Source of the DNA: Granulicella mallensis MP5ACTX8
GTDB lineage: Bacteria > Acidobacteriota > Terriglobia > Terriglobales > Acidobacteriaceae
DNA: 64,000 nucleotides
Reading direction: 5' to 3'
Assembly: GCF_000178955.2 (NCBI RefSeq)
Contig: NC_016631.1
Coordinates: 4,588,001-4,652,000 of the forward strand
The notes under the pieces are model-generated. The model saw only the letters and a list, made by a program, of their open reading frames with translations, was not told the DNA's origin and did no database searches. Positions 1-64,000 of this stretch are shown piece after piece. The position numbers and the translations under genes were made by a program. Position 1 is the first letter of the stretch. Every line of letters starts with the position of its first letter.

Positions 1-2
1 GC

Positions 3-365
3 CCCGTCGTGGAACAGGCCATTAACCAAATCATCCAGGTCACCCCGCTCGAACAGATCAACGAGCGCGTGCATGACATCGTCGAACTCATCAAGGAACA
101 TCTGGCAGCCACTCTCAAGATCTACGGCATCGCGTTGAACGACGTGAAGCTGCTGATGCTTCCCAAAGATGCGCGGATGCGTGAGCTGATCTCGCTGAAG
201 GCCTTCGGCCTCGAGCCCGAGCAGGCCGTGCGCTACTACCTGGCACTGCAGATGGCGGAGAAGGGCCTGATCTCCGCTCCCAACGCTGCCGCGGGACTTC
301 CGTTCAATATCGGTGGCTCTGCGCTGGGCTCCTTCAATCTGGATAAGAACATGAATCTCAAGTAA
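3..365 (+). CDS. C-terminal part of a probable SPFH/band-7 family protein
   Basis: The frame is open from the left edge, so the 5' end lies outside the window; a GTG at base 9 is unlikely to be the true start. The visible 120 residues begin with an amphipathic helix ('NERVHDIVELIKEHLAATL'), continue with 'LPKDARMRELISLKAFGLE' and end with a Gly/Ala/Asn-rich tail. From memory this resembles the tail of prokaryotic SPFH (stomatin/prohibitin-like) proteins, in which long helices drive oligomerisation at membranes. No catalytic motif is visible and the SPFH domain itself is not in view, so the family call is tentative. A hairpin terminator follows the stop within 20 bases. Confidence 0.4.
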   Translation, partial: PVVEQAINQIIQVTPLEQINERVHDIVELIKEHLAATLKIYGIALNDVKLLMLPKDARMRELISLKAFGLEPEQAVRYYLALQMAEKGLISAPNAAAGLPFNIGGSALGSFNLDKNMNLK

Positions 366-381
366 CAAAACTTGTACCGAA

Positions 382-413
382 GAGCCCCGGATCATCCGGG
401 GCTCACCTTTTAG
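382..413 (+). terminator. Hairpin terminator after the SPFH-like gene
   Basis: GAGCCCCGGAT (382-392) pairs perfectly with ATCCGGGGCTC (394-404), an 11-bp stem that must open slightly at its one-base centre. It is followed by ACCTTTTA. The short T run makes termination likely but perhaps partial. The next gene starts 26 bases after the stem, so read-through could still serve it. Confidence 0.6.
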
Positions 414-429
414 GAACAGGGGTTTGAAG

Positions 430-969
430 ATGTCGGCCTTTTATCTAGCCAATGAGTTCGAACAGCTCGCCATCAATCTTTTCTACGGTTGGGGCTATAA
501 CTTCTATCGCGTCGAGAACCAATTGCGCACCGACGACCTGCTGGTCCGCAGCAAGGTCAGCGAGCTGCTTGCCGACGCGCGCACCGACGTCGTCGATGCC
601 GGGATCAAGTATCGCCACGAGCATCTGCCGCCTCCGACACGCGAGAACCCCTTCCCCAACGCGGATGCCGTGCGCACCGCCAAAGCCATCGACGAAGTAG
701 CCGCCACGCTAACCGCTGTGGCCGCGCAGATACGCTCCGCTCCGGCGCCGGAGAACGATCGCATGTGGCAACGGCATCGCAACGAAGCCCATACATTGTC
801 CCAGCTCGGCGAGGTGGACAAAGAGATGGTGGTCATCGCAGCCGCTCTGCGTTCGAAGACTCAAAACAGTGGCAGCGCCTGGATCATCGAGAACCTCAGC
901 GAGATTCATTCAGCCACGGACGCTCTGCAAGCCGTTCTGCGCAAACGTGCGGATTTACTGAGGATCTAA
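430..969 (+). CDS. Conserved hypothetical cytoplasmic protein, 179 aa
   Basis: I do not recognise this protein. It begins 'MSAFYLANEFEQLAINL', has no signal peptide or membrane segment, and is mostly helical. Ala-rich stretches such as 'IDEVAATLTAVAAQIR' could form a coiled coil or helical bundle. The ATG at 430 was chosen over an in-frame TTG at 424 because AGGAACAGGGG at 412-422 sits at a proper ribosome-binding distance from the ATG. It follows the SPFH-like gene by 64 bases with a hairpin between them, so the two may be partly co-transcribed. No function is inferred. Confidence 0.65.
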   Translation: MSAFYLANEFEQLAINLFYGWGYNFYRVENQLRTDDLLVRSKVSELLADARTDVVDAGIKYRHEHLPPPTRENPFPNADAVRTAKAIDEVAATLTAVAAQIRSAPAPENDRMWQRHRNEAHTLSQLGEVDKEMVVIAAALRSKTQNSGSAWIIENLSEIHSATDALQAVLRKRADLLRI

Positions 970-987
970 GCACCAGACTCTTGTTAG

Positions 988-1120
988 TTTTTCGTCGTCA
1001 TCCTGAGTCCTGAGCGAAGTCGAATGGACGAAGGACCCCCGCATTTTGGGCCACCCATGCACCTCGCACCACCCAAAACGAAAGCGCTCGTCAGCTTCTC
1101 CACAGCATGACGACGAAAAA
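988..1120. repeat. Intergenic inverted-repeat element, copy A
   Basis: TTTTTCGTCGTCA at 988-1000 is the exact inverse of TGACGACGAAAAA at 1108-1120. Inside the left arm is the family signature GAAGGACCCCCGCATTTTG (about 1029-1047). The right arm here has lost the matching GGGGTCC block, so this is a degenerate copy of the family also found at 5945, 54153, 55383 and 61323. No ORF is supported inside. It lies between the 430-969 gene and tRNA-Arg. Confidence 0.75.
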
Positions 1121-1185
1121 CCAACAACACAGTTGCCTCATCCTCTTTCATCGGTTATTCTTACTTAGTTGCGTCATTGCAATGT

Positions 1186-1262
1186 GCGCCCGTAGCTCAG
1201 CTGGATAGAGCGCCTGGCTACGAACCAGTAGGTCGGAGGTTCGAATCCTTCCGGGCGCACCA
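1186..1262 (+). tRNA. tRNA-Arg (anticodon ACG)
   Basis: A 77-nt cloverleaf. The acceptor stem GCGCCCG (1186-1192) pairs with CGGGCGC (1252-1258), followed by discriminator A and an encoded CCA (1260-1262). The D arm is TAGCTCAGCTGGATAGAGC, the anticodon loop CTACGAA has ACG at 1220-1222, and the T arm is GGAGGTTCGAATCCTTC. The layout matches bacterial tRNA-Arg(ACG), which reads CGU/CGC/CGA when A34 is deaminated to inosine. The bottom pair of the anticodon stem is a C-T mismatch. No integrase or attachment-site duplication is seen nearby. Confidence 0.95.
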
Positions 1263-1337
1263 TACCCCTTCCAAACCCACACTCTTCCAATTAGCCTTCC
1301 CTGCCCTTACGCAGAGAGCCTTGCCACGCCTCGCCAA

Positions 1338-1366
1338 TTGACGACCGATTTAGTCCGCATTAGAAT
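1338..1366 (+). promoter_or_regulatory. Sigma70-type promoter of the FTR1/ABC iron operon
   Basis: TTGACG (1338-1343), a 17-base spacer, then TAGAAT (1361-1366): five of six consensus bases in each box. It would start transcription near 1373, giving a leader of about 68 bases before the ATG at 1441. I see no clear Fur-box palindrome over the promoter. Confidence 0.6.
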
Positions 1367-1440
1367 CGAGCTAGAAACGACGGAAGTTATAGCGTCGCGA
1401 GCGTGGGTGCCAACTGGCTCGCCCAGCTAGGAAGACTGGG

Positions 1441-2700
1441 ATGCTGCAAGCCTTTATCATCACGCTCCGCGAGGGTGTCGAAGCGGCGCTGATCGTCGGA
1501 ATTATCTTCGCGTACCTCGACAAAATTGATCGCCGCGAGCTCAAGAAAACTGCCTTTGTGGCCTTACTTTCGGCTGTCGCAGCCAGCATTGGCGTCGCGA
1601 TCGTCATCTCACGCACCCAGTTCAATGAGGACATCTTTGAAGGCTGGGTGATGCTCGTCGCCGCGGCGTTCGTCATCGGCATGATCTGGTTCATGCACAA
1701 GACCGCGCGCAGCATGAAGGGCGAGATCGAGTCGAAGGTGGCAAAGCTCACCAGCAACCGCTTCGGACTCTTCATGTTCGTCTTCCTGATGGTGCTGCGC
1801 GAAGGCGTTGAGACCGTGCTCATCCTCGCCGGAGTCTCGCTGAACTCGACCGAGCTGATGAGCTTCACCGGAACGTTGCTCGGCATCGGCGCAGCCGTCG
1901 TGTTTGGCGTGCTTTTCATTCGCGGCAGCGTGCGGATCAACCTGCAGCGCTTCTTCCGCGTCACCACGATCATTCTCTACTTCGTCGTCTTCCAGCTCCT
2001 GGTCAGCGGTCTGCACGAACTCTCCGAGAACGGCGTCCTGCCCTCCAGCACCACGGAGATGCGCTACATCGGCCCTATCGTCCGCAACGACCTCTTCTTC
2101 TTCGTCACCATGCTCGCGCTCGCTGGCCTGATGGTGCTGTTTGAGTACCGCCGCCGCGCCCCGCAGGTCGTTCCGACAGATGCGACACCCGCGGACCGCC
2201 GCAAGCTGGAGTGGACCGCCAAGCGTGAGCGCCTTTGGATGACGTCCGTGATCATCATCAGCTTCCTCTTCATCTTCCTCTCGACCGCCGAATTCATCTA
2301 CGCGCAGAGCTCCACGGCATTGAGCGCAGCCACTCCGGTCACGCTGGTGGGCTCGCAGGTAACCGTGCCGACAGCGGACATCAACGACGCCAAGCTGCAT
2401 CGCTACGCCGTGCACATTGACGGCGACGGCAAATCGACCGAAGTGCGCTTCCTGCTCTTCCGCAAGCCCGACGGCAACCTGGTCGCCGCAGCCGATGCGT
2501 GCTCCATCTGCGGGCCGGTGGGCTTCTATATCGGCGAGCAGGGCATCACCTGCAAGATGTGCTCGTCGCCCCTGGTAGCGAGTTCGATGGGCCAGCCCGG
2601 CGGCTGCAACCCGATTCCCCTGAAGTCGACGATCGAAGGCGGCATGATCGTCATCGCCCGCGCCGACCTCGAACCGCTCGTCAAAGTCTTCGGAAAGTAG
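1441..2700 (+). CDS. FTR1-family iron permease fused to a DUF2318 (Fe-S-membrane) domain, 419 aa
   Basis: The N-terminal half is an FTR1/EfeU-type polytopic permease. It carries the two REGxE iron-binding motifs, REGVE at residues 10-14 and again at 120-124, each within a membrane helix. After about seven helices there is a soluble domain with a CxxC-x13-CxxC-x14-C pattern (Cys354, 357, 371, 374, 389), typical of DUF2318. In Campylobacter-type iron systems (p19/FTR1/DUF2318/ABC, also called FetMP-FetABCDEF) these are separate proteins; here they are one chain. AGGAAG lies about 6 bases before the ATG. It is the first gene of a tight four-gene operon with two permeases and an ATPase. Function is inferred: high-affinity iron import with redox handling by the cysteine domain. 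Confidence 0.88.
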   Translation: MLQAFIITLREGVEAALIVGIIFAYLDKIDRRELKKTAFVALLSAVAASIGVAIVISRTQFNEDIFEGWVMLVAAAFVIGMIWFMHKTARSMKGEIESKVAKLTSNRFGLFMFVFLMVLREGVETVLILAGVSLNSTELMSFTGTLLGIGAAVVFGVLFIRGSVRINLQRFFRVTTIILYFVVFQLLVSGLHELSENGVLPSSTTEMRYIGPIVRNDLFFFVTMLALAGLMVLFEYRRRAPQVVPTDATPADRRKLEWTAKRERLWMTSVIIISFLFIFLSTAEFIYAQSSTALSAATPVTLVGSQVTVPTADINDAKLHRYAVHIDGDGKSTEVRFLLFRKPDGNLVAAADACSICGPVGFYIGEQGITCKMCSSPLVASSMGQPGGCNPIPLKSTIEGGMIVIARADLEPLVKVFGK

Positions 2701-2706
2701 CGGCTC

Positions 2707-4020
2707 ATGTTTCTGCGGATGCTGGGTGAAAGTTTCGTGCGGCAGCGGCGGCGTAAGCTGCTCGCGGGTCTCGCGATCCTGCTCGGCACCACTGCCGTGA
2801 CCGCGATGCTGGCGCTCGCAACGACCATCGGCGACCGCATCCACCGCGAGCTGGCGGTCTATGGCGCAAACATCACGGTCTATCCCAAAGCCGATACTCT
2901 TGATGTAAAGATCGGCGGCCAGACGCTGCGGCCCACAACCGGCGGCGTGTATCTGCATGCGAGCGATCTCGAGAAGCTGCACGGCATCTTCTGGGCCAAC
3001 AACATCACCGGCCTGAGTCCGGAGCTGGACTCCAGCATCAGTCTCGGCAAGATGGACTCCGTACCACCCTCTCCTGTTCCCGCAGCCGGCTTCTGGTTCC
3101 AGCACAACTTCGGCGATGCAAAGGTCAAACTCATCACTGGCGCAACGCAGTTGCATCCGTGGTGGAAGCTGCAAGGGGCAGCCCCCCAGGGCAGTGGCCA
3201 AGTCGTCCTCGGCGCGGCCCTGGCGAAGAGCCTGAAGGTAGGGATTGGCGACCGCCTCATGGTGCTGGGAGCCTCTGACGTGGCCGAACCCGCCACGGTG
3301 ACGGGCATTCTCACAACCGGCGATGCCACCGAGGCAAAAGCGATCTTTGAGTTGAGCACGCTTCAGCAATACGCGAATCTTCCCGATGCAGTCTCTCGCG
3401 TCGACGTCAGCGCGCGCACCAAGCCGGAAGATGCCTTCGCACGCAAGGACCCCGATACTCTTTCCCCGAAGCAGCGCGATCTCTGGTACTGCCGCCCTTA
3501 CGCGAACTCCATCGCCTATCAGATTCGTGAAGCGATCCCCGGAGCTGCCGCCGAGCAGGTACGTCAGGTGGAACAGAGCGAAGGCACGATCCTCGAACGC
3601 ATCAGCGGCCTGATGTGGCTGGTAAGCGCCGCGGCGATGCTGGCTGCCGCAGTGGCAGTCTCCGCGGCGATGGCGACCGCCGTGCTCGAGCGCCGCACCG
3701 AGATCGGCCTCATGCGCTCGCTCGGCGCCAGCAAGGTCCGCATCGCTTCCCTGTTCTACTCTGAGGCCGGTCTACTGGCCCTCCTGGGAGGAATCGTGGG
3801 CTATGGAATCGGCTCCCTTCTCGCAGCACTGCTGACGGCGAGAATCTTTGGCGAGCAATCAGGAATCACTCTGCCTATAGCCATGGCTCATGCCTTCAAC
3901 CCGGCGCTGCTGCCGGTGGTCCTGGGCATTGCGCTTCTGGTCGCCATCGCCGGAAGCACCGCCTCGATCCGTAGCGCCTTACGTATGGATCCCTCCGCCG
4001 TCTTAAGGAATAACGCATGA
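2707..4020 (+). CDS. ABC transporter permease, FtsX/MacB type (iron-operon permease 1)
   Basis: 437 aa with the MacB/FtsX layout: one N-terminal membrane helix (about residues 15-37), a large periplasmic domain to about residue 300, then three helices at the C-terminus. The first of these is 'LMWLVSAAAMLAAAVAVSAA', followed by the conserved coupling segment 'TEIGLMRSLGASK'. It starts 6 bases after the FTR1-DUF2318 stop and its own stop overlaps the next start by ATGA. FtsX-type permeases usually move conformational force rather than small solutes, so together with DUF2318 it probably acts on a periplasmic or redox step of iron uptake. This is an inference from the related Campylobacter/UPEC loci. 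Confidence 0.85.
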   Translation: MFLRMLGESFVRQRRRKLLAGLAILLGTTAVTAMLALATTIGDRIHRELAVYGANITVYPKADTLDVKIGGQTLRPTTGGVYLHASDLEKLHGIFWANNITGLSPELDSSISLGKMDSVPPSPVPAAGFWFQHNFGDAKVKLITGATQLHPWWKLQGAAPQGSGQVVLGAALAKSLKVGIGDRLMVLGASDVAEPATVTGILTTGDATEAKAIFELSTLQQYANLPDAVSRVDVSARTKPEDAFARKDPDTLSPKQRDLWYCRPYANSIAYQIREAIPGAAAEQVRQVEQSEGTILERISGLMWLVSAAAMLAAAVAVSAAMATAVLERRTEIGLMRSLGASKVRIASLFYSEAGLLALLGGIVGYGIGSLLAALLTARIFGEQSGITLPIAMAHAFNPALLPVVLGIALLVAIAGSTASIRSALRMDPSAVLRNNA

Positions 4021-5132
4021 GCACGACGGCAACCAACAAGACGAACATCTCTCTTGGGCGAATGCTCTTGCGCTCGCTCGCGCATCGCCGTGCGCGCAGC
4101 TTCTCCGCACTGGCCGCGCTGACGGTTTCAGCAGCCGTGTCGACGGCGCTGCTCACGCTCTACAACGACCTCGACGCGAAGCTGCATCACGAGTTCCGCA
4201 GCTTCGGTGCCAACGTCGTTGTCACCTCGACCACCGCCGCCATCTCTCCGGATGAGATCCTGCAGGTCCAGAACATCGCGGGCACCAACTCACTCACCGC
4301 CCCTATCTCCTATGCCATCGCGACGACCGACCGCAAGACTCCGGTCGTTGTTGCGGGAGTGGACTTCGCCACCATGCAGAAGCTCGACAACTGGTGGAAG
4401 GTCGGCACATGGCCTAGCCAACCCGATCAAGTCCTGCTTGGCCAGCGTGCTGCGGGCTTCATCGCCAACGAGAAGGAAGTAACGCTCACCTATGCGGGCA
4501 AAGCACTCACACTGCACGGCACAGGACGCCTGAGCACCGGCGGTGACGAGGACTCACGCATCTATCTCCCGCTCGCGACCTTCGAAAACTGGGTCGGCGT
4601 GCAGCCTCATGTCCTCGAGATACAAGTCCCCGGCGGCGCAGGACGCGTAAATGCCGTTCTCTCGCAGCTGAAGCACGATCTACCGCAGTTGCATGCCGAC
4701 CCGGTACGCCAGCTCGTCGCGGGCGAGTCCAGCATCGTCGACAAGACCCATGCGCTGATGTACGGAGCTGTTCTATTGATCGCGTTGACCGTAGCGGTCA
4801 GCGTACTCGCGACACTTTCAGCGAGCGTCCTTGAACGCCGCCGCGACTTCGCGCTGATGAAGGCGCTGGGAGCCTCGCAGTCTCAGTTGTTTGCTCACTT
4901 TCTACTGGAGGCGCTTGTCCTTGCAACCGTGGGAGTCGTTGCCGGCTACCTCCTCGGCTCGGGACTGGCCTGGGCGATCGGTATCGCAAACTTTGGCACG
5001 GCCACCTGGCCGAAGCTCTCGATCCTGCCACTCGTTTTACTCTTGAACCTGGGGATCGCAGCATGCGCCGCACTTTTCCCCGCGCGCGTCCTCCGCGGCC
5101 TGCAGCCGGCCGCGCTACTGAAGGGTGAGTAA
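4017..5132 (+). CDS. ABC transporter permease, FtsX/MacB type (iron-operon permease 2)
   Basis: 371 aa, same architecture as its neighbour: an N-terminal helix (about residues 29-48, 'SALAALTVSAAVSTALLTLY'), a periplasmic domain, then three C-terminal helices with the coupling motif 'RDFALMKALGASQSQ'. It overlaps permease 1 by 4 bases (ATGA) and is followed after 5 bases by the ATPase. The two permeases are similar in plan but clearly different in sequence, which suggests a heterodimeric transporter. The periplasmic domain is shorter than in permease 1. Confidence 0.85.
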   Translation: MSTTATNKTNISLGRMLLRSLAHRRARSFSALAALTVSAAVSTALLTLYNDLDAKLHHEFRSFGANVVVTSTTAAISPDEILQVQNIAGTNSLTAPISYAIATTDRKTPVVVAGVDFATMQKLDNWWKVGTWPSQPDQVLLGQRAAGFIANEKEVTLTYAGKALTLHGTGRLSTGGDEDSRIYLPLATFENWVGVQPHVLEIQVPGGAGRVNAVLSQLKHDLPQLHADPVRQLVAGESSIVDKTHALMYGAVLLIALTVAVSVLATLSASVLERRRDFALMKALGASQSQLFAHFLLEALVLATVGVVAGYLLGSGLAWAIGIANFGTATWPKLSILPLVLLLNLGIAACAALFPARVLRGLQPAALLKGE

Positions 5133-5137
5133 CAACC

Positions 5138-5887
5138 ATGAAGATGGTCTCGGAAGCACAACGGCAACACGCAGAGGCAATGCTCGAAGGCGCAGCTCCC
5201 GTGATTGAGCTGCTCGGCGTCTCACGTGTCTATCCTTCACGCTCGGGAGTGGTTCACGCGCTCAACGATGCCAGCTTCACTATCGGCGCAGGCGAGTGGG
5301 TCGCGATCACCGGGCCCTCCGGCTCAGGCAAATCGACGTTAGTCAATCTGCTGGGCTGTCTCGACACCCCGACCGCCGGCACACTGCGTATCGACGGCAC
5401 AGAAGTCCACACGATGGGTGGCGGCGACCTCGACCGCTTCCGCGCCGACAAAGTCGGGTTCATCTTTCAGCAATTCCATCTGATCCCCTACCTCTCGGCG
5501 CTCGAAAACGTCATGCTCGCGCAGTACTTCCACTCGATGACCAACGAAACCGATGCCCGCGCCGCGCTGGACCGCGTAGGCCTCAGCCACCGTGCCGAGC
5601 ATCTGCCCAGTGAGTTGAGCGGCGGCGAACAACAGCGCGTCTGCATCGCCCGCGCCCTCATCAATGACCCACCCATTCTTCTGGCCGACGAACCAACCGG
5701 CAATCTCGACGCGGCAAACCAGCGTATCGTGGCGGAGATCCTTACCGAACTGCATGGGAACGGGCACACCATCGTAATGGTCACCCACGATCCTGAGATG
5801 GCCGCTCTGGCACAGCGCAAGATCGCACTAAGCCACGGCAAGGTGTTCTGCCATCCGGTGTCGAACGTGGTGAAGCTAAGCCAGTAA
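5138..5887 (+). CDS. ABC transporter ATPase of the iron operon (MacB/LolD type)
   Basis: 249 aa, a complete nucleotide-binding domain: Walker A GPSGSGKST at residues 59-67, Q-loop 'FIFQQFHLIPYLSALENV', signature 'LSGGEQQRV', Walker B 'ILLADEPTGNLD' and the H-loop 'MVTHD'. This is the LolD/MacB subgroup, which pairs with FtsX-type permeases. It is the last gene of the operon. No thioredoxin-like or P19 gene follows, unlike the Campylobacter locus. A repeat element lies directly downstream. Confidence 0.92.
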   Translation: MKMVSEAQRQHAEAMLEGAAPVIELLGVSRVYPSRSGVVHALNDASFTIGAGEWVAITGPSGSGKSTLVNLLGCLDTPTAGTLRIDGTEVHTMGGGDLDRFRADKVGFIFQQFHLIPYLSALENVMLAQYFHSMTNETDARAALDRVGLSHRAEHLPSELSGGEQQRVCIARALINDPPILLADEPTGNLDAANQRIVAEILTELHGNGHTIVMVTHDPEMAALAQRKIALSHGKVFCHPVSNVVKLSQ

Positions 5888-5944
5888 CCCCAGGCACTCC
5901 AGGCCGCTTTTGCTGTTGCGGTTGCCTGTTTTGGTTGTTGTTTG

Positions 5945-6113
5945 TTTTTCGTCGTCATCAGCCGTAGGCGAAGGACCCCCGCATTAAGTGCCCACCACAG
6001 ACATCATGCGACCACCACCAAATGCTGGTGATGCTCTCAGCGTCTGTGCCACCACGGGCAGAATGCGGAGATCCTTCGTTCGCTACGCTCTCTCAAGGAT
6101 GACGGCGAAAAAA
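5945..6113. repeat. Intergenic inverted-repeat element, copy B
   Basis: The left arm TTTTTCGTCGTCATC (from 5945) carries GTAGGCGAAGGACCCCCGCAT. The right arm holds GAATGCGGAGATCCTTCG and ends GGATGACGGCGAAAAA (to about 6113). The arms are imperfect inverses and the centre contains a further small palindrome around 6000-6060. A pyrimidine-rich TTTTGCTGTTGCGGTTGCC stretch precedes it, as in several other copies. It separates the convergent ABC operon and nadK, so it may also serve as a bidirectional terminator. Confidence 0.75.
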
Positions 6114-6126
6114 AAACAACGGCAGC

Positions 6127-6987
6127 CTACCGTTCGCCCCAGCTCAACTTCGACCGCAGCACATTGAACAGCCCATTAGGATGCAGCCGCAGCAACTGAA
6201 TACTGCGCTCCGACCGCTTGCAGAGAATGCGATCTCCAAGCAGCAGCTCTACAGCCTCCTGCCCATCGACCGTGAGATACGTCTCATGCGGCACCCCGTC
6301 GACCGAGACGCAGATCTCGGAGCTGCCAGGAACAACAATCGGCCTGATCGTCAGCAGGTGCGGACAGATCGCCGTCAGCACCATGGCATCGACACTCGGG
6401 ATCAGAATAGGACCATCCGCAGCCAGCGTGTATGCCGTCGAACCCGTCGGCGTGGAGACGATCACACCATCCGCGCGAAAGCGTGCCACGTACTGGCCGT
6501 CCAGCTCGATGGCGAACTCTCCCATGCGGGCGATGGCGCCCTTTGAAAGTACGACGTCATTCAGCGCATCCCACTGGCGAAAGAGCTGGCCGTCGCGAAT
6601 AAGCTCCGCGTGCATCAGGCTGCGCGCGTCGACAATCGCTTCGCCCCTCATCCAGGCTTCAAACGTCATGTACAGCTCGGGCAGCGGCACCTCGGTCAGG
6701 AACCCAAGAGAGCCGAGATTGACGCCGAGAATAGGCGTGTCTGTCTTGGCAAAGGCACGCGCAGCCGAGAGCAGGGTTCCATCCCCGCCGAGCGAGATCA
6801 CGATCGAGGGCTCCAGGCAGCACATATCGGGGCGCTCGATCGCATCGTTGCTGCGGCCGACGTAGGCGGCGCTCTCAGGGTCGAGGATCGAGTCGAAGTT
6901 GTGTGCCTTGAGCCACGTCATCAACTCGGGCAGAAGGGTTTCCAACTCGGGTTTTTGCGGCTTGGAAATGATGGCGGCTATTGGCAT
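6127..6987 (-). CDS. nadK: NAD kinase
   Basis: 286 aa. It phosphorylates NAD+ at the 2' position to NADP+ in the cytoplasm. The hallmark GGDGT motif is present ('ISLGGDGTLLSAAR'), as are 'GVNLGSLGFLTEVP', 'FRADGVIVSTPTGSTAYTLA' with the nucleotide-binding region, and the late motif 'TIRPIVVPGSS'. An upstream in-frame start would add 25 residues that overlap tlyA. I chose the ATG at 6987 ('MPIAAIISKP') because it lies 25 bases after the tlyA stop and gives the usual NadK start. tlyA-nadK is a common bacterial pairing. Confidence 0.93.
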   Translation of the reverse strand: MPIAAIISKPQKPELETLLPELMTWLKAHNFDSILDPESAAYVGRSNDAIERPDMCCLEPSIVISLGGDGTLLSAARAFAKTDTPILGVNLGSLGFLTEVPLPELYMTFEAWMRGEAIVDARSLMHAELIRDGQLFRQWDALNDVVLSKGAIARMGEFAIELDGQYVARFRADGVIVSTPTGSTAYTLAADGPILIPSVDAMVLTAICPHLLTIRPIVVPGSSEICVSVDGVPHETYLTVDGQEAVELLLGDRILCKRSERSIQLLRLHPNGLFNVLRSKLSWGER

Positions 6988-7012
6988 CGTCTGTAATGTC
7001 AGTGTAACCGCG

Positions 7013-7771
7013 TCAGGCAAAACGAGCGCGCAACAGAAACTCGCGGTTGCCTTCCATGCCAAGGATCGGGGAGTCGATCAGGGCCAGCGCCTCGCCGCCA
7101 AGCCCGAGCACGGCAGCCTCCACGCGATCCACAGCAAGCTGCTGAGCCGCCGGATCACGTACGATGCCCCCCTTGCCGACGTGCTCGCGTCCAGCCTCAA
7201 ACTGGGGCTTTACCAGCACCACCGCATCGCCCGTCCAGCGGCTGCCCGCAGGAGCGAGCGCGGCTACCACCGCCGGCAGCACAAGGGTCGAGGAGATGAA
7301 GCTGACATCCATGCAGAAGAAACCGATGCGCTGCGGCGCATGAGCCACCAGGGAGCCCGGCTCAAGTAGGCGCGCATTGGTACGCTCCATCAGGGTCACA
7401 CGCGGGTCGACGCGCAGTTTGTGCGCGATCTGCCCATAGCCCGTATCGACCGCCAGCACGCTGGTCGCGCCCCGCTGCAGCATGCAGTCGGTAAATCCGC
7501 CGGTAGAAGCACCGATGTCGGCGCAGGAGAGCCCCTCTACAGCGATCGACCAGGTCTCGAGCGCATGCTCCAGCTTGAGCCCTCCGCGCCCGACAAAGCG
7601 CATGTCATCGCCCAGCATACGCACTACAGCCTCGGCCTCAACCGAGGTTCCCGGCTTATCCACGCGCTGCTCTTCAACCAGAACACGCCCCGCCAGAATG
7701 AGCGCCTGCGCGCGTTCGCGCGAAGCCGCCAATCCACGGTCCACCAGAAGCTTGTCCAGTCGAAGTTTCAT
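7013..7771 (-). CDS. tlyA: TlyA family rRNA (cytidine-2'-O)-methyltransferase
   Basis: 252 aa. An S4 RNA-binding domain occupies residues 1-65 ('RLDKLLVDRGLAASRERAQ'), followed by an FtsJ-type SAM methyltransferase with 'VGRGGLKLEHALETW' and the SAM motif 'CADIGASTGGFTDCMLQ'. TlyA methylates 16S/23S rRNA at 2'-O positions in mycobacteria, where loss gives capreomycin resistance; members annotated as hemolysin A belong here. The catalytic pocket motif 'FEAGREHVGKGG' is present. It sits directly before nadK, probably in one transcript. Confidence 0.9.
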   Translation of the reverse strand: MKLRLDKLLVDRGLAASRERAQALILAGRVLVEEQRVDKPGTSVEAEAVVRMLGDDMRFVGRGGLKLEHALETWSIAVEGLSCADIGASTGGFTDCMLQRGATSVLAVDTGYGQIAHKLRVDPRVTLMERTNARLLEPGSLVAHAPQRIGFFCMDVSFISSTLVLPAVVAALAPAGSRWTGDAVVLVKPQFEAGREHVGKGGIVRDPAAQQLAVDRVEAAVLGLGGEALALIDSPILGMEGNREFLLRARFA

Positions 7772-7825
7772 GAGATCGGAGGAACATGGTCAAACCATGC
7801 CCTCATAGCACTCCTCGTTAAACTC

Positions 7826-7865
7826 CTCGCGTGTTTGCGACAGGGACAGTCCGCAAACACGCGAG
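7826..7865. other. Perfect 14-bp hairpin between tlyA and the propeller gene
   Basis: CTCGCGTGTTTGCG (7826-7839) and CGCAAACACGCGAG (7852-7865) are exact inverses around a 12-base loop ACAGGGACAGTC. It lies after the stop of the 7908-9449 gene and before tlyA on the same strand. No T run follows on either strand, so it is either a weak terminator, an RNA stabiliser, or a protein-binding palindrome. Confidence 0.5.
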
Positions 7866-7907
7866 AGATTCTATCGCTGATATCGAGCCGAAACTCGACG
7901 GGGTTAC

Positions 7908-9449
7908 TTAGTGTTGCGTGGTCAGAACGCGAATGCCCACACCCTGCAGCGTAATATGCGTCTCAACCGTATTATTATCGGTGCGAATAATTGTGAGGTC
8001 CTCACTGTCCGGAGAGGTGACATACACCTTACCGGTCGGCTTACCAGCGGTCGACGCGATCGTAGCCGGGTGTCCGTGCACCAGTGTGGGGTTCGCATTC
8101 GGGTCCGATGCCAGTGCCGTCGTGATGCCGCAGATCGTTGCAGTCACCGTGAACGAAGACAGACTCACAACACTGACCGAACCTTCGGTGGCAGCGCAGT
8201 GCACAGGATCGCTGTTATTCACGACATAGGCCTGGGTGCCATCGCTCAACACCGAAACCATGCTCGGGTTAACACCGACGGAAACCGTTCCCAAAACCGT
8301 TCCAAAGTTATTCGCATCCGTCGGATTGGCAAGATTGCAAGTAGGATTACCCGTCGGCGAGGCGATATTGCAAAGCGGAATGTTGATGATGGTGAGAGTG
8401 CCAGGAGTCGTGCCGTCACCTTTGCTCAGCACAGCCAGTTGGGAATTGATCGTCGAAAGATCCGCCCAGACCGGATTCGTGCCGACAGCCAAAGGAATCG
8501 TGCCAACCGAAGATTTGGGAAACTGTACACCGGTATCCGGTGCATTGTTCACCACATTGATCACCGAAATATTGTTTGATCCCTGGTTCAGGATGAAAGC
8601 GCGCCTGGTATCGGGCGTCATCACACCATAGACCGGATTCGTTCCCACGGGAATAGTGGCCGAGGTAGCCAACTGAGTGCCTTCGATGGAGGATACCTCC
8701 CCGTTGCCGCCTGCATCCTGGCTGATCGCATAAACACGCTGTGTTCCATCGGCGCCAACCACATATCCGGGAATCTGGCCGGGAGGAAGGTTGATAGGTT
8801 GCAGCAGCGATGGAGTGGGCGAGACGCTCAGTGCCGCAATCGAGGGGCCAACACTCGGCAGCGTGCCTGCCTGAGTTACAAACACCGTCTCACCAGTGGT
8901 TCCCACAGAGATCGCCGACATGCTGATAGGATTTGCTCCCTCCGCAAGTGCAGTCTGCACGACGTCCTGGGTCAGCAGGGTTGTCGGATTGCCGAGCGGG
9001 AACTCATTGAAGCTTCCCTGGGGGTTGACCACGTATCCGGAAGTACTGACTGTCGTCGATCCACTGCCTGTAGTCGCTCCGGCGGCATTGAGCGCAAACA
9101 TATTCGGATTGACAGGGGTAGGAGCACCGCAGGGAGACGGCAGCGCTGGCGAAAGCGTCGGAAGCTGAAGGATGTTGGGCGTTGAAAGCACCGTATCGCC
9201 CGAGACATCGACAAACGTGAGCAGTCCAGGCAAAAACTGGCAGGTAGCCGCGTTTGCAGGATCAGGTCCAGGATTGGAGATCGCTATAGCGTACTGACCA
9301 GATGGCTGCCCAGCGGGCCCAACCGGATTGGTAGCCGTAACGACAGGGCGGTACTGATTGCCGCAACCGCACGCAAAAACCGCCGCCGCAGCGGCTACCG
9401 TGAAGACGGCCAACAGGTTGCGCCGCTCCTTTACTGCTGTTTGTTGCAT
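7908..9449 (-). CDS. Secreted lipoprotein with YncE-like beta-propeller repeats, 513 aa
   Basis: The first residues ('MQQTAVKERRNLLAVF...') form a lipoprotein signal ending in 'AVFACGCGN', so the mature protein is probably lipid-anchored. The body has recurring propeller-like units such as 'VGTNPVYGVMTPDTRRAFILN', 'VGTNPVWADLSTINSQLAVLS' and 'VGVNPSMVSVLSDGTQAYVVN', as in YncE/lactonase-type surface proteins. The start at 9449 was preferred to an upstream one at 9644 because it has a GGAG ribosome site and gives the signal peptide. The ligand is unknown; such proteins are frequent in Acidobacteriota. Confidence 0.75.
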   Translation of the reverse strand: MQQTAVKERRNLLAVFTVAAAAAVFACGCGNQYRPVVTATNPVGPAGQPSGQYAIAISNPGPDPANAATCQFLPGLLTFVDVSGDTVLSTPNILQLPTLSPALPSPCGAPTPVNPNMFALNAAGATTGSGSTTVSTSGYVVNPQGSFNEFPLGNPTTLLTQDVVQTALAEGANPISMSAISVGTTGETVFVTQAGTLPSVGPSIAALSVSPTPSLLQPINLPPGQIPGYVVGADGTQRVYAISQDAGGNGEVSSIEGTQLATSATIPVGTNPVYGVMTPDTRRAFILNQGSNNISVINVVNNAPDTGVQFPKSSVGTIPLAVGTNPVWADLSTINSQLAVLSKGDGTTPGTLTIINIPLCNIASPTGNPTCNLANPTDANNFGTVLGTVSVGVNPSMVSVLSDGTQAYVVNNSDPVHCAATEGSVSVVSLSSFTVTATICGITTALASDPNANPTLVHGHPATIASTAGKPTGKVYVTSPDSEDLTIIRTDNNTVETHITLQGVGIRVLTTQH

Positions 9450-9663
9450 CGTTGCTCCGTGCAAAACTGCTCCTAACAAACCTTTGGGAAACCGCTCAAG
9501 CCGATGACTCGATATCGGGTCTATCAACATCTGATTGTAAACGAGGGGACTGTACTGTCCCATGCATAACGCCATCTTCCCGTTGAAAGGCGAAATTCCG
9601 AGCTTCTGCCGAGATGACAATGTTCGGATATTTACATCTTCCATGAGCTTCTACAATCATCAA

Positions 9664-11811
9664 ATGGATCTACGACGCTCCCTCCGTGCTCTGCCACGCT
9701 TCGCAACGGCCACGCTCGCCCTCCTGCTTTGCGCCGCAACCCCTGCCGTACGTGCCCAGCTCACCGAAGTGGGAGATGGCGGTCCAGGTCCGGTAAAGGC
9801 CCAGCACCTCACGGTCGAGCTCACATCGCTGTCCCCGCAGGTTGCCGTTGGCGGACAGGTCCAGGCAGGCCTGGTCATCACCATTGAGGAACACTGGCAC
9901 GTTTACTGGACCAACGCCGGCTTCTCCGGGGAGCCGCCAAAGATCCACTGGACACTGCCTCAGGGCATCACCACCGGCCCCCTCCAGTTCCCGCCACCCT
10001 CACGGTTACCGCTCGGCCCCTACATGGACTACGGCTACGAGGACCATGTAGCGTTGCCCTTCACCGTCACCGCCTCGCCCTCGCTGAAACCTGGCAAAGT
10101 GCATCTGGATGCACATGTGAACTGGCTGGTATGCAGCAGCGTCTGCCTGCCGGGTAAAGCCCATCTCGGCCTCGACCTTGACGTCGCAAAAGGCCCGCTG
10201 CCGGCGCCGGCCGTCGTTGGCACCCTTGGCACGGCTATCACCAGCCTTCCCCGGCCGCTGCGTCCCGATATGAGCGTCGATGTGATCGGCGGAGCCAAAG
10301 AGGTCGTCTTTACCCTGAAAACCGGCGGACGCGAGGCAGAAGCGGAAATTTATCCGTTCGACTCCGGCCAGATCAGCGATACCTCCGACCAGACCGTCGA
10401 GCCACTGCCCGATGGCATTCGCGTGCGCGTGCCCCGGGCGCACGTCTCGCCTGAGTCCGATCAGCTTACGCCCCTCCCGGCAACGATTCATGGCCTCTTC
10501 AAACTGACCGATACCGAGGCCTACGATTTCACAGCGAAAGTCGTTCCGGGGGAGGTTCCAACCCCCACTGCCGGAGCGAAGAAGGGCACGGATACCACCG
10601 GTGCAACCAGCGTGACCCTCTTCGGAGCCATTGGTCTCGCCTTTCTCGGCGGACTGATCCTTAACCTGATGCCGTGCGTCTTCCCCGTGCTCTTCATCAA
10701 GGGCATGGCATTGGTGAACTCCTCCACGGAGGAACGTGGTCGTCAGCGAACCCATGGGCTCGTCTACACGCTGGGCATCGTCGCCTCGTTCTGGGTTGTG
10801 GTCGCCGTGCTGCTCGTCCTGCGAACAACAGGCAAAGAGCTGGGCTGGGGCTTCCAGCTTCAGTCTCCGGTGTTCGTCGCCGTGCTGGCCTCGTTCTTCT
10901 TCTTCCTCGCCCTGTCGCTCGCCGGACAGTTTGAGCTCGGGCTCTCGCTCACCAGCGCCGGCGGAGGCCTGGCTAAGAAGCAAGGCCTAACAGGCAGCTT
11001 CTTCACCGGAGTGCTCGCCACCGTCGTAGCAACACCCTGCACAGGTCCTCTGATGGGCGCGGCCATCGGCTTCGCCCTTGCGCAACCGGCGTGGCTCACA
11101 TTCCTCGTCTTCACTGCGCTTGCCCTGGGTCTCGCGCTGCCCTATCTCGCACTCACCATGCAACCGCAGTGGACGAAAATTCTGCCCAGGCCCGGCGCCT
11201 GGATGGAAGTGTTCAAGCAGCTCACCTCGGTGATCCTGTTCATCACTGCCATCTGGCTCACCTGGGTCTTCGGACACCTCTACGCAAACGATGGCATCGA
11301 CCGCATCGTCGCGTTGCTGGCCTGCTTCCTGGTGCTGGCGATTGCCGGCTGGGTGCTGGGACGCTGGCCCGCCAAATGGGGTTCGACCATCGTCGCAGTC
11401 CTGCTGATTCTTGGAGGGCTCATCATCCCGCTGCGTAAGCCCGCGGTTGAGACGCTAACCTGGCAACCTTACACACAGGCGAACTTCGATGCCGCACGCG
11501 CATCCGGCAAGCCCATCTTCATCGACTTCACCGCCGCCTGGTGCCTGAGCTGCCAGGTCAACGAGCGCGCCGTTCTACGCTCAAAGGATGTCGAGTCGAA
11601 GCTCATCGACAACCACGTCCAACTGCTCAAGGCCGACTGGACACAGTACGACCCGCAGATCACGCAGGAGTTAGCTGCGGTAGGCCGCAGCGGCGTCCCC
11701 ACCTACGTCATCTACCCCGGAAGCAAGAACTCCAATGCCGATGTGCTGCCTGAGTTGCTGACCAAGGATATTGTGCTGAAGGCCATCGAGAAGGACAGCA
11801 AAACCGACTAG
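9664..11811 (+). CDS. DsbD-family protein-disulfide reductase (thioredoxin fused), 715 aa
   Basis: Domains in order: signal peptide (residues 1-31, ending 'AVRAQ'); a DsbD N-terminal beta domain with the cysteine pair in 'CSSVCLPGKA'; an eight-helix membrane domain with the paired cysteines in 'NLMPCVFPV' and 'ATPCTGPLMGAA'; and a periplasmic thioredoxin domain with CLSC at about 627-630. It would pass electrons from cytoplasmic thioredoxin to periplasmic thiols. Start choice is uncertain: ATG 9664 gives a clean signal peptide, while 9643 and 9562 are in frame without better ribosome sites. The last 41 bases recur at 14940-14980. A strong terminator overlaps the stop. Confidence 0.88.
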   Translation: MDLRRSLRALPRFATATLALLLCAATPAVRAQLTEVGDGGPGPVKAQHLTVELTSLSPQVAVGGQVQAGLVITIEEHWHVYWTNAGFSGEPPKIHWTLPQGITTGPLQFPPPSRLPLGPYMDYGYEDHVALPFTVTASPSLKPGKVHLDAHVNWLVCSSVCLPGKAHLGLDLDVAKGPLPAPAVVGTLGTAITSLPRPLRPDMSVDVIGGAKEVVFTLKTGGREAEAEIYPFDSGQISDTSDQTVEPLPDGIRVRVPRAHVSPESDQLTPLPATIHGLFKLTDTEAYDFTAKVVPGEVPTPTAGAKKGTDTTGATSVTLFGAIGLAFLGGLILNLMPCVFPVLFIKGMALVNSSTEERGRQRTHGLVYTLGIVASFWVVVAVLLVLRTTGKELGWGFQLQSPVFVAVLASFFFFLALSLAGQFELGLSLTSAGGGLAKKQGLTGSFFTGVLATVVATPCTGPLMGAAIGFALAQPAWLTFLVFTALALGLALPYLALTMQPQWTKILPRPGAWMEVFKQLTSVILFITAIWLTWVFGHLYANDGIDRIVALLACFLVLAIAGWVLGRWPAKWGSTIVAVLLILGGLIIPLRKPAVETLTWQPYTQANFDAARASGKPIFIDFTAAWCLSCQVNERAVLRSKDVESKLIDNHVQLLKADWTQYDPQITQELAAVGRSGVPTYVIYPGSKNSNADVLPELLTKDIVLKAIEKDSKTD

Positions 11812-11812
11812 G
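11772..11812. repeat. Direct repeat copy 1: dsbD 3' end
   Basis: The last 40 bases of the DsbD-family gene plus one. It matches 14940-14980 at 40 of 41 positions (single C/A change at 11784) and matches 13728-13762 more loosely. It marks the left boundary of the 3.17-kb protease cassette. Confidence 0.8.
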
Positions 11813-11846
11813 TTGTCAGGGTACCCTGACAACCTACGACTTTTTT
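11811..11846 (+). terminator. Terminator of the DsbD-family gene
   Basis: GGTTGTCAGGGT (11811-11822) and ACCCTGACAACC (11823-11834) form a perfect 24-base palindrome starting in the stop codon. CTACGAC and a six-T run (11841-11846) follow. The stem leaves only a minimal loop but the T run supports termination. Confidence 0.75.
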
Positions 11847-11887
11847 ACGAATCCTGCATTAATAGAGCGCGCAGATTGCAATAATGA

Positions 11888-11916
11888 TTGACAGGCGGAA
11901 AGTGATCACTTAGGGT
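11888..11916 (+). promoter_or_regulatory. Candidate promoter of the protease cassette
   Basis: A perfect -35 box TTGACA (11888-11893), a 17-base spacer and a poor -10 box TAGGGT (11911-11916). AT-rich TTTTAAAATCCC follows. It would drive the broken secreted-protein ORF and the first protease. The weak -10 keeps this tentative. Confidence 0.3.
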
Positions 11917-12003
11917 TGGGAACATCTTTTAAAATCCCACTCCAAGGAAATTCCTTATGCTGAGCAATAAGCTGAGATTCTCAACAACTGCATCTCGATT
12001 AGC

Positions 12004-12627
12004 TTGTTAGATTTGCTAACAGGATGCACGGTAACCGGAAGTGCCGGAGCGCCTGCGACATACAGCACCTCTACTGGGGGCTGGACAATTGGCGGCCAAG
12101 TCGATGTCACCGTCGGCAAGACCACCAAGTCTGGCACATTGCCGAACGCCATAATGCCTGTCTGCGGAGACGCAACTCCCACCACATCCAGTCTGCTCTT
12201 CGTGCTCCCTACAGGAGTGGCGCTCAGAAACAACCAGGCAGTAGTGACCCTCGTGGCGACCACAGACACAGGATACACATCGTCTATCGCTGTGCCTGTA
12301 ACCGCATCCTCCATGGGCTCAACACAAGCCAACTCGATCTCTTACGCTTATACCGTTCCGGATTCAACCGACCTGCAAAACTGGAAATCGCAGGTAGATG
12401 CGAACACAACCAACACCGCTACACTTAGTGTCCAGACCTCCGTGCCTGCTGTTGTAACTGGAACAGCCCCGTCGTATCCCGTGCAGATCACAGCTACTAG
12501 TCCGATGGGAGATTTCAATGTAGCTACGGTGAACGTGTCTGGAAACGCCACGTCCCCAAGCGGCCCGAGTGGTAACTGCCCGACACGAGGGAACTGCCTG
12601 GAACCCGGTTCAGGAGGAAGCAATTGA
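12004..12627 (+). pseudogene. Probably frame-shifted secreted/lipoprotein gene upstream of protease 1
   Basis: An open frame of about 207 codons has only a TTG at 12004 as a possible start. It encodes a Thr/Ser/Val-rich, beta-strand-like protein ending 'EPGSGGSN'. Near its start is a lipobox-like 'LLTGC'. In another frame, ATG 11957 with AGGAA upstream gives 'MLSNKLRFSTTASRLAC' and then a TAG at 12008, just where this frame opens. A single frameshift would join a signal-peptide-like start to the lipobox, so the gene looks broken, or starts in an unusual way. Its stop overlaps the TTG start of protease 1 (TTGA). Function unknown. Confidence 0.45.
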
Positions 12628-12690
12628 AGGCTTCTTCCTCCTGTCAGCTAAGCTCTTGTCGAGCAGGAGGACTGATCGTCCTCCTGCTCG
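12611..12690 (+). promoter_or_regulatory. Stacked hairpins covering the protease 1 ribosome site
   Basis: CAGGAGGAAG (12611-12620), the Shine-Dalgarno, pairs perfectly with CTTCCTCCTG (12634-12643), placing the TTG start (12624) in the loop. A second stem, CGAGCAGGAGGAC (12660-12672) with GTCCTCCTGCTCG (12678-12690), follows in the signal-peptide codons. Both stems contain AGGAGG/CCTCCT, so the strands can swap partners. This could make translation depend on the upstream ORF's ribosomes opening the stem. Confidence 0.5.
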
Positions 12691-13643
12691 CAATCTTGGC
12701 TCCAACCCTCCAGATGAAGGCCCAAAGCAGCAAAACAAAACCTGCCTTTTCACTTCCCTTCGTAAATCACGATGGCTATATTATTGTGAGTCTCGACTTT
12801 AACAAAGCAGGTCCCAGATTTTTCCTTGTAGATACAGGACTCTCCGATACGATGCTTGACTCGGGGTTCGCCGAGCAAATGAAACTGGATACATACGAGG
12901 AGAAAGGGCTCAAAGCTACTGGGATCTTCAGTCAGGATGCTATCCCTGCGCGTGTTGCCCGCAAAGGTGTTATCCATCAAAAGAAATTGTCCTTTGCAAG
13001 TGGCCCTTACCCAATCTTTAATATAAGTGGCTTGAGCCAAGGGCTGGGAATCGACCTGGCTGGCGTTTTAGGATTTCCAATTTTTGGGAAATACGTCGTC
13101 GAAATCAACTACGATACAAAGACCCTCGACTACTTCAAACCGAAGAAGTTCGAATATCAAGGTTCGGGGCAAGTACTTCCACTCAAAGGATCTCGAAAGT
13201 TGATTATCGATGCGGGACTGACGTTAAACAACTGCCAACAAGTCTCCGTCCCGCTAATTCTCGACACCGGCTCTAACGATTCTCTGCAGTTAGACAAGAC
13301 TGCACAGATAAAGTACGGTTTTCCTGGAAAACAGCCCCTGCACTCTAATGGCAAAGGGACTATCGTAATGGGCGGGCCTGAGGGAACGGAGATGGAACCC
13401 AGTAGCAAAGCGGGGAAGATCAAGTCCTTGCAGCTTGGTTCCTACACTTTACCGGATGTCGAAACCGTTTTCGCGGAAAGAGACGCTGTCACCGAAGATA
13501 GTGCACCCACAGACGGAGTTCTCGGCGTCGAGCTTCTATCTCAATTCAACATCATCGTCAATAAACCAAATGGCAGCCTGATTCTAGAGTCACGTAAATC
13601 TATGGTAACGAATCAACCTCCAGCATGCGTACCGTCGAGCTAG
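12624..13643 (+). CDS. Secreted two-lobed retropepsin-like aspartic protease, copy 1 (339 aa)
   Basis: A Cys-containing signal region ('GGLIVLLLAILAPTLQMKAQ') is followed by two clan-AA lobes, each with a catalytic-type triad: 'FFLVDTG' (Asp70) and 'PLILDTGSND' (Asp214). One chain thus holds both halves of a pepsin-like active site, while most bacterial relatives have one lobe and dimerise. The TTG start is supported by a strong AGGAGG at 12612-12617 and by the TTGA overlap with the preceding ORF. It is 80% or more identical by eye to the gene at 13818. The coding style is lower in GC than the flanking genes. The substrate is unknown. Confidence 0.75.
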   Translation: MKASSSCQLSSCRAGGLIVLLLAILAPTLQMKAQSSKTKPAFSLPFVNHDGYIIVSLDFNKAGPRFFLVDTGLSDTMLDSGFAEQMKLDTYEEKGLKATGIFSQDAIPARVARKGVIHQKKLSFASGPYPIFNISGLSQGLGIDLAGVLGFPIFGKYVVEINYDTKTLDYFKPKKFEYQGSGQVLPLKGSRKLIIDAGLTLNNCQQVSVPLILDTGSNDSLQLDKTAQIKYGFPGKQPLHSNGKGTIVMGGPEGTEMEPSSKAGKIKSLQLGSYTLPDVETVFAERDAVTEDSAPTDGVLGVELLSQFNIIVNKPNGSLILESRKSMVTNQPPACVPSS

Positions 13644-13727
13644 ATCGTGAGATCTCTCTACCTATGATGAATTTGCCTATTCATCACAGTTCATAAATAG
13701 CGTATCTGAAAGCTGTCGACTAGGAAT

Positions 13728-13762
13728 ATTGCGCCAAAAGCAATCGAGAAGAACTGCAAACC
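13728..13762. repeat. Degenerate copy of the dsbD 3' end after protease 1
   Basis: This stretch aligns with 11770-11806 over 'ATTG.GC..AA.GC.ATCGAGAAG.AC.GCAAA', with several substitutions and one indel. It lies at the same place relative to protease 1 as the near-perfect copy at 14940-14980 lies to protease 2. The rest of the 174-base gap is homologous to the 3' flank of protease 2. Confidence 0.6.
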
Positions 13763-13817
13763 TTAGCCAATTAGAATGGCTTGGTAATTAAAAATCTCTC
13801 TATAAGTTGAACGAAAC

Positions 13818-14855
13818 ATGCTGCGACGGAAACAGCTGAGCGCTTCTCCCGCACATCAGTTAAACCCTTGTCGAGCAGGAGGACTAATAATCCTCCTGCT
13901 CGCGATCTTGGCTCCAGGTCTCCAGATGAAGGCCCAGGGGCCAAAAATGAAACCTGCCTTTTCACTTCCCTTCGTGGATCACGATGGCTATATCATTGTG
14001 AGTCTCGATTTTAACAAGGCAGGCCCCAAGTTTTTCCTTGTAGATACAGGAGTCACTGATACCGTACTTGACTCGGGGTTCGCCGAGCAGATGAAGTTGG
14101 ATACACACGAGGAGAAACGACTCAAAGCTACCGGTGGCTTCAGTCATGATGTTATTCCCACCCGTGTCGTTGACAAGGGTGTTATCCACAGAAAAGGGTT
14201 GTCCTTTGCGCGTGGCCCTTACCCCGTCTTTGATATGAGTGGTTTCAGTCAATTCTTTGAAATCGACTTAGCGGGCATCTTAGGGTATCCACTTTTTGGA
14301 AAGTACGTCGTCGAAATCAACTACGATACAAAGAGCCTGGACTTTTTCAAACCCAAGAAGTTTAAATATCAAGGCGCGGGACAGATATTTCAACTCAAAG
14401 GATCTCGAAAGCTGATCATTGATGCCGGGTTGACGTTAAATAGCTGCCAACAGGTTTCCGTTCCTCTATTTCTCGACACCGGCTCTAACGATTCTCTTCA
14501 GCTTGATAAGACCGCACAGCAAAAGTATGGCCTTCCTGGAAAACAGCCTCTGCACCCTAATGGCGAGGGGACTATCGTAATGGGCGGACCTGAGGGAACT
14601 GAGGTGGAACCCAGTAGCAAAGCGGGAAAGATCAAGTCCTTGCAACTTGGTTCCTACGCTTTACCGGATGTCGAAACCGTTTTCGCGGAAAGAGACACTA
14701 TCACCGAAGATAGTGTATGGACAGACGGGGATCTCGGGGTTGACGTCCTGTCTCAATTCAACATCATCGTCAATAAACCAAATGGCAGCCTAATTCTGGA
14801 ACCACGTAAACCTATGGCAACGAACCAACCTCAGACGTGCGTGCCATTGAATTAG
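13818..14855 (+). CDS. Secreted two-lobed retropepsin-like aspartic protease, copy 2 (345 aa)
   Basis: A tandem paralogue of the gene at 12624 with the same layout: hydrophobic signal ('GGLIILLLAILAPGLQMKAQ') and two lobes with 'FFLVDTG' and 'PLFLDTGSND'. The differences lie mainly in the first 15 residues and in the surface loops between the lobes. The ATG at 13818 has no good ribosome site (AACGAAAC precedes it), unlike copy 1. A 12-bp hairpin (13872-13883 with 13891-13902) is kept at the same place in the signal-peptide codons. Its 3' flank ends in a near-perfect copy of the dsbD tail. Confidence 0.72.
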   Translation: MLRRKQLSASPAHQLNPCRAGGLIILLLAILAPGLQMKAQGPKMKPAFSLPFVDHDGYIIVSLDFNKAGPKFFLVDTGVTDTVLDSGFAEQMKLDTHEEKRLKATGGFSHDVIPTRVVDKGVIHRKGLSFARGPYPVFDMSGFSQFFEIDLAGILGYPLFGKYVVEINYDTKSLDFFKPKKFKYQGAGQIFQLKGSRKLIIDAGLTLNSCQQVSVPLFLDTGSNDSLQLDKTAQQKYGLPGKQPLHPNGEGTIVMGGPEGTEVEPSSKAGKIKSLQLGSYALPDVETVFAERDTITEDSVWTDGDLGVDVLSQFNIIVNKPNGSLILEPRKPMATNQPQTCVPLN

Positions 14856-14939
14856 ATCGTGAGACCTTCTACCTGTAATGAATATGGCTATTCAGCACAA
14901 TTCATAAATAGCGCACCTGAAAACTGTCGGCCAAAGATA

Positions 14940-14980
14940 TGTGCTGAAGGCAATCGAGAAGGACAGCAAAACCGACTAGG
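14940..14980. repeat. Direct repeat copy 3: near-perfect dsbD 3' end
   Basis: 40 of 41 bases equal the end of the DsbD-family gene at 11772-11812, including its stop codon TAG. No reading frame of that family precedes it. It marks the right boundary of the protease cassette; sequence resembling an ordinary intergenic spacer follows up to purK. Confidence 0.85.
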
Positions 14981-15010
14981 GAAAGTAGCGCGTTTTGTAC
15001 ATCACAACCT

Positions 15011-15049
15011 GGGTGCCCCATCCTCGACGCGCGTCGAGGATGGGCACCC
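15011..15049. repeat. Long GC-rich hairpin downstream of purK
   Basis: GGGTGCCCCATCCTCGACGC (15011-15030) pairs with GCGTCGAGGATGGGCACCC (15031-15049), a 19-bp stem with one bulged C. There is no T run on the purK strand. It may be an intergenic repeat unit or a stem protecting the end of the pur transcript. Confidence 0.5.
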
Positions 15050-15062
15050 GGATATAGCTTGT

Positions 15063-16142
15063 CTAAATCTGCCCCAGCCGCCGCTGCCACTCTGCAATCA
15101 CTGTTGTCTCAGACGCCGCGCACGTCAGGTGCCCCACCTTACGCCCAGGTCGAGACTCCTTGCCGTAGTCGTGCCGAAACAACACCGGAAACTGCGCCGT
15201 CTCTTCTACCGAAGGCATCATTCCAATGCAGTTCAGCATGACCGTCGGCCGGCTCTCCGTGCTGCCCAGCTCCATCCCCGCAATAGCACGCAGATGATTT
15301 TCAAACTGCGAGGTCTTTGAGCCTTCAATCGTCCAGTGGCCGGAGTTATGCACCCGCGGCGCCATTTCATTGGCCCGCAGCGTATCTCCCTGCACAAAGA
15401 ACTCGATCGCCAGCACACCGACATAGTCGAGTTCTTCCAGAATCTTCGTCATATAGGCTTCAGCCTGCGCCTGCAAAGTAGAAGCATGAGCATAGGGCGC
15501 GATAGAGGTCCGCAAGATACCGTCGCGATGATGGTTTTCGATCAGCGGATAGAACACAATCTGCCCCGTCCGTCCGCGTGCCGCAATCAGCGATACCTCG
15601 GCATCGAACCGCAGCATCCCCTCGAGGATGCACGACACACGGCCGATCTCCTCCCACGCCGCCGCAGCATCTTCAGGACGATGCAACCGCACCTGCCCCT
15701 TGCCGTCGTAGCCCATGCGGCGCGTCTTGAGAATCGCCGGCAGTCCGGTAGAAACGATCGCCCGCTCCAAATCCTGCAGGCTATCGACTGGCGCAAACGG
15801 CGCAGTGCCGATGCCGCAGACCTGAAAGAAACTCTTCTCCGGCAGGCGGTCCTGCGCAATGCCGACAGCGCGCGCGTTCGGATAGAGGTTCAACCCGTGC
15901 AGCACAGTCGCATCGATGTTCTCGCTCTCGATCGTGACCAGATCGACCTGAGCCGCAAACGCTGCGACCGCTGCCGCGTCGTCCAGATCGACAGCTACCA
16001 CCGGCGCAACCTGTTCGGCACAGTCGCCAGGCTGGCCGGCGCAGATGATATCCACGTCAAGCCGCCTGCCTGCCTCTGCCAGCATGAGCGCCAACTGCCC
16101 GGCGCCGAGGATACCGATACGGGTTCGTGCTGTCTGTGTCAT
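15063..16142 (-). CDS. purK: 5-(carboxyamino)imidazole ribonucleotide synthase
   Basis: 359 aa, ATP-grasp fold. It makes N5-CAIR from AIR, bicarbonate and ATP. The N-terminus '[21 protein letters not shown]' is the family's typical beginning; '[14 protein letters not shown]' carries the ATP-binding lysine and glycine loop, and '[29 protein letters not shown]' holds the metal and phosphate-binding residues. The ATG overlaps the purE stop (ATGA, 16139-16142). It is the last gene of the pur operon. The purEK pair implies the two-step bacterial carboxylation route. Confidence 0.95.
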
Positions 16143-16639
16143 GCGCGCGGATTCGGGTTCTTCAAAACGGTCTTCGTCTGGGTGCTGCGAAACTTCTCCA
16201 GCTTCGCTGCAAGAGCTTTGTCTTCGAGCGCCAGAACCGCCACGGCAAACAGCGCCGCATTCTTCGCTCCTGCCGGGCCGATGGCGAACGTCGCAACAGG
16301 AATGCCCGCAGGCATCTGCGCGATTGATAGCAGTGAATCCAGTCCATCCAGCGCGCGGCTCTTCACCGGAACTCCCAGCACCGGAAGGCTTGTCTTCGAT
16401 GCCACCATTCCCGGCAGATGAGCGGCCCCACCTGCACCCGCGATGATGAGTCGCAGACCACGGTCCTTCGCGCTCTCGGCGTACTTGATCATCTTGTCCG
16501 GCGTGCGATGCGCGGAGACAACCTCAGCCTCATAGCCGATGCCAAACTCATCCAGCACCTTCGCGGCCTCTTCCATCGTCGGCCAGTCGGACTTCGATCC
16601 CATGATGATGCCGACATAGATATTTTTCTGCTTCGCCAT
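16139..16639 (-). CDS. purE: N5-CAIR mutase (class I PurE)
   Basis: 166 aa. It converts N5-CAIR from PurK into CAIR. The signature '[13 protein letters not shown]' binds substrate phosphate, and '[17 protein letters not shown]' includes the active-site histidine region. An in-frame TTG four codons upstream is possible, but the ATG at 16639 has GGAGAG at the right distance. That ATG overlaps the purN stop (TAATG), so translation is coupled. The protein normally forms an octamer. Confidence 0.95.
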
Positions 16640-17211
16640 TACACTCTCCAACCCTGCAGGACTTCGACGAATGCCACTTGCTCCAGCGCCTGCACGCGAT
16701 CCTTCAGGCTATCCACCGTATCGTCCGGCAGCACAGCGCAGCGCTTCTGCAGCACGATCGGCCCCGCGTCCACGTCTTCCGTTACCTGGTGAATCGTGCA
16801 GCCAGTCTCGGTCACTCCAGCGGCCAGAACCGCCTCATGCACGCTCTTGTTCATCTTGCCGCCAAAGGCCGGCAGCAGCGAAGGATGCACATTGAGCAGC
16901 CGCCCGCGCCACGCCTCAACAAAAGAGGCGGAGACGATCCGCATATAACCGATCAGTAAAACAAGCTGCACGCCCGCGTTTTGCAACGCCTCCGTTACCT
17001 GCGCGTCATAGACCTCACGTGTCAGCCCGGCAGGAGAAAGAAAGGCCGAGGGGATGTTGTGATCCGCAGCCCTTTGCAGGATCGGGGCCGTAGCCTTATC
17101 CGATACGATCAACGCGATCTCTACGTCGAGCGTGCCGCCTTCAATGGCGTCGATGACGCCCTGCAAAGCTGTACCGCGGGTTGATCCGAGAACACCAATC
17201 TTCAAACTCAT
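16639..17211 (-). CDS. purN: Phosphoribosylglycinamide formyltransferase (folate-dependent)
   Basis: 190 aa. It transfers formyl from 10-formyl-THF to GAR. It starts '[17 protein letters not shown]' and keeps the active-site block '[31 protein letters not shown]' (Asn, His) and '[19 protein letters not shown]' with the catalytic Asp. The frame runs further upstream but would intrude into purD; the ATG at 17211 overlaps the purD stop by ATGA. Confidence 0.95.
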
Positions 17212-18530
17212 GCGGACCTCAGCGATTTCATATGTTCGACACGGCGTGCAATCAACGCCGCCGTACCGATGTCCGTGCGATGAAAGAACGGACCGGGGAT
17301 CTGCTGCACCACCTGCTCGCACAGCACCTCAGCTTCGGCAATCGTGGCGGCTCTGCCAACCACTGCTACCGTACGCGAGCCCGTCGCAATCAACTCGCCA
17401 TCCTTCACATCCACCGCACTCAGGAACAGCGTAACCTCCGCCGGCAACTGCGACGGCAGAGACACCGCATCGCCCTTGCGCGGCGCATCAGGATAGCCAT
17501 CGGGCACGATGTACTTGCAAACACTGGCCTCACCCGCAAAGCTGACAGTCTGTTGATCGAGCGTTTGATCCGCAATCGCGCGGCACACCGCTACAAAGTC
17601 CGTCTCCAGCAACGACAGCAGATTGAGCGACTCCGGATCGCCGAAGCGCGCGTTGTATTCGATCAGCTTGACGCCATCCTTCGTCACCATGAAACCGCCA
17701 TACAGAATGCCTTGGTACGGCGCGCCGCACTCCTGCGCAAGAGCCGCCGTCACACGCTCGTTGATCGTCTGCGCCTCTGCGATATCGGCATCGGTCAGAA
17801 AAGGCAGCTTGTGGTCGGCATCGGTGTAAGTTCCCATGCCGCCGGTGTTCGGGCCCTTGTCGCCCTCGTAGGCGCGCTTGTGGTCCTGCACTGCAGGCAT
17901 ATGCCGCAGCGTCTCGCCGTCACAGAAACTCATCAGCGAAAACTCTTCGCCTTCGATCTTCTCTTCCACTACAAAGGGATGACCGCTCTCCACCAGTTCA
18001 CTGCAGAAGGCCAGGCTATCGTCCTGCGACAGCAGATGATCGCCACAGACCTTTACACCTTTGCCACCAGCCAGCCCATCATCCTTGATAACGTGCCGGT
18101 TCGGAAACCTCCCAAGCACCTCTTCCAAACCATCCAGCGACTCGAAGCGCTGAAAGAAAGGGTTGCCGGGAATGTTGTACTTCGCCAGCAGCTCTCGTGC
18201 AAAACCTTTGCTCGATTCGATACGCGCGAGCGCCTGCGTCGGACCGACCACAGGAATCTTCGCAGCCCACAACGCATCGGCAACGCCCGTAGCCAGCGGC
18301 GCTTCAGGTCCAACGATCGCCAGCGTCGGCGTATGTTCTACCGCAAACGCCGCAACCGCGCTCGCATCCGTGATGCTGCCAATCCCATAAGCACCGCAGA
18401 GCTCTGCGATACCTGGATTGCGTGCTCCACTAAAGCAGATCAACTCAGGCTGTTGCGGCGAACGCGCCAGCGCCACCGCGATGGCATGCTCACGCGCGCC
18501 CGAGCCAATGATCAGAATCTTTTCCTTCAT
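17208..18530 (-). CDS. purD: Phosphoribosylamine-glycine ligase (GAR synthetase)
   Basis: 440 aa. It joins phosphoribosylamine and glycine with ATP. The N-terminal loop 'ILIIGSGAREHAIA' is diagnostic; 'VIKDDGLAGGKGVKVC' is the ATP-grasp lysine/glycine loop, 'HKRAYEGDKGPNTGGMGTY' is the family block, and 'LIEYNARFGDPE' holds the metal ligands. Length is normal. It overlaps purC upstream (18527-18530) and purN downstream, each by ATGA. Confidence 0.96.
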   Translation of the reverse strand: MKEKILIIGSGAREHAIAVALARSPQQPELICFSGARNPGIAELCGAYGIGSITDASAVAAFAVEHTPTLAIVGPEAPLATGVADALWAAKIPVVGPTQALARIESSKGFARELLAKYNIPGNPFFQRFESLDGLEEVLGRFPNRHVIKDDGLAGGKGVKVCGDHLLSQDDSLAFCSELVESGHPFVVEEKIEGEEFSLMSFCDGETLRHMPAVQDHKRAYEGDKGPNTGGMGTYTDADHKLPFLTDADIAEAQTINERVTAALAQECGAPYQGILYGGFMVTKDGVKLIEYNARFGDPESLNLLSLLETDFVAVCRAIADQTLDQQTVSFAGEASVCKYIVPDGYPDAPRKGDAVSLPSQLPAEVTLFLSAVDVKDGELIATGSRTVAVVGRAATIAEAEVLCEQVVQQIPGPFFHRTDIGTAALIARRVEHMKSLRSA

Positions 18531-19480
18531 GCCGATAAACCTGCGATCACGGTCGCGTCCAGCGGACGCAGATCCGGCACGAACGCCGTACCCGTAATCT
18601 TCTCGAAGAGTTGAATGTAACGCGAGGCCAGCTCCGCGATGAGGTCATCAGGAGGCACAGGAAGGATCGCGTCTTTGTACGGATCGCAGCGCTCGCGGAA
18701 CCAAAGACGGAAGAATTCCTTGTCGATCATATCCGGCTCCTGCCCAACCGCGAGCCGCTCCGCATAACTGTCCGCGAGCCAGTAACGGCTGGAATCCGGC
18801 GTATGGATCTCATCGATCAGAAGGATCTCGCCATCGTCTCCAACGCCAAACTCATACTTCGTGTCCACGAGAATCAGCCCGTGCTCCGCAGCGATCTTCT
18901 GCCCGAACGCGAACAGCGCCAGCGCCTTTGCCGAACAGAACTCCCACTGCTCCGCCGTCATCCAGCCTTCGGCGACGATCTCCTGCGCCGTGATGGGGCG
19001 ATCATGCGCCGTCTCCTTCGTCGTAGGCGTCACGATATTCTGCTGCAGCTTCTCGTTCTTACGCATGCCCTCAGGCAGTGCATGACCGCAGTACTGGCGC
19101 ACGCCCTTCGCATACTGCGTCCAGATGGAGGTATCGGTCGAACCCGTCAGATAGCCGCGCACAACGAACTCAATCGGCAACACCCGGCACTTGCGCGCAA
19201 GCAGCGCATTCGCATGGGGACTGCGGAGAACGTGGTTGCCAACGATATGCTTCGTCGCGGCAAACCAGTGCAGCGAAGTGCGATTGAGCACCTGCCCCTT
19301 AAACGGAATCGCCCCCAACATGCGATCGAAACCGCTCTGCCGGTCCGTGGTGACGAGCAGCAAACGTCCATCTCCCAGGTCGTACGTATCACGCACCTTG
19401 CCGGGATACTTGTCCAGCAAAGGCAGGTTGGTCTCCGTAAGGCAATACGGAATGGCGTCGATCAATCTCTGTCGTTCCAT
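18527..19480 (-). CDS. purC: SAICAR synthetase
   Basis: 317 aa. It condenses CAIR with aspartate using ATP. Motifs seen: 'PGKVRDTYDLGDGRLLLVTTDRQSGFD' (ATP-binding part), 'LPIEFVVRGYLTGS' and 'LILVDTKYEFG...ILLIDEIHTPDSSR', the last being the strongest family signature. It is longer than the 240-aa short type and closer to the 300-aa type of yeast and many soil bacteria. It starts 2 bases after the purM stop. Confidence 0.96.
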   Translation of the reverse strand: MERQRLIDAIPYCLTETNLPLLDKYPGKVRDTYDLGDGRLLLVTTDRQSGFDRMLGAIPFKGQVLNRTSLHWFAATKHIVGNHVLRSPHANALLARKCRVLPIEFVVRGYLTGSTDTSIWTQYAKGVRQYCGHALPEGMRKNEKLQQNIVTPTTKETAHDRPITAQEIVAEGWMTAEQWEFCSAKALALFAFGQKIAAEHGLILVDTKYEFGVGDDGEILLIDEIHTPDSSRYWLADSYAERLAVGQEPDMIDKEFFRLWFRERCDPYKDAILPVPPDDLIAELASRYIQLFEKITGTAFVPDLRPLDATVIAGLSA

Positions 19481-19482
19481 CT

Positions 19483-20538
19483 CTACACCCCGCTGAACCG
19501 CACGCCGGTCGTGCCCGCTTCGACGCGGCCAAGCTCCCAGACGCGCAATGCCGGAAAATCACCAAGCGCAGCAGCCAGGTCGTCCTGCAAACCTGCAGGC
19601 GCAACGATCACCAAACCAACGCCCATGTTGAACGTCCGGTGCATCTCAAGATCGTCGATGTCGCCAAGCCGCTGCATCGTCGCGAAGACAGGCTGTGGCG
19701 TCCACGTCGCACGATCGACCACCACGCCAAGCCCATCGGGAATAATGCGCGGTACGTTTTCGACCAGCCCGCCGCCGGTGATGTGCGCCATTCCCTTCAC
19801 CGGAATACCGGCACCCAGAATGCTCTGGATCGGCGCGACATAGTTGGCATGCGGCGCGAGCAGCACATCGGCCAGCGACTTGCCGCCGAACTCTTCCGGC
19901 GTCGCATCGATCGCATAGCCACCGATCTCAAAGAACAGTTTGCGCGCCAGCGAAAAGCCATTGGTATGCAGACCGCTGGAGTTGATCGCGTAGAGCGCAT
20001 CGCCCGGCACAATGCCGGCGCCCGTCAGCAGCTTCTCACGCTCCACAACACCCGTAACGAAGCCGACCACATCGAGATCGCCCTCCGCGTAGACTGCGGG
20101 CATCTCGGCGGTCTCGCCGCCCACCAGCGCAATGCCCGCGTCGAAGCAGGCCGCGGTCATGCCGCGCACCAGTTCTTCCACAACCGCAGGATCGGTCTTA
20201 TGCAGCCCAACATAATCCAGAAACGTTAGCGGCTTCGCACCCATCACAGCGATGTCACCCGCAACAGCAGCGACGAGGTCATGGCCAAGAGCTTCATAAC
20301 GACCGGCCATGACCGTCACCTTGGTCTTGGTTCCGACGCCGTCGGTGCTCTGCACCATCACCGGGTCGATCATCCCCTTGATCGCATCGCTCAGCGAGAA
20401 CATGGTGCCAAACGATCCGAGCCCGGTCAGCACCGCAGCCGAATGCGTGCGTGCCACATGCGACTTGATGCGTCGCACCGCCTCATTCCCGGCTTCAATG
20501 TCCACTCCAGCAGACTTGTAATCAATCTTCGCGCTCAA
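19483..20538 (-). CDS. purM: Phosphoribosylformylglycinamidine cyclo-ligase (AIR synthetase)
   Basis: 351 aa. It closes the imidazole ring of AIR with ATP. It begins 'MSAKIDYKSAGVDIEAGNE', typical of PurM, with 'STDGVGTKTKV', 'VGGETAEMPAVY', 'HTNGFSLARKL' and 'GMAHITGGGLVENVPRI' following in the expected order. A 94-base gap separates it from purL, the only sizeable gap inside the operon. Confidence 0.96.
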   Translation of the reverse strand: MSAKIDYKSAGVDIEAGNEAVRRIKSHVARTHSAAVLTGLGSFGTMFSLSDAIKGMIDPVMVQSTDGVGTKTKVTVMAGRYEALGHDLVAAVAGDIAVMGAKPLTFLDYVGLHKTDPAVVEELVRGMTAACFDAGIALVGGETAEMPAVYAEGDLDVVGFVTGVVEREKLLTGAGIVPGDALYAINSSGLHTNGFSLARKLFFEIGGYAIDATPEEFGGKSLADVLLAPHANYVAPIQSILGAGIPVKGMAHITGGGLVENVPRIIPDGLGVVVDRATWTPQPVFATMQRLGDIDDLEMHRTFNMGVGLVIVAPAGLQDDLAAALGDFPALRVWELGRVEAGTTGVRFSGV

Positions 20539-20632
20539 GCTCTCTCCTCAATTCTGGCCTGTTCTTCCTCGTAGCTCTAAACCTCAAAGCTCGTAGCTCA
20601 CAGGAACCGCTCTTCTACATACCCGCCCGCAG

Positions 20633-23600
20633 CTACCGAACCCAGCGACGAGCATTGTCAAACATACGTTGCCAGGGGCTATGCTGCAATTTCCGCGTCC
20701 AGGTGTGCTGCAGTCCCAGCGCGACGCGCTCGGGATGCGGCATCAGGATCAACGCCCTGCCATCGGCGCTGCTCAACCCCGCGACACCCTGCACAGAACC
20801 ATTCGGGTTCAGTGGATAGCTCTCCGTCACAGCGCCATAGGTGTCGATGTAACGCAGAGCCGTTAGATCTCCACCCGAGCCAGCATAGCCCTCGCCATGC
20901 GCCACCACGATAGGGATCTTCGCCCCTACCATGCCGCTGAAGAACAGCGAAGGCGTGTCCTGAATCTCCACCATGGAGACCCGCGCCTCAAAGCGTGCGG
21001 ATACATTGCGCTCGAAGTGCGGCCAGTCCGACGCCCCCGGAATAATATCGCGCAGTTGCGCCATCATCTGGCAGCCATTGCAGACTCCCAGCGAGAAAGT
21101 ATCCTCACGATGGAAGAAGTCCGTGAACTGGTCCTTCAGACGATCGTTGAACAGAATCGTCTTCGCCCAGCCGCTTCCCGCTCCCAGCACATCGCCATAG
21201 GAGAAACCACCACAAGCTGCAAGTCCGCTGAAGTCTTTCAACTCCGCGCGACCAGCGAGCAGATCGCTCATGTGTACGTCGACAGCAGTAAAGCCCGCAC
21301 GGTCGAAGGCCGCAGCCATCTCCACCTGCCCGTTCACACCCTGCTCGCGCAGGATCGCCACCCTCGGACGTTCGCTATGGAAGAACGGCGCGCTGACACG
21401 CTCCGCCAGCTCAAACGGCACACTCACCGAAAGCCCCGGACCCTCCGCATCGTCAAGCAGCGCAAACTCCTGCGCGGCGCACTCCGGATTGTCTCGCAGC
21501 GATTGGATATGAAAGCTCGTCTCCGCCCACATCTTCTGCAGCGCGGTGCGCGTATTGCGATAGACAACCTGCCCGTCATGGCGGAACACGATCTCGTTCC
21601 CGGTAACGCCGTGACCGATCGCCTGCGCGGCAAGTCCCGCATCCGTCAGCGAGTCGAGCACGGCAGAAGCATCAGCACTAGCCACCTGGATCACAGCCCC
21701 GAGCTCTTCGCTGAACAAGGTACCGAGATCGGCCTGAGCCAGATCGATCGCCAGCCCCATGTGCCCGGCAAAGGCCATCTCCACCAGCGTGACGAAGAGA
21801 CCGCCATCGCTACGGTCGTGATACGCCAGCAGCTTCTGCTCGCTGTTGAGCTTCTGGATCGCCTCGAAGAAGGCCTTGAGCACTGAGGGTTGCGGCGCAT
21901 CGGGTGTTTCATCGCCCACCTGGCCGTAGACCTGTGCAAGGCACGACCCACCCAGACGATTCCAGCCTGCGGCAAGGTCGATCAGAATCAGCGTTGTATC
22001 GCCTGCCTGCAACTGAGGCGTCAGTGTCCGGCGCACATCGCTCACCGGCGCAAAGCCTGAGACGATCAGCGACAGCGGCGACACCACGGACTTCTCCGCC
22101 TCGCCCTCGCGCCACTTCGTCTTCATCGACATCGAGTCCTTGCCGACCGGAATCGTCATCCCCAGCGCAGGGCAGAACTCCATGCCAACCGCATGCACCG
22201 CATCAAAGAGCTTCTGGTCTTCGTTCCCCTGCCCCGCGGCCGCCATCCAGTTGGCCGAGAGCTTGATGTCCGAGAGTTTGTCGATGGCCGCGCCTGCCAT
22301 GTTGGTGATGACCTCACCTACCGCCATGCGCGCCGAAGCCGCGGCATCGATCACCGCCAGCGGCGTGCGCTCGCCCACGGCCATCGCCTCACCGGTCGTC
22401 GTGTCGTAAGAAGTGATCGTCACCGCACAGTCAGCCACCGGAACCTGCCACGGGCCGACCATCTGGTCCTGCACCACCATGCCGCCAACGCTGCGGTCGC
22501 CAATGGTAATCAGGAAGGACTTCGACGCAATCGCAGGCAGACGCAACAGGCGCTCCACCGCAGCCTCAATCGTCACACCCGAGAGTTCCAGCGGTGTTGC
22601 CTTCAAGTCCGTGCGGGTAAATGCGCGCTCCATCTTCGGCGGCTTGCCGAAGAGTACCTGCAAAGGCAGGTCAATAGGTTTTTCCGCGCCATCGCTCAGC
22701 GTCAGGTGCGGCTCCTGCTCTGCATAGCCGATGACGCCGAACGGGCAGCGCTCACGCGCGCAGATCGCCTCAAACGCCGCCAGATTCTCCGGCGCAATCG
22801 CCAGCACATAGCGCTCCTGGGCCTCGTTGCACCAGGTCTCCAGCGGGCTCAAGCCCGCCTCGCCGCGCGGAATCGCGTTCAGGTCGAATGTGCCGCCGCA
22901 GCCGCCATCCTTGATCAACTCCGGGAAGGCATTCGACAAACCGCCTGCGCCGACATCGTGGATAAACGCAATCGGATTGCTCTCGCCATACTGCCAGCAG
23001 CGGTCGATGACCTCCTGCGCGCGGCGCTCCATCTCCGCGTTGTCGCGCTGCACCGAGGCAAAATCCAGCTCGGTATTGCCGTTCCCAGCACTGCTCGAAG
23101 CCGCGCCGCCGCCAAGGCCGATCAACATCGCCGGGCCACCAAGCGCGACCAGTGCGTAGCCGGGCTTCATCGCGCCCTTCTCAACATGCTCCGCGCGAAT
23201 ATTGCCCAGGCCGCCCGCGAGCATGATCGGCTTGTGATATCCCCAGGCCTGACCGGCGCTCTCGTCATTCGCCTGCTCAAACGTCCTGAAGTAGCCGCAC
23301 AGGTTAGGCCTGCCAAATTCATCGTTGAAGGCCGCTGCACCCAGAGGTCCTTCGATCATGATGTCCAGCGGCGAAGCGATATGCGCGGGACGGCCAAACG
23401 GCTGCTCCCACGGCTGCGGGGCCTGCGGCAGATTCAGATTCGAAACTGTAAATCCGCTCAACCCGGCCTTCGGCTTCGCGCCGCGGCCTGTTGCACCCTC
23501 ATCGCGAATCTCCCCGCCCGAGCCGGTCGCCGCACCCGGCCACGGCGAGATCGCCGTCGGATGGTTATGCGTCTCAACCTTCAGCAGGATGTGAATGTCT

Positions 23601-24481
23601 TCGTCGTGATAGCCATACGCATTCCCCGTCGCCTCCGGGAAGAAGCGTCCGCCCCGCGACCCGCGAATCACCGCAGCATTGTCACGATAGGCCGAGAGTA
23701 CGTTGTCGCCCGAGACCTCATTCGTATTGCGAATCATCTGGAACAGCGAACGCGGCTGCTTCACACCATCGATGGTCCAGGTCGCATTGAAGATCTTGTG
23801 GCGGCAGTGCTCGCTGTTCGCCTGCGCGAACATATACAGCTCCACATCGGTCGGATTGCGGCCCAGCTTCTTGAACTCCGCAACCAGGTAGTCGATCTCA
23901 TCCGCAGCCAGAGACAGCCCAAGCTCGCGATCCGCCGCAGCAATCGCCGCAGCGCCCTGCCCCAGCACGTCGATATGCGCCAGCGGCTTCTGCTGCCGTG
24001 GCGCGAACAGCGTCTGCAACTCTTCGGCATCCCCAAAGAAGACGCTCTCTGTCATGCGATCGTGCAAAGCACCAGCCAACGCCTTCACATCGTGCGCGCC
24101 GGCAATATGCACCACGCGCGCGCGTTCTATCCGCTCGATATTGCCGAAGCCCGTATTGTGCAGAATGTCGGTGGCCTTGCTCGACCAAGGCGACTGCGTC
24201 CCCATGCGCGGAGCAATCCAGACACTCGCTCCCGAAAGAGTTTCATCGCCCGGGCCCAACAACTCGGCAAGCCGCGTCTCGTCGATCTCGCCCTCGCGAA
24301 CGAGCAGCATGTAGAGATACGAGGCCGTGACCGCCGACACCCCCGCGTCGAGCGCGCGCAGGCGCTCCGCGAGCCGTTCGGCCTCGAACAGCGTCAGTGC
24401 CGCCGGACCGGGCAGCAGACGCACCGAGACCTGGCGGCTAGAGTCGGGAAGAGAGGTTTCTGGTGATGTGGCTGGCGACAT
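20633..24481 (-). CDS. purL: Phosphoribosylformylglycinamidine synthase, large single-chain type
   Basis: About 1282 aa, the fused form of synthase plus glutaminase. The N-terminal and synthetase parts include '[16 protein letters not shown]', '[26 protein letters not shown]' and '[20 protein letters not shown]'. The C-terminal class I glutaminase has the nucleophile in '[13 protein letters not shown]' and the His-Glu pair in '[11 protein letters not shown]'. No separate purQ or purS is needed. The first ATG (24481) overlaps purF by 44 bases; a GTG at 24424, just after the purF stop with AGGT before it, is a credible alternative start because similarity begins there. Confidence 0.95.
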
Positions 24482-25946
24482 CTTCTGTATGTTTAGCGGC
24501 GTCGTTACGTTGTTTTTCAAGTGTGGCAAGATACTCTTCTGTGACGTCTCCCGTCACATAGTTTCCATCGAAGACCGAGCTGTCAAAGTGCGTCAGATCG
24601 GGTGAAGCCTCGGTGATCGAATCCTTCAGATCCTGCAAATCCTGGAAGATGAGCTCGTCGGCGCCGATGTCCTTCGCCAGCTGCTGCACGGTCTTGCCGT
24701 TAGCCACCAGCTCGGAGCGTGCCGGCATATCGATGCCGTAGACGTTGGGATAGCGCACCGGCGGCGCAGCGGAGCAGACATAGACATTCTTGGCGCCCTG
24801 CTCACGAGTCATCGCGACGATCTCGCGGATTGTCGTTCCACGCACAATGGAATCGTCCACCAGCATCACGTTCTTGCCTTGGAAGGCCTGCGGAATCGGG
24901 TTCAGCTTGCGGCGAATCGACTGCTTGCGCTGCGCCTGCCCCGGCATGATGAAGGTGCGCCCGACATAGCGGTTCCGCACAAAGGCGTCACGGTAAGGGA
25001 TATTAAGCCGCGTCGCGATCTCCTGCGCCGCAATGCGGCTGGTCGATGGGATCGGGATAATGACATCAATCGGCAGATGCGACCATTCGCGCTTAATCTT
25101 CTCTGCCAGCTTGATGCCCATGTTGATGCGGCACTGATATACCGAAGCGCCATCCATCGTGGAATCGGGCCGTGCCAGGTATACGTACTCGAACAGGCAG
25201 GGAGCTTTTTCGTGCGCCTGTAAACTTACATGGTTGAAGAGTTCCCCATTGTGGTCGATGAAGATCACTTCGCCGGGGGCAAGATCATGCTCCAGCTTGA
25301 AGCCGCTGACCTGCAGGGCCACGGTCTCCGAGGCAATCATGTACTCGGTCTTGCCTTCCTGGCGGGTGCCGAAGACCAGCGGACGAATGCCGTTCAAATC
25401 GCGAAACGCCACCATGCCAACGCCCGCGATCATCGCAACGACGGCATAGCCACCCTTACATCGACGGTGGACCTCTTCCACGGCGGCAAAGATGTCGAAC
25501 TCATTCGGCTTCACCGCGCCGCGCCGCGCCATGGCGTGGGCAAAGACGTTCAGCATGACCTCGGAGTCGGAGTTCGTGTTCAAATGGCGCATGTCCGTTT
25601 CGAACAGGCCTTGAACGATATCGGCGACATTCGTGAGGTTGCCGTTATGCGCAAAGACGATGCCGTACGGCGAATTCACATAAAAGGGCTGGGCCTCGGC
25701 CACCGACGCACAACCGGCAGTCGGATACCGCACATGACCAATGCCAATGTTTCCCAGAAGCCGTGCCATATTGCCGGCATCGAAGACCTCGGTAATCAGG
25801 CCGTTGCCCTTTTCGAGATAGAAACGCTCATCAAAACAGGTAGCAATACCCGCAGCATCCTGCCCACGGTGTTGCAGCATGGACAAAGAATCGAAGATAA
25901 CCTGACTAACCGGATTGTGCCCAAAGACACCAACAATACCGCACAT
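24438..25946 (-). CDS. purF: Amidophosphoribosyltransferase
   Basis: 502 aa, the committing step of purine synthesis (PRPP + glutamine to phosphoribosylamine). The ATG at 25946 was chosen because processing must expose Cys2 of '[11 protein letters not shown]' as the glutaminase nucleophile; an upstream frame extension would bury it. The PRPP-binding motif is '[14 protein letters not shown]'. The sequence follows the E. coli-type enzyme ('[13 protein letters not shown]') and lacks the propeptide of the Bacillus-type Fe-S enzymes. It heads the operon purF-L-M-C-D-N-E-K. Confidence 0.96.
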
Positions 25947-26070
25947 TACTCTTAGTTTACGGCAGGATGACATTTGGCGCTGGCAGCCCTGTGAGTAAGG
26001 GCTTACAGATAAAAGCAATCATCGGCACAGCCACGGGTTCGAAGGCGCTTGCCTTTGCTGTTGCTGTTGT

Positions 26071-26268
26071 TTTCTGGTTGTCATTCCGCCCCTCGAGCGA
26101 AGCGAAGGGGAGGAACCTGCTGTCTCCCGTTCTTTGTTCGTACCACCCGGAAACATATAAGTCAGAACTGAAGCAGCATTTACGCCAGAACGTAATATTT
26201 GTGGCATCAACCGGCGAAAAGCGGGAGACAGCAGGTTCGCTCGCTGCGCTCGGCATGACAACCAGAAA
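26071..26268. repeat. Intergenic inverted-repeat element, copy C (variant)
   Basis: TTTCTGGTTGTCAT (26071-26084) is the exact inverse of ATGACAACCAGAAA (26255-26268). An inner pair, AACCTGCTGTCTCCCG (26114-26129) and CGGGAGACAGCAGGTT (26222-26237), is also perfect. It is a second subtype: the outer word differs from TCGTCGTCATCC, but the plan (pyrimidine leader, GTCAT, CGAGCGAAGCGAAGG) is the same. It fills most of the 405-base gap between purF and the DsbA-like gene, so the purF promoter must lie in or next to it. Confidence 0.75.
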
Positions 26269-26290
26269 AACAAAGACGATTTGTGCCCCT

Positions 26291-26341
26291 TAAAAGCGAA
26301 AGCCCCATCCTCGCCGCACAAACGCGACAAGAATGGGGCTT
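26291..26341 (-). terminator. Terminator of the DsbA-like gene
   Basis: On the minus strand AAGCCCCAT (from 26341) pairs with ATGGGGCTT (to 26300), with extra TCGC/GCGA pairing inside, followed by TCGCTTTTA. It begins about 10 bases after the stop of the 26352-27383 gene. Confidence 0.7.
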
Positions 26342-26351
26342 CCGTAATTCC

Positions 26352-27383
26352 CTACTTCAAGGTCGAAAGCGTAGGCTGCAGGTGCACGACGACCCCGTCC
26401 AGCCCAGCCTGATGCGCAATGATCTTCTTCAGCGTCTCGTACGGAATACCCGCGACCGGAAGCAGATGACCGTTCACCGCAAGAATCGGTGTCTGGTCAA
26501 CACCAACATCCGTACCCAGCTTCTGGGAGGCCTTGACAGCATCCTTGATCGCCGGAGTCTCCGCGCAGGCAGCCGCCGCCGCGGGGTCTCCGCCAGCCTT
26601 CGTGACAGCAGCGCTCAACGTAGCGTCAGCACGCTCAGGAGTCAGCCCATCCTGCATGTCGAAGACGGTCTGCGCATAGGTAAAGAACGCGCTATCGCCC
26701 TTGGCCTTGCGTACGCACTCGCCTTCAGCCGCCGCGCGAAACGCGTAGGGATGAAGCTCGCTGATCGGATAGTTCTCAAACACGATGCGCGCCTGGGGGA
26801 AGTCCTGCGCAATGTTGTCCATCGTCGCCTGGACTTCCTTGCAGTGAGGGCACTGCAGATCGGCAAACTCTACGAGCAAAAGCTCTTTGCCTGCGGCTCC
26901 GCGCGCGGGGCCATCGACACGATCCTGCAGAATCTTCCGTGTCGCGGCAAACGGCGTCGCACCGAAGTCGATCACGTTATCGGCGATCGCATGCTTGCCA
27001 TCCGGCGTAGTGAAGAAGACAGTCTGCGTGCCCTTACCCGGCTGCGACTTATCTGACACAAAGACAACGACCTTGCTGACACCAGGGGCCGGCGTCGCAA
27101 GGACTGCGGCAACGCTCCAGATGCGATTCTCGTCGTAACCCCAGATCGCCTTCAGAAAGCTGTTAACCTCATCGGCCGTAGGAGAGGTCGCCGTAAAATT
27201 CTTCGGATTTACCGGAGGAAACGGATTGGCAGGCGGCACGGCGTTCTGCGGCTTGGGAGCCTGGGGCTCCGCAGCCTGCGTTGCGGGACTAAGCTTGGGC
27301 GTGCCCGGCGTCTGCCCGAACATCGGTACTGCGACTGTCAGCAGCGCCAGACCGGCTGCCGTTGCGAGGGTGCTGTTCTTCAC
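26352..27383 (-). CDS. Secreted DsbA-family thioredoxin-fold protein, 343 aa
   Basis: A signal peptide (residues 1-23, ending 'PMFGQ') is followed by a Pro/Ala-rich linker, then a novel-looking segment (about 65-155), then a DsbA-like domain with 'FADLQCPHCKEVQ' (CPHC redox site) and the cis-proline region 'VDQTPILAVNGHLLPVAG'. This is the layout of Acidobacteriota/Deltaproteobacteria DsbA-like proteins that act as periplasmic thiol oxidases or isomerases. A DsbD-type reductase lies in the same window but is not linked. The terminator follows directly. Confidence 0.82.
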   Translation of the reverse strand: MKNSTLATAAGLALLTVAVPMFGQTPGTPKLSPATQAAEPQAPKPQNAVPPANPFPPVNPKNFTATSPTADEVNSFLKAIWGYDENRIWSVAAVLATPAPGVSKVVVFVSDKSQPGKGTQTVFFTTPDGKHAIADNVIDFGATPFAATRKILQDRVDGPARGAAGKELLLVEFADLQCPHCKEVQATMDNIAQDFPQARIVFENYPISELHPYAFRAAAEGECVRKAKGDSAFFTYAQTVFDMQDGLTPERADATLSAAVTKAGGDPAAAAACAETPAIKDAVKASQKLGTDVGVDQTPILAVNGHLLPVAGIPYETLKKIIAHQAGLDGVVVHLQPTLSTLK

Positions 27384-27495
27384 GTCTTTCGGTCTCCTGG
27401 CTTCAGCGGTCTCCGCCTCAGCCGTTTATTTCTTTTCAGATTTTGTCGAGCTTTTCCGTTAGGGCCTGCTTGAACCATTAGACCCCGGTTGAACT

Positions 27496-29184
27496 TCAGA
27501 CTTCGCGTTTTGCGGCGATGGGAAAGCGTCTCCCCATGCCAAAGGACTTCTTGGAAACCTTGAGCACCGGAGCAGCCTGCTGCCGTTTGTACTCACTGCG
27601 CTCCACCAACTGGATCACCGAGCGCACCAGGTTCTCATCCACACCCTGCTTTGCCGCAATCTCTTCGGCAGAGACATAGTCCTCAATGTAAGCCCTCAGG
27701 ATCGGATCGAGCACCTCGTAAGGCGGCAGGGAGTCGGTATCCTTCTGCCCCGGCCGCAACTCCGCCGAGGGAGGCTTGGTCAAGGTGTCTTCCGGGATGA
27801 TCTCACGCTCACGGTTGGCGTAATGGCTTAACGCGTAGACCTCGGTCTTGTACACATCTCCGATCACGGCAAGCGCGCCGACCATATCGCCATAAAGCGT
27901 GCAATAACCGGTCGCCATCTCGCTCTTGTTGCCGGTCGTCAGCACCAGGGCTCCGGTCTTGTTGGAGAGCGCCATCAGCAGGCTGCCGCGAATGCGCGGC
28001 TGCAGATTCTCCTCCGCCAGGCCAAACGACGTGCCGGCAAAGAACGGCTGTAACGAGTCAGAGAACTGCGTGTAGATCTCGCGCACAGGCACGACCGAGA
28101 ACGCGATCCCCAGGTTCTGCGCCAACTTCTCGGCATCGCTGACCGAACCGGTAGACGAAAACTCGCTCGGCATCCCGATTCCCTGCACATTCTCCGCGCC
28201 GAGAGCCTCCACGGCAATCGCCGCAACCAGAGCCGAATCGATTCCCCCGCTCAACCCCAGGAGCGCCTTCTTGAAGCCACACTTGCGCACATAATCGCGT
28301 GTTCCCAGCACCAGCGCCTGCCATGTGAGGGACGTCTGGGTCGCGGCGTCCGTCTCCGGCACAGAAGCTACCTTTACCGGAGCGCTATCCGTATCGAAGA
28401 TCACAAGGTCTTCGGCAAACCCACGCGCCTGCGCCACGATCTCCCCGTCAGGCCCGGCGACAAACGAGTTTCCGTCGAAGACCAGGCTATCGTTGGCCCC
28501 TACCTGGTTCACCAGCACGACCGTCGCATGGTGCCGCTTCGCCAGGGCGCCGATCATGCGCTGCCGGACTTCGACCTTGCCATGCCAGTAAGGAGAAGCG
28601 GAGATGTTCAGAATCAGCCGCTGCCCTCCCAGTGGTTGCGGCAGTACAGCCCACTGCTTCATCAACTCTTCAACAGGGTCGACAGAATAATTGCGGCGCG
28701 GCCAGAATACCTTGTCGTTCCAGGCGTCCTCGCATACCGTGAGTGCCACGGCCTGACCTTTGACCACCGCGAGCGACTGATGGGTCGCAGGCTCAAAGTA
28801 ACGCTGCTCATCAAAGACGTCATAGAACGGGAGCAGCATCTTCTGCTGCAGGCTCCGGATCTCTCCTGCCTCCAGCAGCGCCGCGACGTTGCGCACATGC
28901 TTGCCGGTAGGTTGTGCAACGGACAATGCCGCCCCGCAGAGGATGGCTGGACGCCCTTCCCCCTTGGTCAACGCGGCAACCTCCGCCAGCGACGCCTCGG
29001 CGCGTTTGACAAACGATTCCTTTTCAAGGAGATCCGCGGGTGGATATCCGCAGATCGCAAGTTCCGGAAAGATCACGAGGTCGGCGCGTTGCGCAACAGC
29101 GCACTCCGTAAACTCACGAATCTTCTGCAAATTGCCGGAGAAGTCTCCGACAGTCGGGTTGATTTGGGCCAGGGCAATCCGCAC
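27496..29184 (-). CDS. nadE: Glutamine-dependent NAD+ synthetase
   Basis: 562 aa. The N-terminal nitrilase-type glutaminase holds the Glu-Lys-Cys triad ('VIFPELAICGYPP', 'LQQKMLLPFYD', 'ALTVCEDAWND'). The C-terminal NAD synthetase has the PP-loop 'LGLSGGIDSALVAAIA' and 'TTGNKSEMATGYCTLYGDM'. It amidates nicotinate adenine dinucleotide to NAD+. Together with nadK at 6127 the window covers the last two steps to NADP+. The bare ATG at 29184 gives the normal start 'MRIALAQINPTVGDF'. Confidence 0.95.
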   Translation of the reverse strand: MRIALAQINPTVGDFSGNLQKIREFTECAVAQRADLVIFPELAICGYPPADLLEKESFVKRAEASLAEVAALTKGEGRPAILCGAALSVAQPTGKHVRNVAALLEAGEIRSLQQKMLLPFYDVFDEQRYFEPATHQSLAVVKGQAVALTVCEDAWNDKVFWPRRNYSVDPVEELMKQWAVLPQPLGGQRLILNISASPYWHGKVEVRQRMIGALAKRHHATVVLVNQVGANDSLVFDGNSFVAGPDGEIVAQARGFAEDLVIFDTDSAPVKVASVPETDAATQTSLTWQALVLGTRDYVRKCGFKKALLGLSGGIDSALVAAIAVEALGAENVQGIGMPSEFSSTGSVSDAEKLAQNLGIAFSVVPVREIYTQFSDSLQPFFAGTSFGLAEENLQPRIRGSLLMALSNKTGALVLTTGNKSEMATGYCTLYGDMVGALAVIGDVYKTEVYALSHYANREREIIPEDTLTKPPSAELRPGQKDTDSLPPYEVLDPILRAYIEDYVSAEEIAAKQGVDENLVRSVIQLVERSEYKRQQAAPVLKVSKKSFGMGRRFPIAAKREV

Positions 29185-29213
29185 AGAATCAGTCTATCGC
29201 GGCCCGGGGTTCC

Positions 29214-30722
29214 TCAGGAGCCTGTGCCGCCCACAACGACACTGATCGTCCGCGCCAGGATGCGTAGATCCAGCAACAGGTTCCAGTTCTCGACATACGC
29301 CGTGTCCAGTGAGATATAGCTGTCGAACGAGGGATCCTGGCGGGCTTCCACCTGCCACAGCCCGGTCATTCCCGGCAGCACATCCAGACGGCGCAGATGA
29401 GAGAGCTCATACTGCTCGACCTCGGCAGCAATCGGCGGCCGCGGACCGACGAGGCTCATATCGCCGATCAGCACATTGAAGAGCTGGGGAAGCTCGTCCA
29501 GAGAGTACTTGCGCAGGATGACGCCGATTTTGGTGATGCGAGGATCGTTGCTGATCTTGAAGAGCACACCCTCGCGTTCGTTCAGATGCGCCAGGTTCTC
29601 GCGCAGCCGGTCGGCATTGACCACCATCGTGCGGAACTTGTAGCAGGTGAAAGTCCGTCCCTTGCGGCCAATGCGCTGAGCGCGGTAGAAGAACGGCCCC
29701 TTGGAATCGAGCCGCACAGCGATGGCGATAGCAACCATCAAAGGTGAAGCAATCCCAAGAATGATGACCGACAGCGCGACATCCAGAATCCGCTTCAGCA
29801 GGAAGGCGCCGCGCGGGAAGTCGCGCCGATGCAGGGGGATCGTCGGAAACTGTCCGATGTACTCCACCCGTGCGTTCCAGGCGAGGCCGTCATACAGATC
29901 GGGGACCACGCGCACATCGATTCCCTGCGAGCGGGCCTCTTCGACGACGGCCATGACGGTCTGCTTATCGGCGGGGGTCGAAAAGTAAATCTCGTCGACG
30001 AACAAGGACCTGGCCAGCGCCACACAGTTGCTGACGTCGCCGATCACATCGGGAGCAATCCGGTCATCGCCCCTCGGGGCAAGCGAGATGAAGCCCATGA
30101 AACGGAAGCCCATATGACGAAGAGCTTCCAGGTGGTTGCGCAACGCATGGCCAACGCGTCCATCCCCCACGATCAGGACGTTGCGCGTCTCCAATCCCTG
30201 CAGGTAGCGGCGCTCTCGCAGCTTGCGCATCACGGCACGGCGAATCATCACCAGCACCATCGTGATCACAACCGTCAGGAGCACCATGACACGCGAGATA
30301 GCGTACCCATGCATCACATACAGGTTGCCGCAAAGCAGCAGGCCGGCGGTCAGGGTCGCCTGTACGGTCATCCGCTGCTCGTGCAGGCCGCTGTGGTTCT
30401 GAGCCAGGCCATACAGCCCATAAATCCGCGCGAAGATCACCAGGTAGAGGCCGAAGAGCGCGAGGAACATAAACGAGACAGCCGGGCGCGCCGGCACCAG
30501 GTGGGCCAGGACTCTATCCGCAGGAATCGGGCTTTCAGGGATAAACCGGAGCCGGAAGGCGATGAAACCGGCAAACATAGCGGTAAAAAAGTCAAAAGAA
30601 GCCCAAACGATACTGGTCAACGCCGGTTGCGATAAGGTTCCCGCAGTCCCAGCCGCAGAGGCACCATGCCTCCCATGCCTCCCGGAAATCACTATCTGTT
30701 GGAGATAGTCAGGTGTCGTCAT
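29214..30722 (-). CDS. Polyprenyl-phosphate sugar-1-phosphate transferase (WbaP/WcaJ type), 502 aa
   Basis: Five N-terminal membrane segments (about residues 35-160), a cytoplasmic nucleotide-binding-like domain ('NVLIVGDGRVGHALRNHLEAL'), another hydrophobic helix ('LDVALSVIILGIASPLMVAI') and the bacterial sugar transferase domain with 'YRAQRIGRKGRTFTCYKFRTM' and 'DMSLVGPRPP'. It should start exopolysaccharide or O-antigen repeat units by moving a sugar phosphate onto undecaprenyl phosphate. No other polysaccharide genes are adjacent, so this is an isolated initiating enzyme. The first 30 residues ('GRHGRHGASAAGTAG') are low-complexity. Confidence 0.88.
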   Translation of the reverse strand: MTTPDYLQQIVISGRHGRHGASAAGTAGTLSQPALTSIVWASFDFFTAMFAGFIAFRLRFIPESPIPADRVLAHLVPARPAVSFMFLALFGLYLVIFARIYGLYGLAQNHSGLHEQRMTVQATLTAGLLLCGNLYVMHGYAISRVMVLLTVVITMVLVMIRRAVMRKLRERRYLQGLETRNVLIVGDGRVGHALRNHLEALRHMGFRFMGFISLAPRGDDRIAPDVIGDVSNCVALARSLFVDEIYFSTPADKQTVMAVVEEARSQGIDVRVVPDLYDGLAWNARVEYIGQFPTIPLHRRDFPRGAFLLKRILDVALSVIILGIASPLMVAIAIAVRLDSKGPFFYRAQRIGRKGRTFTCYKFRTMVVNADRLRENLAHLNEREGVLFKISNDPRITKIGVILRKYSLDELPQLFNVLIGDMSLVGPRPPIAAEVEQYELSHLRRLDVLPGMTGLWQVEARQDPSFDSYISLDTAYVENWNLLLDLRILARTISVVVGGTGS

Positions 30723-30899
30723 CTTGAGCTACCGTAAATGGCCCCACACCGAAGAACGGTGTTTGTTATCTATCTTGAGGAAGTGTCCCATACTCTATGG
30801 GCAACGGTTGAACGGCGTTCGAAAAACATTAACAAGCCCGTACCCGTAACAACATCATTTCAAAAACGTTGGACCCCGAAGGGTGAATGATTGTTAACC

Positions 30900-31856
30900 C
30901 TAGTTTGGCAGAATCAGGGCATCCAAAGCAAGGAATTCCTGAAGTACAGGATCCTTGCTGGAGCGCATCTCCTCCATCGTCCCGAAGAAATGCGCCTTGC
31001 CTTCGTGCAGAAAGACAACGCGATCAGCCAACTTCTGAGCGAAACGCATATCATGGGTGACCACAATACTCGTGAGATGCAGTTGCACTTTTAAACGTTG
31101 GATCAGGTCTCCTAAAAGATGCGCCATTAAAGGATCGACCATGGTGGTCGGTTCGTCATACAGAACAGCCGACGGCTGAGCCGCGAGTGCCCTCGCAATC
31201 GCCACCGACCGCTTCATACCGGTGGAAAGGTCCGAAGGCAGCAGGTCTTCCATCCCGGCGACCCCCACCATCTCCAGCAAACCCTTGACCACCTGCCGGA
31301 TCTGGTCCTCCTCCATTGTTCTGCGCTCACGCAGCGGAAAAGCCACATTTTCTCCCACCGAGATGGAGTCGAATAACGCACCGTTTTGGAAGACCATCGT
31401 GACCTTGCGCCGAACCTCCTGCATCTCCCGCTCGGAGAGACCCGAGATGTCCTGCCCGGCGACCAGCACCGTTCCCTGATCGGGCTTGAGGAAACCCATC
31501 AAGATCTGCAAAGAAACCGACTTGCCGACGCCGCTTCGTCCCAAAATACAGAGCGTCTCCCCCGGATTGACGAAAAAGCTCACATCTTCCAGCACAACGA
31601 AGTCGCCAAATGACTTACAGACGTGCTCAAAGGAGATGTAAGGACCGACCTGGGAGGAGTTTAAGAACTCCTCACCGGCAATCCCCGCATCAGCTTCGAT
31701 ATTCGAATCATTCGCAATGGCTTCAGCCTCTTCCTCGTTAGCCTGCGCCGCCTCGGCCATGAACTCCTCAACCACAGGAGCGACATCCGCCGAAACCTCC
31801 GCGGTCAGGGACACTTCTTCATCCGGCGGCAGTTTGGCCTCGTTGTCGTCAGTCAC
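30900..31856 (-). CDS. MlaF-like ABC ATPase with an acidic N-terminal extension
   Basis: 318 aa. The ATPase core begins near residue 75 ('PYISFEHVCKSFGD') with Walker A 'LGRSGVGKS', signature 'LSTGMKRSVAIARAL', Walker B 'AVLYDEPTTMVDP' and 'VVTHD'. It resembles MlaF/Ttg2A of lipid-asymmetry (MCE) transporters. The first 70 residues are unusually acidic and Ala-rich ('EEFMAEAAQANEEEAEAIA') and are not part of any ATPase fold I know. MlaE and MlaD partners are not adjacent. Neighbours are a sugar transferase and mobA, so its partners must be elsewhere. Confidence 0.8.
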   Translation of the reverse strand: MTDDNEAKLPPDEEVSLTAEVSADVAPVVEEFMAEAAQANEEEAEAIANDSNIEADAGIAGEEFLNSSQVGPYISFEHVCKSFGDFVVLEDVSFFVNPGETLCILGRSGVGKSVSLQILMGFLKPDQGTVLVAGQDISGLSEREMQEVRRKVTMVFQNGALFDSISVGENVAFPLRERRTMEEDQIRQVVKGLLEMVGVAGMEDLLPSDLSTGMKRSVAIARALAAQPSAVLYDEPTTMVDPLMAHLLGDLIQRLKVQLHLTSIVVTHDMRFAQKLADRVVFLHEGKAHFFGTMEEMRSSKDPVLQEFLALDALILPN

Positions 31857-31889
31857 AGCTTTCCCTCCCAGCTAGTATCCCATTCGTGG

Positions 31890-32570
31890 TTACGCTGTTC
31901 GATGCTGGGCCCAGATCTCGGCTTCAGCCAATTCCTGTGGAGTGTTCATGTTCGAGAACCAGAACTCGAGATCGAGCGCGGCAGGATTTGTCTCCGGAGC
32001 AAAGTGCGAGGCATCACAGGACCATAGCCATTCAGCCCCGTCGTTATCAATACTCATAAGGATTTCATCCAGGCGACGTTCCCCACGCTCAATGGCCTGA
32101 GCAACAGAGGCATAGCACTCCCGCCGAATCATGCAGAAAGCAGGCTGCCGCTGTTGATTCACCAGCAGATAGCTTGCCCCGCAACCTGCGAGCCCCCGTT
32201 CCAAAACGGCGGTAGCCCAGTTGTGCAGAAGTTGCACAGGCACCAACGGCACATCGACAGGGATAACCATCACCCACGGCTGCAATGCCCCCATCAATCC
32301 GGCTGCAATGCCAGCCGCCGGGCCTGCACCCAGCAACTCCTCCTGCACCACCGGCGCATACCCCGCCAGATCCTCACGATTCCCCGCGATGCTCACATCA
32401 ACGCAAAACTCCCGCAGTTTCTCGACCGCAATCTCGACCATTGGACGCCCACAAAACGGCAGCAGCGCCTTATCCCGTCCCATGCGCAGGCTCTTTCCGC
32501 CCGCCAGCACGAACCCATGCACGGGCAGCTTCGTATCGCCCTCTCGAAACTCGTCTCTCGAATCTCGCAA
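31890..32570 (-). CDS. mobA: MobA-like molybdenum cofactor guanylyltransferase
   Basis: 226 aa, NTP-transferase fold. 'FVLAGGKSLRMGRDKALLPF' is the nucleotide-binding signature and 'MVIPVDVPLV' the metal-binding Asp region. MobA attaches GMP to molybdopterin; CoA-like or nucleotidyl relatives of other specificity cannot be excluded. Start is uncertain: TTG at 32570 gives a short extension encoded by a CTCGAAACTC/CTCGAATCTC repeat, while a GTG at 32522 begins right at 'VHGFVLAGGKS'. It starts 10 bases after the M20 peptidase stop. No other molybdenum genes are in view. Confidence 0.75.
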   Translation of the reverse strand: MRDSRDEFREGDTKLPVHGFVLAGGKSLRMGRDKALLPFCGRPMVEIAVEKLREFCVDVSIAGNREDLAGYAPVVQEELLGAGPAAGIAAGLMGALQPWVMVIPVDVPLVPVQLLHNWATAVLERGLAGCGASYLLVNQQRQPAFCMIRRECYASVAQAIERGERRLDEILMSIDNDGAEWLWSCDASHFAPETNPAALDLEFWFSNMNTPQELAEAEIWAQHRTA

Positions 32571-32579
32571 CTCGAAGGC

Positions 32580-33968
32580 CTAAGCCCCACCAACCAGCCC
32601 AAAGAACCGCACGATCGACTCGATCCCGCGATGAAAGTTGGCCAGGTGAAACTTCTCGTTCGGCGCATGAAGATTGTCGTCCGGCAGCCCGAACCCCATC
32701 ATCACTGTAGGAATTCCCAGCTCACGAACGAAGTCGCCGACGATCGGGATCGACCCGCCACCACGTACAAACACCGTCTCCTTGCCGAAGACCTCGGCCA
32801 TCGCCTCTTTTGCGGCGCGGATATAGTCGTTGTCCGTGCTCACCACGATCGGCTCACCGGAGTGGATCATCCGCACCGTCACCTGGGTTCCCTTCGGGAC
32901 GATCCCTTCGACGAACTTCCTGTACTTCTCGAACGTGGCCTCGGGAGCCATTCCCGGCACCAGACGGAAGCTGATCTTCGCCAGCGCTTTTGCCGGAATC
33001 ACGGTCTTCGCGCCCGCTCCGGTAAAGCCTCCGGGCATGCCGTGAACATCCATCGTCGGACGCGACCACGTCCTCTCCAGCACGCTGAAGTCCGGCTCGC
33101 CCGTCAGCTCCGTCGAGCCCACCTCTGTCTTGCGATAGTGCTCCTCATCAAACGGCAATGACTTCCAGGCCTTCAGCTCATCCGCAGTAGGAGCCTCGAT
33201 GCCGTCATAGAAGCCGGGAATCGCGATGTGTCCGGTCTCATCCTTCAGCTTCGCAATGATCTGTGCCAGGGCGACGAATGGATTCGGAGCTGCACCGCCA
33301 TACATGCCGGAATGAAGATCGGTCGCGGCGCCGCGCACCTCAAGCTCCGTATAGATCATGCCGCGCAGACCGACGCACAACGTCGGCAACTCAGGCGCGA
33401 ACATCTCGGTGTCGCTCACCAGCGCGGCGTCGGCCTTGAGCACATCCCCATGCTCCCGCACAAAGGCCGCAATGCCCTCTCCGCCAACCTCTTCTTCGCC
33501 TTCGACGATCACCTTGATGTTGACCGGCAGCTTGCCTTCGGCCTTCAGAAGGGACTCGAGCGCCTTCACATGCATCCACATTTGGCCCTTATCATCGACC
33601 GCGCCGCGCGCGTAGATATTGCCATCGCGCTCTTCCGGCTCAAACGGCGGCGACTTCCACTCATCGAGAGGATCGGGAGGCTGGACATCGTAGTGCCCAT
33701 AGCAGAGCACCGTCGGCTTTCCGGGAGCATGCAACCAATCGGCATAGACCAGCGGATGCCCCTGGTGAGTCGCCGTGGTCGTCTCGATCAGCCGGACGTT
33801 CTCCATTCCAGCCGCACGCAGGCCCTCGGCAACGAACTCCGCCGCCTTGCGCACATCGCCCGCACGTTCCGGAGTGGTTGAAATCGACGGAATGCGCAAC
33901 AGCGCCTTCAACTCCTCAACAAACCGTGCCCCATTGTCCTTCGCAAACTCCACTGCCTTGCCGCTCAT
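32580..33968 (-). CDS. M20-family dipeptidase/aminoacylase, 462 aa
   Basis: The metal ligands are visible in order: 'YGHYDVQPPDP' (His, Asp), 'ARGAVDDKGQMWMHV' (bridging Asp), 'EGEEEVGGEG' (catalytic Glu, ligand Glu), 'VSDTEMF', and a C-terminal 'LHAPNEKFHLANF' His. The lid domain sits between, with 'LHSGMYGG'. It is the CNDP/PepV-like di-zinc subgroup acting on dipeptides. The ATG at 33968 has GAGGAGTG seven bases upstream and was preferred over an extended frame to 34043. Confidence 0.9.
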   Translation of the reverse strand: MSGKAVEFAKDNGARFVEELKALLRIPSISTTPERAGDVRKAAEFVAEGLRAAGMENVRLIETTTATHQGHPLVYADWLHAPGKPTVLCYGHYDVQPPDPLDEWKSPPFEPEERDGNIYARGAVDDKGQMWMHVKALESLLKAEGKLPVNIKVIVEGEEEVGGEGIAAFVREHGDVLKADAALVSDTEMFAPELPTLCVGLRGMIYTELEVRGAATDLHSGMYGGAAPNPFVALAQIIAKLKDETGHIAIPGFYDGIEAPTADELKAWKSLPFDEEHYRKTEVGSTELTGEPDFSVLERTWSRPTMDVHGMPGGFTGAGAKTVIPAKALAKISFRLVPGMAPEATFEKYRKFVEGIVPKGTQVTVRMIHSGEPIVVSTDNDYIRAAKEAMAEVFGKETVFVRGGGSIPIVGDFVRELGIPTVMMGFGLPDDNLHAPNEKFHLANFHRGIESIVRFFGLVGGA

Positions 33969-34180
33969 CAAAACACTCCTCAAAACCGTTCCGGCACCAT
34001 ACACCGATGCCCCCAGAATAGTCCGTCTATCTCTCGTCTCCAACCTGCTGCGGAGGGAATTACGATCTCTTTACATCTTTGATCGGCACTTCCCCGTCTA
34101 TAACAACTACAGCGCTATAAATTACGAAGCAGCTCAATCCTGCAAAACTCATCTCAGAATCAGTCAACACAGAAGGAAGC

Positions 34181-35008
34181 ATGACGAAGATCACGCCGCG
34201 CCACACAGTCTCAATCGCTCTTTTCCTCGGATTACTTTGCACCGGTGAACTCTGTGCGCAGCAGCTTGCGGCGTCTGATACCCCCAGTCTTCCTGCAGCA
34301 CCGGTGGCCAACGTCTCCTATAGCTCCTCGAACGCAGCAGGCAACTTTTCAGACTCGCCGCCCCTGATCGATGCCCCAACGCCCCAAACTCCGGCATCCC
34401 AAGACAACGATCCCTCCGGGAAGCAGACGAAGCGCATTCTCGGCATCATCCCAAACTTCCGTGCCGTAAGCGCAGATCAGCATCTGCCGCCGCAGACGGT
34501 CAAAGACAAGTTCATAACCGCCAGCCAGGACACCTTCGACTACTCGGCCATCGTCGTACCGGCAGGACTCGCAGGCTTCGATCTGGCCCGCAACGCCACG
34601 CCTGAGTTCGGCCATGGCGGAGTTGCTTATGGCCGCTACTTCTGGCACTCCCTCGTAGACCAGACCGTCGAAAACTACATGGTGGAGTTTGTCGTCCCCG
34701 CCGCCACCCACGAAGACACCCGTTACTACACGCTGGGCCACGGAGGCTTTCTCAAGCGCACCGGCTATGCCCTGAGCCGCACCATCATCACCCGCTCGGA
34801 CTCCGGCAAAGAGGTCTTCAACGCTGGTGAAGTCGTGGGAGCAGGAGCCGGAGCCGGTCTCTCCAACCTTTACTATCCCAGCCGGGAGCGCGGTCTGGGC
34901 AACACCGGCACCCAATGGGGCACAAGCATCGGCATCGACGCAGCCACCTTCGTCCTCAAAGAGTTCTGGCCGGACATCAACAACGCGCTCTTCCACAACA
35001 AAGACTAA
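34181..35008 (+). CDS. Secreted hypothetical protein, Acidobacteriota type, 275 aa
   Basis: I do not recognise a named family. A signal peptide (residues 1-26, 'LLCTGELCAQQ') precedes a Ser/Pro-rich stretch, then a conserved-looking domain with 'KRILGIIPNFRAVSADQHLPP', 'YGRYFWHSLVDQTVENYM' and 'RTIITRSDSGKEVFNAGEVVGAGAGAGLSNLYYP'. No catalytic motif is obvious; the aromatic, Gly-rich C-terminal half could be a small membrane-embedded or beta-rich domain. GAAGGAAGC gives a good ribosome site. I recall similar proteins as frequent hypotheticals in Terriglobia. It lies before the rhamnogalacturonan acetylesterase. Confidence 0.6.
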   Translation: MTKITPRHTVSIALFLGLLCTGELCAQQLAASDTPSLPAAPVANVSYSSSNAAGNFSDSPPLIDAPTPQTPASQDNDPSGKQTKRILGIIPNFRAVSADQHLPPQTVKDKFITASQDTFDYSAIVVPAGLAGFDLARNATPEFGHGGVAYGRYFWHSLVDQTVENYMVEFVVPAATHEDTRYYTLGHGGFLKRTGYALSRTIITRSDSGKEVFNAGEVVGAGAGAGLSNLYYPSRERGLGNTGTQWGTSIGIDAATFVLKEFWPDINNALFHNKD

Positions 35009-35080
35009 AACGCCTGGACCACCATACCTCTCAAGGCGGCGGAGACAGGATGGCAATTCCATGGTGATACCATTTCACCC

Positions 35081-35923
35081 ATGAATCGAGCCCTTGCTCT
35101 CCGCCGCCTGGTACTTCCTGCCGTGCTTGCCCTTGGCTTTGGATCGCTGGCCCCGGCGCAGCAAAGCGTGCCCGCTACCCCCGACGCTCCCCCGCAAACC
35201 AATCTCCCCACCGACACTCCGCTCAACCTGAAGCTGCCGACCGTCTTCATCGTCGGAGATTCTACCGCCCGCAACGGAGCCAACCTCGGCTGGGGCGACC
35301 ACTTCGCACCTCTCTTCGACACCTCCCGCGTCAACGTCGCGAACCGAGCCGTGGCCGGCCGCTCCTCCCGCACGTACATCAATGAAGGCCGCTGGACCAA
35401 AGTTCTCAGTGAGATGAAACCCGGCGACTTCCTCCTCCTGCAGATGGGCCACAACGATGGCGGCGACCTCGGCGGAGCCAAACCGCGCGGCACCCTGAAG
35501 GGCATCGGCGACGAAACCAAGGACGTCCCCCAAACCACCGGCCCACTCGCCGGCCAGCTCGAGACCGTCCATACCTATGGCTGGTACATGCGCAAGATGA
35601 TCGACGAAGCCAAAGCCAAGGGCGTCCAGCCCATGATTCTTACCCTCACCATCCGTAATATCTGGACTAACGGCCACATCGAGCGGGACATGGGCTATAC
35701 CGCCTTCATTCACCAGATCGCCGACCAGGAGCACATCCCCGTCATCGACATGGCCACCCTCGAAGCCGACCGCCTGGAGGCCCTGGGCCAGGAAAAGACC
35801 GCTCTACTCTTTCCCATCGACCACACCCACACCAGCCCTGAGGGAGCTGAAAAGAACGCCCAGTCCGTAGCCGATGCCCTCCGTGCAAGCCATGTCCCCC
35901 TCGCCGGCTATCTCAAGCCGTAG
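35081..35923 (+). CDS. Rhamnogalacturonan acetylesterase-like SGNH hydrolase, 280 aa
   Basis: A secreted CE12-type esterase. The signal peptide ends near 'SLAPAQQS'. The nucleophile Ser61 lies in 'FIVGDSTARNG', the oxyanion Gly/Asn in 'LQMGHNDGG', and the catalytic Asp-His pair in 'FPIDHTHTSPEGAEKNA'. It removes acetyl groups from rhamnogalacturonan or related pectin. It fits with the 5-keto-4-deoxyuronate genes 6-10 kb downstream, although they are not in one operon. A candidate hairpin terminator follows at 35940. Confidence 0.88.
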   Translation: MNRALALRRLVLPAVLALGFGSLAPAQQSVPATPDAPPQTNLPTDTPLNLKLPTVFIVGDSTARNGANLGWGDHFAPLFDTSRVNVANRAVAGRSSRTYINEGRWTKVLSEMKPGDFLLLQMGHNDGGDLGGAKPRGTLKGIGDETKDVPQTTGPLAGQLETVHTYGWYMRKMIDEAKAKGVQPMILTLTIRNIWTNGHIERDMGYTAFIHQIADQEHIPVIDMATLEADRLEALGQEKTALLFPIDHTHTSPEGAEKNAQSVADALRASHVPLAGYLKP

Positions 35924-35939
35924 CCAGGAGCGAAGCACT

Positions 35940-35959
35940 CGGATGTGTATTTACATCCG
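35940..35959 (+). terminator. Possible terminator of the acetylesterase gene
   Basis: CGGATGT (35940-35946) and ACATCCG (35953-35959) form a 7-bp stem with loop GTATTT. A flanking GCAC/GTGC pair and a short CCTCTTT tail lie next to it. Confidence 0.4.
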
Positions 35960-35989
35960 CGGTGCCCTCTTTCGTCTAAAATCCAATTA

Positions 35990-36289
35990 ATGCGACTTCG
36001 CGCCCTCCATCTCGCCAGCGTCCTACTGCTGCTCGCCTCTCTCGGCGCGGCAGAAGGATCGGTCCTGCGCGAGGGCGACCTCCGTAGCGGCGTCCACTAT
36101 ATAGGCGTTCTGCTGGCGCAGGACTACGCCGGAGTCGATACCTGGGCGGAGCTCAACTCCGGCAGCAAGGATGCCCTCCGGTTCGATCTTCCTGTTGCCT
36201 CGCTCGTCCAGCACCGTGCTGTCTGGACCATGCGTCCTCCCTCTGCCCACTGCACAGAGCTTCAGGCCGTCACCGGCTTCAGCCTTTAG
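35990..36289 (+). CDS. Small secreted protein of unknown function, 99 aa
   Basis: It begins 'MRLRALHLASVLLLLASLG', a clear signal peptide, and the mature part is about 75 residues ending 'CTELQAVTGFSL' with a single cysteine. I do not recognise it. An in-frame start at 35945 is rejected because it would bury the signal peptide. The ATG has no strong ribosome site (ATCCAATTA). It precedes secA by 129 bases; there is no evidence that the two work together. Confidence 0.5.
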   Translation: MRLRALHLASVLLLLASLGAAEGSVLREGDLRSGVHYIGVLLAQDYAGVDTWAELNSGSKDALRFDLPVASLVQHRAVWTMRPPSAHCTELQAVTGFSL

Positions 36290-36418
36290 GCCCCTTTTCC
36301 CGAGCGCATTCCGTGCAGGCCGCCACTTGGCTCAGCCCATCTGTTCCACACAAACTAGAGATTGCGATCCTCTGTGCCCGTGTTTCCACCCGGCGCCCAC
36401 GCAAAAAGGACACCCGCT

Positions 36419-39415
<2,997 letters not shown>

Positions 39416-39434
39416 CAGCAAATCGCGAGCATTG

Positions 39435-39466
39435 AAAAAGAGCAACCGAAAGGTTGCTCTTTTTCT
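39435..39466. terminator. Strong bidirectional-looking terminator after secA
   Basis: AAAAAGAGCAACC (39435-39447), loop GAAA, and GGTTGCTCTTTTT (39452-39464): a perfect 13-bp stem with a tetraloop and T run. It is 20 bases after the secA stop. Confidence 0.92.
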
Positions 39467-39482
39467 TGTCTCCCCATAATAT
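39454..39482 (+). promoter_or_regulatory. Candidate promoter of the SRPBCC/ArsR pair
   Basis: TTGCTC (39454-39459), a 17-base spacer and TAATAT (39477-39482) sit just before the AGGAGG at 39491. The -35 box lies in the right arm of the secA terminator. This would give a very short leader. Confidence 0.3.
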
Positions 39483-39501
39483 GCAACTAGGAGGTTGCCT
39501 T

Positions 39502-39954
39502 ATGGACAATCGTATCGAAAAGCATATCGAACTGAAGGCTCCGGTCTCACGCGTCTGGCGAGCCCTCACAGACTACCGCCAGTTCGGAGAATGGTTCCGC
39601 GTCAATCTCGAAGGCCCCTTCGTTCCCGGCGAAACAGCTCGCGGCTACATCACCTGGCCCGGCTACGAGCACCTCTTCATGGAGGTCATCGTGCAAAAGC
39701 TAGAGCCAGAGCACCTCTTCTCCTTTACCTGGCACCCCTATGCCATCGATCCCAAGGTGGACTACTCCAAGGAAACACCCACCCTCGTCGAGTTCAAGCT
39801 CGCGAAGACCGCGACTGGCACAGAACTCACCGTTACAGAGTCTGGCTTCGAGCACATTCCCCGCGAACGCTTCGCAGACGCCTTCCGAATGAACGACTCC
39901 GGCTGGACCCAGCAACTCAAGAACATCGAGACCTATGTCGCCCAGGCGCTCTAG
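39502..39954 (+). CDS. SRPBCC (AHSA1-like) domain protein, 150 aa
   Basis: A START/Bet v1-fold protein beginning 'MDNRIEKHIELKAPVSRVWRAL', with 'FGEWFRVNLEGPFVPGE' and a C-terminal helix 'GWTQQLKNIETYVAQAL'. The ATG at 39502 has AGGAGG at an ideal distance; a longer frame from 39454 starts inside the terminator and is rejected. AHSA1-type proteins bind hydrophobic ligands. Its end overlaps the next gene, an ArsR-type regulator, by 20 bases, a very common bacterial pairing whose ligand is generally unknown. Confidence 0.88.
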   Translation: MDNRIEKHIELKAPVSRVWRALTDYRQFGEWFRVNLEGPFVPGETARGYITWPGYEHLFMEVIVQKLEPEHLFSFTWHPYAIDPKVDYSKETPTLVEFKLAKTATGTELTVTESGFEHIPRERFADAFRMNDSGWTQQLKNIETYVAQAL

Positions 39955-40282
39955 TCCTAAGCCGCAAGCCAAGGCAAAAATCTTTGCCGCACTCGGCGAC
40001 GAGACGAGACTGTCTCTGCTCGTCAGGCTCTCTGACGGGCAGAGACAGTCGATCGCTCAGCTCACCGAAGGTTCTAAGCTAACGCGTCAGGCCGTCACGA
40101 AACACCTGCGCATCCTGGAGCGCGTGCGCATCGTACACAGCACGCGAGCGGGCCGCGAAAGTCTCTTCGAATTCAACCCGAAGCCCCTCGACGAACTCAA
40201 ACGATATCTGGATCTAGTCTCTGAACGATGGGACCAGACACTCTCCCGGCTTAAGTCCTTCGTCGAAATCAACGAGGAATAG
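39935..40282 (+). CDS. ArsR-family winged-helix transcriptional regulator
   Basis: 115 aa. The winged helix begins near residue 15 ('KIFAALGDETRLSLLVRLS') and the recognition helix is 'LTRQAVTKHLRILERVRIV'. No metal-binding CxC motif is seen, so it probably senses something other than arsenic or zinc. It is coupled to the SRPBCC gene by a 20-base overlap, which suggests autoregulation of the pair from the 39454-39482 region. Confidence 0.9.
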   Translation: MSPRRSSPKPQAKAKIFAALGDETRLSLLVRLSDGQRQSIAQLTEGSKLTRQAVTKHLRILERVRIVHSTRAGRESLFEFNPKPLDELKRYLDLVSERWDQTLSRLKSFVEINEE

Positions 40283-40297
40283 CTATATCCTGAAGAC

Positions 40298-40621
40298 ATG
40301 GATCTCGAAATCACCGTCGACCAACTCAAGCAACAACTCTCCTCAGCTACGCCACCTCTGCTCCTCGACGTGCGCGAACAATGGGAGTTCAACACCGCCA
40401 GCATCGCGGGCAGCACGCTGATGCCGATGAACGAAGTTCCCTCCCGCGCCCACCAGGAGCTCGACGAAGAGCAGCACATCCTCGTCCTCTGCCATCACGG
40501 AGCCCGTTCGCTCTCGGTCGCCGCTTGGCTGCGCCAGCAGGGCTTTGACAAGGCACAGTCGGTTGCAGGCGGCATCAACGCCTGGTCGCGCTCCATCGAT
40601 CCCACCGTTCCTCTCTACTGA
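40298..40621 (+). CDS. Single-domain rhodanese-like sulfurtransferase, 107 aa
   Basis: It has the CDC25/rhodanese fold: 'PPLLLDVREQWEFNTASIAGS' near the start and the active-site loop 'LVLCHHGARSLSVAAWL', Cys with a C-x4-R-S pattern suited to persulfide transfer. The end is 'SVAGGINAWSRSIDPTVPLY', typical of GlpE/YgaP-like proteins. It starts 15 bases after the ArsR stop and ends 2 bases before the HEAT protein, so these genes may be one transcript. Confidence 0.9.
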   Translation: MDLEITVDQLKQQLSSATPPLLLDVREQWEFNTASIAGSTLMPMNEVPSRAHQELDEEQHILVLCHHGARSLSVAAWLRQQGFDKAQSVAGGINAWSRSIDPTVPLY

Positions 40622-40623
40622 CC

Positions 40624-41571
40624 ATGGCTGCCGCGCGAAACTTCGACGCCGAACTCGATGCGGTGAACGCTGCCGCCGAGCTCCCGCCGGACGAAGCCCT
40701 GCCGCTGCTTCGCAAGGCCCTCAACCATCGCAGCAACTTGATCGTCTCGCGTGCAGCCAAGCATGCGGGACGCCTTCACCTGGCGGTCCTCACAGACGCG
40801 CTCGCCGAGGCCTTCTACCGCTTCATGCCCGCAGCCGGGAACCCGGCCAAAACCGATCCCCAATGCTGGGCCAAGAATGAGATCGGCAAGGCGCTCGCCG
40901 CGCTGGAGTATCAGAACACCGAACTCTTTCTCGCAGGCATGAAACATCACCAGCCGGAACCCACCTGGGGTGGACCCTCCGACAGTGCAGGCCCCTTGCG
41001 CGGAGCCTGCGCGCTCGCCCTGGTGCAGTGCCGCGAGATCTCTTCCTCAACCCTGCTGCGGCATCTCGCCCCGCTCTTTCGCGATGAAGAGCTACCCGTT
41101 CGCGTCAACGCCGCTCGCGCCGTCGAACAGATAGGCTCCGATGCGGCAGCCCTGATGTTGCGGCTGCGCGCGGAGCTTGGCAGCGACGCCCCGGAGTTGA
41201 TCGGAGCCTGCCTCGGTGGAGTTCTCCGCCTCGACGGCGAATCCGCTCTGCCTTGGGTCTCCGGCTTTCTCACACTCGGAGACGAGCTCTCCGCCGAAGC
41301 CGCCTTCGTCCTGGCCGAGCATCGCTCGCCTCAAGCCGTCACACTGCTGCAGACCGCTCACGACGCCACATTCAACCGCGACTTCCGCGCAACGCTGCTC
41401 ACAGCCATCGCCTCGACCCGGCTGCCCGAAGCTACGGATTGGCTGTTGCAGCGCGTCATCTCCGGCGCGCAGGACTCAAAACTCGCCGCCCAGGCGCTCT
41501 GCGATGCCCAACCTCCGCCGGAAATCGCGGAACAGCTACGGGCAAACGGATTTCCCTGCTCAGGCCGCTGA
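40624..41571 (+). CDS. HEAT-repeat protein, 315 aa
   Basis: Repeated helical pairs such as 'EALPLLRKALNHRSNLIVSRAAKHAG' in outline, 'RDEELPVRVNAARAVEQIG' and 'DELSAEAAFVLAEHRSPQA' mark HEAT/ARM-like solenoid repeats (about six). There is no signal peptide or catalytic motif. Such proteins are scaffolds. It overlaps the convergent eda gene by 12 bases at the 3' end, so no terminator separates them. Confidence 0.7.
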   Translation: MAAARNFDAELDAVNAAAELPPDEALPLLRKALNHRSNLIVSRAAKHAGRLHLAVLTDALAEAFYRFMPAAGNPAKTDPQCWAKNEIGKALAALEYQNTELFLAGMKHHQPEPTWGGPSDSAGPLRGACALALVQCREISSSTLLRHLAPLFRDEELPVRVNAARAVEQIGSDAAALMLRLRAELGSDAPELIGACLGGVLRLDGESALPWVSGFLTLGDELSAEAAFVLAEHRSPQAVTLLQTAHDATFNRDFRATLLTAIASTRLPEATDWLLQRVISGAQDSKLAAQALCDAQPPPEIAEQLRANGFPCSGR

Positions 41572-42225
41572 AGCACGGTGATGAAAACGCTTCACAATCT
41601 CAAGATACTTCCGTGCATTCTCCGTGATCGTCTCCGGCTGCCCGGCGGCAATGGCTTTCGTGTCCACGAGGTCCGCTCCAACACCAAGCGCAAACGCACC
41701 AGCCTCGAGAAACTCATGCGCCGTCGCCAGCGAGACGCCACCCGTTGGAATCAGCTCAATCTGCGGCAGCGGAGCCTTCAGGCTCTTCAGATACTTCGCT
41801 CCACCCAGCGCATTCGCCGGAAAGACCTTGATGATATCCGCGCCGCACTGCCAGGCCGTCACCACCTCGGTCGGCGTGAGAGCTCCCGGCAGCACCGCGA
41901 CAGAGTAGCGCTGGCAGATCTCCACCGTCTTCACGTTGAGCGCAGGGCTTACGACAAACTGTGCGCCTTCGAGCATGCAGATACGCGCGGTCTCAGGATC
42001 AAGCACGGTCCCCGCGCCGATGAGGATGTCAGGGCGCTCCTTCGTGAGCCTTGCCATCACCCGCACCGCACCGGGCACGGTCATCGTCACTTCGAGCACG
42101 GTGACGCCGCCCGCCGCAATGGCCTCCGCCAACGCCAGCGCCTGATCTTCACTCTCCGCACGCAATACGGGAAGCAGCCCGATCCTGCGTATCTCCTGCA
42201 ACACTTCACTCTTGCTCAAGCTCAT
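41560..42225 (-). CDS. eda: KDPG/KHG aldolase
   Basis: 221 aa, TIM-barrel class I aldolase. The Schiff-base lysine is in 'GADIIKVFPANALGG', the general-base Glu in 'VTVLEVTMT', and the phosphate loop in 'IPTGGVSLATAHEFL'. It splits 2-keto-3-deoxy-6-phosphogluconate into pyruvate and glyceraldehyde-3-phosphate. The ATG at 42225 has GAGGGG seven bases upstream; a TTG at 42246 is less likely. It is last in kduI-kdgK-eda. The gap to kdgK (47-68 bases) holds the word AGCTCGTAGCTCA also seen between purM and purL. Confidence 0.92.
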   Translation of the reverse strand: MSLSKSEVLQEIRRIGLLPVLRAESEDQALALAEAIAAGGVTVLEVTMTVPGAVRVMARLTKERPDILIGAGTVLDPETARICMLEGAQFVVSPALNVKTVEICQRYSVAVLPGALTPTEVVTAWQCGADIIKVFPANALGGAKYLKSLKAPLPQIELIPTGGVSLATAHEFLEAGAFALGVGADLVDTKAIAAGQPETITENARKYLEIVKRFHHRASAA

Positions 42226-42293
42226 CTTTATCCCCTCATCGCTCAACTACTCATAGCTCGTAGCTCAAAACGCCCCAACAACTCTCCGCGCTC

Positions 42294-43439
42294 TTACCGA
42301 ACCGTTCCCGCCGAGCCCCCCGCCATCAATCGTTCCACCTCCGGCAGTGTAGCCATCGACGAGTCACCTGCGGTCGTCATCGCGAGCGCTCCATGCGCGA
42401 TCCCACAATCCAGGGCGTAACGCATCCCCTTGCCTTGCAGCAGACCGTAGATCAACCCCGAAGCGAACGAATCGCCCCCGCCAACACGGTCCAGGATCTC
42501 GAGATCGTCAAAGCGCAGGCCTTCATAGGCCTCACCCTCCGCATAGCCAAAAGCGCTCCAGCCATTGCGGTTCGCCGTGTGCAGACGCCGTACAGTGCTG
42601 GCGATCACCTTGAGATTTCCGAACTCCGCCGTCACACGGCCGGCCATGGCGCGGAAGCTGTCCAGCGTATGCCACACGGGCCCCTGAGAGGCTTCGCCAA
42701 GCGTCGCCGCGATATCGCCTTCGTGGCCAAACAAAACATCGACCAGCGGCATCAGCGATCGATTCACATCGATAGAACCCTTCCGCCCTCCACGTGACTT
42801 CCAGAGCGAAGGCCGGTAGTTGCAGTCGAAGCTCACGATCGTGCCATGGCGTTTCGCAGCAGCCATCGCTTCGCGCACCACCTCGGTAGAGTCTTCACTC
42901 AACGCCGCCATGACGCCGCCGGTATGGAACCACTGGACACCTTCGTCCTGAAAGATCTCGTCCCAGTCCACATCGCCGGGCTTCATCTGTGAGATCGCCG
43001 TGCTGCCGCGGTCCATCATCCCCATGCCACCGCGCACGCCAAAGCCGCGCTCCAGAAAATAGATCCCGTTACGAGCCTCACGTCCGACACCGTCAAAATC
43101 CCGCCACAGCACATGCGACAGATCGACTCCGCCCTGCAGCATCAGATCTTCGACCAACCGGCCCACGGGATTATCCACGAGCGCAGTAACGATAGCGGTC
43201 CGCAGATCGAAGCAGCGGCGCAGGCCACGTGCAACGTTATACTCACCGCCGCCCTCCCACACGCGAAAGTTGCGAGAGCCGACAATCCGTCCCTCGCCCG
43301 GATCGAAGCGCAGCATCACCTCGCCGAGCGAAACCAGGTCCCACTCACAAAGCACAGGGTCGCGCAGGGCCAAACCGCCATGGCCCTGCGCCGAATCACT
43401 GATTAGCTCACTCGCTGACTCGCTGACTCGCTGGCTCAC
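42294..43439 (-). CDS. kdgK: PfkB-family sugar kinase, probable 2-keto-3-deoxygluconate kinase
   Basis: 381 aa from a GTG overlapping the kduI stop (GTGA). The kinase core starts near residue 33 with 'WDLVSLGEVMLRFDPGEGR' and ends with the PfkB signature 'LEILDRVGGGDSFASGLIYGLLQ', where the Asp is the catalytic base. Length exceeds the usual 310-340 aa. The N-terminal tail (residues 1-31) is encoded partly by three 8-bp CTCGCTGA/G repeats. The KDG specificity is inferred from the neighbours kduI and eda, not from substrate residues. Confidence 0.85.
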   Translation of the reverse strand: MSQRVSESASELISDSAQGHGGLALRDPVLCEWDLVSLGEVMLRFDPGEGRIVGSRNFRVWEGGGEYNVARGLRRCFDLRTAIVTALVDNPVGRLVEDLMLQGGVDLSHVLWRDFDGVGREARNGIYFLERGFGVRGGMGMMDRGSTAISQMKPGDVDWDEIFQDEGVQWFHTGGVMAALSEDSTEVVREAMAAAKRHGTIVSFDCNYRPSLWKSRGGRKGSIDVNRSLMPLVDVLFGHEGDIAATLGEASQGPVWHTLDSFRAMAGRVTAEFGNLKVIASTVRRLHTANRNGWSAFGYAEGEAYEGLRFDDLEILDRVGGGDSFASGLIYGLLQGKGMRYALDCGIAHGALAMTTAGDSSMATLPEVERLMAGGSAGTVR

Positions 43440-44266
43440 TTCAACTCCGCAATGGCCACGGCATCCATGTCGTCGTACGCCTGGTTCTCACCGCCCATTC
43501 CCCAGCAGAAACCATAGCTCTTGGTGCCCACACCTGCATGGACGCTCCAGCCCGGAGAGACCGCAACCTCACGGTCGCCGATAAAGAGATGCCGCGTCTC
43601 CTGCGGTGGCCCCATCAGGTGTAGCACGCGGTGCGCGGGATCGACGTCGAAGTACAGGTAGACCTCACTGCGGCGCATGTGCGTGTGTGGCGGCATCGTG
43701 TTCCAGTTCGAGCCTTCGTCCAGCAGCGTAAAGCCCATCACGAGCTGACAGCTACGCAGCCCCTCTTTATAGATCGCCTTGTAGATCGTGCGCTTGTTGC
43801 AGGTCTCCACCGCGCCGAGCTTCAGACCTTCGAGGTCCTGGAAGCGCACCATCTTCGTCGGAAACTCTGCATGGGCCGGATAGCTCAACAGATAGAACGC
43901 AGCAGGCTTCTCCGCATCCTCACTGGAAAAGCTGATCACCTTGCTCCCGCGACCGATATAAAGACAATCGAGCTTGCCTAGCTCGAAGGTTTCTCCATCC
44001 ACCGTGACCGAACCCGAACCACCGACGTTGAGCACGCCCAGCTCGCGCCGTTCGCAGAAGAACTCAGCCCGCAACTCCGGCTGCGTCTCCAGATGCAAAG
44101 CGGACGTCGTGGGTACAGCCGAGCCGATCACCGTGCGGTCGAGATCGACATAGGCAAGATCGAGGCCGCCGGGACGAAACATGCCTTCGAGTAAAAAGGT
44201 CTCGCGCAGCTCCGGTGTCGTCATGCGGCTGTAGCGAACGGGATCTGCCATTTGCAGCAACTTCAT
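43436..44266 (-). CDS. kduI: 5-dehydro-4-deoxy-D-glucuronate isomerase
   Basis: 276 aa cupin enzyme. The zinc ligands lie in 'NTMPPHTHMRRSEVYLYF' (two His and Glu) and in the later 'PGWSVHAGVGTKSYGFCWGM' (His). It isomerises DKI (from unsaturated uronic acids) to DKII. The start has GAGGAGA six bases upstream. It begins the operon kduI-kdgK-eda. The next upstream gene on this strand encodes a secreted cupin. Confidence 0.95.
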   Translation of the reverse strand: MKLLQMADPVRYSRMTTPELRETFLLEGMFRPGGLDLAYVDLDRTVIGSAVPTTSALHLETQPELRAEFFCERRELGVLNVGGSGSVTVDGETFELGKLDCLYIGRGSKVISFSSEDAEKPAAFYLLSYPAHAEFPTKMVRFQDLEGLKLGAVETCNKRTIYKAIYKEGLRSCQLVMGFTLLDEGSNWNTMPPHTHMRRSEVYLYFDVDPAHRVLHLMGPPQETRHLFIGDREVAVSPGWSVHAGVGTKSYGFCWGMGGENQAYDDMDAVAIAELK

Positions 44267-44354
44267 CGTAAATCTCCTCTTGTCTGTGGCTCTAAGAATA
44301 ACGCGCCTTGATTGCGCGCTGTGATTGCATACCGTTGTCTATTGCATATGGACG

Positions 44355-44936
44355 TTAGTTCTTCGCAGGCGGTGGAGGCGGCGGCGGTGCCACCAAAGTC
44401 TTCGTCACCCCCGCCTCACCCCGCTCTTCCACCTTGATCACATACATCGTGATGGTCTGCCCCGGAGCTTCAATCGCCTGATGCGGCGTACCCGCCGGAA
44501 TATGAATGAAGTCGCCCTTGTGCAGCACATGGGGCGTCGCTCCATCCAGACGCGTTCCACGCACCTCGCCGTTCGGGCCTTCCTTGCCGTCGATCATCGT
44601 GCCGCCGGTCAGCTCCGTGCCCTCGCCATCGATCACGATCAGGAAGTCGGCAAAGTGCTTGTGCAGTTCGCCGCCACCACTCTGGGTGCGGGCCGACAGC
44701 ATCGTGTAGTGGCCGTTATAGTTTGCCAGCGTAATACTGGCGCTTCCGTTACCTGCCTTCGCCTGCTCCAGCAGGGCCTTACCCTGCTGCGCGAGCGCGT
44801 CGAAGTTCAATGCCTCAGGCTGCGTCTGAATCGTGGACTGCGCGCTCTGTGCGCTCATCACAGTCGCCGCCCCTATGAATGCCAGCGCCGCCAGTCTCCG
44901 CGCTGGCCGTCCCCACCTACCCAACAGGTCCTTCAT
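44355..44936 (-). CDS. Secreted cupin-domain protein, 193 aa
   Basis: A signal peptide ('RLAALAFIGAATVMSAQS') is followed by a single cupin with 'GELHKHFADFLIVIDGEGTELTGG' and 'FIHIPAGTPHQAIEAPGQTI', which contain the His/Asp ligands of a metal site. The tail is a run of prolines ('PPPPPPPAK'). GGAGG lies six bases before the ATG at 44936. The frame is open further upstream to 45509, but that part lies antisense to kduD. Its substrate is unknown; location between kduI and kduD suggests a uronate-related role. Confidence 0.75.
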   Translation of the reverse strand: MKDLLGRWGRPARRLAALAFIGAATVMSAQSAQSTIQTQPEALNFDALAQQGKALLEQAKAGNGSASITLANYNGHYTMLSARTQSGGGELHKHFADFLIVIDGEGTELTGGTMIDGKEGPNGEVRGTRLDGATPHVLHKGDFIHIPAGTPHQAIEAPGQTITMYVIKVEERGEAGVTKTLVAPPPPPPPAKN

Positions 44937-45125
44937 CTCAAGCCTCCGGTATTGCAGCCTCAACAAACCTGTCCAACAGCATACGCAAGAGCGCATAGAC
45001 TCGTCAGCTTTATACAACCGGATGACTGCGCAGAGAATAATTTTCGGCGGCATAAAAATGTTCGCCTCGGGCATTGCCTTCACCCTTTGCTCTTCGTGCG
45101 TCACTCCGCGTAGAGTTTCTTCATC

Positions 45126-45905
45126 ATGTCTATCTCCACCACCGCTCCGACCATCCTCGATCTCTTTCGCCTCGACGGCAAAGTCGCGCTCGTCACCGGA
45201 GCCGCCAGCGGCCTCGGCGCAGCCATCGCCACGGCGCTCGCACAGGCCGGAGCCGAGGTCGCCGTGCACGGCAATCGCAGACCCGCCACAGAGACCGCTA
45301 TGGCCATCGGCGACAAGGCCGCAGCCTTCCAGGCTGACCTCTCCTCGACCAGCGGCGCGGAATCCCTCTTCGGTGCAGTCAAAGAGCGCTTCGGACGCGT
45401 GGACATCCTGGTCAACAACGCGGGAACGATCCATCGCAACGCCGCCGAAGACACCCTGCTTGAGGACTGGCAGCACGTCCTGCAGGTCAATCTCACCAGC
45501 GTCTTCCAACTCTCGCAGTTCGTCGCCCGCGACATGATCTCGCGCGAGGCCGCGGGAAAGATCGTCAATATTGCCTCGCTGCTGAGCTTCCAGGGCGGTA
45601 TCCGCGTTCCGGCCTATGCGGCCTCCAAAGGCGGCGTGGCCCAGCTCACCAAGGCCCTGGCCAACGAGTGGGCCCCCAAGGGCATTCGGGTAAACGCCAT
45701 CGCCCCTGGCTACTTCTCTACGACCAACACCGAAGCTCTGCAGGCCGACGAGACACGCAATCGCCAGATCCTCGAACGCATCCCCGCCGCCCGCTGGGGC
45801 AAGCCGCAGGATCTCGCAGGTGCAGCGCTCTTCCTCTCCTCAGCAGCAAGCAACTACGTTACGGGAACCGTCCTCACCGTAGACGGCGGCTGGATGGGAC
45901 GATAG
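45126..45905 (+). CDS. kduD: 2-deoxy-D-gluconate 3-dehydrogenase / DKII reductase
   Basis: 259 aa, classical SDR. Cofactor motif 'ALVTGAASGLGAAIA', 'NNAG', catalytic Ser in 'NIASLLSF', Tyr-Lys in 'PAYAASKGGV', and the KduD-like ending 'NYVTGTVLTVDGGWMGR'. It reduces DKII to 2-keto-3-deoxygluconate with NAD(P)H. It is divergent from kduI-kdgK-eda, with the cupin gene between. Together these genes make a complete DKI to pyruvate route. Annotation as KduD rather than another sugar SDR rests on this context. Confidence 0.88.
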   Translation: MSISTTAPTILDLFRLDGKVALVTGAASGLGAAIATALAQAGAEVAVHGNRRPATETAMAIGDKAAAFQADLSSTSGAESLFGAVKERFGRVDILVNNAGTIHRNAAEDTLLEDWQHVLQVNLTSVFQLSQFVARDMISREAAGKIVNIASLLSFQGGIRVPAYAASKGGVAQLTKALANEWAPKGIRVNAIAPGYFSTTNTEALQADETRNRQILERIPAARWGKPQDLAGAALFLSSAASNYVTGTVLTVDGGWMGR

Positions 45906-45956
45906 AGTTTTGCAACAATAACGCTTTGAAAGGGCGGGGCTTCAGCTGTACGGACT

Positions 45957-47202
45957 CATGACATCCTTTACACATTGTCTCCAGACATCCTTTACAGATT
46001 TGTGGGGGTGTCTGGATGTCGTGGAGGCATGTGGAAGTCTCGTCGCAGCGTGTTTCGTTTGTGCAGGAAGCAGTCTCTGGTCTGCGTTCTCTAGCGGTGT
46101 TGTGCGAGGAGTACGGGATTAGCCGGCCCACCGGCTACTTATGGGTGAAGCGGTATCGCGAGAGTGGTTTGAGTGGGATTGCGGAGCGCAGCCGCAAGCC
46201 CTTGCACAGCCCGGGGCGGAGTTCTGCGGAGTTAGAAGGGCGGATCGAGGATCTGCGCCGGCTGTATCCGGAGTGGGGCGCGCGCAAGCTGCAGTGGCTC
46301 TTGGAGAAGGATGGTGTGAACGTTCCAGTCGCAACGGTTCATCGGATACTGAAGCGGCGCGGTTTGGTGCATCCGCTGGATCGTCATCGGAAGGCGACCG
46401 GGAGCTTCTGTCGGGAACGGCCGAACCAGCTCTGGCAGATGGATTTCAAGAGTCCGAAGGGCTGGGGCACCCATATCGGCCCGTTATCTGTGCTGGACGA
46501 CCATAGTCGTTACGCAGTGGCACTGGAACATCTGGGTTCCAGCGGTGCAGACGGCGTGCAGCAACGTCTGGACCAGGCGTTCAGGGATTGTGGTTTACCG
46601 GATGCGATGCTGATGGATCACGGCACTCCGTGGTGGAACATGCAGTCCGCAGGGGGCTGGACACAACTGTCGGTATGGCTGATGAGGCTAAGTATCCGCC
46701 TCTACTTCTCCGGCTACTCCCACCCGCAGACGCAAGGTAAGGTAGAGCGCTTCCATCGCTCGCTGGAGATGGCGAGACGACGTCGTGTACAGCCAGAGAA
46801 GGGCCAGGAGCAGGCATGGCTGGACAGCTTCCGCTATGAGTACAACCACATTCGTCCGCACCAGGCACTGGAGATGGCCACTCCGGCAAGCCGCTGGAAG
46901 GCTAGCCTGCGACCCTTCACAAAACCCCTGGACCCCGTCTATCCCGCCGATGCAGAAGTCTACCCACTGAACTCCAATGGATCGTTGCGGCTCGATAAGG
47001 CCACCTGGCAGGTGGCCGGTGCGCTCGCCGGACAACTCGTCCGAATTCAGCGCATCGACCACCGCGCCCTCGTCTTCTACGGAGCTACCCTGATCCGGGA
47101 ACTCGATCTCGCCGGGCATGGCTCCACGATCGTGGAGCCATGCCCGGCAAACTTCCTCAACTTGTAAAGGATGTCTGGAGACAATCTGTAAAGGATGTCT
47201 GG
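45957..47202 (+). mobile_element. IS481-family insertion sequence
   Basis: A single transposase ORF is bounded by inverted repeats. The core word TGTCTCCAGACATCCTTTACA (given here as 45976-45996) is matched in reverse at 47162-47182. Each end carries a second, outer partial copy (45960-45972; 47186-47206), so each end is a tandem pair. GACT at 45953-45956 and 47203-47206 could be the target duplication, which would set the ends used here; this boundary is tentative. The element sits between kduD and the DUF3224 gene. Confidence 0.85.
46016..47167 (+). CDS. IS481-family transposase, 383 aa
   Basis: An N-terminal helix-turn-helix ('SLAVLCEEYGISRPTGYLWVKRY') is followed by an rve integrase core with the DDE residues in 'LWQMDFKSP', 'LMDHGTPWW' and 'HPQTQGKVERFHRSLE', in the spacing of the family. 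The C-terminal part ('RIQRIDHRALVFYG') is the usual beta domain. It is full length and looks intact, so the element may still be active. TGGGGGTG precedes the ATG at a usable distance. Confidence 0.93.
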   Translation: MSWRHVEVSSQRVSFVQEAVSGLRSLAVLCEEYGISRPTGYLWVKRYRESGLSGIAERSRKPLHSPGRSSAELEGRIEDLRRLYPEWGARKLQWLLEKDGVNVPVATVHRILKRRGLVHPLDRHRKATGSFCRERPNQLWQMDFKSPKGWGTHIGPLSVLDDHSRYAVALEHLGSSGADGVQQRLDQAFRDCGLPDAMLMDHGTPWWNMQSAGGWTQLSVWLMRLSIRLYFSGYSHPQTQGKVERFHRSLEMARRRRVQPEKGQEQAWLDSFRYEYNHIRPHQALEMATPASRWKASLRPFTKPLDPVYPADAEVYPLNSNGSLRLDKATWQVAGALAGQLVRIQRIDHRALVFYGATLIRELDLAGHGSTIVEPCPANFLNL

Positions 47203-47206
47203 AGAC

Positions 47207-47347
47207 TAGACAGTTTCAACCCTGCCGCTAACACCCGCCGAGAACGTGGCTTTAGCCACTGAGGGAACGCCCCCAGCGCGAGCCTGCCATCCCCCTCCGC
47301 GGCTAAAGACTATTTAGAGGTTGCCCTAACGGCGACGCAGCCCCGCC
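47207..47347. other. Non-coding stretch with hairpins after the IS
   Basis: No gene is supported here. GTGGCTTTAGCCAC (about 47249-47262) is a small palindrome and GCGGCTAAAGAC follows 50 bases later as a partial inverse. AGCCCCGCCCT at 47339-47349 is the exact inverse of AGGGCGGGGCT at 45931-45941 on the far side of the IS. Confidence 0.5.
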
Positions 47348-47749
47348 CTACGCCAGCTCATACTCAAAATCGTAGAAATGCTTACCGGCCTCTATCGTGA
47401 TCGCCAGCGTCCCGGTCAATCCACCGAGACCTTCCGTCCCCGACCCCGGCACCACGACAACCTGCAGATGGCTCGACTTCGGGTCATTCTTGTTCATCGT
47501 GGCATTGTGCATTAGAACGAAGCTCCCAGCGCGGCCGTCGAGCTTGCCAGTGACACATTCGATCGCGACATAAGCCATCGCTCCCGTGCTCTCCGTGATC
47601 CCGGTCAGCATCTCGCCCTTGCTGGTCCCTTCCAGCTCCCCTGAAAACACCTTGTCGATCGTCATCCGTCCGACTCCGCCCTCTTTTCCGATAGCCGACG
47701 CCTCGGCAGGAGCGATCTTCACCTCAAACATTCCCTTTGCCTGCTTCAT
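47348..47749 (-). CDS. DUF3224 family protein, 133 aa
   Basis: It begins 'MKQAKGMFEVKIAPAEAS' and includes 'GVGRMTIDKVFSGELEGTSKGEM' and 'YVAIECVTGKLDGRAGSFVLMHN', the pattern of the DUF3224 (allene-oxide-cyclase-like barrel) family of unknown function. GGAGGAGAAGG precedes the ATG at 47749; a longer frame to 47953 runs across the mreB terminator and is rejected. No enzymatic residue can be assigned. Confidence 0.82.
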   Translation of the reverse strand: MKQAKGMFEVKIAPAEASAIGKEGGVGRMTIDKVFSGELEGTSKGEMLTGITESTGAMAYVAIECVTGKLDGRAGSFVLMHNATMNKNDPKSSHLQVVVVPGSGTEGLGGLTGTLAITIEAGKHFYDFEYELA

Positions 47750-47822
47750 CCTTCTCCTCCGGGTTGCTGTATTGGGCTGCGGCCCTAGAAATACCACAAG
47801 CTCACAGTGCCACGCACCCAAT

Positions 47823-47846
47823 AGAAAAGGCCGCCCGCAGGCGGCC
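47823..47846 (-). terminator. Terminator of mreB
   Basis: On the minus strand GGCCGCC (47846-47840) pairs with GGCGGCC (47835-47829) around a four-base loop, followed by TTTTCTAT. It begins 19 bases after the mreB stop. Confidence 0.8.
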
Positions 47847-47864
47847 TCTTCCAGCACCACAAAA

Positions 47865-48929
47865 TTAGTCGATCGAGATCTTCCGCAGCAACCGGAAATC
47901 CGACAGCATCTTGCCTGTTCCCAACACCACGCTGGCAAGCGGATCGTCCGCAATCGAAACGGGCAGTCCAGTCTCTTCGCGAATACGGCGGTCGAGGTTC
48001 TTAATCAGTGCACCACCACCCGTCAGCACGATGCCACGGTCGGAGATGTCCGCCGACAGCTCAGGCGGAGTCCGCTCCAGCGCCACACGAATCGCATTCA
48101 TGATCGTCGCAATGCACTCGCCGAGCGCCTCGCGAATCTCCGAATCCTCAATGGTGATGGTCTTCGGCACGCCCTCGATGAGGTTGCGGCCCTTGATCTC
48201 CATCGTCAGCGGCTTGTCCAGCGGGAACGCCGAACCGAGTTCGATCTTGATCTGCTCCGCCGTGCGCTCGCCTACCAGCAGGTTGTACTTGCGCTTCAGG
48301 TAGGTCATCACGGCTTCGTCCATCTGGTTGCCGGCCATGCGAACCGAGCGCGAGTAGACGATGCCCGCAAGCGAGATCACCGCAATGTCCGTCGTTCCGC
48401 CACCGATGTCGACGACCATGTTGCCGCCGGGCTCAGTGATCGGCAGACCCGCGCCAATCGCGGCCACCATCGCCTGCTCTACGAGATGCACTTCGCTGGC
48501 CTTGGCGCGATAGGCGGAGTCCATAACCGCGCGTTTTTCCACCTGCGTAATCTCGCTCGGCACGCCGATGACGATGCGCGGATGCACCATCATCTTGCGG
48601 TTGTGCGCCTTCTGGATGAAGTAGTTCAACATCTTCTCGGTCTGCTTGAAGTCGGCGATCACGCCATCCTTCATCGGCTTGATCGCGATGATGTTGCCGG
48701 GAGTTCGGCCCAGCATCTCCTTGGCTTCCTTACCCACAGCCTCCACCTCGCCCGTCACGCGGTTGACGGCGATTATCGAAGGCTCGTTCACAATGATGCC
48801 CTTACCGTGCGCGAAGACGAGGGTGTTCGCCGTCCCAAGATCGATCGCCAGATCGCTGGAGAAGAGCGAGAAGATAGAGCGCATGTTGCTCACGCGCGAT
48901 GTACGCGACTGAAAGTTCTTCGATGACAT
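47865..48929 (-). CDS. mreB: Rod-shape determining protein MreB
   Basis: 354 aa, actin fold. Phosphate and nucleotide loops are 'DLAIDLGTANTLVFAHGKG', 'VVDIGGGTTDIAVISLAG' and 'VLTGGGALIKNLD'. It forms membrane-bound filaments guiding cell-wall synthesis. The ATG at 48929 gives an N-terminal 'MSSKNFQSRTSR' tail; an ATG at 48884 ('MRSIFSLFSSDLAIDLG') gives the usual MreB start and may be the real one. Neither has a strong ribosome site. mreC/mreD are not adjacent, at least on the 3' side. Confidence 0.95.
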   Translation of the reverse strand: MSSKNFQSRTSRVSNMRSIFSLFSSDLAIDLGTANTLVFAHGKGIIVNEPSIIAVNRVTGEVEAVGKEAKEMLGRTPGNIIAIKPMKDGVIADFKQTEKMLNYFIQKAHNRKMMVHPRIVIGVPSEITQVEKRAVMDSAYRAKASEVHLVEQAMVAAIGAGLPITEPGGNMVVDIGGGTTDIAVISLAGIVYSRSVRMAGNQMDEAVMTYLKRKYNLLVGERTAEQIKIELGSAFPLDKPLTMEIKGRNLIEGVPKTITIEDSEIREALGECIATIMNAIRVALERTPPELSADISDRGIVLTGGGALIKNLDRRIREETGLPVSIADDPLASVVLGTGKMLSDFRLLRKISID

Positions 48930-49195
48930 TTTGTTGGGCGGATCCTGTTCCAATAAGCTCTTAGACTCACTCTAGTGTAATCCTTCGCAGCCAAGCCCAT
49001 CCGGTTGACCAGCCAGCATCCGACTGCACAACAGCGCAGGCCGGAAAATCACCCCCTTCAAGGACCCAAAGAGCTCTCCGACCGGCATTTCCCTCTGGAA
49101 GATAACCACAGTCCTGTCACATTCACTGCGAGCCGAGCACTCTACTTCGTCCCTACTCTCGGTACAATCGACCTAAAGGACGGAAACTGACCGCG

Positions 49196-50314
49196 ATGAT
49201 AATTGGCGTTCCCAAAGAAGTAAAAGACCATGAGAGCCGTGTAGGCATCACCCCAGCAGGCGTAAGAGCTCTCGTCGATGCTGGCCACAAGGTGCTCGTC
49301 GAGCACAATGCCGGGCACCTCTCCTCGTTTCCCGACGACGAATACCAGGCCGTCGGCGCCGAGATCGTCGGCGAAGCCTCCGCCGTCTGGGGCCTGGCCG
49401 ACATGGTCGTTAAGGTCAAAGAGCCGGTCGCCAAGGAGTATGGCTACTTCCGCGAAGGCCTCGTGCTCTTCACCTATCTGCATCTCGCTCCCCTCAAGGA
49501 GCTCACCGATACCCTGCTCGCCAAGAAGGTCACCGGCATCGCCTATGAGACCGTCCGCGACCGTGCCGGCTCACTTCCGCTTCTGACCCCCATGTCCGAG
49601 GTCGCAGGCCGCCTCTCTGTACAGGTCGGTGCAGCCTATCTTGAGAAAGAGCACGGCGGACGCGGTGTCCTGCTGGGCGGCGTCCCCGGCGTTCCTCCGG
49701 GCAACGTCTGCATCATCGGCGGCGGCATCGTCGGCACCAACGCGGCAAAGATCGCCCTCGGCATGGGAGCGAAGGTCACTCTCGTCGACCTGAACCTCAA
49801 CCGCCTCCGCGAGCTGGACGACATCTTCTCCGGCCGCGTCTACACCCTGGCCTCGAACGCCTATAACGTCGAACGCGCGGTCTGCGAAGCTGACCTCGTC
49901 ATCGGCGGCGTCCTGATCCCCGGTGCGGCCGCACCGAAGCTCGTCACCAAGACCATGGTCTCCAGGATGAAGAAGGGCGCGGTCATCGTCGACGTCGCCA
50001 TCGACCAGGGCGGCTGCATCGAGACGGCGCGGCCCACCACGCACTCCGATCCCAGCTATGAGGTCGACGGTGTCGTCCACTACTGCGTCACCAATATGCC
50101 TGCGGCCGTGCCGAACACCAGCACACTCGCCCTGACCAACGCGACCTTCCCTTACGTCATGAAGCTCGCAAAACTTGGCGCGAAGGCAGCTATCCTCGAA
50201 GATGCAGGCATCGCGGAAGGCGTCAACACCTACGAGGGGCACCTGACCTACAAGGCCGTTGCCGAAGGCCAGGAACGCGCGTTCACCCCTATCTCCCAGC
50301 TCCTCTCGAAGTAG
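49196..50314 (+). CDS. ald: Alanine dehydrogenase
   Basis: 372 aa. It interconverts L-alanine and pyruvate plus ammonium with NAD+. It begins '[20 protein letters not shown]', with catalytic His/Lys in '[15 protein letters not shown]...YLHLAP', the Rossmann loop '[22 protein letters not shown]' and '[18 protein letters not shown]'. Length is normal. The NtrY-like kinase gene starts 22 bases after its stop, suggesting a nitrogen-related transcript. Confidence 0.96.
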
Positions 50315-50336
50315 CGAAACGAGTACACTTTCACGC

Positions 50337-52742
50337 ATGGGAACAGCAGCAGGCCGACGCAAGGCGCTCGTCATCGGGCTAGGCGTCTGCCTGCTGTTGC
50401 TGTTTCTGGTGCTCGCTACCCTCAACGCGTTCAATCTCAATTTTCTGAACCCGGGCTCGCCCCTTCAGACGCTGATCTTCATCGCGCTCTCGACCCTCGC
50501 CTTTCTGCTCTTCATGGGCGTTCTGGTGCTGTTGGTCCGCAATGTACTGAAGATCTATGCCGACCAGCGCAGCCGCGTACTCGGCACCCGCCTGCGCACG
50601 CGCATGCTGTGGGGAGCGGTCCTCGTCTCTCTGGCTCCTCTGGTTTTCATGTTCGCCTTCAGCTATCTGCTGATGAACCGCGCCGTCGACCGCTGGTTCT
50701 CCCAGCCCGTCACCCAGATGCGCGACGACGCCAACCGCATGGCCGTCGAGCTCTTTCACTATGCCGCGCTGAACTCCCGCTCCGAAGCCGACTCGATCGC
50801 GGCCGCGCTCTCCGACTCTTCCATCGGAGCCCAGGAAAAGCCGACCCCCGCTGAACTCGCCAAGGTCGCTCGCGTCCTGCAAAATCACGAGTTGACCCTG
50901 CAGGGCGGCTTCGCCATCCTCTACCGCAACGGCCAGGTGGTCACCTCGTTTCAACTGCCGAACTTCAAGGCAGGCCATATCGAGCTCAAATCGCTGCAAC
51001 CGGCTGAAACCGAGACCGACGAAAACCCCAACCAAAAGCCCGTCGTCTACGTAACCCCGCTCCAGGGAGCGGGGCTGCAGACCATCCTGGCTACAGCACA
51101 GCGCAGCGACGATCCGATCTACAGCGTGAACGGCACCGACTACACGCTGGCGACCGCAGGGCTCAAGCTCGGTGGCATCGTGCTCGTGGCGCTGCCCATT
51201 CCTCCCGGCATCTCCACCACCACCGTACGTCTGCACTCTGCTGCCGACGCCTACTGGGTCCTCTTCCGCGAGCGCCGCCAGGTGCGCAACCTCTACATGG
51301 GTTACCTGTTACTCATGACCGGGCTCGCGCTCTTCGTGTGCTGCTGGCTGGCGCTCTACCTCAGCAAACAGGTCACCCGGCCGGTAGAGTCGCTCGCCGA
51401 CGCGATGGAGGCCATCGCCGCCGGCGACTACGCGCACCGCGTCAGCGCCTCGGCCACCGAAGAACTCGGTGAGCTTGTCGACAGCTTCAACGCGATGGCC
51501 TCCGATCTCGAATCCGCACGGTCCGTCGCGGACCAATCCACGGCCCAGCTCTCCGAACTGAACGCCGCGCTGCAGGCCCGGCGAACGGAGCTCGAGACCA
51601 TCATCGAGACGATCCCCAACGGCGTCGTCACCCTCTCCGCCGACCGCCACATCGTCCTCGCCAATCGCGCCTTCTCAGAGATGCTTGACCCTGGCGGACA
51701 GAAGCACTTCATCGGTGCGGCGCTGGGTGAGGTCTTCCCCCCCGAGATCGTGGAGTCGCTCGACCGCCTGCTGCGCCGGGCGCACCGCATGGGCGACGCC
51801 TCCGCCGAGATCCAGATGACCTCGGCCTCGCGCATCCTGCACCTCTCCACCACCGTCGCGCTGCTCGAGAGCCGCTCCACCGCCGAACGCGAGCACCTGG
51901 GTTATGTACTCGTGCTGGAAGACATCACCCAGCTCCTGCACGCCCAGAAGCAAAGCGCCTGGAAAGAGGTAGCGCGGCGAGTCGCACACGAGATCAAGAA
52001 TCCCCTCACTCCCATCTCTCTCAACGCCGAGCTGATCCATCGCCACATCGTGCGGCTGGTTCCAGAGCTCACGGAGCACGGAGTCGAGTCGCGCTCTCCG
52101 GCCATCATCCAGCGCTCCTCCGAGGTCATCACCTCCTCTGTCGAGACGATGCGCTCGCTGGTCGATCAGTTCTCCGCCCTCGCCGAGTTCCCCAGCTCGC
52201 GCCCGCACCCCGCCGATCTGAACATGATCGTCGAGAACTCCCTGGCACTCTTCGCCGGCCGTCTCGGCAACATCCGGGTGACGCGGGAACTATCGCCGCG
52301 CCTGCCCCTGGTGCTGGCCGATCCCGAAGCCCTCAAGCGCGCTCTCTCCAACCTGATCGACAATGCCGCCGAAGCCATGCAGGAGAGCCTCCTGCGCGAG
52401 CTGCACATCACCACCCGCCTGCTCGACTCCGGCCTGGTCGAGCTCGTCATCGCGGACACCGGCCCGGGCCTCACCGACGAGATGCGGGAGCGCCTCTTCC
52501 TCCCCTACTTCTCGACCAAGCAGCGTGGCACCGGGCTGGGCCTCTCTATCGCCGCCAAGATCGTGCAGGAGCATCAGGGTACGATTCGTGCAGAGAAGAA
52601 CGTACCGGCAGGAGCTCGCTTCATCATCGAACTGCGCCCCCCGGCCTTCCGGGATAATGATTCAGGCGAGACGCCCATGCAGGGGCCAGCCGAAGCCCCC
52701 ACCGAGGCTATAGAGCGTACCTACAAAGGAGCTACCGTTTGA
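50337..52742 (+). CDS. NtrY-like membrane sensor histidine kinase, 801 aa
   Basis: The N-terminus has membrane helices at about residues 10-30, 40-65 and 85-110, a periplasmic sensor region to about 310, another helix ('YMGYLLLMTGLALFVCCWLALY') and a HAMP domain ('VTRPVESLADAMEAIAAGDYAHRV'). A PAS domain follows, then HisKA with 'RRVAHEIKNPLTPISLNAEL' (His is the phosphosite) and a HATPase with 'LIDNAAEAM', 'IADTGPGL' and 'GTGLGLSIAAKIV'. This is the NtrY plan. ATG 50337 was chosen. It overlaps the regulator gene by TTGA. Confidence 0.9.
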   Translation: MGTAAGRRKALVIGLGVCLLLLFLVLATLNAFNLNFLNPGSPLQTLIFIALSTLAFLLFMGVLVLLVRNVLKIYADQRSRVLGTRLRTRMLWGAVLVSLAPLVFMFAFSYLLMNRAVDRWFSQPVTQMRDDANRMAVELFHYAALNSRSEADSIAAALSDSSIGAQEKPTPAELAKVARVLQNHELTLQGGFAILYRNGQVVTSFQLPNFKAGHIELKSLQPAETETDENPNQKPVVYVTPLQGAGLQTILATAQRSDDPIYSVNGTDYTLATAGLKLGGIVLVALPIPPGISTTTVRLHSAADAYWVLFRERRQVRNLYMGYLLLMTGLALFVCCWLALYLSKQVTRPVESLADAMEAIAAGDYAHRVSASATEELGELVDSFNAMASDLESARSVADQSTAQLSELNAALQARRTELETIIETIPNGVVTLSADRHIVLANRAFSEMLDPGGQKHFIGAALGEVFPPEIVESLDRLLRRAHRMGDASAEIQMTSASRILHLSTTVALLESRSTAEREHLGYVLVLEDITQLLHAQKQSAWKEVARRVAHEIKNPLTPISLNAELIHRHIVRLVPELTEHGVESRSPAIIQRSSEVITSSVETMRSLVDQFSALAEFPSSRPHPADLNMIVENSLALFAGRLGNIRVTRELSPRLPLVLADPEALKRALSNLIDNAAEAMQESLLRELHITTRLLDSGLVELVIADTGPGLTDEMRERLFLPYFSTKQRGTGLGLSIAAKIVQEHQGTIRAEKNVPAGARFIIELRPPAFRDNDSGETPMQGPAEAPTEAIERTYKGATV

Positions 52743-54127
52743 ATCACGTCCTCATCGTCGACGACGAAGCCGATATCCGCGATTCGCTCGAAGCCATCCT
52801 CCGGGAGGAGGACTACGCCATCACAACGGCAGGCACCGCCAGGGAGGCGCTCGAACTGGTGCGCGACGCCGACTACCAGGCCGTGCTCCTCGACATCTGG
52901 CTGCCCGACAGCGACGGACTCGACGTGCTCGCCCAGATTCGCGGCGAGTCCGGCTCCGACCAGCGCGCCAGCGCGCCCGAGGTCATCATGATCTCCGGCC
53001 ACGGCACCATCGAGGCCGCCGTGCGCGCCACCAAGCTAGGGGCCTACGACTTCCTTGAAAAGCCGCTCTCGCTGGATCGCACGCTGCTGGTGCTGCGCAA
53101 CGCGATCAAGGCGCATCAACTCCGCGAAGACAACCAGGAGTTTGCCCGGCAGCTTGCAGCCAAGGGCTCGGTCACCGGGCAATCCGTGCCGCTGAAGGCT
53201 CTGCGCCAGCAGATCAAGCTCATGGCTCCAACCAACGGCCGCGTGCTCATCTTCGGCGAATCGGGCACAGGCAAGGAACTCATTGCCCGCGCCATGCACG
53301 CGGAGTCCCTGCGCCACGACCGCGTCTTCGTCGAACTCAACTGCGCAGCCATTCCCGAAGACTTCATCGAGACGGAGCTCTTCGGCTATCGCCACGGAGC
53401 AGGCCCCGGCGGCCCCAATCAGCCCACCGAAAAACGGGGCACCTTCGAGCGTGCGGACGGCGGAACACTCTTTCTCGACGAAGTCGGCGACATGAGCCTG
53501 AAGACCCAGGCCAAGGTGCTGCGCGCCCTCGACGAACAACGCTTCTACCCCGTCGGTGCCTCGACGCCGGTACACGTGGACGCCCGCGTCATCGCCGCCA
53601 CCAACAAGGACCTCGAAGAGGAGATCGCCCGCGGCAACTTCCGCGAAGACCTCTTCTATCGCCTCAACGTCATTCCGTTCTTCGTTCCACCGCTGCGTGA
53701 CCGCAAGGAAGACATTCCCTTGCTGGCACGCGAGTTCCTGCAGGAGTTCGGCCAACAGTACGGCAGGCCGCGCGTCGAGATCTCCGACAGCGCGCTGACG
53801 CAACTGAAGCAATATCACTGGCCCGGCAACGTGCGCGAGCTACGCAACGTCATCGAGCGCGTACTGATCCTGAATCCCAAGGCCCAGCGCATCGAAACCA
53901 AGCACCTCCCCATGCTGGTGCAGCGGACCGACGGAAGACCGGCCAGCAGCAATCGCGAGGAGTTCACAACCCTGCTGCAGGCTCGCGAGGCTTACGAGCG
54001 CGACTACATTCTGAAGGAGCTCGACCGCTCACACGGCAATGTCACCCGCGCCGCCGAATCCCTGGGCCTCGAACGCTCCCACCTCTACCGCAAGATGAAG
54101 ACTTTAGGCATCTCGATGGGAGAATAA
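52739..54127 (+). CDS. NtrX-like response regulator with AAA+ domain but altered GAFTGA loop
   Basis: 462 aa. Receiver domain with phospho-acceptor Asp52 ('VLLDIWLPDSDG'), AAA+ domain with Walker A 'GESGTGKE' (173-180) and 'GGTLFLDEVGDM', and a C-terminal Fis helix-turn-helix ('GNVTRAAESLGLERSHLYRKM'). In sigma54 activators the loop reads GAFTGA; here residues 220-225 read GAGPGG, so the key Phe and Thr are missing. It may therefore not contact sigma54. The start is a TTG overlapping the kinase stop (TTGA) with AAAGGAG eight bases upstream. Confidence 0.9.
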   Translation: MNHVLIVDDEADIRDSLEAILREEDYAITTAGTAREALELVRDADYQAVLLDIWLPDSDGLDVLAQIRGESGSDQRASAPEVIMISGHGTIEAAVRATKLGAYDFLEKPLSLDRTLLVLRNAIKAHQLREDNQEFARQLAAKGSVTGQSVPLKALRQQIKLMAPTNGRVLIFGESGTGKELIARAMHAESLRHDRVFVELNCAAIPEDFIETELFGYRHGAGPGGPNQPTEKRGTFERADGGTLFLDEVGDMSLKTQAKVLRALDEQRFYPVGASTPVHVDARVIAATNKDLEEEIARGNFREDLFYRLNVIPFFVPPLRDRKEDIPLLAREFLQEFGQQYGRPRVEISDSALTQLKQYHWPGNVRELRNVIERVLILNPKAQRIETKHLPMLVQRTDGRPASSNREEFTTLLQAREAYERDYILKELDRSHGNVTRAAESLGLERSHLYRKMKTLGISMGE

Positions 54128-54152
54128 GCGCCTTTGCTTTTGTCGTTGTTTG

Positions 54153-54321
54153 TTTTTCGTCGTCATCCTGAGCGGTACGCGAAGGACCCCCGCATTTTGC
54201 ACGGTGCTGATGGAACATGCAGGGGCTGTTCTTGGCGACGTTTTCTTCGTGGTCCCGATGCAGCTTGGGTGATTCCGAATGCGGGGGTCCTTCGCCTACG
54301 GCTCAGGATGACGACGAAAAA
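54153..54321. repeat. Intergenic inverted-repeat element, copy D
   Basis: The 21-base left end (54153-54173) is the exact inverse of 54301-54321; both carry CGTCGTCATCCTGAGC. The inner arms GCGAAGGACCCCCGCATT (54179-54196) and its inverse (54278-54295) are also perfect. The two 5-6 base joints between outer and inner arms differ (GGTAC left, CCTACG right). Central sequence about 80 bases. A TTTGCTTTTGTCGTTG leader precedes it. It fills the gap between the response regulator and the TIGR01777 gene. Confidence 0.85.
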
Positions 54322-54373
54322 ACAAGTTCCCGCATCTACCTAAAGAAGAGATCTACCTAAGAAGAGAGTACCC

Positions 54374-55360
54374 ATGCGCATCCTCATTCCCGGCGGCTCC
54401 GGACAAGTCGGCACCCTCCTCGCTCGCCACCTGCACACCTCAGGCCACGACGTCACCGTCCTCTCCCGCCATCCCCAGCCCAGCCCCTGGCCAACGCTTC
54501 CGTGGGACGGCCTCACCCGCGGCCCCTGGGTCGCGGAGGTCGACCGCAGCGATGCGGTCATCCATCTCTCCGGACGCTCCGTCAACTGCCGCTACACCCC
54601 TGAGAACCGCAGACAGATCTTCGACTCGCGCGTGAAGCCCACCTTGCTGCTCGGCGAAGTCATCGCCGCCTCGCCCACTCCGCCGAAGCTCTGGATGAAC
54701 GCCAGCACCAGCACCTTCTATCGCAACGCCGTTGACGAGCCTCAGGACGAGTACACCGGCGAACTCGGCGATCTGCCCAGCCAGCGCGGCACACACGAAC
54801 CCGCCGACCTGCCCGAGACATGGTCGTTCTCCGTCGATGTCGCGCACCAGTGGGAGCAGGCCCTGGCCGCCGTTCCCACCCCTCGCACCCGCAAGATCCG
54901 CCTGCGCTCCTCGATGGTGATGAGCTCCGACGCAGGCGGCGTCTTCTCCGTCTTCTCGAAGCTGGCGCGCCTCGGCCTCGGCGGAACCCAGGGTTCGGGC
55001 AGGCAATTTGTTTCGTGGATGCACGACATCGACTACTGCCGCGCTACCGACCTGCTGCTGGAACATCCCGAGATCACCGACGAAACCGAAGGAGTGGTCA
55101 ACATGACCGCACCGGAGCCCCTGCCGAACCGCGAGTTCCTGCGCATCCTCCGCCAGGCCTGGGGACAGTCCCTCGGCCTCCCCGCAACAAAATGGATGCT
55201 CGAGATCGGCGCGATGGCGATGCGTACGGAGACAGAGCTTATCCTCAAGAGCCGTCGAGTCGCTCCCGCAGTCCTGCTCAAGCATGGCTTCGAGTTCAGC
55301 TTCCCCACCTGGCCGGAGGCTGCAACTAACCTCGTCACTCGCTTGAAGAGGGCTGTCTGA
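54374..55360 (+). CDS. TIGR01777-family NAD(P)-binding epimerase-like protein, 328 aa
   Basis: An SDR-extended fold starting 'MRILIPGGSGQVGTLLARHL', with 'DAVIHLSGRSVNCRYTPENRRQIFDSRV' (the TIGR01777 signature region) and the C-terminal DUF1731 region 'LPATKWMLEIGAMAMRTETELILKSRRVAPAVLLKHGF'. Members are often annotated as SulA-like or YfcH; the substrate is unknown. The first-loop sequence GGSGQVG fits NAD(P) binding. Flanked on both sides by repeat elements, so it stands alone. Confidence 0.88.
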   Translation: MRILIPGGSGQVGTLLARHLHTSGHDVTVLSRHPQPSPWPTLPWDGLTRGPWVAEVDRSDAVIHLSGRSVNCRYTPENRRQIFDSRVKPTLLLGEVIAASPTPPKLWMNASTSTFYRNAVDEPQDEYTGELGDLPSQRGTHEPADLPETWSFSVDVAHQWEQALAAVPTPRTRKIRLRSSMVMSSDAGGVFSVFSKLARLGLGGTQGSGRQFVSWMHDIDYCRATDLLLEHPEITDETEGVVNMTAPEPLPNREFLRILRQAWGQSLGLPATKWMLEIGAMAMRTETELILKSRRVAPAVLLKHGFEFSFPTWPEAATNLVTRLKRAV

Positions 55361-55382
55361 GCTCTTATCTCACTACAGATTC

Positions 55383-55599
55383 GTCATCCTGAGCGAAGCG
55401 TCCCGGCCTTTTGGGACGCGCAGTCGAAGGACCCCGAAGGTCGCAATCCTGCCCACGCCCTTAGTCCCTCTTCCACGTCAAACGCTCGAGCCCAGACTCC
55501 CGTGCGGGAAAAGGTCCCAACACCATAGGCGAGATCAAATCCTTGGGGTCCTTCGACTCCGCACCTCGCAAAAGCGCGAGGTGCTACGCTCAGGATGAC
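55383..55599. repeat. Intergenic inverted-repeat element, copy E
   Basis: GTCATCCTGAGC at 55383-55394 is the inverse of GCTCAGGATGAC at 55588-55599. Inner arms TCGAAGGACCCC (about 55424-55435) and GGGGTCCTTCGA (about 55545-55556) also match. Each arm bears its own side hairpin (CGTCCC/GGGACG on the left; GCACCTCGC/GCGAGGTGC on the right), absent in copies D and F. It separates the convergent TIGR01777 and GNAT genes. Confidence 0.8.
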
Positions 55600-55638
55600 G
55601 CTTCTGTAGAAGATTCAAACAAGAGCACAGCGGGACGC

Positions 55639-56181
55639 CTACCGCACCCGCCGATACCGCACAGTCCCCGGTTCATCGCCTTCACCCACATAGACCATGC
55701 CGCAACGCTCCATCACCTTGATCGACTCCACCTTGCCGCAATACGCCTGCGCGGTCACAGCCCGTATGCCGTCCTGCTGCAACAGCCACTCCACCAGCGC
55801 CGACGCAGCCTCGCTGCCGAACCCCCTGCGCTGAAACGAAGGCAGTGTCGAGTAGCCGATTTCGACCACCCCATCGGCCTTCGGAAATCCCCCTACACAG
55901 CCGATCAATCTTCGCCTGCCGTTCTCCATCGGCAGAAGCGTATAGCGCCGCCAGCCCAGAGACGAGGGCGACGCCGCAGAGTGCGAAAAGATCGTCGCCA
56001 GCACATAAGTCTCCCACTCGACCGGCGGCCACTCCGCAGTCACCTCAGCGCGAATCAGCCCTTCCAGGCTGCCGTCTCGCGCCGCATCCGCTTCAAGCAT
56101 GGCGGGCGTCATCGCAACCAGCCGCAGCCGCGCCGTCTTCAACTCCGGGACCCCTAGCAGGCTCCGCAGGAGACCAATCAT
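55639..56181 (-). CDS. GNAT-family N-acetyltransferase, 180 aa
   Basis: A RimJ/RimL-like acetyltransferase. The acetyl-CoA pyrophosphate loop is 'LPSFQRRGFGSEAASALVEWL', preceded by the strand 'GVVEIGYSTL' and followed by 'VESIKVMERCGMVYVGEG'. N-terminus 'LKTARLRLVAMTPAMLEA' is typical. It overlaps the era stop by ATGA, so it is translated with era. The substrate is not evident. Confidence 0.85.
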   Translation of the reverse strand: MIGLLRSLLGVPELKTARLRLVAMTPAMLEADAARDGSLEGLIRAEVTAEWPPVEWETYVLATIFSHSAASPSSLGWRRYTLLPMENGRRRLIGCVGGFPKADGVVEIGYSTLPSFQRRGFGSEAASALVEWLLQQDGIRAVTAQAYCGKVESIKVMERCGMVYVGEGDEPGTVRYRRVR

Positions 56182-57332
56182 CCCTCGTCCTCTGAATCCG
56201 AAGCCCCGAACTCCGAACCATCGAACTCCGAGATCCCGTTGCGGCTATCCGCCAGCTTATTGTTGCGATGCTGCTTCTCCGCGATCTGCTCCAACTGCCG
56301 CCGCCAGTCCAGGTCTTCGATGAAGCCGCGCGAAGCGCGCCACTCCTCCTGCACCTTCACAAACAACTCCAGAAAGACCCGCGTTCCCAGCATCGATTCG
56401 ATATCTTTGCGTGCGGTAGAACCGATCTTCTTCAGCATCGAGCCCTGGTTGCCGATGATGATCGCCTTCTGACCGTTGCGCTCCACGAAGATGGCCGCGG
56501 CAATCTTCGTCACCGGCAGCTTGCCGTCCTTGGTCTTCTTCAGCGACGCCGGCTCCTCGAAGCGCTCGATCACCACCGCCGCCGCATACGGAACCTCTTC
56601 GCCCGTGAGCAGCAGGATCTTCTCGCGAATCAGCTCCGCAACCAGGAAGCGCTCCGGCTGGTCGGTAAGCTGGTCCTTTGGGAAGTAACGCTGTCCCTCC
56701 GGCAGAAGCCTCGCCGACTTATCCAGCAGCAGCTCCAATCCATCGTTCTTCTTCGCCGAGATCGGGATCACGTCCGCGAACTCATGCAGCGAGGTCCAGT
56801 GCGCGATCAGGGGTAGCAGCGCGCTCTTGGGCAGCGCGTCGATCTTGTTCAGCACCAGGATGACGGGGCAGTCGAGTTTCTTCACCAGTTGCAGCGCAAA
56901 GTCGTCTTCGGCCTTGGACAGGGCACGGCGATGCTGGCCCAGGGTACGGATCTTGCGGGCCTCGGCAAACTCTTCGCTCGTCAGCAGCTTTTTGGGTTCA
57001 GGCAGACGGTGCGTCACATCGACGATAAACCACACGACATCGCGAGACTCCAGCGCGTCGTGGACCTCCTGCATCATGCGCTTGTCGAGCTGAGTCTCGG
57101 GCTTGTGAACTCCGGGGGTATCGACCAGCACGATCTGCGACGCGGGACGTCCTCCGTCGGTCTTGGTCTTCTTGCGTACCGGCAGCTCCAGCACGCCCTG
57201 GATGCGCGTGCGTGTGGTCTGCGGCTTGTGGGTGACGATCGCGAGCTTTTGCCCGAGCAGAGCGTTCAACAGCGTCGACTTGCCCGCATTGGGGCGCCCG
57301 ATGATCGAGATGAATCCGGAGCGAAGTGCCAT
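56178..57332 (-). CDS. era: GTPase Era, extended form (384 aa)
   Basis: G1 'GRPNAGKSTLLN', G3 'VDTPGVHKP', G4 'LNKIDAL' and the KH domain ('RKDIESMLGTRVFLELFVKVQEEWR') are in order. Era binds 16S rRNA 3' end during 30S maturation. It is about 80 residues longer than usual: an insert between G1 and G3 ('RKKTKTDGGRPAS'), another around 'RKIRTLGQHRRALSKAEDD', and an acidic tail after residue 345 ('SEFDGSEFGASDSEDEG'). It lies downstream of the ybeY-CNNM pair, the common arrangement. Confidence 0.95.
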   Translation of the reverse strand: MALRSGFISIIGRPNAGKSTLLNALLGQKLAIVTHKPQTTRTRIQGVLELPVRKKTKTDGGRPASQIVLVDTPGVHKPETQLDKRMMQEVHDALESRDVVWFIVDVTHRLPEPKKLLTSEEFAEARKIRTLGQHRRALSKAEDDFALQLVKKLDCPVILVLNKIDALPKSALLPLIAHWTSLHEFADVIPISAKKNDGLELLLDKSARLLPEGQRYFPKDQLTDQPERFLVAELIREKILLLTGEEVPYAAAVVIERFEEPASLKKTKDGKLPVTKIAAAIFVERNGQKAIIIGNQGSMLKKIGSTARKDIESMLGTRVFLELFVKVQEEWRASRGFIEDLDWRRQLEQIAEKQHRNNKLADSRNGISEFDGSEFGASDSEDEG

Positions 57333-57403
57333 GTCTTTATGATGACACCGATAGTGTGCAATGTCCGATGGACTCTACGGTCTTTGCTGTTGCTTCTGTT
57401 TGT

Positions 57404-58753
57404 CTACTCCGGCTCACTAGCCGTCTGCGACCCTGCCAGACAAACCCGCACCCGCTCCACCAGCCGGTCTGTCGAGGCAATCACCTCCAGCCGCAGTGGC
57501 CCATCCTCGACCACCTCGCCAGGCAGCGGAATATGTCCGGCAATCTCGCTCACCAGCCCACCCACCGTCGTCGCCTCGTAGCCCGTCAACAGCTGCGGCA
57601 GAAAATCCTCCGCCGCTGGCTCGTCCTCCGTGGCTCCATCCTCCGAGCTAGCCCGCGCTTGCAGGCTCTCCCCAAAGAGCTCACGCAGCCGGCTCACCTC
57701 GAAGCTGCCGGAGACCAGAAACGCACCATCCGACTCCTCTACCGGCTCGTCCTCCGCCGGGGCATCGTGCTCATCCTCGATATTGCCGACGATGGCCTCC
57801 AGCAGGTCTTCGATCGTCACCAGCCCGGCAACGCCGCCGTACTCATCGATCACGATGCCCATATGCTGCTTCTGCCCCTGCATCTCGCGGAGCAGTTCGT
57901 TCACCTTCTTGCTCTCCGGCACAAACTCCGCCGGACGCTGCAATTCAGCCACCTTGCGCTCTTCCGCCTCGCTGTCCTTCACGCCGAGCAGATCACGCGC
58001 AAAGGCAATGCCTGTGATCTCGTCGATCGAACCGGCATAGACAGGCACTCGCGAAAACCCGTGCTCGTTGACCTGGGCCGTGAACTCTTCGAGAGACATC
58101 GTTCCCGGCACGGCAAACATCTCCGGCCGCGGCGTCATCACCTCGCGCACCACCTTGTCGCCAAACTCCACGACGCTGCGCACCAGCTCCCGGTCCTCTT
58201 CATCCAGCACACCCTCTTCTTCACCGGCCTCGAGCAGGGCATCCATCGCCTCGCTGGCATGCTCCTCCACCTCGACCTCCGGCTCGGCCAGACCTGCGAT
58301 AGAGAGCAGCAGGCCGATCATCAGCGTCACTGGCAATACGAGGTAGAAGAGAGCCTGCACAATCGGGGTAATGGGCGCAACCCACTCCCCTCGCGTGCGG
58401 GTAAAGAAGAGTTGCGGCAGCAGGCGGTCGAAGAAGAGCAGCACCAGGACCAGCTCAAAGACCGCGCGGGAGATCTCCACCAGGCTATGTCCACCGGCAC
58501 TTCCATGCAGGCGCATCGCCAGCAGAAAGGCCAGGGCACCCAACGCAATCTGGCGCAGCACGGAGGCCGACATCGCCGCCGACTCCCGCCCCAGCAGGAG
58601 CTTGGGCTCTACGTTGTTCTCCCAGGCGTCGATGTTCTCGGCGTACTCACGCGAGAGGAACTTGCCCATCTCAAAATAAATACGGTCGATATAAGCCGAG
58701 AGCGCCAGCAGGCAGAGCAGTCCGAAGATCGAAGTCCCGAAGATCCAGTTCAT
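57404..58753 (-). CDS. CNNM/CorC-family hemolysin-like transporter, 449 aa
   Basis: An N-terminal DUF21 membrane domain with four helices (about residues 1-20, 65-80, 88-110 and 130-153) is followed by an acidic linker, paired CBS domains ('REVMTPRPEMFAVPG' and 'MGIVIDEYGGVAGLVTIEDLLEAIVGNIEDE') and the C-terminal CorC_HlyC domain. CNNM proteins move or sense magnesium. The start overlaps the ybeY stop by ATGA. A Glu/Asp-rich insertion (about 370-385) is unusual. Confidence 0.9.
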   Translation of the reverse strand: MNWIFGTSIFGLLCLLALSAYIDRIYFEMGKFLSREYAENIDAWENNVEPKLLLGRESAAMSASVLRQIALGALAFLLAMRLHGSAGGHSLVEISRAVFELVLVLLFFDRLLPQLFFTRTRGEWVAPITPIVQALFYLVLPVTLMIGLLLSIAGLAEPEVEVEEHASEAMDALLEAGEEEGVLDEEDRELVRSVVEFGDKVVREVMTPRPEMFAVPGTMSLEEFTAQVNEHGFSRVPVYAGSIDEITGIAFARDLLGVKDSEAEERKVAELQRPAEFVPESKKVNELLREMQGQKQHMGIVIDEYGGVAGLVTIEDLLEAIVGNIEDEHDAPAEDEPVEESDGAFLVSGSFEVSRLRELFGESLQARASSEDGATEDEPAAEDFLPQLLTGYEATTVGGLVSEIAGHIPLPGEVVEDGPLRLEVIASTDRLVERVRVCLAGSQTASEPE

Positions 58754-59328
58754 GCGGACACCTTCTTCGCAGACGCCTTCTTGCCTTTGCTCTTGCCTTT
58801 GCTTTTCTTGTTGTCATTCCCGGAGGGAATCTGCTTCTCCCCCCGGCCCCACAACCCAGGTCCAGCCTCCACCCGCGCAATCAAACCATTTCGCAGCCGC
58901 AACTGCGTCCGCAGCACCGCCTCGCGCGCCGCCATCTCACCCTCATCGACCTCATGGTCCATGCCATACAGATGCAGCAACCCATGCAGAAGCAGCACAC
59001 GCACCTCGTCCCGCAGTGTGTGCCCCTGCTCCTGGGCCTGCTTCAGCGCGGTATCCAATGAGATCGCCAGATCCCCGGCAAGCTGTCCTTCCAGCTCTGG
59101 AGGCGCAGGAAAGCTCAGCACATCGGTCGCCTTGTCCTTGCCACGAAACTCGCGGTTGAGGCGGCGCAGCGTACGGTCGTCCGACAGCAGGACCTCGACT
59201 TCGCCACGCAGACCGACCGCAGCCTGGGCTGTCCGTACAAATCGTCCCAGACCGGCCCGGGAAAGCCCCAGCTCACCCCAGGGGTCTGCACTGGCTTCCA
59301 GTCTTCGTGGAGGTTCTAGTGTGATCAT
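58750..59328 (-). CDS. ybeY: rRNA maturation endoribonuclease YbeY with a repeat-derived tail
   Basis: 192 aa. The zinc motif HxxxHxxxxxH is in 'LHGLLHLYGMDH', and 'FRGKDKATDVLSFP' is the other conserved block. YbeY trims 16S rRNA and acts with Era. The core ends near residue 155; the last 30 residues ('EKQIPSGNDNKKSKGK...') are basic and low-complexity. Bases 58812-58836 coding 'KQIPSGND' match the intergenic motif GTCATTCCC-GAGGGAATC found at 61255, so this tail comes from repeat sequence. Confidence 0.93.
   Translation of the reverse strand: MITLEPPRRLEASADPWGELGLSRAGLGRFVRTAQAAVGLRGEVEVLLSDDRTLRRLNREFRGKDKATDVLSFPAPPELEGQLAGDLAISLDTALKQAQEQGHTLRDEVRVLLLHGLLHLYGMDHEVDEGEMAAREAVLRTQLRLRNGLIARVEAGPGLWGRGEKQIPSGNDNKKSKGKSKGKKASAKKVSA
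58812..58836. repeat. GTCATTCCC repeat unit inside the ybeY 3' end
   Basis: TGTCATTCCCGGAGGGAATC then TGCTT. It differs from 61256-61279 by one base in the centre of the palindrome (GGAGG versus GCAGG). Both follow a CTTTGCTTTTC-type pyrimidine leader. Here it is read as coding sequence on the minus strand. Confidence 0.7.
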
Positions 59329-59350
59329 GCGTGGTCTGATGCTATCGCAA

Positions 59351-59418
59351 GCAAGGGATTAGGGCACAGGGATCAGGGATTAGAAAGCCTACTAATCCCT
59401 AATCCCTGTGCCCTAATC
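59351..59418. other. 30-bp near-perfect hairpin made of AGGGATTAG words
   Basis: 59351-59380 and 59389-59418 are inverse at 29 of 30 bases (one C/A mismatch), with loop AAAGCCTA. The arms consist of AGGGATTAGG, GCACAGGGAT and AGGGATTAG. It lies between phoH and ybeY on the minus strand and may act as an RNA processing stem, a terminator without T run, or the remains of a small mobile unit. Confidence 0.8.
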
Positions 59419-59434
59419 CCTGCTAAATCCCCTG

Positions 59435-60466
59435 CTACTGCGGCTTCAACGCCACCTTCCGCGTCTCTTCAACCGGCAACGCCAGCGGCGTACCGTCGAT
59501 CGCTAACGGCAACTGCTCGGCCCGTCCATAGCTGTCGTACGCCCGGACGATCCGCTGCACCAACTGGTGACGCACGACATCGACATCCTCGAAGTGGCAG
59601 AACTTGATGCCCTCCACCCCATCGAGCACATGCAACGCCTCGAACAGACCGCTCTTCTTTGGGTTCGGCAGATCGATCTGTGTAAGATCGCCGGTGATGA
59701 CCGCCTTCGACGAATTGCCCAGGCGGGTCAGGAACATCTTCATCTGCTCATTGGTCGTGTTCTGCGCCTCGTCCATGATGATGAAGGCTTCGTTCAGCGT
59801 CCGTCCGCGCATGAACGCCAGCGGAGCCACCTCGATCACATTGGTCTCGAGCATCTTATCGACCTTCGCCGGGTCGAGCAGATCGTAGAGCGCGTCATAG
59901 AGCGGCCGCAGATACGGATCGACCTTCTCCTGCAAAGAACCGGGTAGAAAGCCCAGCCGCTCGCCGGCCTCGACCGCCGGACGCACCAGCACGATACGCG
60001 AGACCTTCTTCGCCAGCAGCGCGCTAACAGCCATGGCGACAGCAAGATAGGTCTTGCCCGTGCCCGCCGGGCCCAGGCCGAAGACCATGTCGTTGGTCTC
60101 GATGGCTTCGACATACTTGCGCTGGTTCGGCGAACGCGGCTGCACCATGCGTTTGACGCCCGCAGAGCGCTGCTTGCCGCTTTCGACCAGCCCACGCAGG
60201 TTCACGGTGGGGTCAGAGACCACCATCTTCAATAATGCGTTCAGTTCCCCGTTATGGGGATGTACTCCTAGTTTTCGCAAGTGCTCAAAATCGGTGAAGA
60301 TGCCTTCGACGCGCGCGACGGCCGCGGCATCTCCCAGCACCTGAATCGAATCCGATCGTAGATCGATCTGGACGTTCAGCCCATCTTCCATCAGACGAAG
60401 GTTCTCGTCGCGCGTGCCATACAACGGCTCGATTCCGGGAGTGAGATGCAGCGATTTTTTTACCAA
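59435..60466 (-). CDS. phoH: PhoH-like ATPase
   Basis: 343 aa. An N-terminal domain related to KH-like folds (residues 1-115) precedes the PhoH ATPase with Walker A 'FGLGPAGTGKTYLAVA' and Walker B 'AFIIMDEAQNTTNEQMKMFLTR'. The gene commonly precedes ybeY and era, as here. The only start is a TTG at 60466 with GGAGG 12 bases upstream, rather far; the start overlaps the stop of a small upstream frame, so coupling is possible. Its cellular role is probably RNA-related ATPase activity. Confidence 0.92.
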   Translation of the reverse strand: MVKKSLHLTPGIEPLYGTRDENLRLMEDGLNVQIDLRSDSIQVLGDAAAVARVEGIFTDFEHLRKLGVHPHNGELNALLKMVVSDPTVNLRGLVESGKQRSAGVKRMVQPRSPNQRKYVEAIETNDMVFGLGPAGTGKTYLAVAMAVSALLAKKVSRIVLVRPAVEAGERLGFLPGSLQEKVDPYLRPLYDALYDLLDPAKVDKMLETNVIEVAPLAFMRGRTLNEAFIIMDEAQNTTNEQMKMFLTRLGNSSKAVITGDLTQIDLPNPKKSGLFEALHVLDGVEGIKFCHFEDVDVVRHQLVQRIVRAYDSYGRAEQLPLAIDGTPLALPVEETRKVALKPQ

Positions 60467-60705
60467 GCGAGGATCTGACCTCCGTCAGGAAGTACCTTGA
60501 GATAGGTTATGAGGGGGATGTTACGGACCGGTTGTCGAACAGCCAGTTTGGCCGAACTCTCGTGGGCATGTTCCGCCGCGAGCTGTGCTTCTACCGGATT
60601 GGCTAGGGTTGCCAATAGAGTAACGATGTTGGCGAAAGCGTAACCCCGCTGCCTTGCCCGAGTCAAGGTAGACTGTGCAAAAGCGAACCTGGCTGGCTTC
60701 CTCAA
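60460..60705 (-). CDS. Possible small ORF upstream of phoH, 81 aa
   Basis: A frame starting at TTG 60705 ends 'LPDGGQILAW' with a stop overlapping the phoH start (TTGGTAA). Its middle 'GYAFANIVTLLATLANPVEA' is mildly hydrophobic. It is unrecognised and has no clear ribosome site. The GGAGG that would serve phoH lies inside it. The frame is also open upstream without a start, so it may be a remnant of a longer gene. Confidence is low; the region may simply be the phoH leader. Confidence 0.25.
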   Translation of the reverse strand: MRKPARFAFAQSTLTRARQRGYAFANIVTLLATLANPVEAQLAAEHAHESSAKLAVRQPVRNIPLITYLKVLPDGGQILAW

Positions 60706-60780
60706 TCTCCCCAGGAAAGGTCGCAGACAGGCTTCCTTCGCGGTCTTTGCAGCAATCTGCTTCGGGTACTCGAAGTATCA

Positions 60781-60809
60781 TTGACCTAGCCCGGGAAAAC
60801 CCATAAAAT
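60781..60809 (+). promoter_or_regulatory. Sigma70 promoter of rpsT
   Basis: TTGACC (60781-60786), exactly 17 bases, TAAAAT (60804-60809): five of six in each box. Leader about 93 bases to the rpsT ATG, containing a GC-rich CAGCCTCCGGCCTG segment. The rest of the 442-base gap (60467-60780) holds no clear gene on the plus strand. Confidence 0.75.
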
Positions 60810-60908
60810 CAGAAGTTGCAGAGGGACGCGGCAGGACTGTGTGCCCACCAGCCTCCGGCCTGCATCCCATTTCCCGCACAGCTCGGGTCACAGAAAAGAG
60901 TTTTTAGT

Positions 60909-61184
60909 ATGGCAAATCATGTCTCATCTCTGAAGCGCGCTCGTCAGACCCTCACCAAGACGGCCATCAACCGCGCCAACAAGTCCAAGCTCCGCGGCAC
61001 CCTTCGCGCCATGCGCGAAGCGATCGCCGGCGGCGACCACAAATCGGCCACCGAAGCTTACCGCTCGACCGCGTCGATCCTCGACAAGAGCGTCCAGAAG
61101 GGCATCCTGCACAAGAACACCGCCAGCCGCTACAAGGGCCGCCTCAACGCCCGCGTCAAGGCGCTCGTCGTCAAGACTGCTTAA
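60909..61184 (+). CDS. rpsT: 30S ribosomal protein S20
   Basis: 91 aa, starting '[22 protein letters not shown]', continuing '[16 protein letters not shown]' and ending '[12 protein letters not shown]'. It is a helical bundle binding 16S rRNA. Length and basic composition are typical. It has its own promoter and a strong terminator, so it is a single-gene unit. In E. coli S20 represses its own translation; no such leader structure is obvious here. The start ATG 60909 was chosen over an upstream frame lacking homology. Confidence 0.97.
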
Positions 61185-61200
61185 TTCTATTCAAGCTTGA

Positions 61201-61241
61201 AGAACAGGCCAGCCTAGCGCTGGCCTGTTCTGTTTGGCTTT
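61201..61241 (+). terminator. Terminator of rpsT
   Basis: AGAACAGGCCAGC (61201-61213) and GCTGGCCTGTTCT (61219-61231), a perfect 13-bp stem with loop CTAGC, followed by GTTTGGCTTTT. It starts 17 bases after the stop. Confidence 0.92.
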
Positions 61242-61253
61242 TGCCTTTCTTGC

Positions 61254-61507
61254 TTGTCATTCCCGCAGGGAATCTGCTTTGGCTTTGGCTTTGGCTTTGG
61301 CTTCTGCCTTTGCTGTTGCTTGTTTTTCGTCGTCATCCTGAGCCGTAGGCGAAGGACCCCCGCATTTGTGGTGGCACAACCGCATGCAGCTACCCCAAAC
61401 AAACGATGTTAGGCCAAGCATAACTGGCTAGCGAGCAGCGTTCGCTCCAGCGGCACCGTGCAAAATGCGGGGGTCCTTCGCGTACCGCTCAGGATGACGA
61501 CGAAAGA
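61254..61507. repeat. Composite repeat: GTCATTCCC unit, GGCTTT tandem run and inverted-repeat copy F
   Basis: TTGTCATTCCCGCAGGGAATC (from 61255) is followed by about four GGCTTT units (61276-61301) and a pyrimidine leader. Then a 21-base end (61323-61343) is near-inverse to 61487-61507. The inner arms GCGAAGGACCCCCGCATT and its inverse are kept. The arm joints are CCGTAGGC on the left and CGTACCGC on the right, the mirror of copy D. It fills the gap between rpsT and the convergent 61512 gene. Confidence 0.85.
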
Positions 61508-61511
61508 CGAC

Positions 61512-63044
61512 CTACCGCGGTGACTTGTCCACAAACTCCGCCTTCTCCCCCGGATTAAGCAACGTCGGCGGCTTCCGCGGAGCAGTCCCCTCTTTCACCA
61601 CCGGAGCCTCAGGCACCGCAGCCTCCTCCGTATTCACAGCCAAAGGCCCTGCCGCAACCTCTTCCTCCGGCACAGCTTCCTTCGTCTCAGCCACCGCCAA
61701 CCCACTAAGATCGACAGGCCCTTCCCTGGATGGTGGCGCAGCCTTTTGCAGCTCTGCCAGATCAGCCCGGTCGCCGGCACTCAACTCCGGCAGGCGATAA
61801 ATCTCGATAGCCCCCTTCCGAACCACGACCGCTCGCATCCCGTCCGCTGAAAGATCGAAGTTCTCCGAAGTCCGAAGCACCGGAGAACAGTTGACCTTCA
61901 ACAGCAGATCGCCGGTCTGCGTCTGGTACACGCGAACCTCCTGGGACTGCACGTTGTCGGTCGTCAGGATGTCCGTCGCAATAGAAGCATTCGTTCGGCT
62001 TACCGCGAAACGCCCGGCAGCAGGGGCGAAGGCGAAGACCGGCTGCACCGTGAAGCTGTCCAGGGGCTCCTGCCACATCTCATGGGAGTTGAAATCGAAC
62101 GCCATCAGCATGGGCCGGTCCACGCTTCCACGACAGCTCAGGGCCACTAACTGGGTGGGGCTCACCAACCGGAGGCCGGGAGGGCAACTGCTGTCGATGG
62201 GCGCCAGCTTGATCGTCTTTCCTCCAAAGGGCTCAAACGCAATCGACCATCGGGCGCCCTGCCCGGTATCGTTCGACCGGAGATAGCCGTCGGCACTCAT
62301 CGGCAGGTTAATCGTCGAGGCCGAGCGCGCCGATCCCACAAGGGAGCTCGCCAGAGGAGAACCATCCGAGCCCCCACCAGCAATGCGGTAGAAATCGAGA
62401 GCGACCATAGAAGACGACGAAGCATCGCCAAGCAAGACCGTCGTTGCGCCGGATTTCTTCGCAGCCTTCGTCTCGATCGTTACCAGCCGGTTATCCGGCG
62501 AAACGACCACCGCTTCAACCTGGCCGGAACGATGTGGAAACGGCCTGCGCACAAAAGGCTGATCGGACCTCAGGTTCACCATCGGCGTAAAGGTCCAGAG
62601 TGCATTCCCCTCGCGCAGCAGAAAGCGCCCCTCCCCCAGATTCCACAGGTAGCGGCCGTGGTCATGGAGATGCCACTCCGTCCGGGCAAGCACCTTGCCG
62701 GAGGGCAGCTCCACCAGGAGAGCGGCAACCATGCGGTCGTCATGATCCGGCGGATCGCCCGGCAGCCGCGGCACCAGGCAGCGCAGGCTGAAGGTCACCA
62801 GCAGATGCTCGCTGTCCGCAAAGTGCACCGTCAGCAGGGAGACTCCGGCGTTCAGGAAGTTAGGGGAAGTCCCCGGAAACCCAAGATCTTCGAGGGAGAA
62901 CCGGGCCTCGGGAGGGGATTGATGGGAGGGTTCAAACGCCAGCGTCTGCAGCGGCGCCGCAAACACGGCAGCCAGCGGCAGAAGGTACAGAGACCTTCGC
63001 CAGGCTCCATCACAACGCAGTCTCTTTAGCAGGGGAACCAGCAT
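61512..63044 (-). CDS. Secreted hypothetical protein with propeller-like repeats, 510 aa
   Basis: I do not recognise a named family. A signal sequence with a charged start ('MLVPLLKRLRCDGAWRRSLY') and a hydrophobic stretch ending 'LQTLAFEPS' is followed by strand-rich units such as 'EHLLVTFSLRCLVPRLPGD' and 'GQVEAVVVSPDNRLVTIETK', like a WD/quinoprotein-type propeller. The last 70 residues are Glu/Ala/Pro-rich ('VPEEEVAAGPLAVNTEEAA'). ATG 63044 with GGAG six bases upstream was chosen over two earlier in-frame starts. The right arm of repeat F ends only 4 bases from its stop. Confidence 0.65.
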   Translation of the reverse strand: MLVPLLKRLRCDGAWRRSLYLLPLAAVFAAPLQTLAFEPSHQSPPEARFSLEDLGFPGTSPNFLNAGVSLLTVHFADSEHLLVTFSLRCLVPRLPGDPPDHDDRMVAALLVELPSGKVLARTEWHLHDHGRYLWNLGEGRFLLREGNALWTFTPMVNLRSDQPFVRRPFPHRSGQVEAVVVSPDNRLVTIETKAAKKSGATTVLLGDASSSSMVALDFYRIAGGGSDGSPLASSLVGSARSASTINLPMSADGYLRSNDTGQGARWSIAFEPFGGKTIKLAPIDSSCPPGLRLVSPTQLVALSCRGSVDRPMLMAFDFNSHEMWQEPLDSFTVQPVFAFAPAAGRFAVSRTNASIATDILTTDNVQSQEVRVYQTQTGDLLLKVNCSPVLRTSENFDLSADGMRAVVVRKGAIEIYRLPELSAGDRADLAELQKAAPPSREGPVDLSGLAVAETKEAVPEEEVAAGPLAVNTEEAAVPEAPVVKEGTAPRKPPTLLNPGEKAEFVDKSPR

Positions 63045-63175
63045 CGACGACTCCGCGTACATGTACTCTTGCACAAACGGCTAGCGCGGTGTCCATTGTA
63101 AACCGAAGCCTGACGTCTGCTCACTCTCCAAAAGAACAGGAGAGAAGCGCAAAATTTCTTTAGGGAGTTCCACCC

Positions 63176-64000
63176 ATGAACTACGCATCCCTGCGCATGG
63201 CGGCAATCAGTCCGCTGGCGACAGCCGCGCTCTCGGCCGCATTCCTTCTTGCCACCTGTCCTTCGCCACTCACCGCTCAGAGCCCTGCCAAGGCCGACGC
63301 TCCCCCTGAGACCCACTACGTCCCCGCACCCGCCTTCGATACCTCTTCCATCGACCCAAAGGCCGACCCCTGCAATGACTTCTACAAGTTCGCCTGCGGT
63401 AACTTCGCGGCCAACCACCCCATTCCCTCCGACCAGACCGGCGTCGACCAGTTCTATCTGCTCTACAACGTCAACACGCAGGAGCTGAACGGCATCCTGA
63501 AGAAGTACACCGTGGCCGACCCCTCACGGACCCCGAACGAGCAGAAGATTGGCGACTACTACGCTGCCTGTATGAACACCGACCTGATCGAGCAGCGGGG
63601 CCTCGCGCCGATCCAGCCGCTGCTGGACGCAATCAACAAAGTAAGCCGTCCCGGCCTGCCCTACTTCGCAGGCGAGTTGCAGCGCTATGGCGTGAACGTC
63701 TTCTTCGGCTTCGGAGAGCTCCAGGACTTCAAGGACTCCACCAAACAGGTTGCCTTCATCGATCAGGGCGGACTCGGCCTGCCTGAGCGCGACTACTACA
63801 CACGCACCGGCGACAAGGACAAGACACTCCGCGACCAGTACGTCGCCCACATCACCAAGGTGCTCACCCTTGCCGGTGAAACCCCGCAGCAGGCGGCCCT
63901 GGACGCTAAAAACATCCTCGCCTTCGAGACCACACTCGCGGAGGCCTCGATGACCAACACCGAGCGCCGCGATCCCGAAGCGATCTACCATCCGCAGACG
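63176..64000 (+). CDS. M13-family metallopeptidase (PepO/neprilysin-like), N-terminal part
   Basis: The gene runs off the right edge; 275 codons are visible. A signal peptide ('LATAALSAAFLLATCPSPLTAQS') is followed by the M13 N-terminal domain: 'SSIDPKADPCNDFYKFACGNF' in outline, 'NEQKIGDYYAACMNTDLIEQRG' and 'PERDYYTRTGDKDKTLRDQYVAH'. The zinc motif HExxH lies further on and cannot be checked. TAGGGAG lies about nine bases before the ATG. Such secreted peptidases are numerous in Acidobacteriota. Confidence 0.92.
   Translation, partial: MNYASLRMAAISPLATAALSAAFLLATCPSPLTAQSPAKADAPPETHYVPAPAFDTSSIDPKADPCNDFYKFACGNFAANHPIPSDQTGVDQFYLLYNVNTQELNGILKKYTVADPSRTPNEQKIGDYYAACMNTDLIEQRGLAPIQPLLDAINKVSRPGLPYFAGELQRYGVNVFFGFGELQDFKDSTKQVAFIDQGGLGLPERDYYTRTGDKDKTLRDQYVAHITKVLTLAGETPQQAALDAKNILAFETTLAEASMTNTERRDPEAIYHPQT

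Follow-up and report, generated by a model that had tools for sequence, protein, structure and literature searches.

Several described systems come close to the locus reported here. CIMEs have a layout comparable to it (PMC5704250), Dehalococcoides carries tandem ssrA islands with 20-bp ssrA repeats (PMC3146451), and Vibrio cholerae contains arrays with displaced 3′ gene ends, for which the authors invoke homology-facilitated illegitimate recombination (PMC5361080). We have examined a 64-kb stretch of the genome of the tundra bacterium Granulicella mallensis MP5ACTX8 (the window, contig positions 4,588,001-4,652,000), in which a frameshifted lipoprotein gene, orfX, and two aspartyl protease genes lie between a dsbD-family gene and purK, and in which the 3′ end of dsbD recurs downstream of the proteases (Table 1).

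Table 1. Features of the dsbD-purK interval of G. mallensis MP5ACTX8, in window positions.
Feature	Position	Strand	Evidence
Intact dsbD-family gene carrying the repeat	9562..11811	+	Pfam DsbD_N, DsbD_TM, Thioredoxin_7
Repeat copy 1 (41 bp), dsbD 3′ end	11772..11812	+	
28-nt perfect palindrome followed by a T run, terminator-like, overlapping TAGG of copy 1	11809..11836	+	
Segment missing in X5P3, comprising islet and second tail	11813..14980	+	X5P3 comparison; GC 48.8%
orfX, lipoprotein gene with frameshift in signal region; open part 12004-12627	11958..12627	+	
Tandem unit, first copy (protease, 3′-UTR, decayed tail)	12616..13760	+	82.9% identical to 13828-14970
Secreted two-DTG aspartyl protease 1	12624..13643	+	PF13650, 41.2 bits (cut-off 24.3)
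Middle copy, decayed dsbD tail	about 13711..13770	+	Local alignment score against shuffles
Aspartyl protease 2 (secreted, two DTG motifs), 80% aa identity with protease 1	13818..14855	+	PF13650, 41.1 bits (cut-off 24.3)
Tandem unit, second copy	13828..14970	+	
Repeat copy 2 (41 bp), right side joined to native flank	14940..14980	+	
purK, right-hand neighbour	15063..16142	-	Pfam ATP-grasp, PurK_C

The original prediction held that the stretch behind dsbD is a discrete segment of lower GC that left the gene intact, and named as its test a relative lacking exactly positions 11813-14980. The closest genome, that of the sister strain G. mallensis X5P3 (G022), turned out to be such a relative. Its DsbD is 95.6% identical to that of MP5ACTX8 over the whole protein and 97% identical over the C-terminal 403 aa, and the divergence between the two dsbD genes is uneven, with no clear donor tract toward the 3′ end. 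At the X5P3 dsbD junction the sequence reads ...GACTAGG followed directly by GACGTAGCGCGTTTTG..., and to the right of copy 2 that of MP5ACTX8 reads ...GACTAGG followed directly by GAAAGTAGCGCGTTTTG.... Since dsbD of X5P3 is thus continuous with the sequence found to the right of copy 2, exactly 11813-14980 is missing there. Consistently, the left blastn match between both strains stops exactly at 11812 and the alignment restarts at 14931, inside copy 2. The empty site lies inside a 543-kb contig and is therefore not an assembly edge. The GC content of the segment (48.8%, against 60.2% for the window) was the lowest among 305 windows of the same size, as anticipated, and GC3 was 0.51 in the proteases versus 0.75 in dsbD. 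Owing to its clean absence from X5P3, we consider the 3.2-kb stretch to be a small strain-variable gene islet. Two features expected of an integrative element were found, namely a gene 3′ end directly repeated on either side of the segment (40/41 identical) and, in a relative, an empty site with a single repeat.

In the next relative, G009, 3.3 kb of unrelated genes without tail repeats lie between dsbD and purK, and the presence of a different cargo at this junction indicates that dsbD-purK is a variable spot. By eye, the G009 cargo (L046) consists of oxidoreductase-like and VCBS-repeat-like genes, and several other congeners carry a redoxin-like gene behind dsbD. We also observed a REP-like palindrome, GGGTGCCCCATCC..., at window positions 15011-15050, beside copy 2; in X5P3 (L045, about 3228-3460) the REP-like palindrome is interrupted by a longer nested palindromic insert.

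The islet borders are marked by the dsbD tail. As first noticed, the last 41 bases of dsbD recur at the right border as a direct repeat with one mismatch, a match for which the chance expectation in 64 kb is about 5e-14, and a genome-wide search with the 30-nt core of the repeat (up to 3 mismatches) found copies 1 and 2 as the sole sites. The decayed copy proposed to follow protease 1 was also real: its alignment to the dsbD tail scored 24, while the maximum among 1000 dinucleotide shuffles was 14. To the left of copy 2, decayed dsbD homology continues for about 20 nt more (12/20 identical), although past the tails this extension was not significant and that of the middle copy was marginal. 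With the boundary between the 20-nt and 41-nt parts being set by the repeat itself, copy 2 differs from dsbD at 8/20 positions upstream versus 1/41 in the terminal block (Fisher p = 0.0003), and changes private to copy 2 amount to 4/20 and 0/41, respectively (p = 0.009). This contrast leads us to think that the distal tail was probably renewed, or exchanged with a resident dsbD, after the duplication described below. Copy 2 and the middle copy have a base in GCAATC in common, which places any exchange inside the last 27 bp or else calls for repeated mutation. The terminator-like palindrome at the left border occurs only once in the genome, and we rejected the idea that it is a dispersed element. 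The 57-nt spacer at 13771-13827 was likewise considered as a copy of the left end of the islet and dismissed, the similarity being not significant (p = 0.07).

Since every tail lies downstream of a gene, the repeat might be a functional element, such as a terminator or an mRNA stabiliser, that is reused behind the protease and has nothing to do with insertion. We considered such a regulatory role and rejected it as extremely improbable, given the coding origin of the tail, which is dsbD coding sequence, the free decay of the middle copy while the proteases stayed intact, and the occurrence at a single locus: the tail is absent behind any other gene in the genome, and no conserved tail was found behind the proteases of the unrelated loci tested.

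The two protease genes belong to tandem units that are 82.9% identical over 1145 bp, including the 3′-UTR and the tail. As both units share these parts, the junction between the protease 3′-UTR and the dsbD tail would have arisen once, before the duplication. The original prediction had the unit of protease plus tail duplicating late; the duplication itself is borne out by this identity, but the order of events has to be reversed. Proteases 1 and 2 differ by a dS of 0.54 (dN 0.11), and dsbD shows a dS of 0.22 between MP5ACTX8 and X5P3 and of 0.76 between MP5ACTX8 and G009. From these substitution rates, the duplication of the protease gene would seem to precede the divergence of the two strains if the clock was roughly constant, and the dates are rough because the base composition of the cargo differs. 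An old duplication of protease plus tail, set against a fresh terminal 41 bp, implies that the duplication predates the present junction.

The same dS values would fit an islet ancestral to both strains, lost from X5P3 by recombination between the 41-bp repeats, with copy 2 kept dsbD-like by gene conversion. A deletion between the direct repeats yields exactly the X5P3 sequence, and the tails are closer to the mallensis-type dsbD end than to that of G009. Against such an origin, copy 2 is non-coding and differs at only 1/41 positions (P about 0.07 at 10% divergence and 0.005 at 17%), so that gene conversion has to be added to the explanation. Moreover, there is no trace of the proteases at the G009 dsbD junction, nor a close homologue in other congeners. 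We regard this history as rather unlikely.

Regarding the cargo, the original description of a broken secreted-protein gene followed by two aspartic proteases was correct. From its ATG at 11958, orfX reaches a stop after 17 codons, and the remainder (12004-12627) is open in another frame. Both proteases score above the PF13650 cut-off, have signal-peptide-like starts (by eye) and two DTG motifs each, and D76, G78 and D220-T221-G222 are invariant among 12 homologues. Their dN/dS of about 0.2 indicates purifying selection. Judging from the signal-peptide-like starts, the DTG motifs and this selection, the cell envelope or the extracellular space is probably where the cargo acts. Relatives, plasmids, phages and viral contigs yielded nothing close to the proteases, a search with protease 2 that also took in genome contigs was negative too, and a sequence search of the PDB gave nothing convincing.

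At seven Acidobacteriaceae loci, a lipoprotein-like member of the orfX family, which has no Pfam match, lies directly 5′ of a two-DTG aspartyl protease. These loci are the window itself, two in G365 and one each in G003, G291, G284 and G217 (L068, L069, L070, L094, L095 and L096). The orfX relative is frameshifted in the window and apparently also in G003, contains an in-frame TAG in one G365 contig (C103), and is open with a lipobox in G217. The cargo is therefore a conserved Acidobacteriaceae two-gene module, composed of a lipoprotein and a secreted two-DTG aspartyl protease, whose protease is duplicated in the islet. A search of genomes for further units of protease plus dsbD tail had been proposed; at distant protease loci it returned none, with no dsbD tail beside any of the loci tested outside the window and no repeats of the gene-tail type flanking the other module copies. 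Downstream of the protease in G365 contig C111 (L070, 5771-5983), a unit of roughly 90 nt is present in three tandem copies. Members of this protease family are also arranged as tandem pairs in another genus (g79; L075, L077 and L078), and no orfX relative was found alongside them.

We next turn to how the islet could have reached this position. Its insertion had been likened to that of site-specific elements, while the absence of an integrase was acknowledged. The absence was confirmed for the tyrosine type: no tyrosine recombinase gene is present in the window, and the nearest among the matches listed lies about 140 kb outside it, several such genes being found elsewhere in the MP5ACTX8 genome. 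Similarly, the region immediately behind dsbD in 16 congeners contains no PF00589 gene among the matches listed. These searches covered recombinases of the tyrosine type (PF00589) in genome sequences. Further dsbD-tail sites were found neither in the genome, nor in relatives (pattern search), nor in viral contigs, and a limited literature search gave no report of dsbD as an integration site. The likeness to site-specific insertion was thus not upheld.

A decayed site-specific element of the CIME kind is nevertheless a possible, if doubtful, explanation. The 41-bp tails would correspond to attL and attR and the middle tail to an old internal att left by tandem accretion, with the integrase acting in trans, as the tyrosine recombinase genes elsewhere in the genome would allow, or lost. 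The gene-end repeats at both borders, the intact gene and the exact empty site agree with such an element, as does the decayed internal repeat between two units, a layout that matches those of CIMEs and of the tandem ssrA islands of Dehalococcoides. Furthermore, the palindrome over TAGG suggests that the element brought its own tail end. However, no tyrosine-type integrase was found in the segment, the window or, among the matches listed, the region just behind dsbD in the congeners, the relatives and viral contigs searched yielded no other tail site, and the internal unit arose from the same gene as a now diverged duplicate rather than being a second element with ends of its own. Because no recombinase was found and the tail occurs nowhere else among the sequences searched, we prefer general recombination over site-specific integration.

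Our preferred explanation, which we put at about an even chance, is that a small, horizontally shuffled islet occupies the dsbD-purK interval, its right border being a captured remnant of the dsbD 3′ end that recombined, homologously or by one-sided illegitimate events, without a dedicated integrase. A one-sided, homology-facilitated illegitimate recombination would have fused foreign DNA with a dsbD gene lacking its 5′ part, leaving the remnant, which could thereafter have served as a handle for general homologous recombination. When an incoming dsbD-islet-remnant fragment met an empty locus, a left-hand crossover within dsbD and a right-hand one within the tail would install the islet and keep dsbD whole, the resident gene supplying a renewed distal tail. 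An exchange between the 41-bp copies 1 and 2 would in turn delete the islet and restore the X5P3 state, so that neither gain nor loss would need a dedicated integrase. The arrangement found here, in which one border is a gene remnant, the other offers homology and no recombinase gene was found on the segment, is that expected of an islet formed by homologous or homology-facilitated illegitimate recombination. In favour of general recombination through a captured remnant are the empty site, the locus-unique tail, the low GC and GC3, the dS contrast, the mosaic structure of copy 2, the lack of a tyrosine-type integrase among the matches nearby, and the precedent of the V. cholerae arrays with their displaced 3′ gene ends.

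Several points count against this preferred explanation. No donor strain with the islet was found, and the direction of the event, gain here or loss in X5P3, is therefore unproved. Along dsbD, the strain divergence lacks a clear donor tract toward the 3′ end, and efficient RecA recombination usually calls for more than 41 bp. The base that copy 2 shares with the middle copy also limits where an exchange could have taken place. Besides, the overlap of the palindrome with TAGG is a hint that the distal tail came with the islet itself, as it also would with a site-specific element. A broader scheme, which strikes us as quite improbable, would be an integrase-free cassette system in which genes that have captured the dsbD tail are loaded, stacked and lost at dsbD through general recombination, so that genes for secreted proteins would accumulate in a growing Granulicella array.

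The exact empty site documents the gain or loss of a small module next to a core gene where no recombinase was found, and the order of events is now corrected, with the duplication preceding the terminal repeat. As a by-product, the analysis brought out an unnamed lipoprotein-aspartyl protease module that recurs in Acidobacteriaceae and is a candidate for functions in the cell envelope or in proteolysis outside the cell.

Compared with known systems, the islet resembles CIMEs and accreted ssrA islands in that foreign DNA adjoins the 3′ terminus of a gene that it leaves intact, the end of this gene is directly repeated at the opposite border, tandem units are separated by an internal repeat, and the unit has no integrase. 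It differs from them in its size of only 3.2 kb, in its host gene, dsbD, in that no integrase-bearing relative was found, and in having as its internal unit a second, diverged copy of the same gene. As neither a related integrase nor excision is in evidence, we have not classed it as a CIME. Its proteases are like the bacterial aspartyl proteases of PF13650 and PF13975 in scoring above the Pfam cut-offs and in keeping two DTG motifs, but they share only about 20-30% identity with the relatives found, and they are paired with an uncharacterised lipoprotein. Finally, as in the T6SS immunity-gene arrays of V. cholerae, 3′ gene remnants are pushed downstream by incoming DNA and related genes are stacked without an integrase, whereas the islet cargo consists of proteases instead of effector-immunity pairs and its anchor, dsbD, lies outside the cargo.
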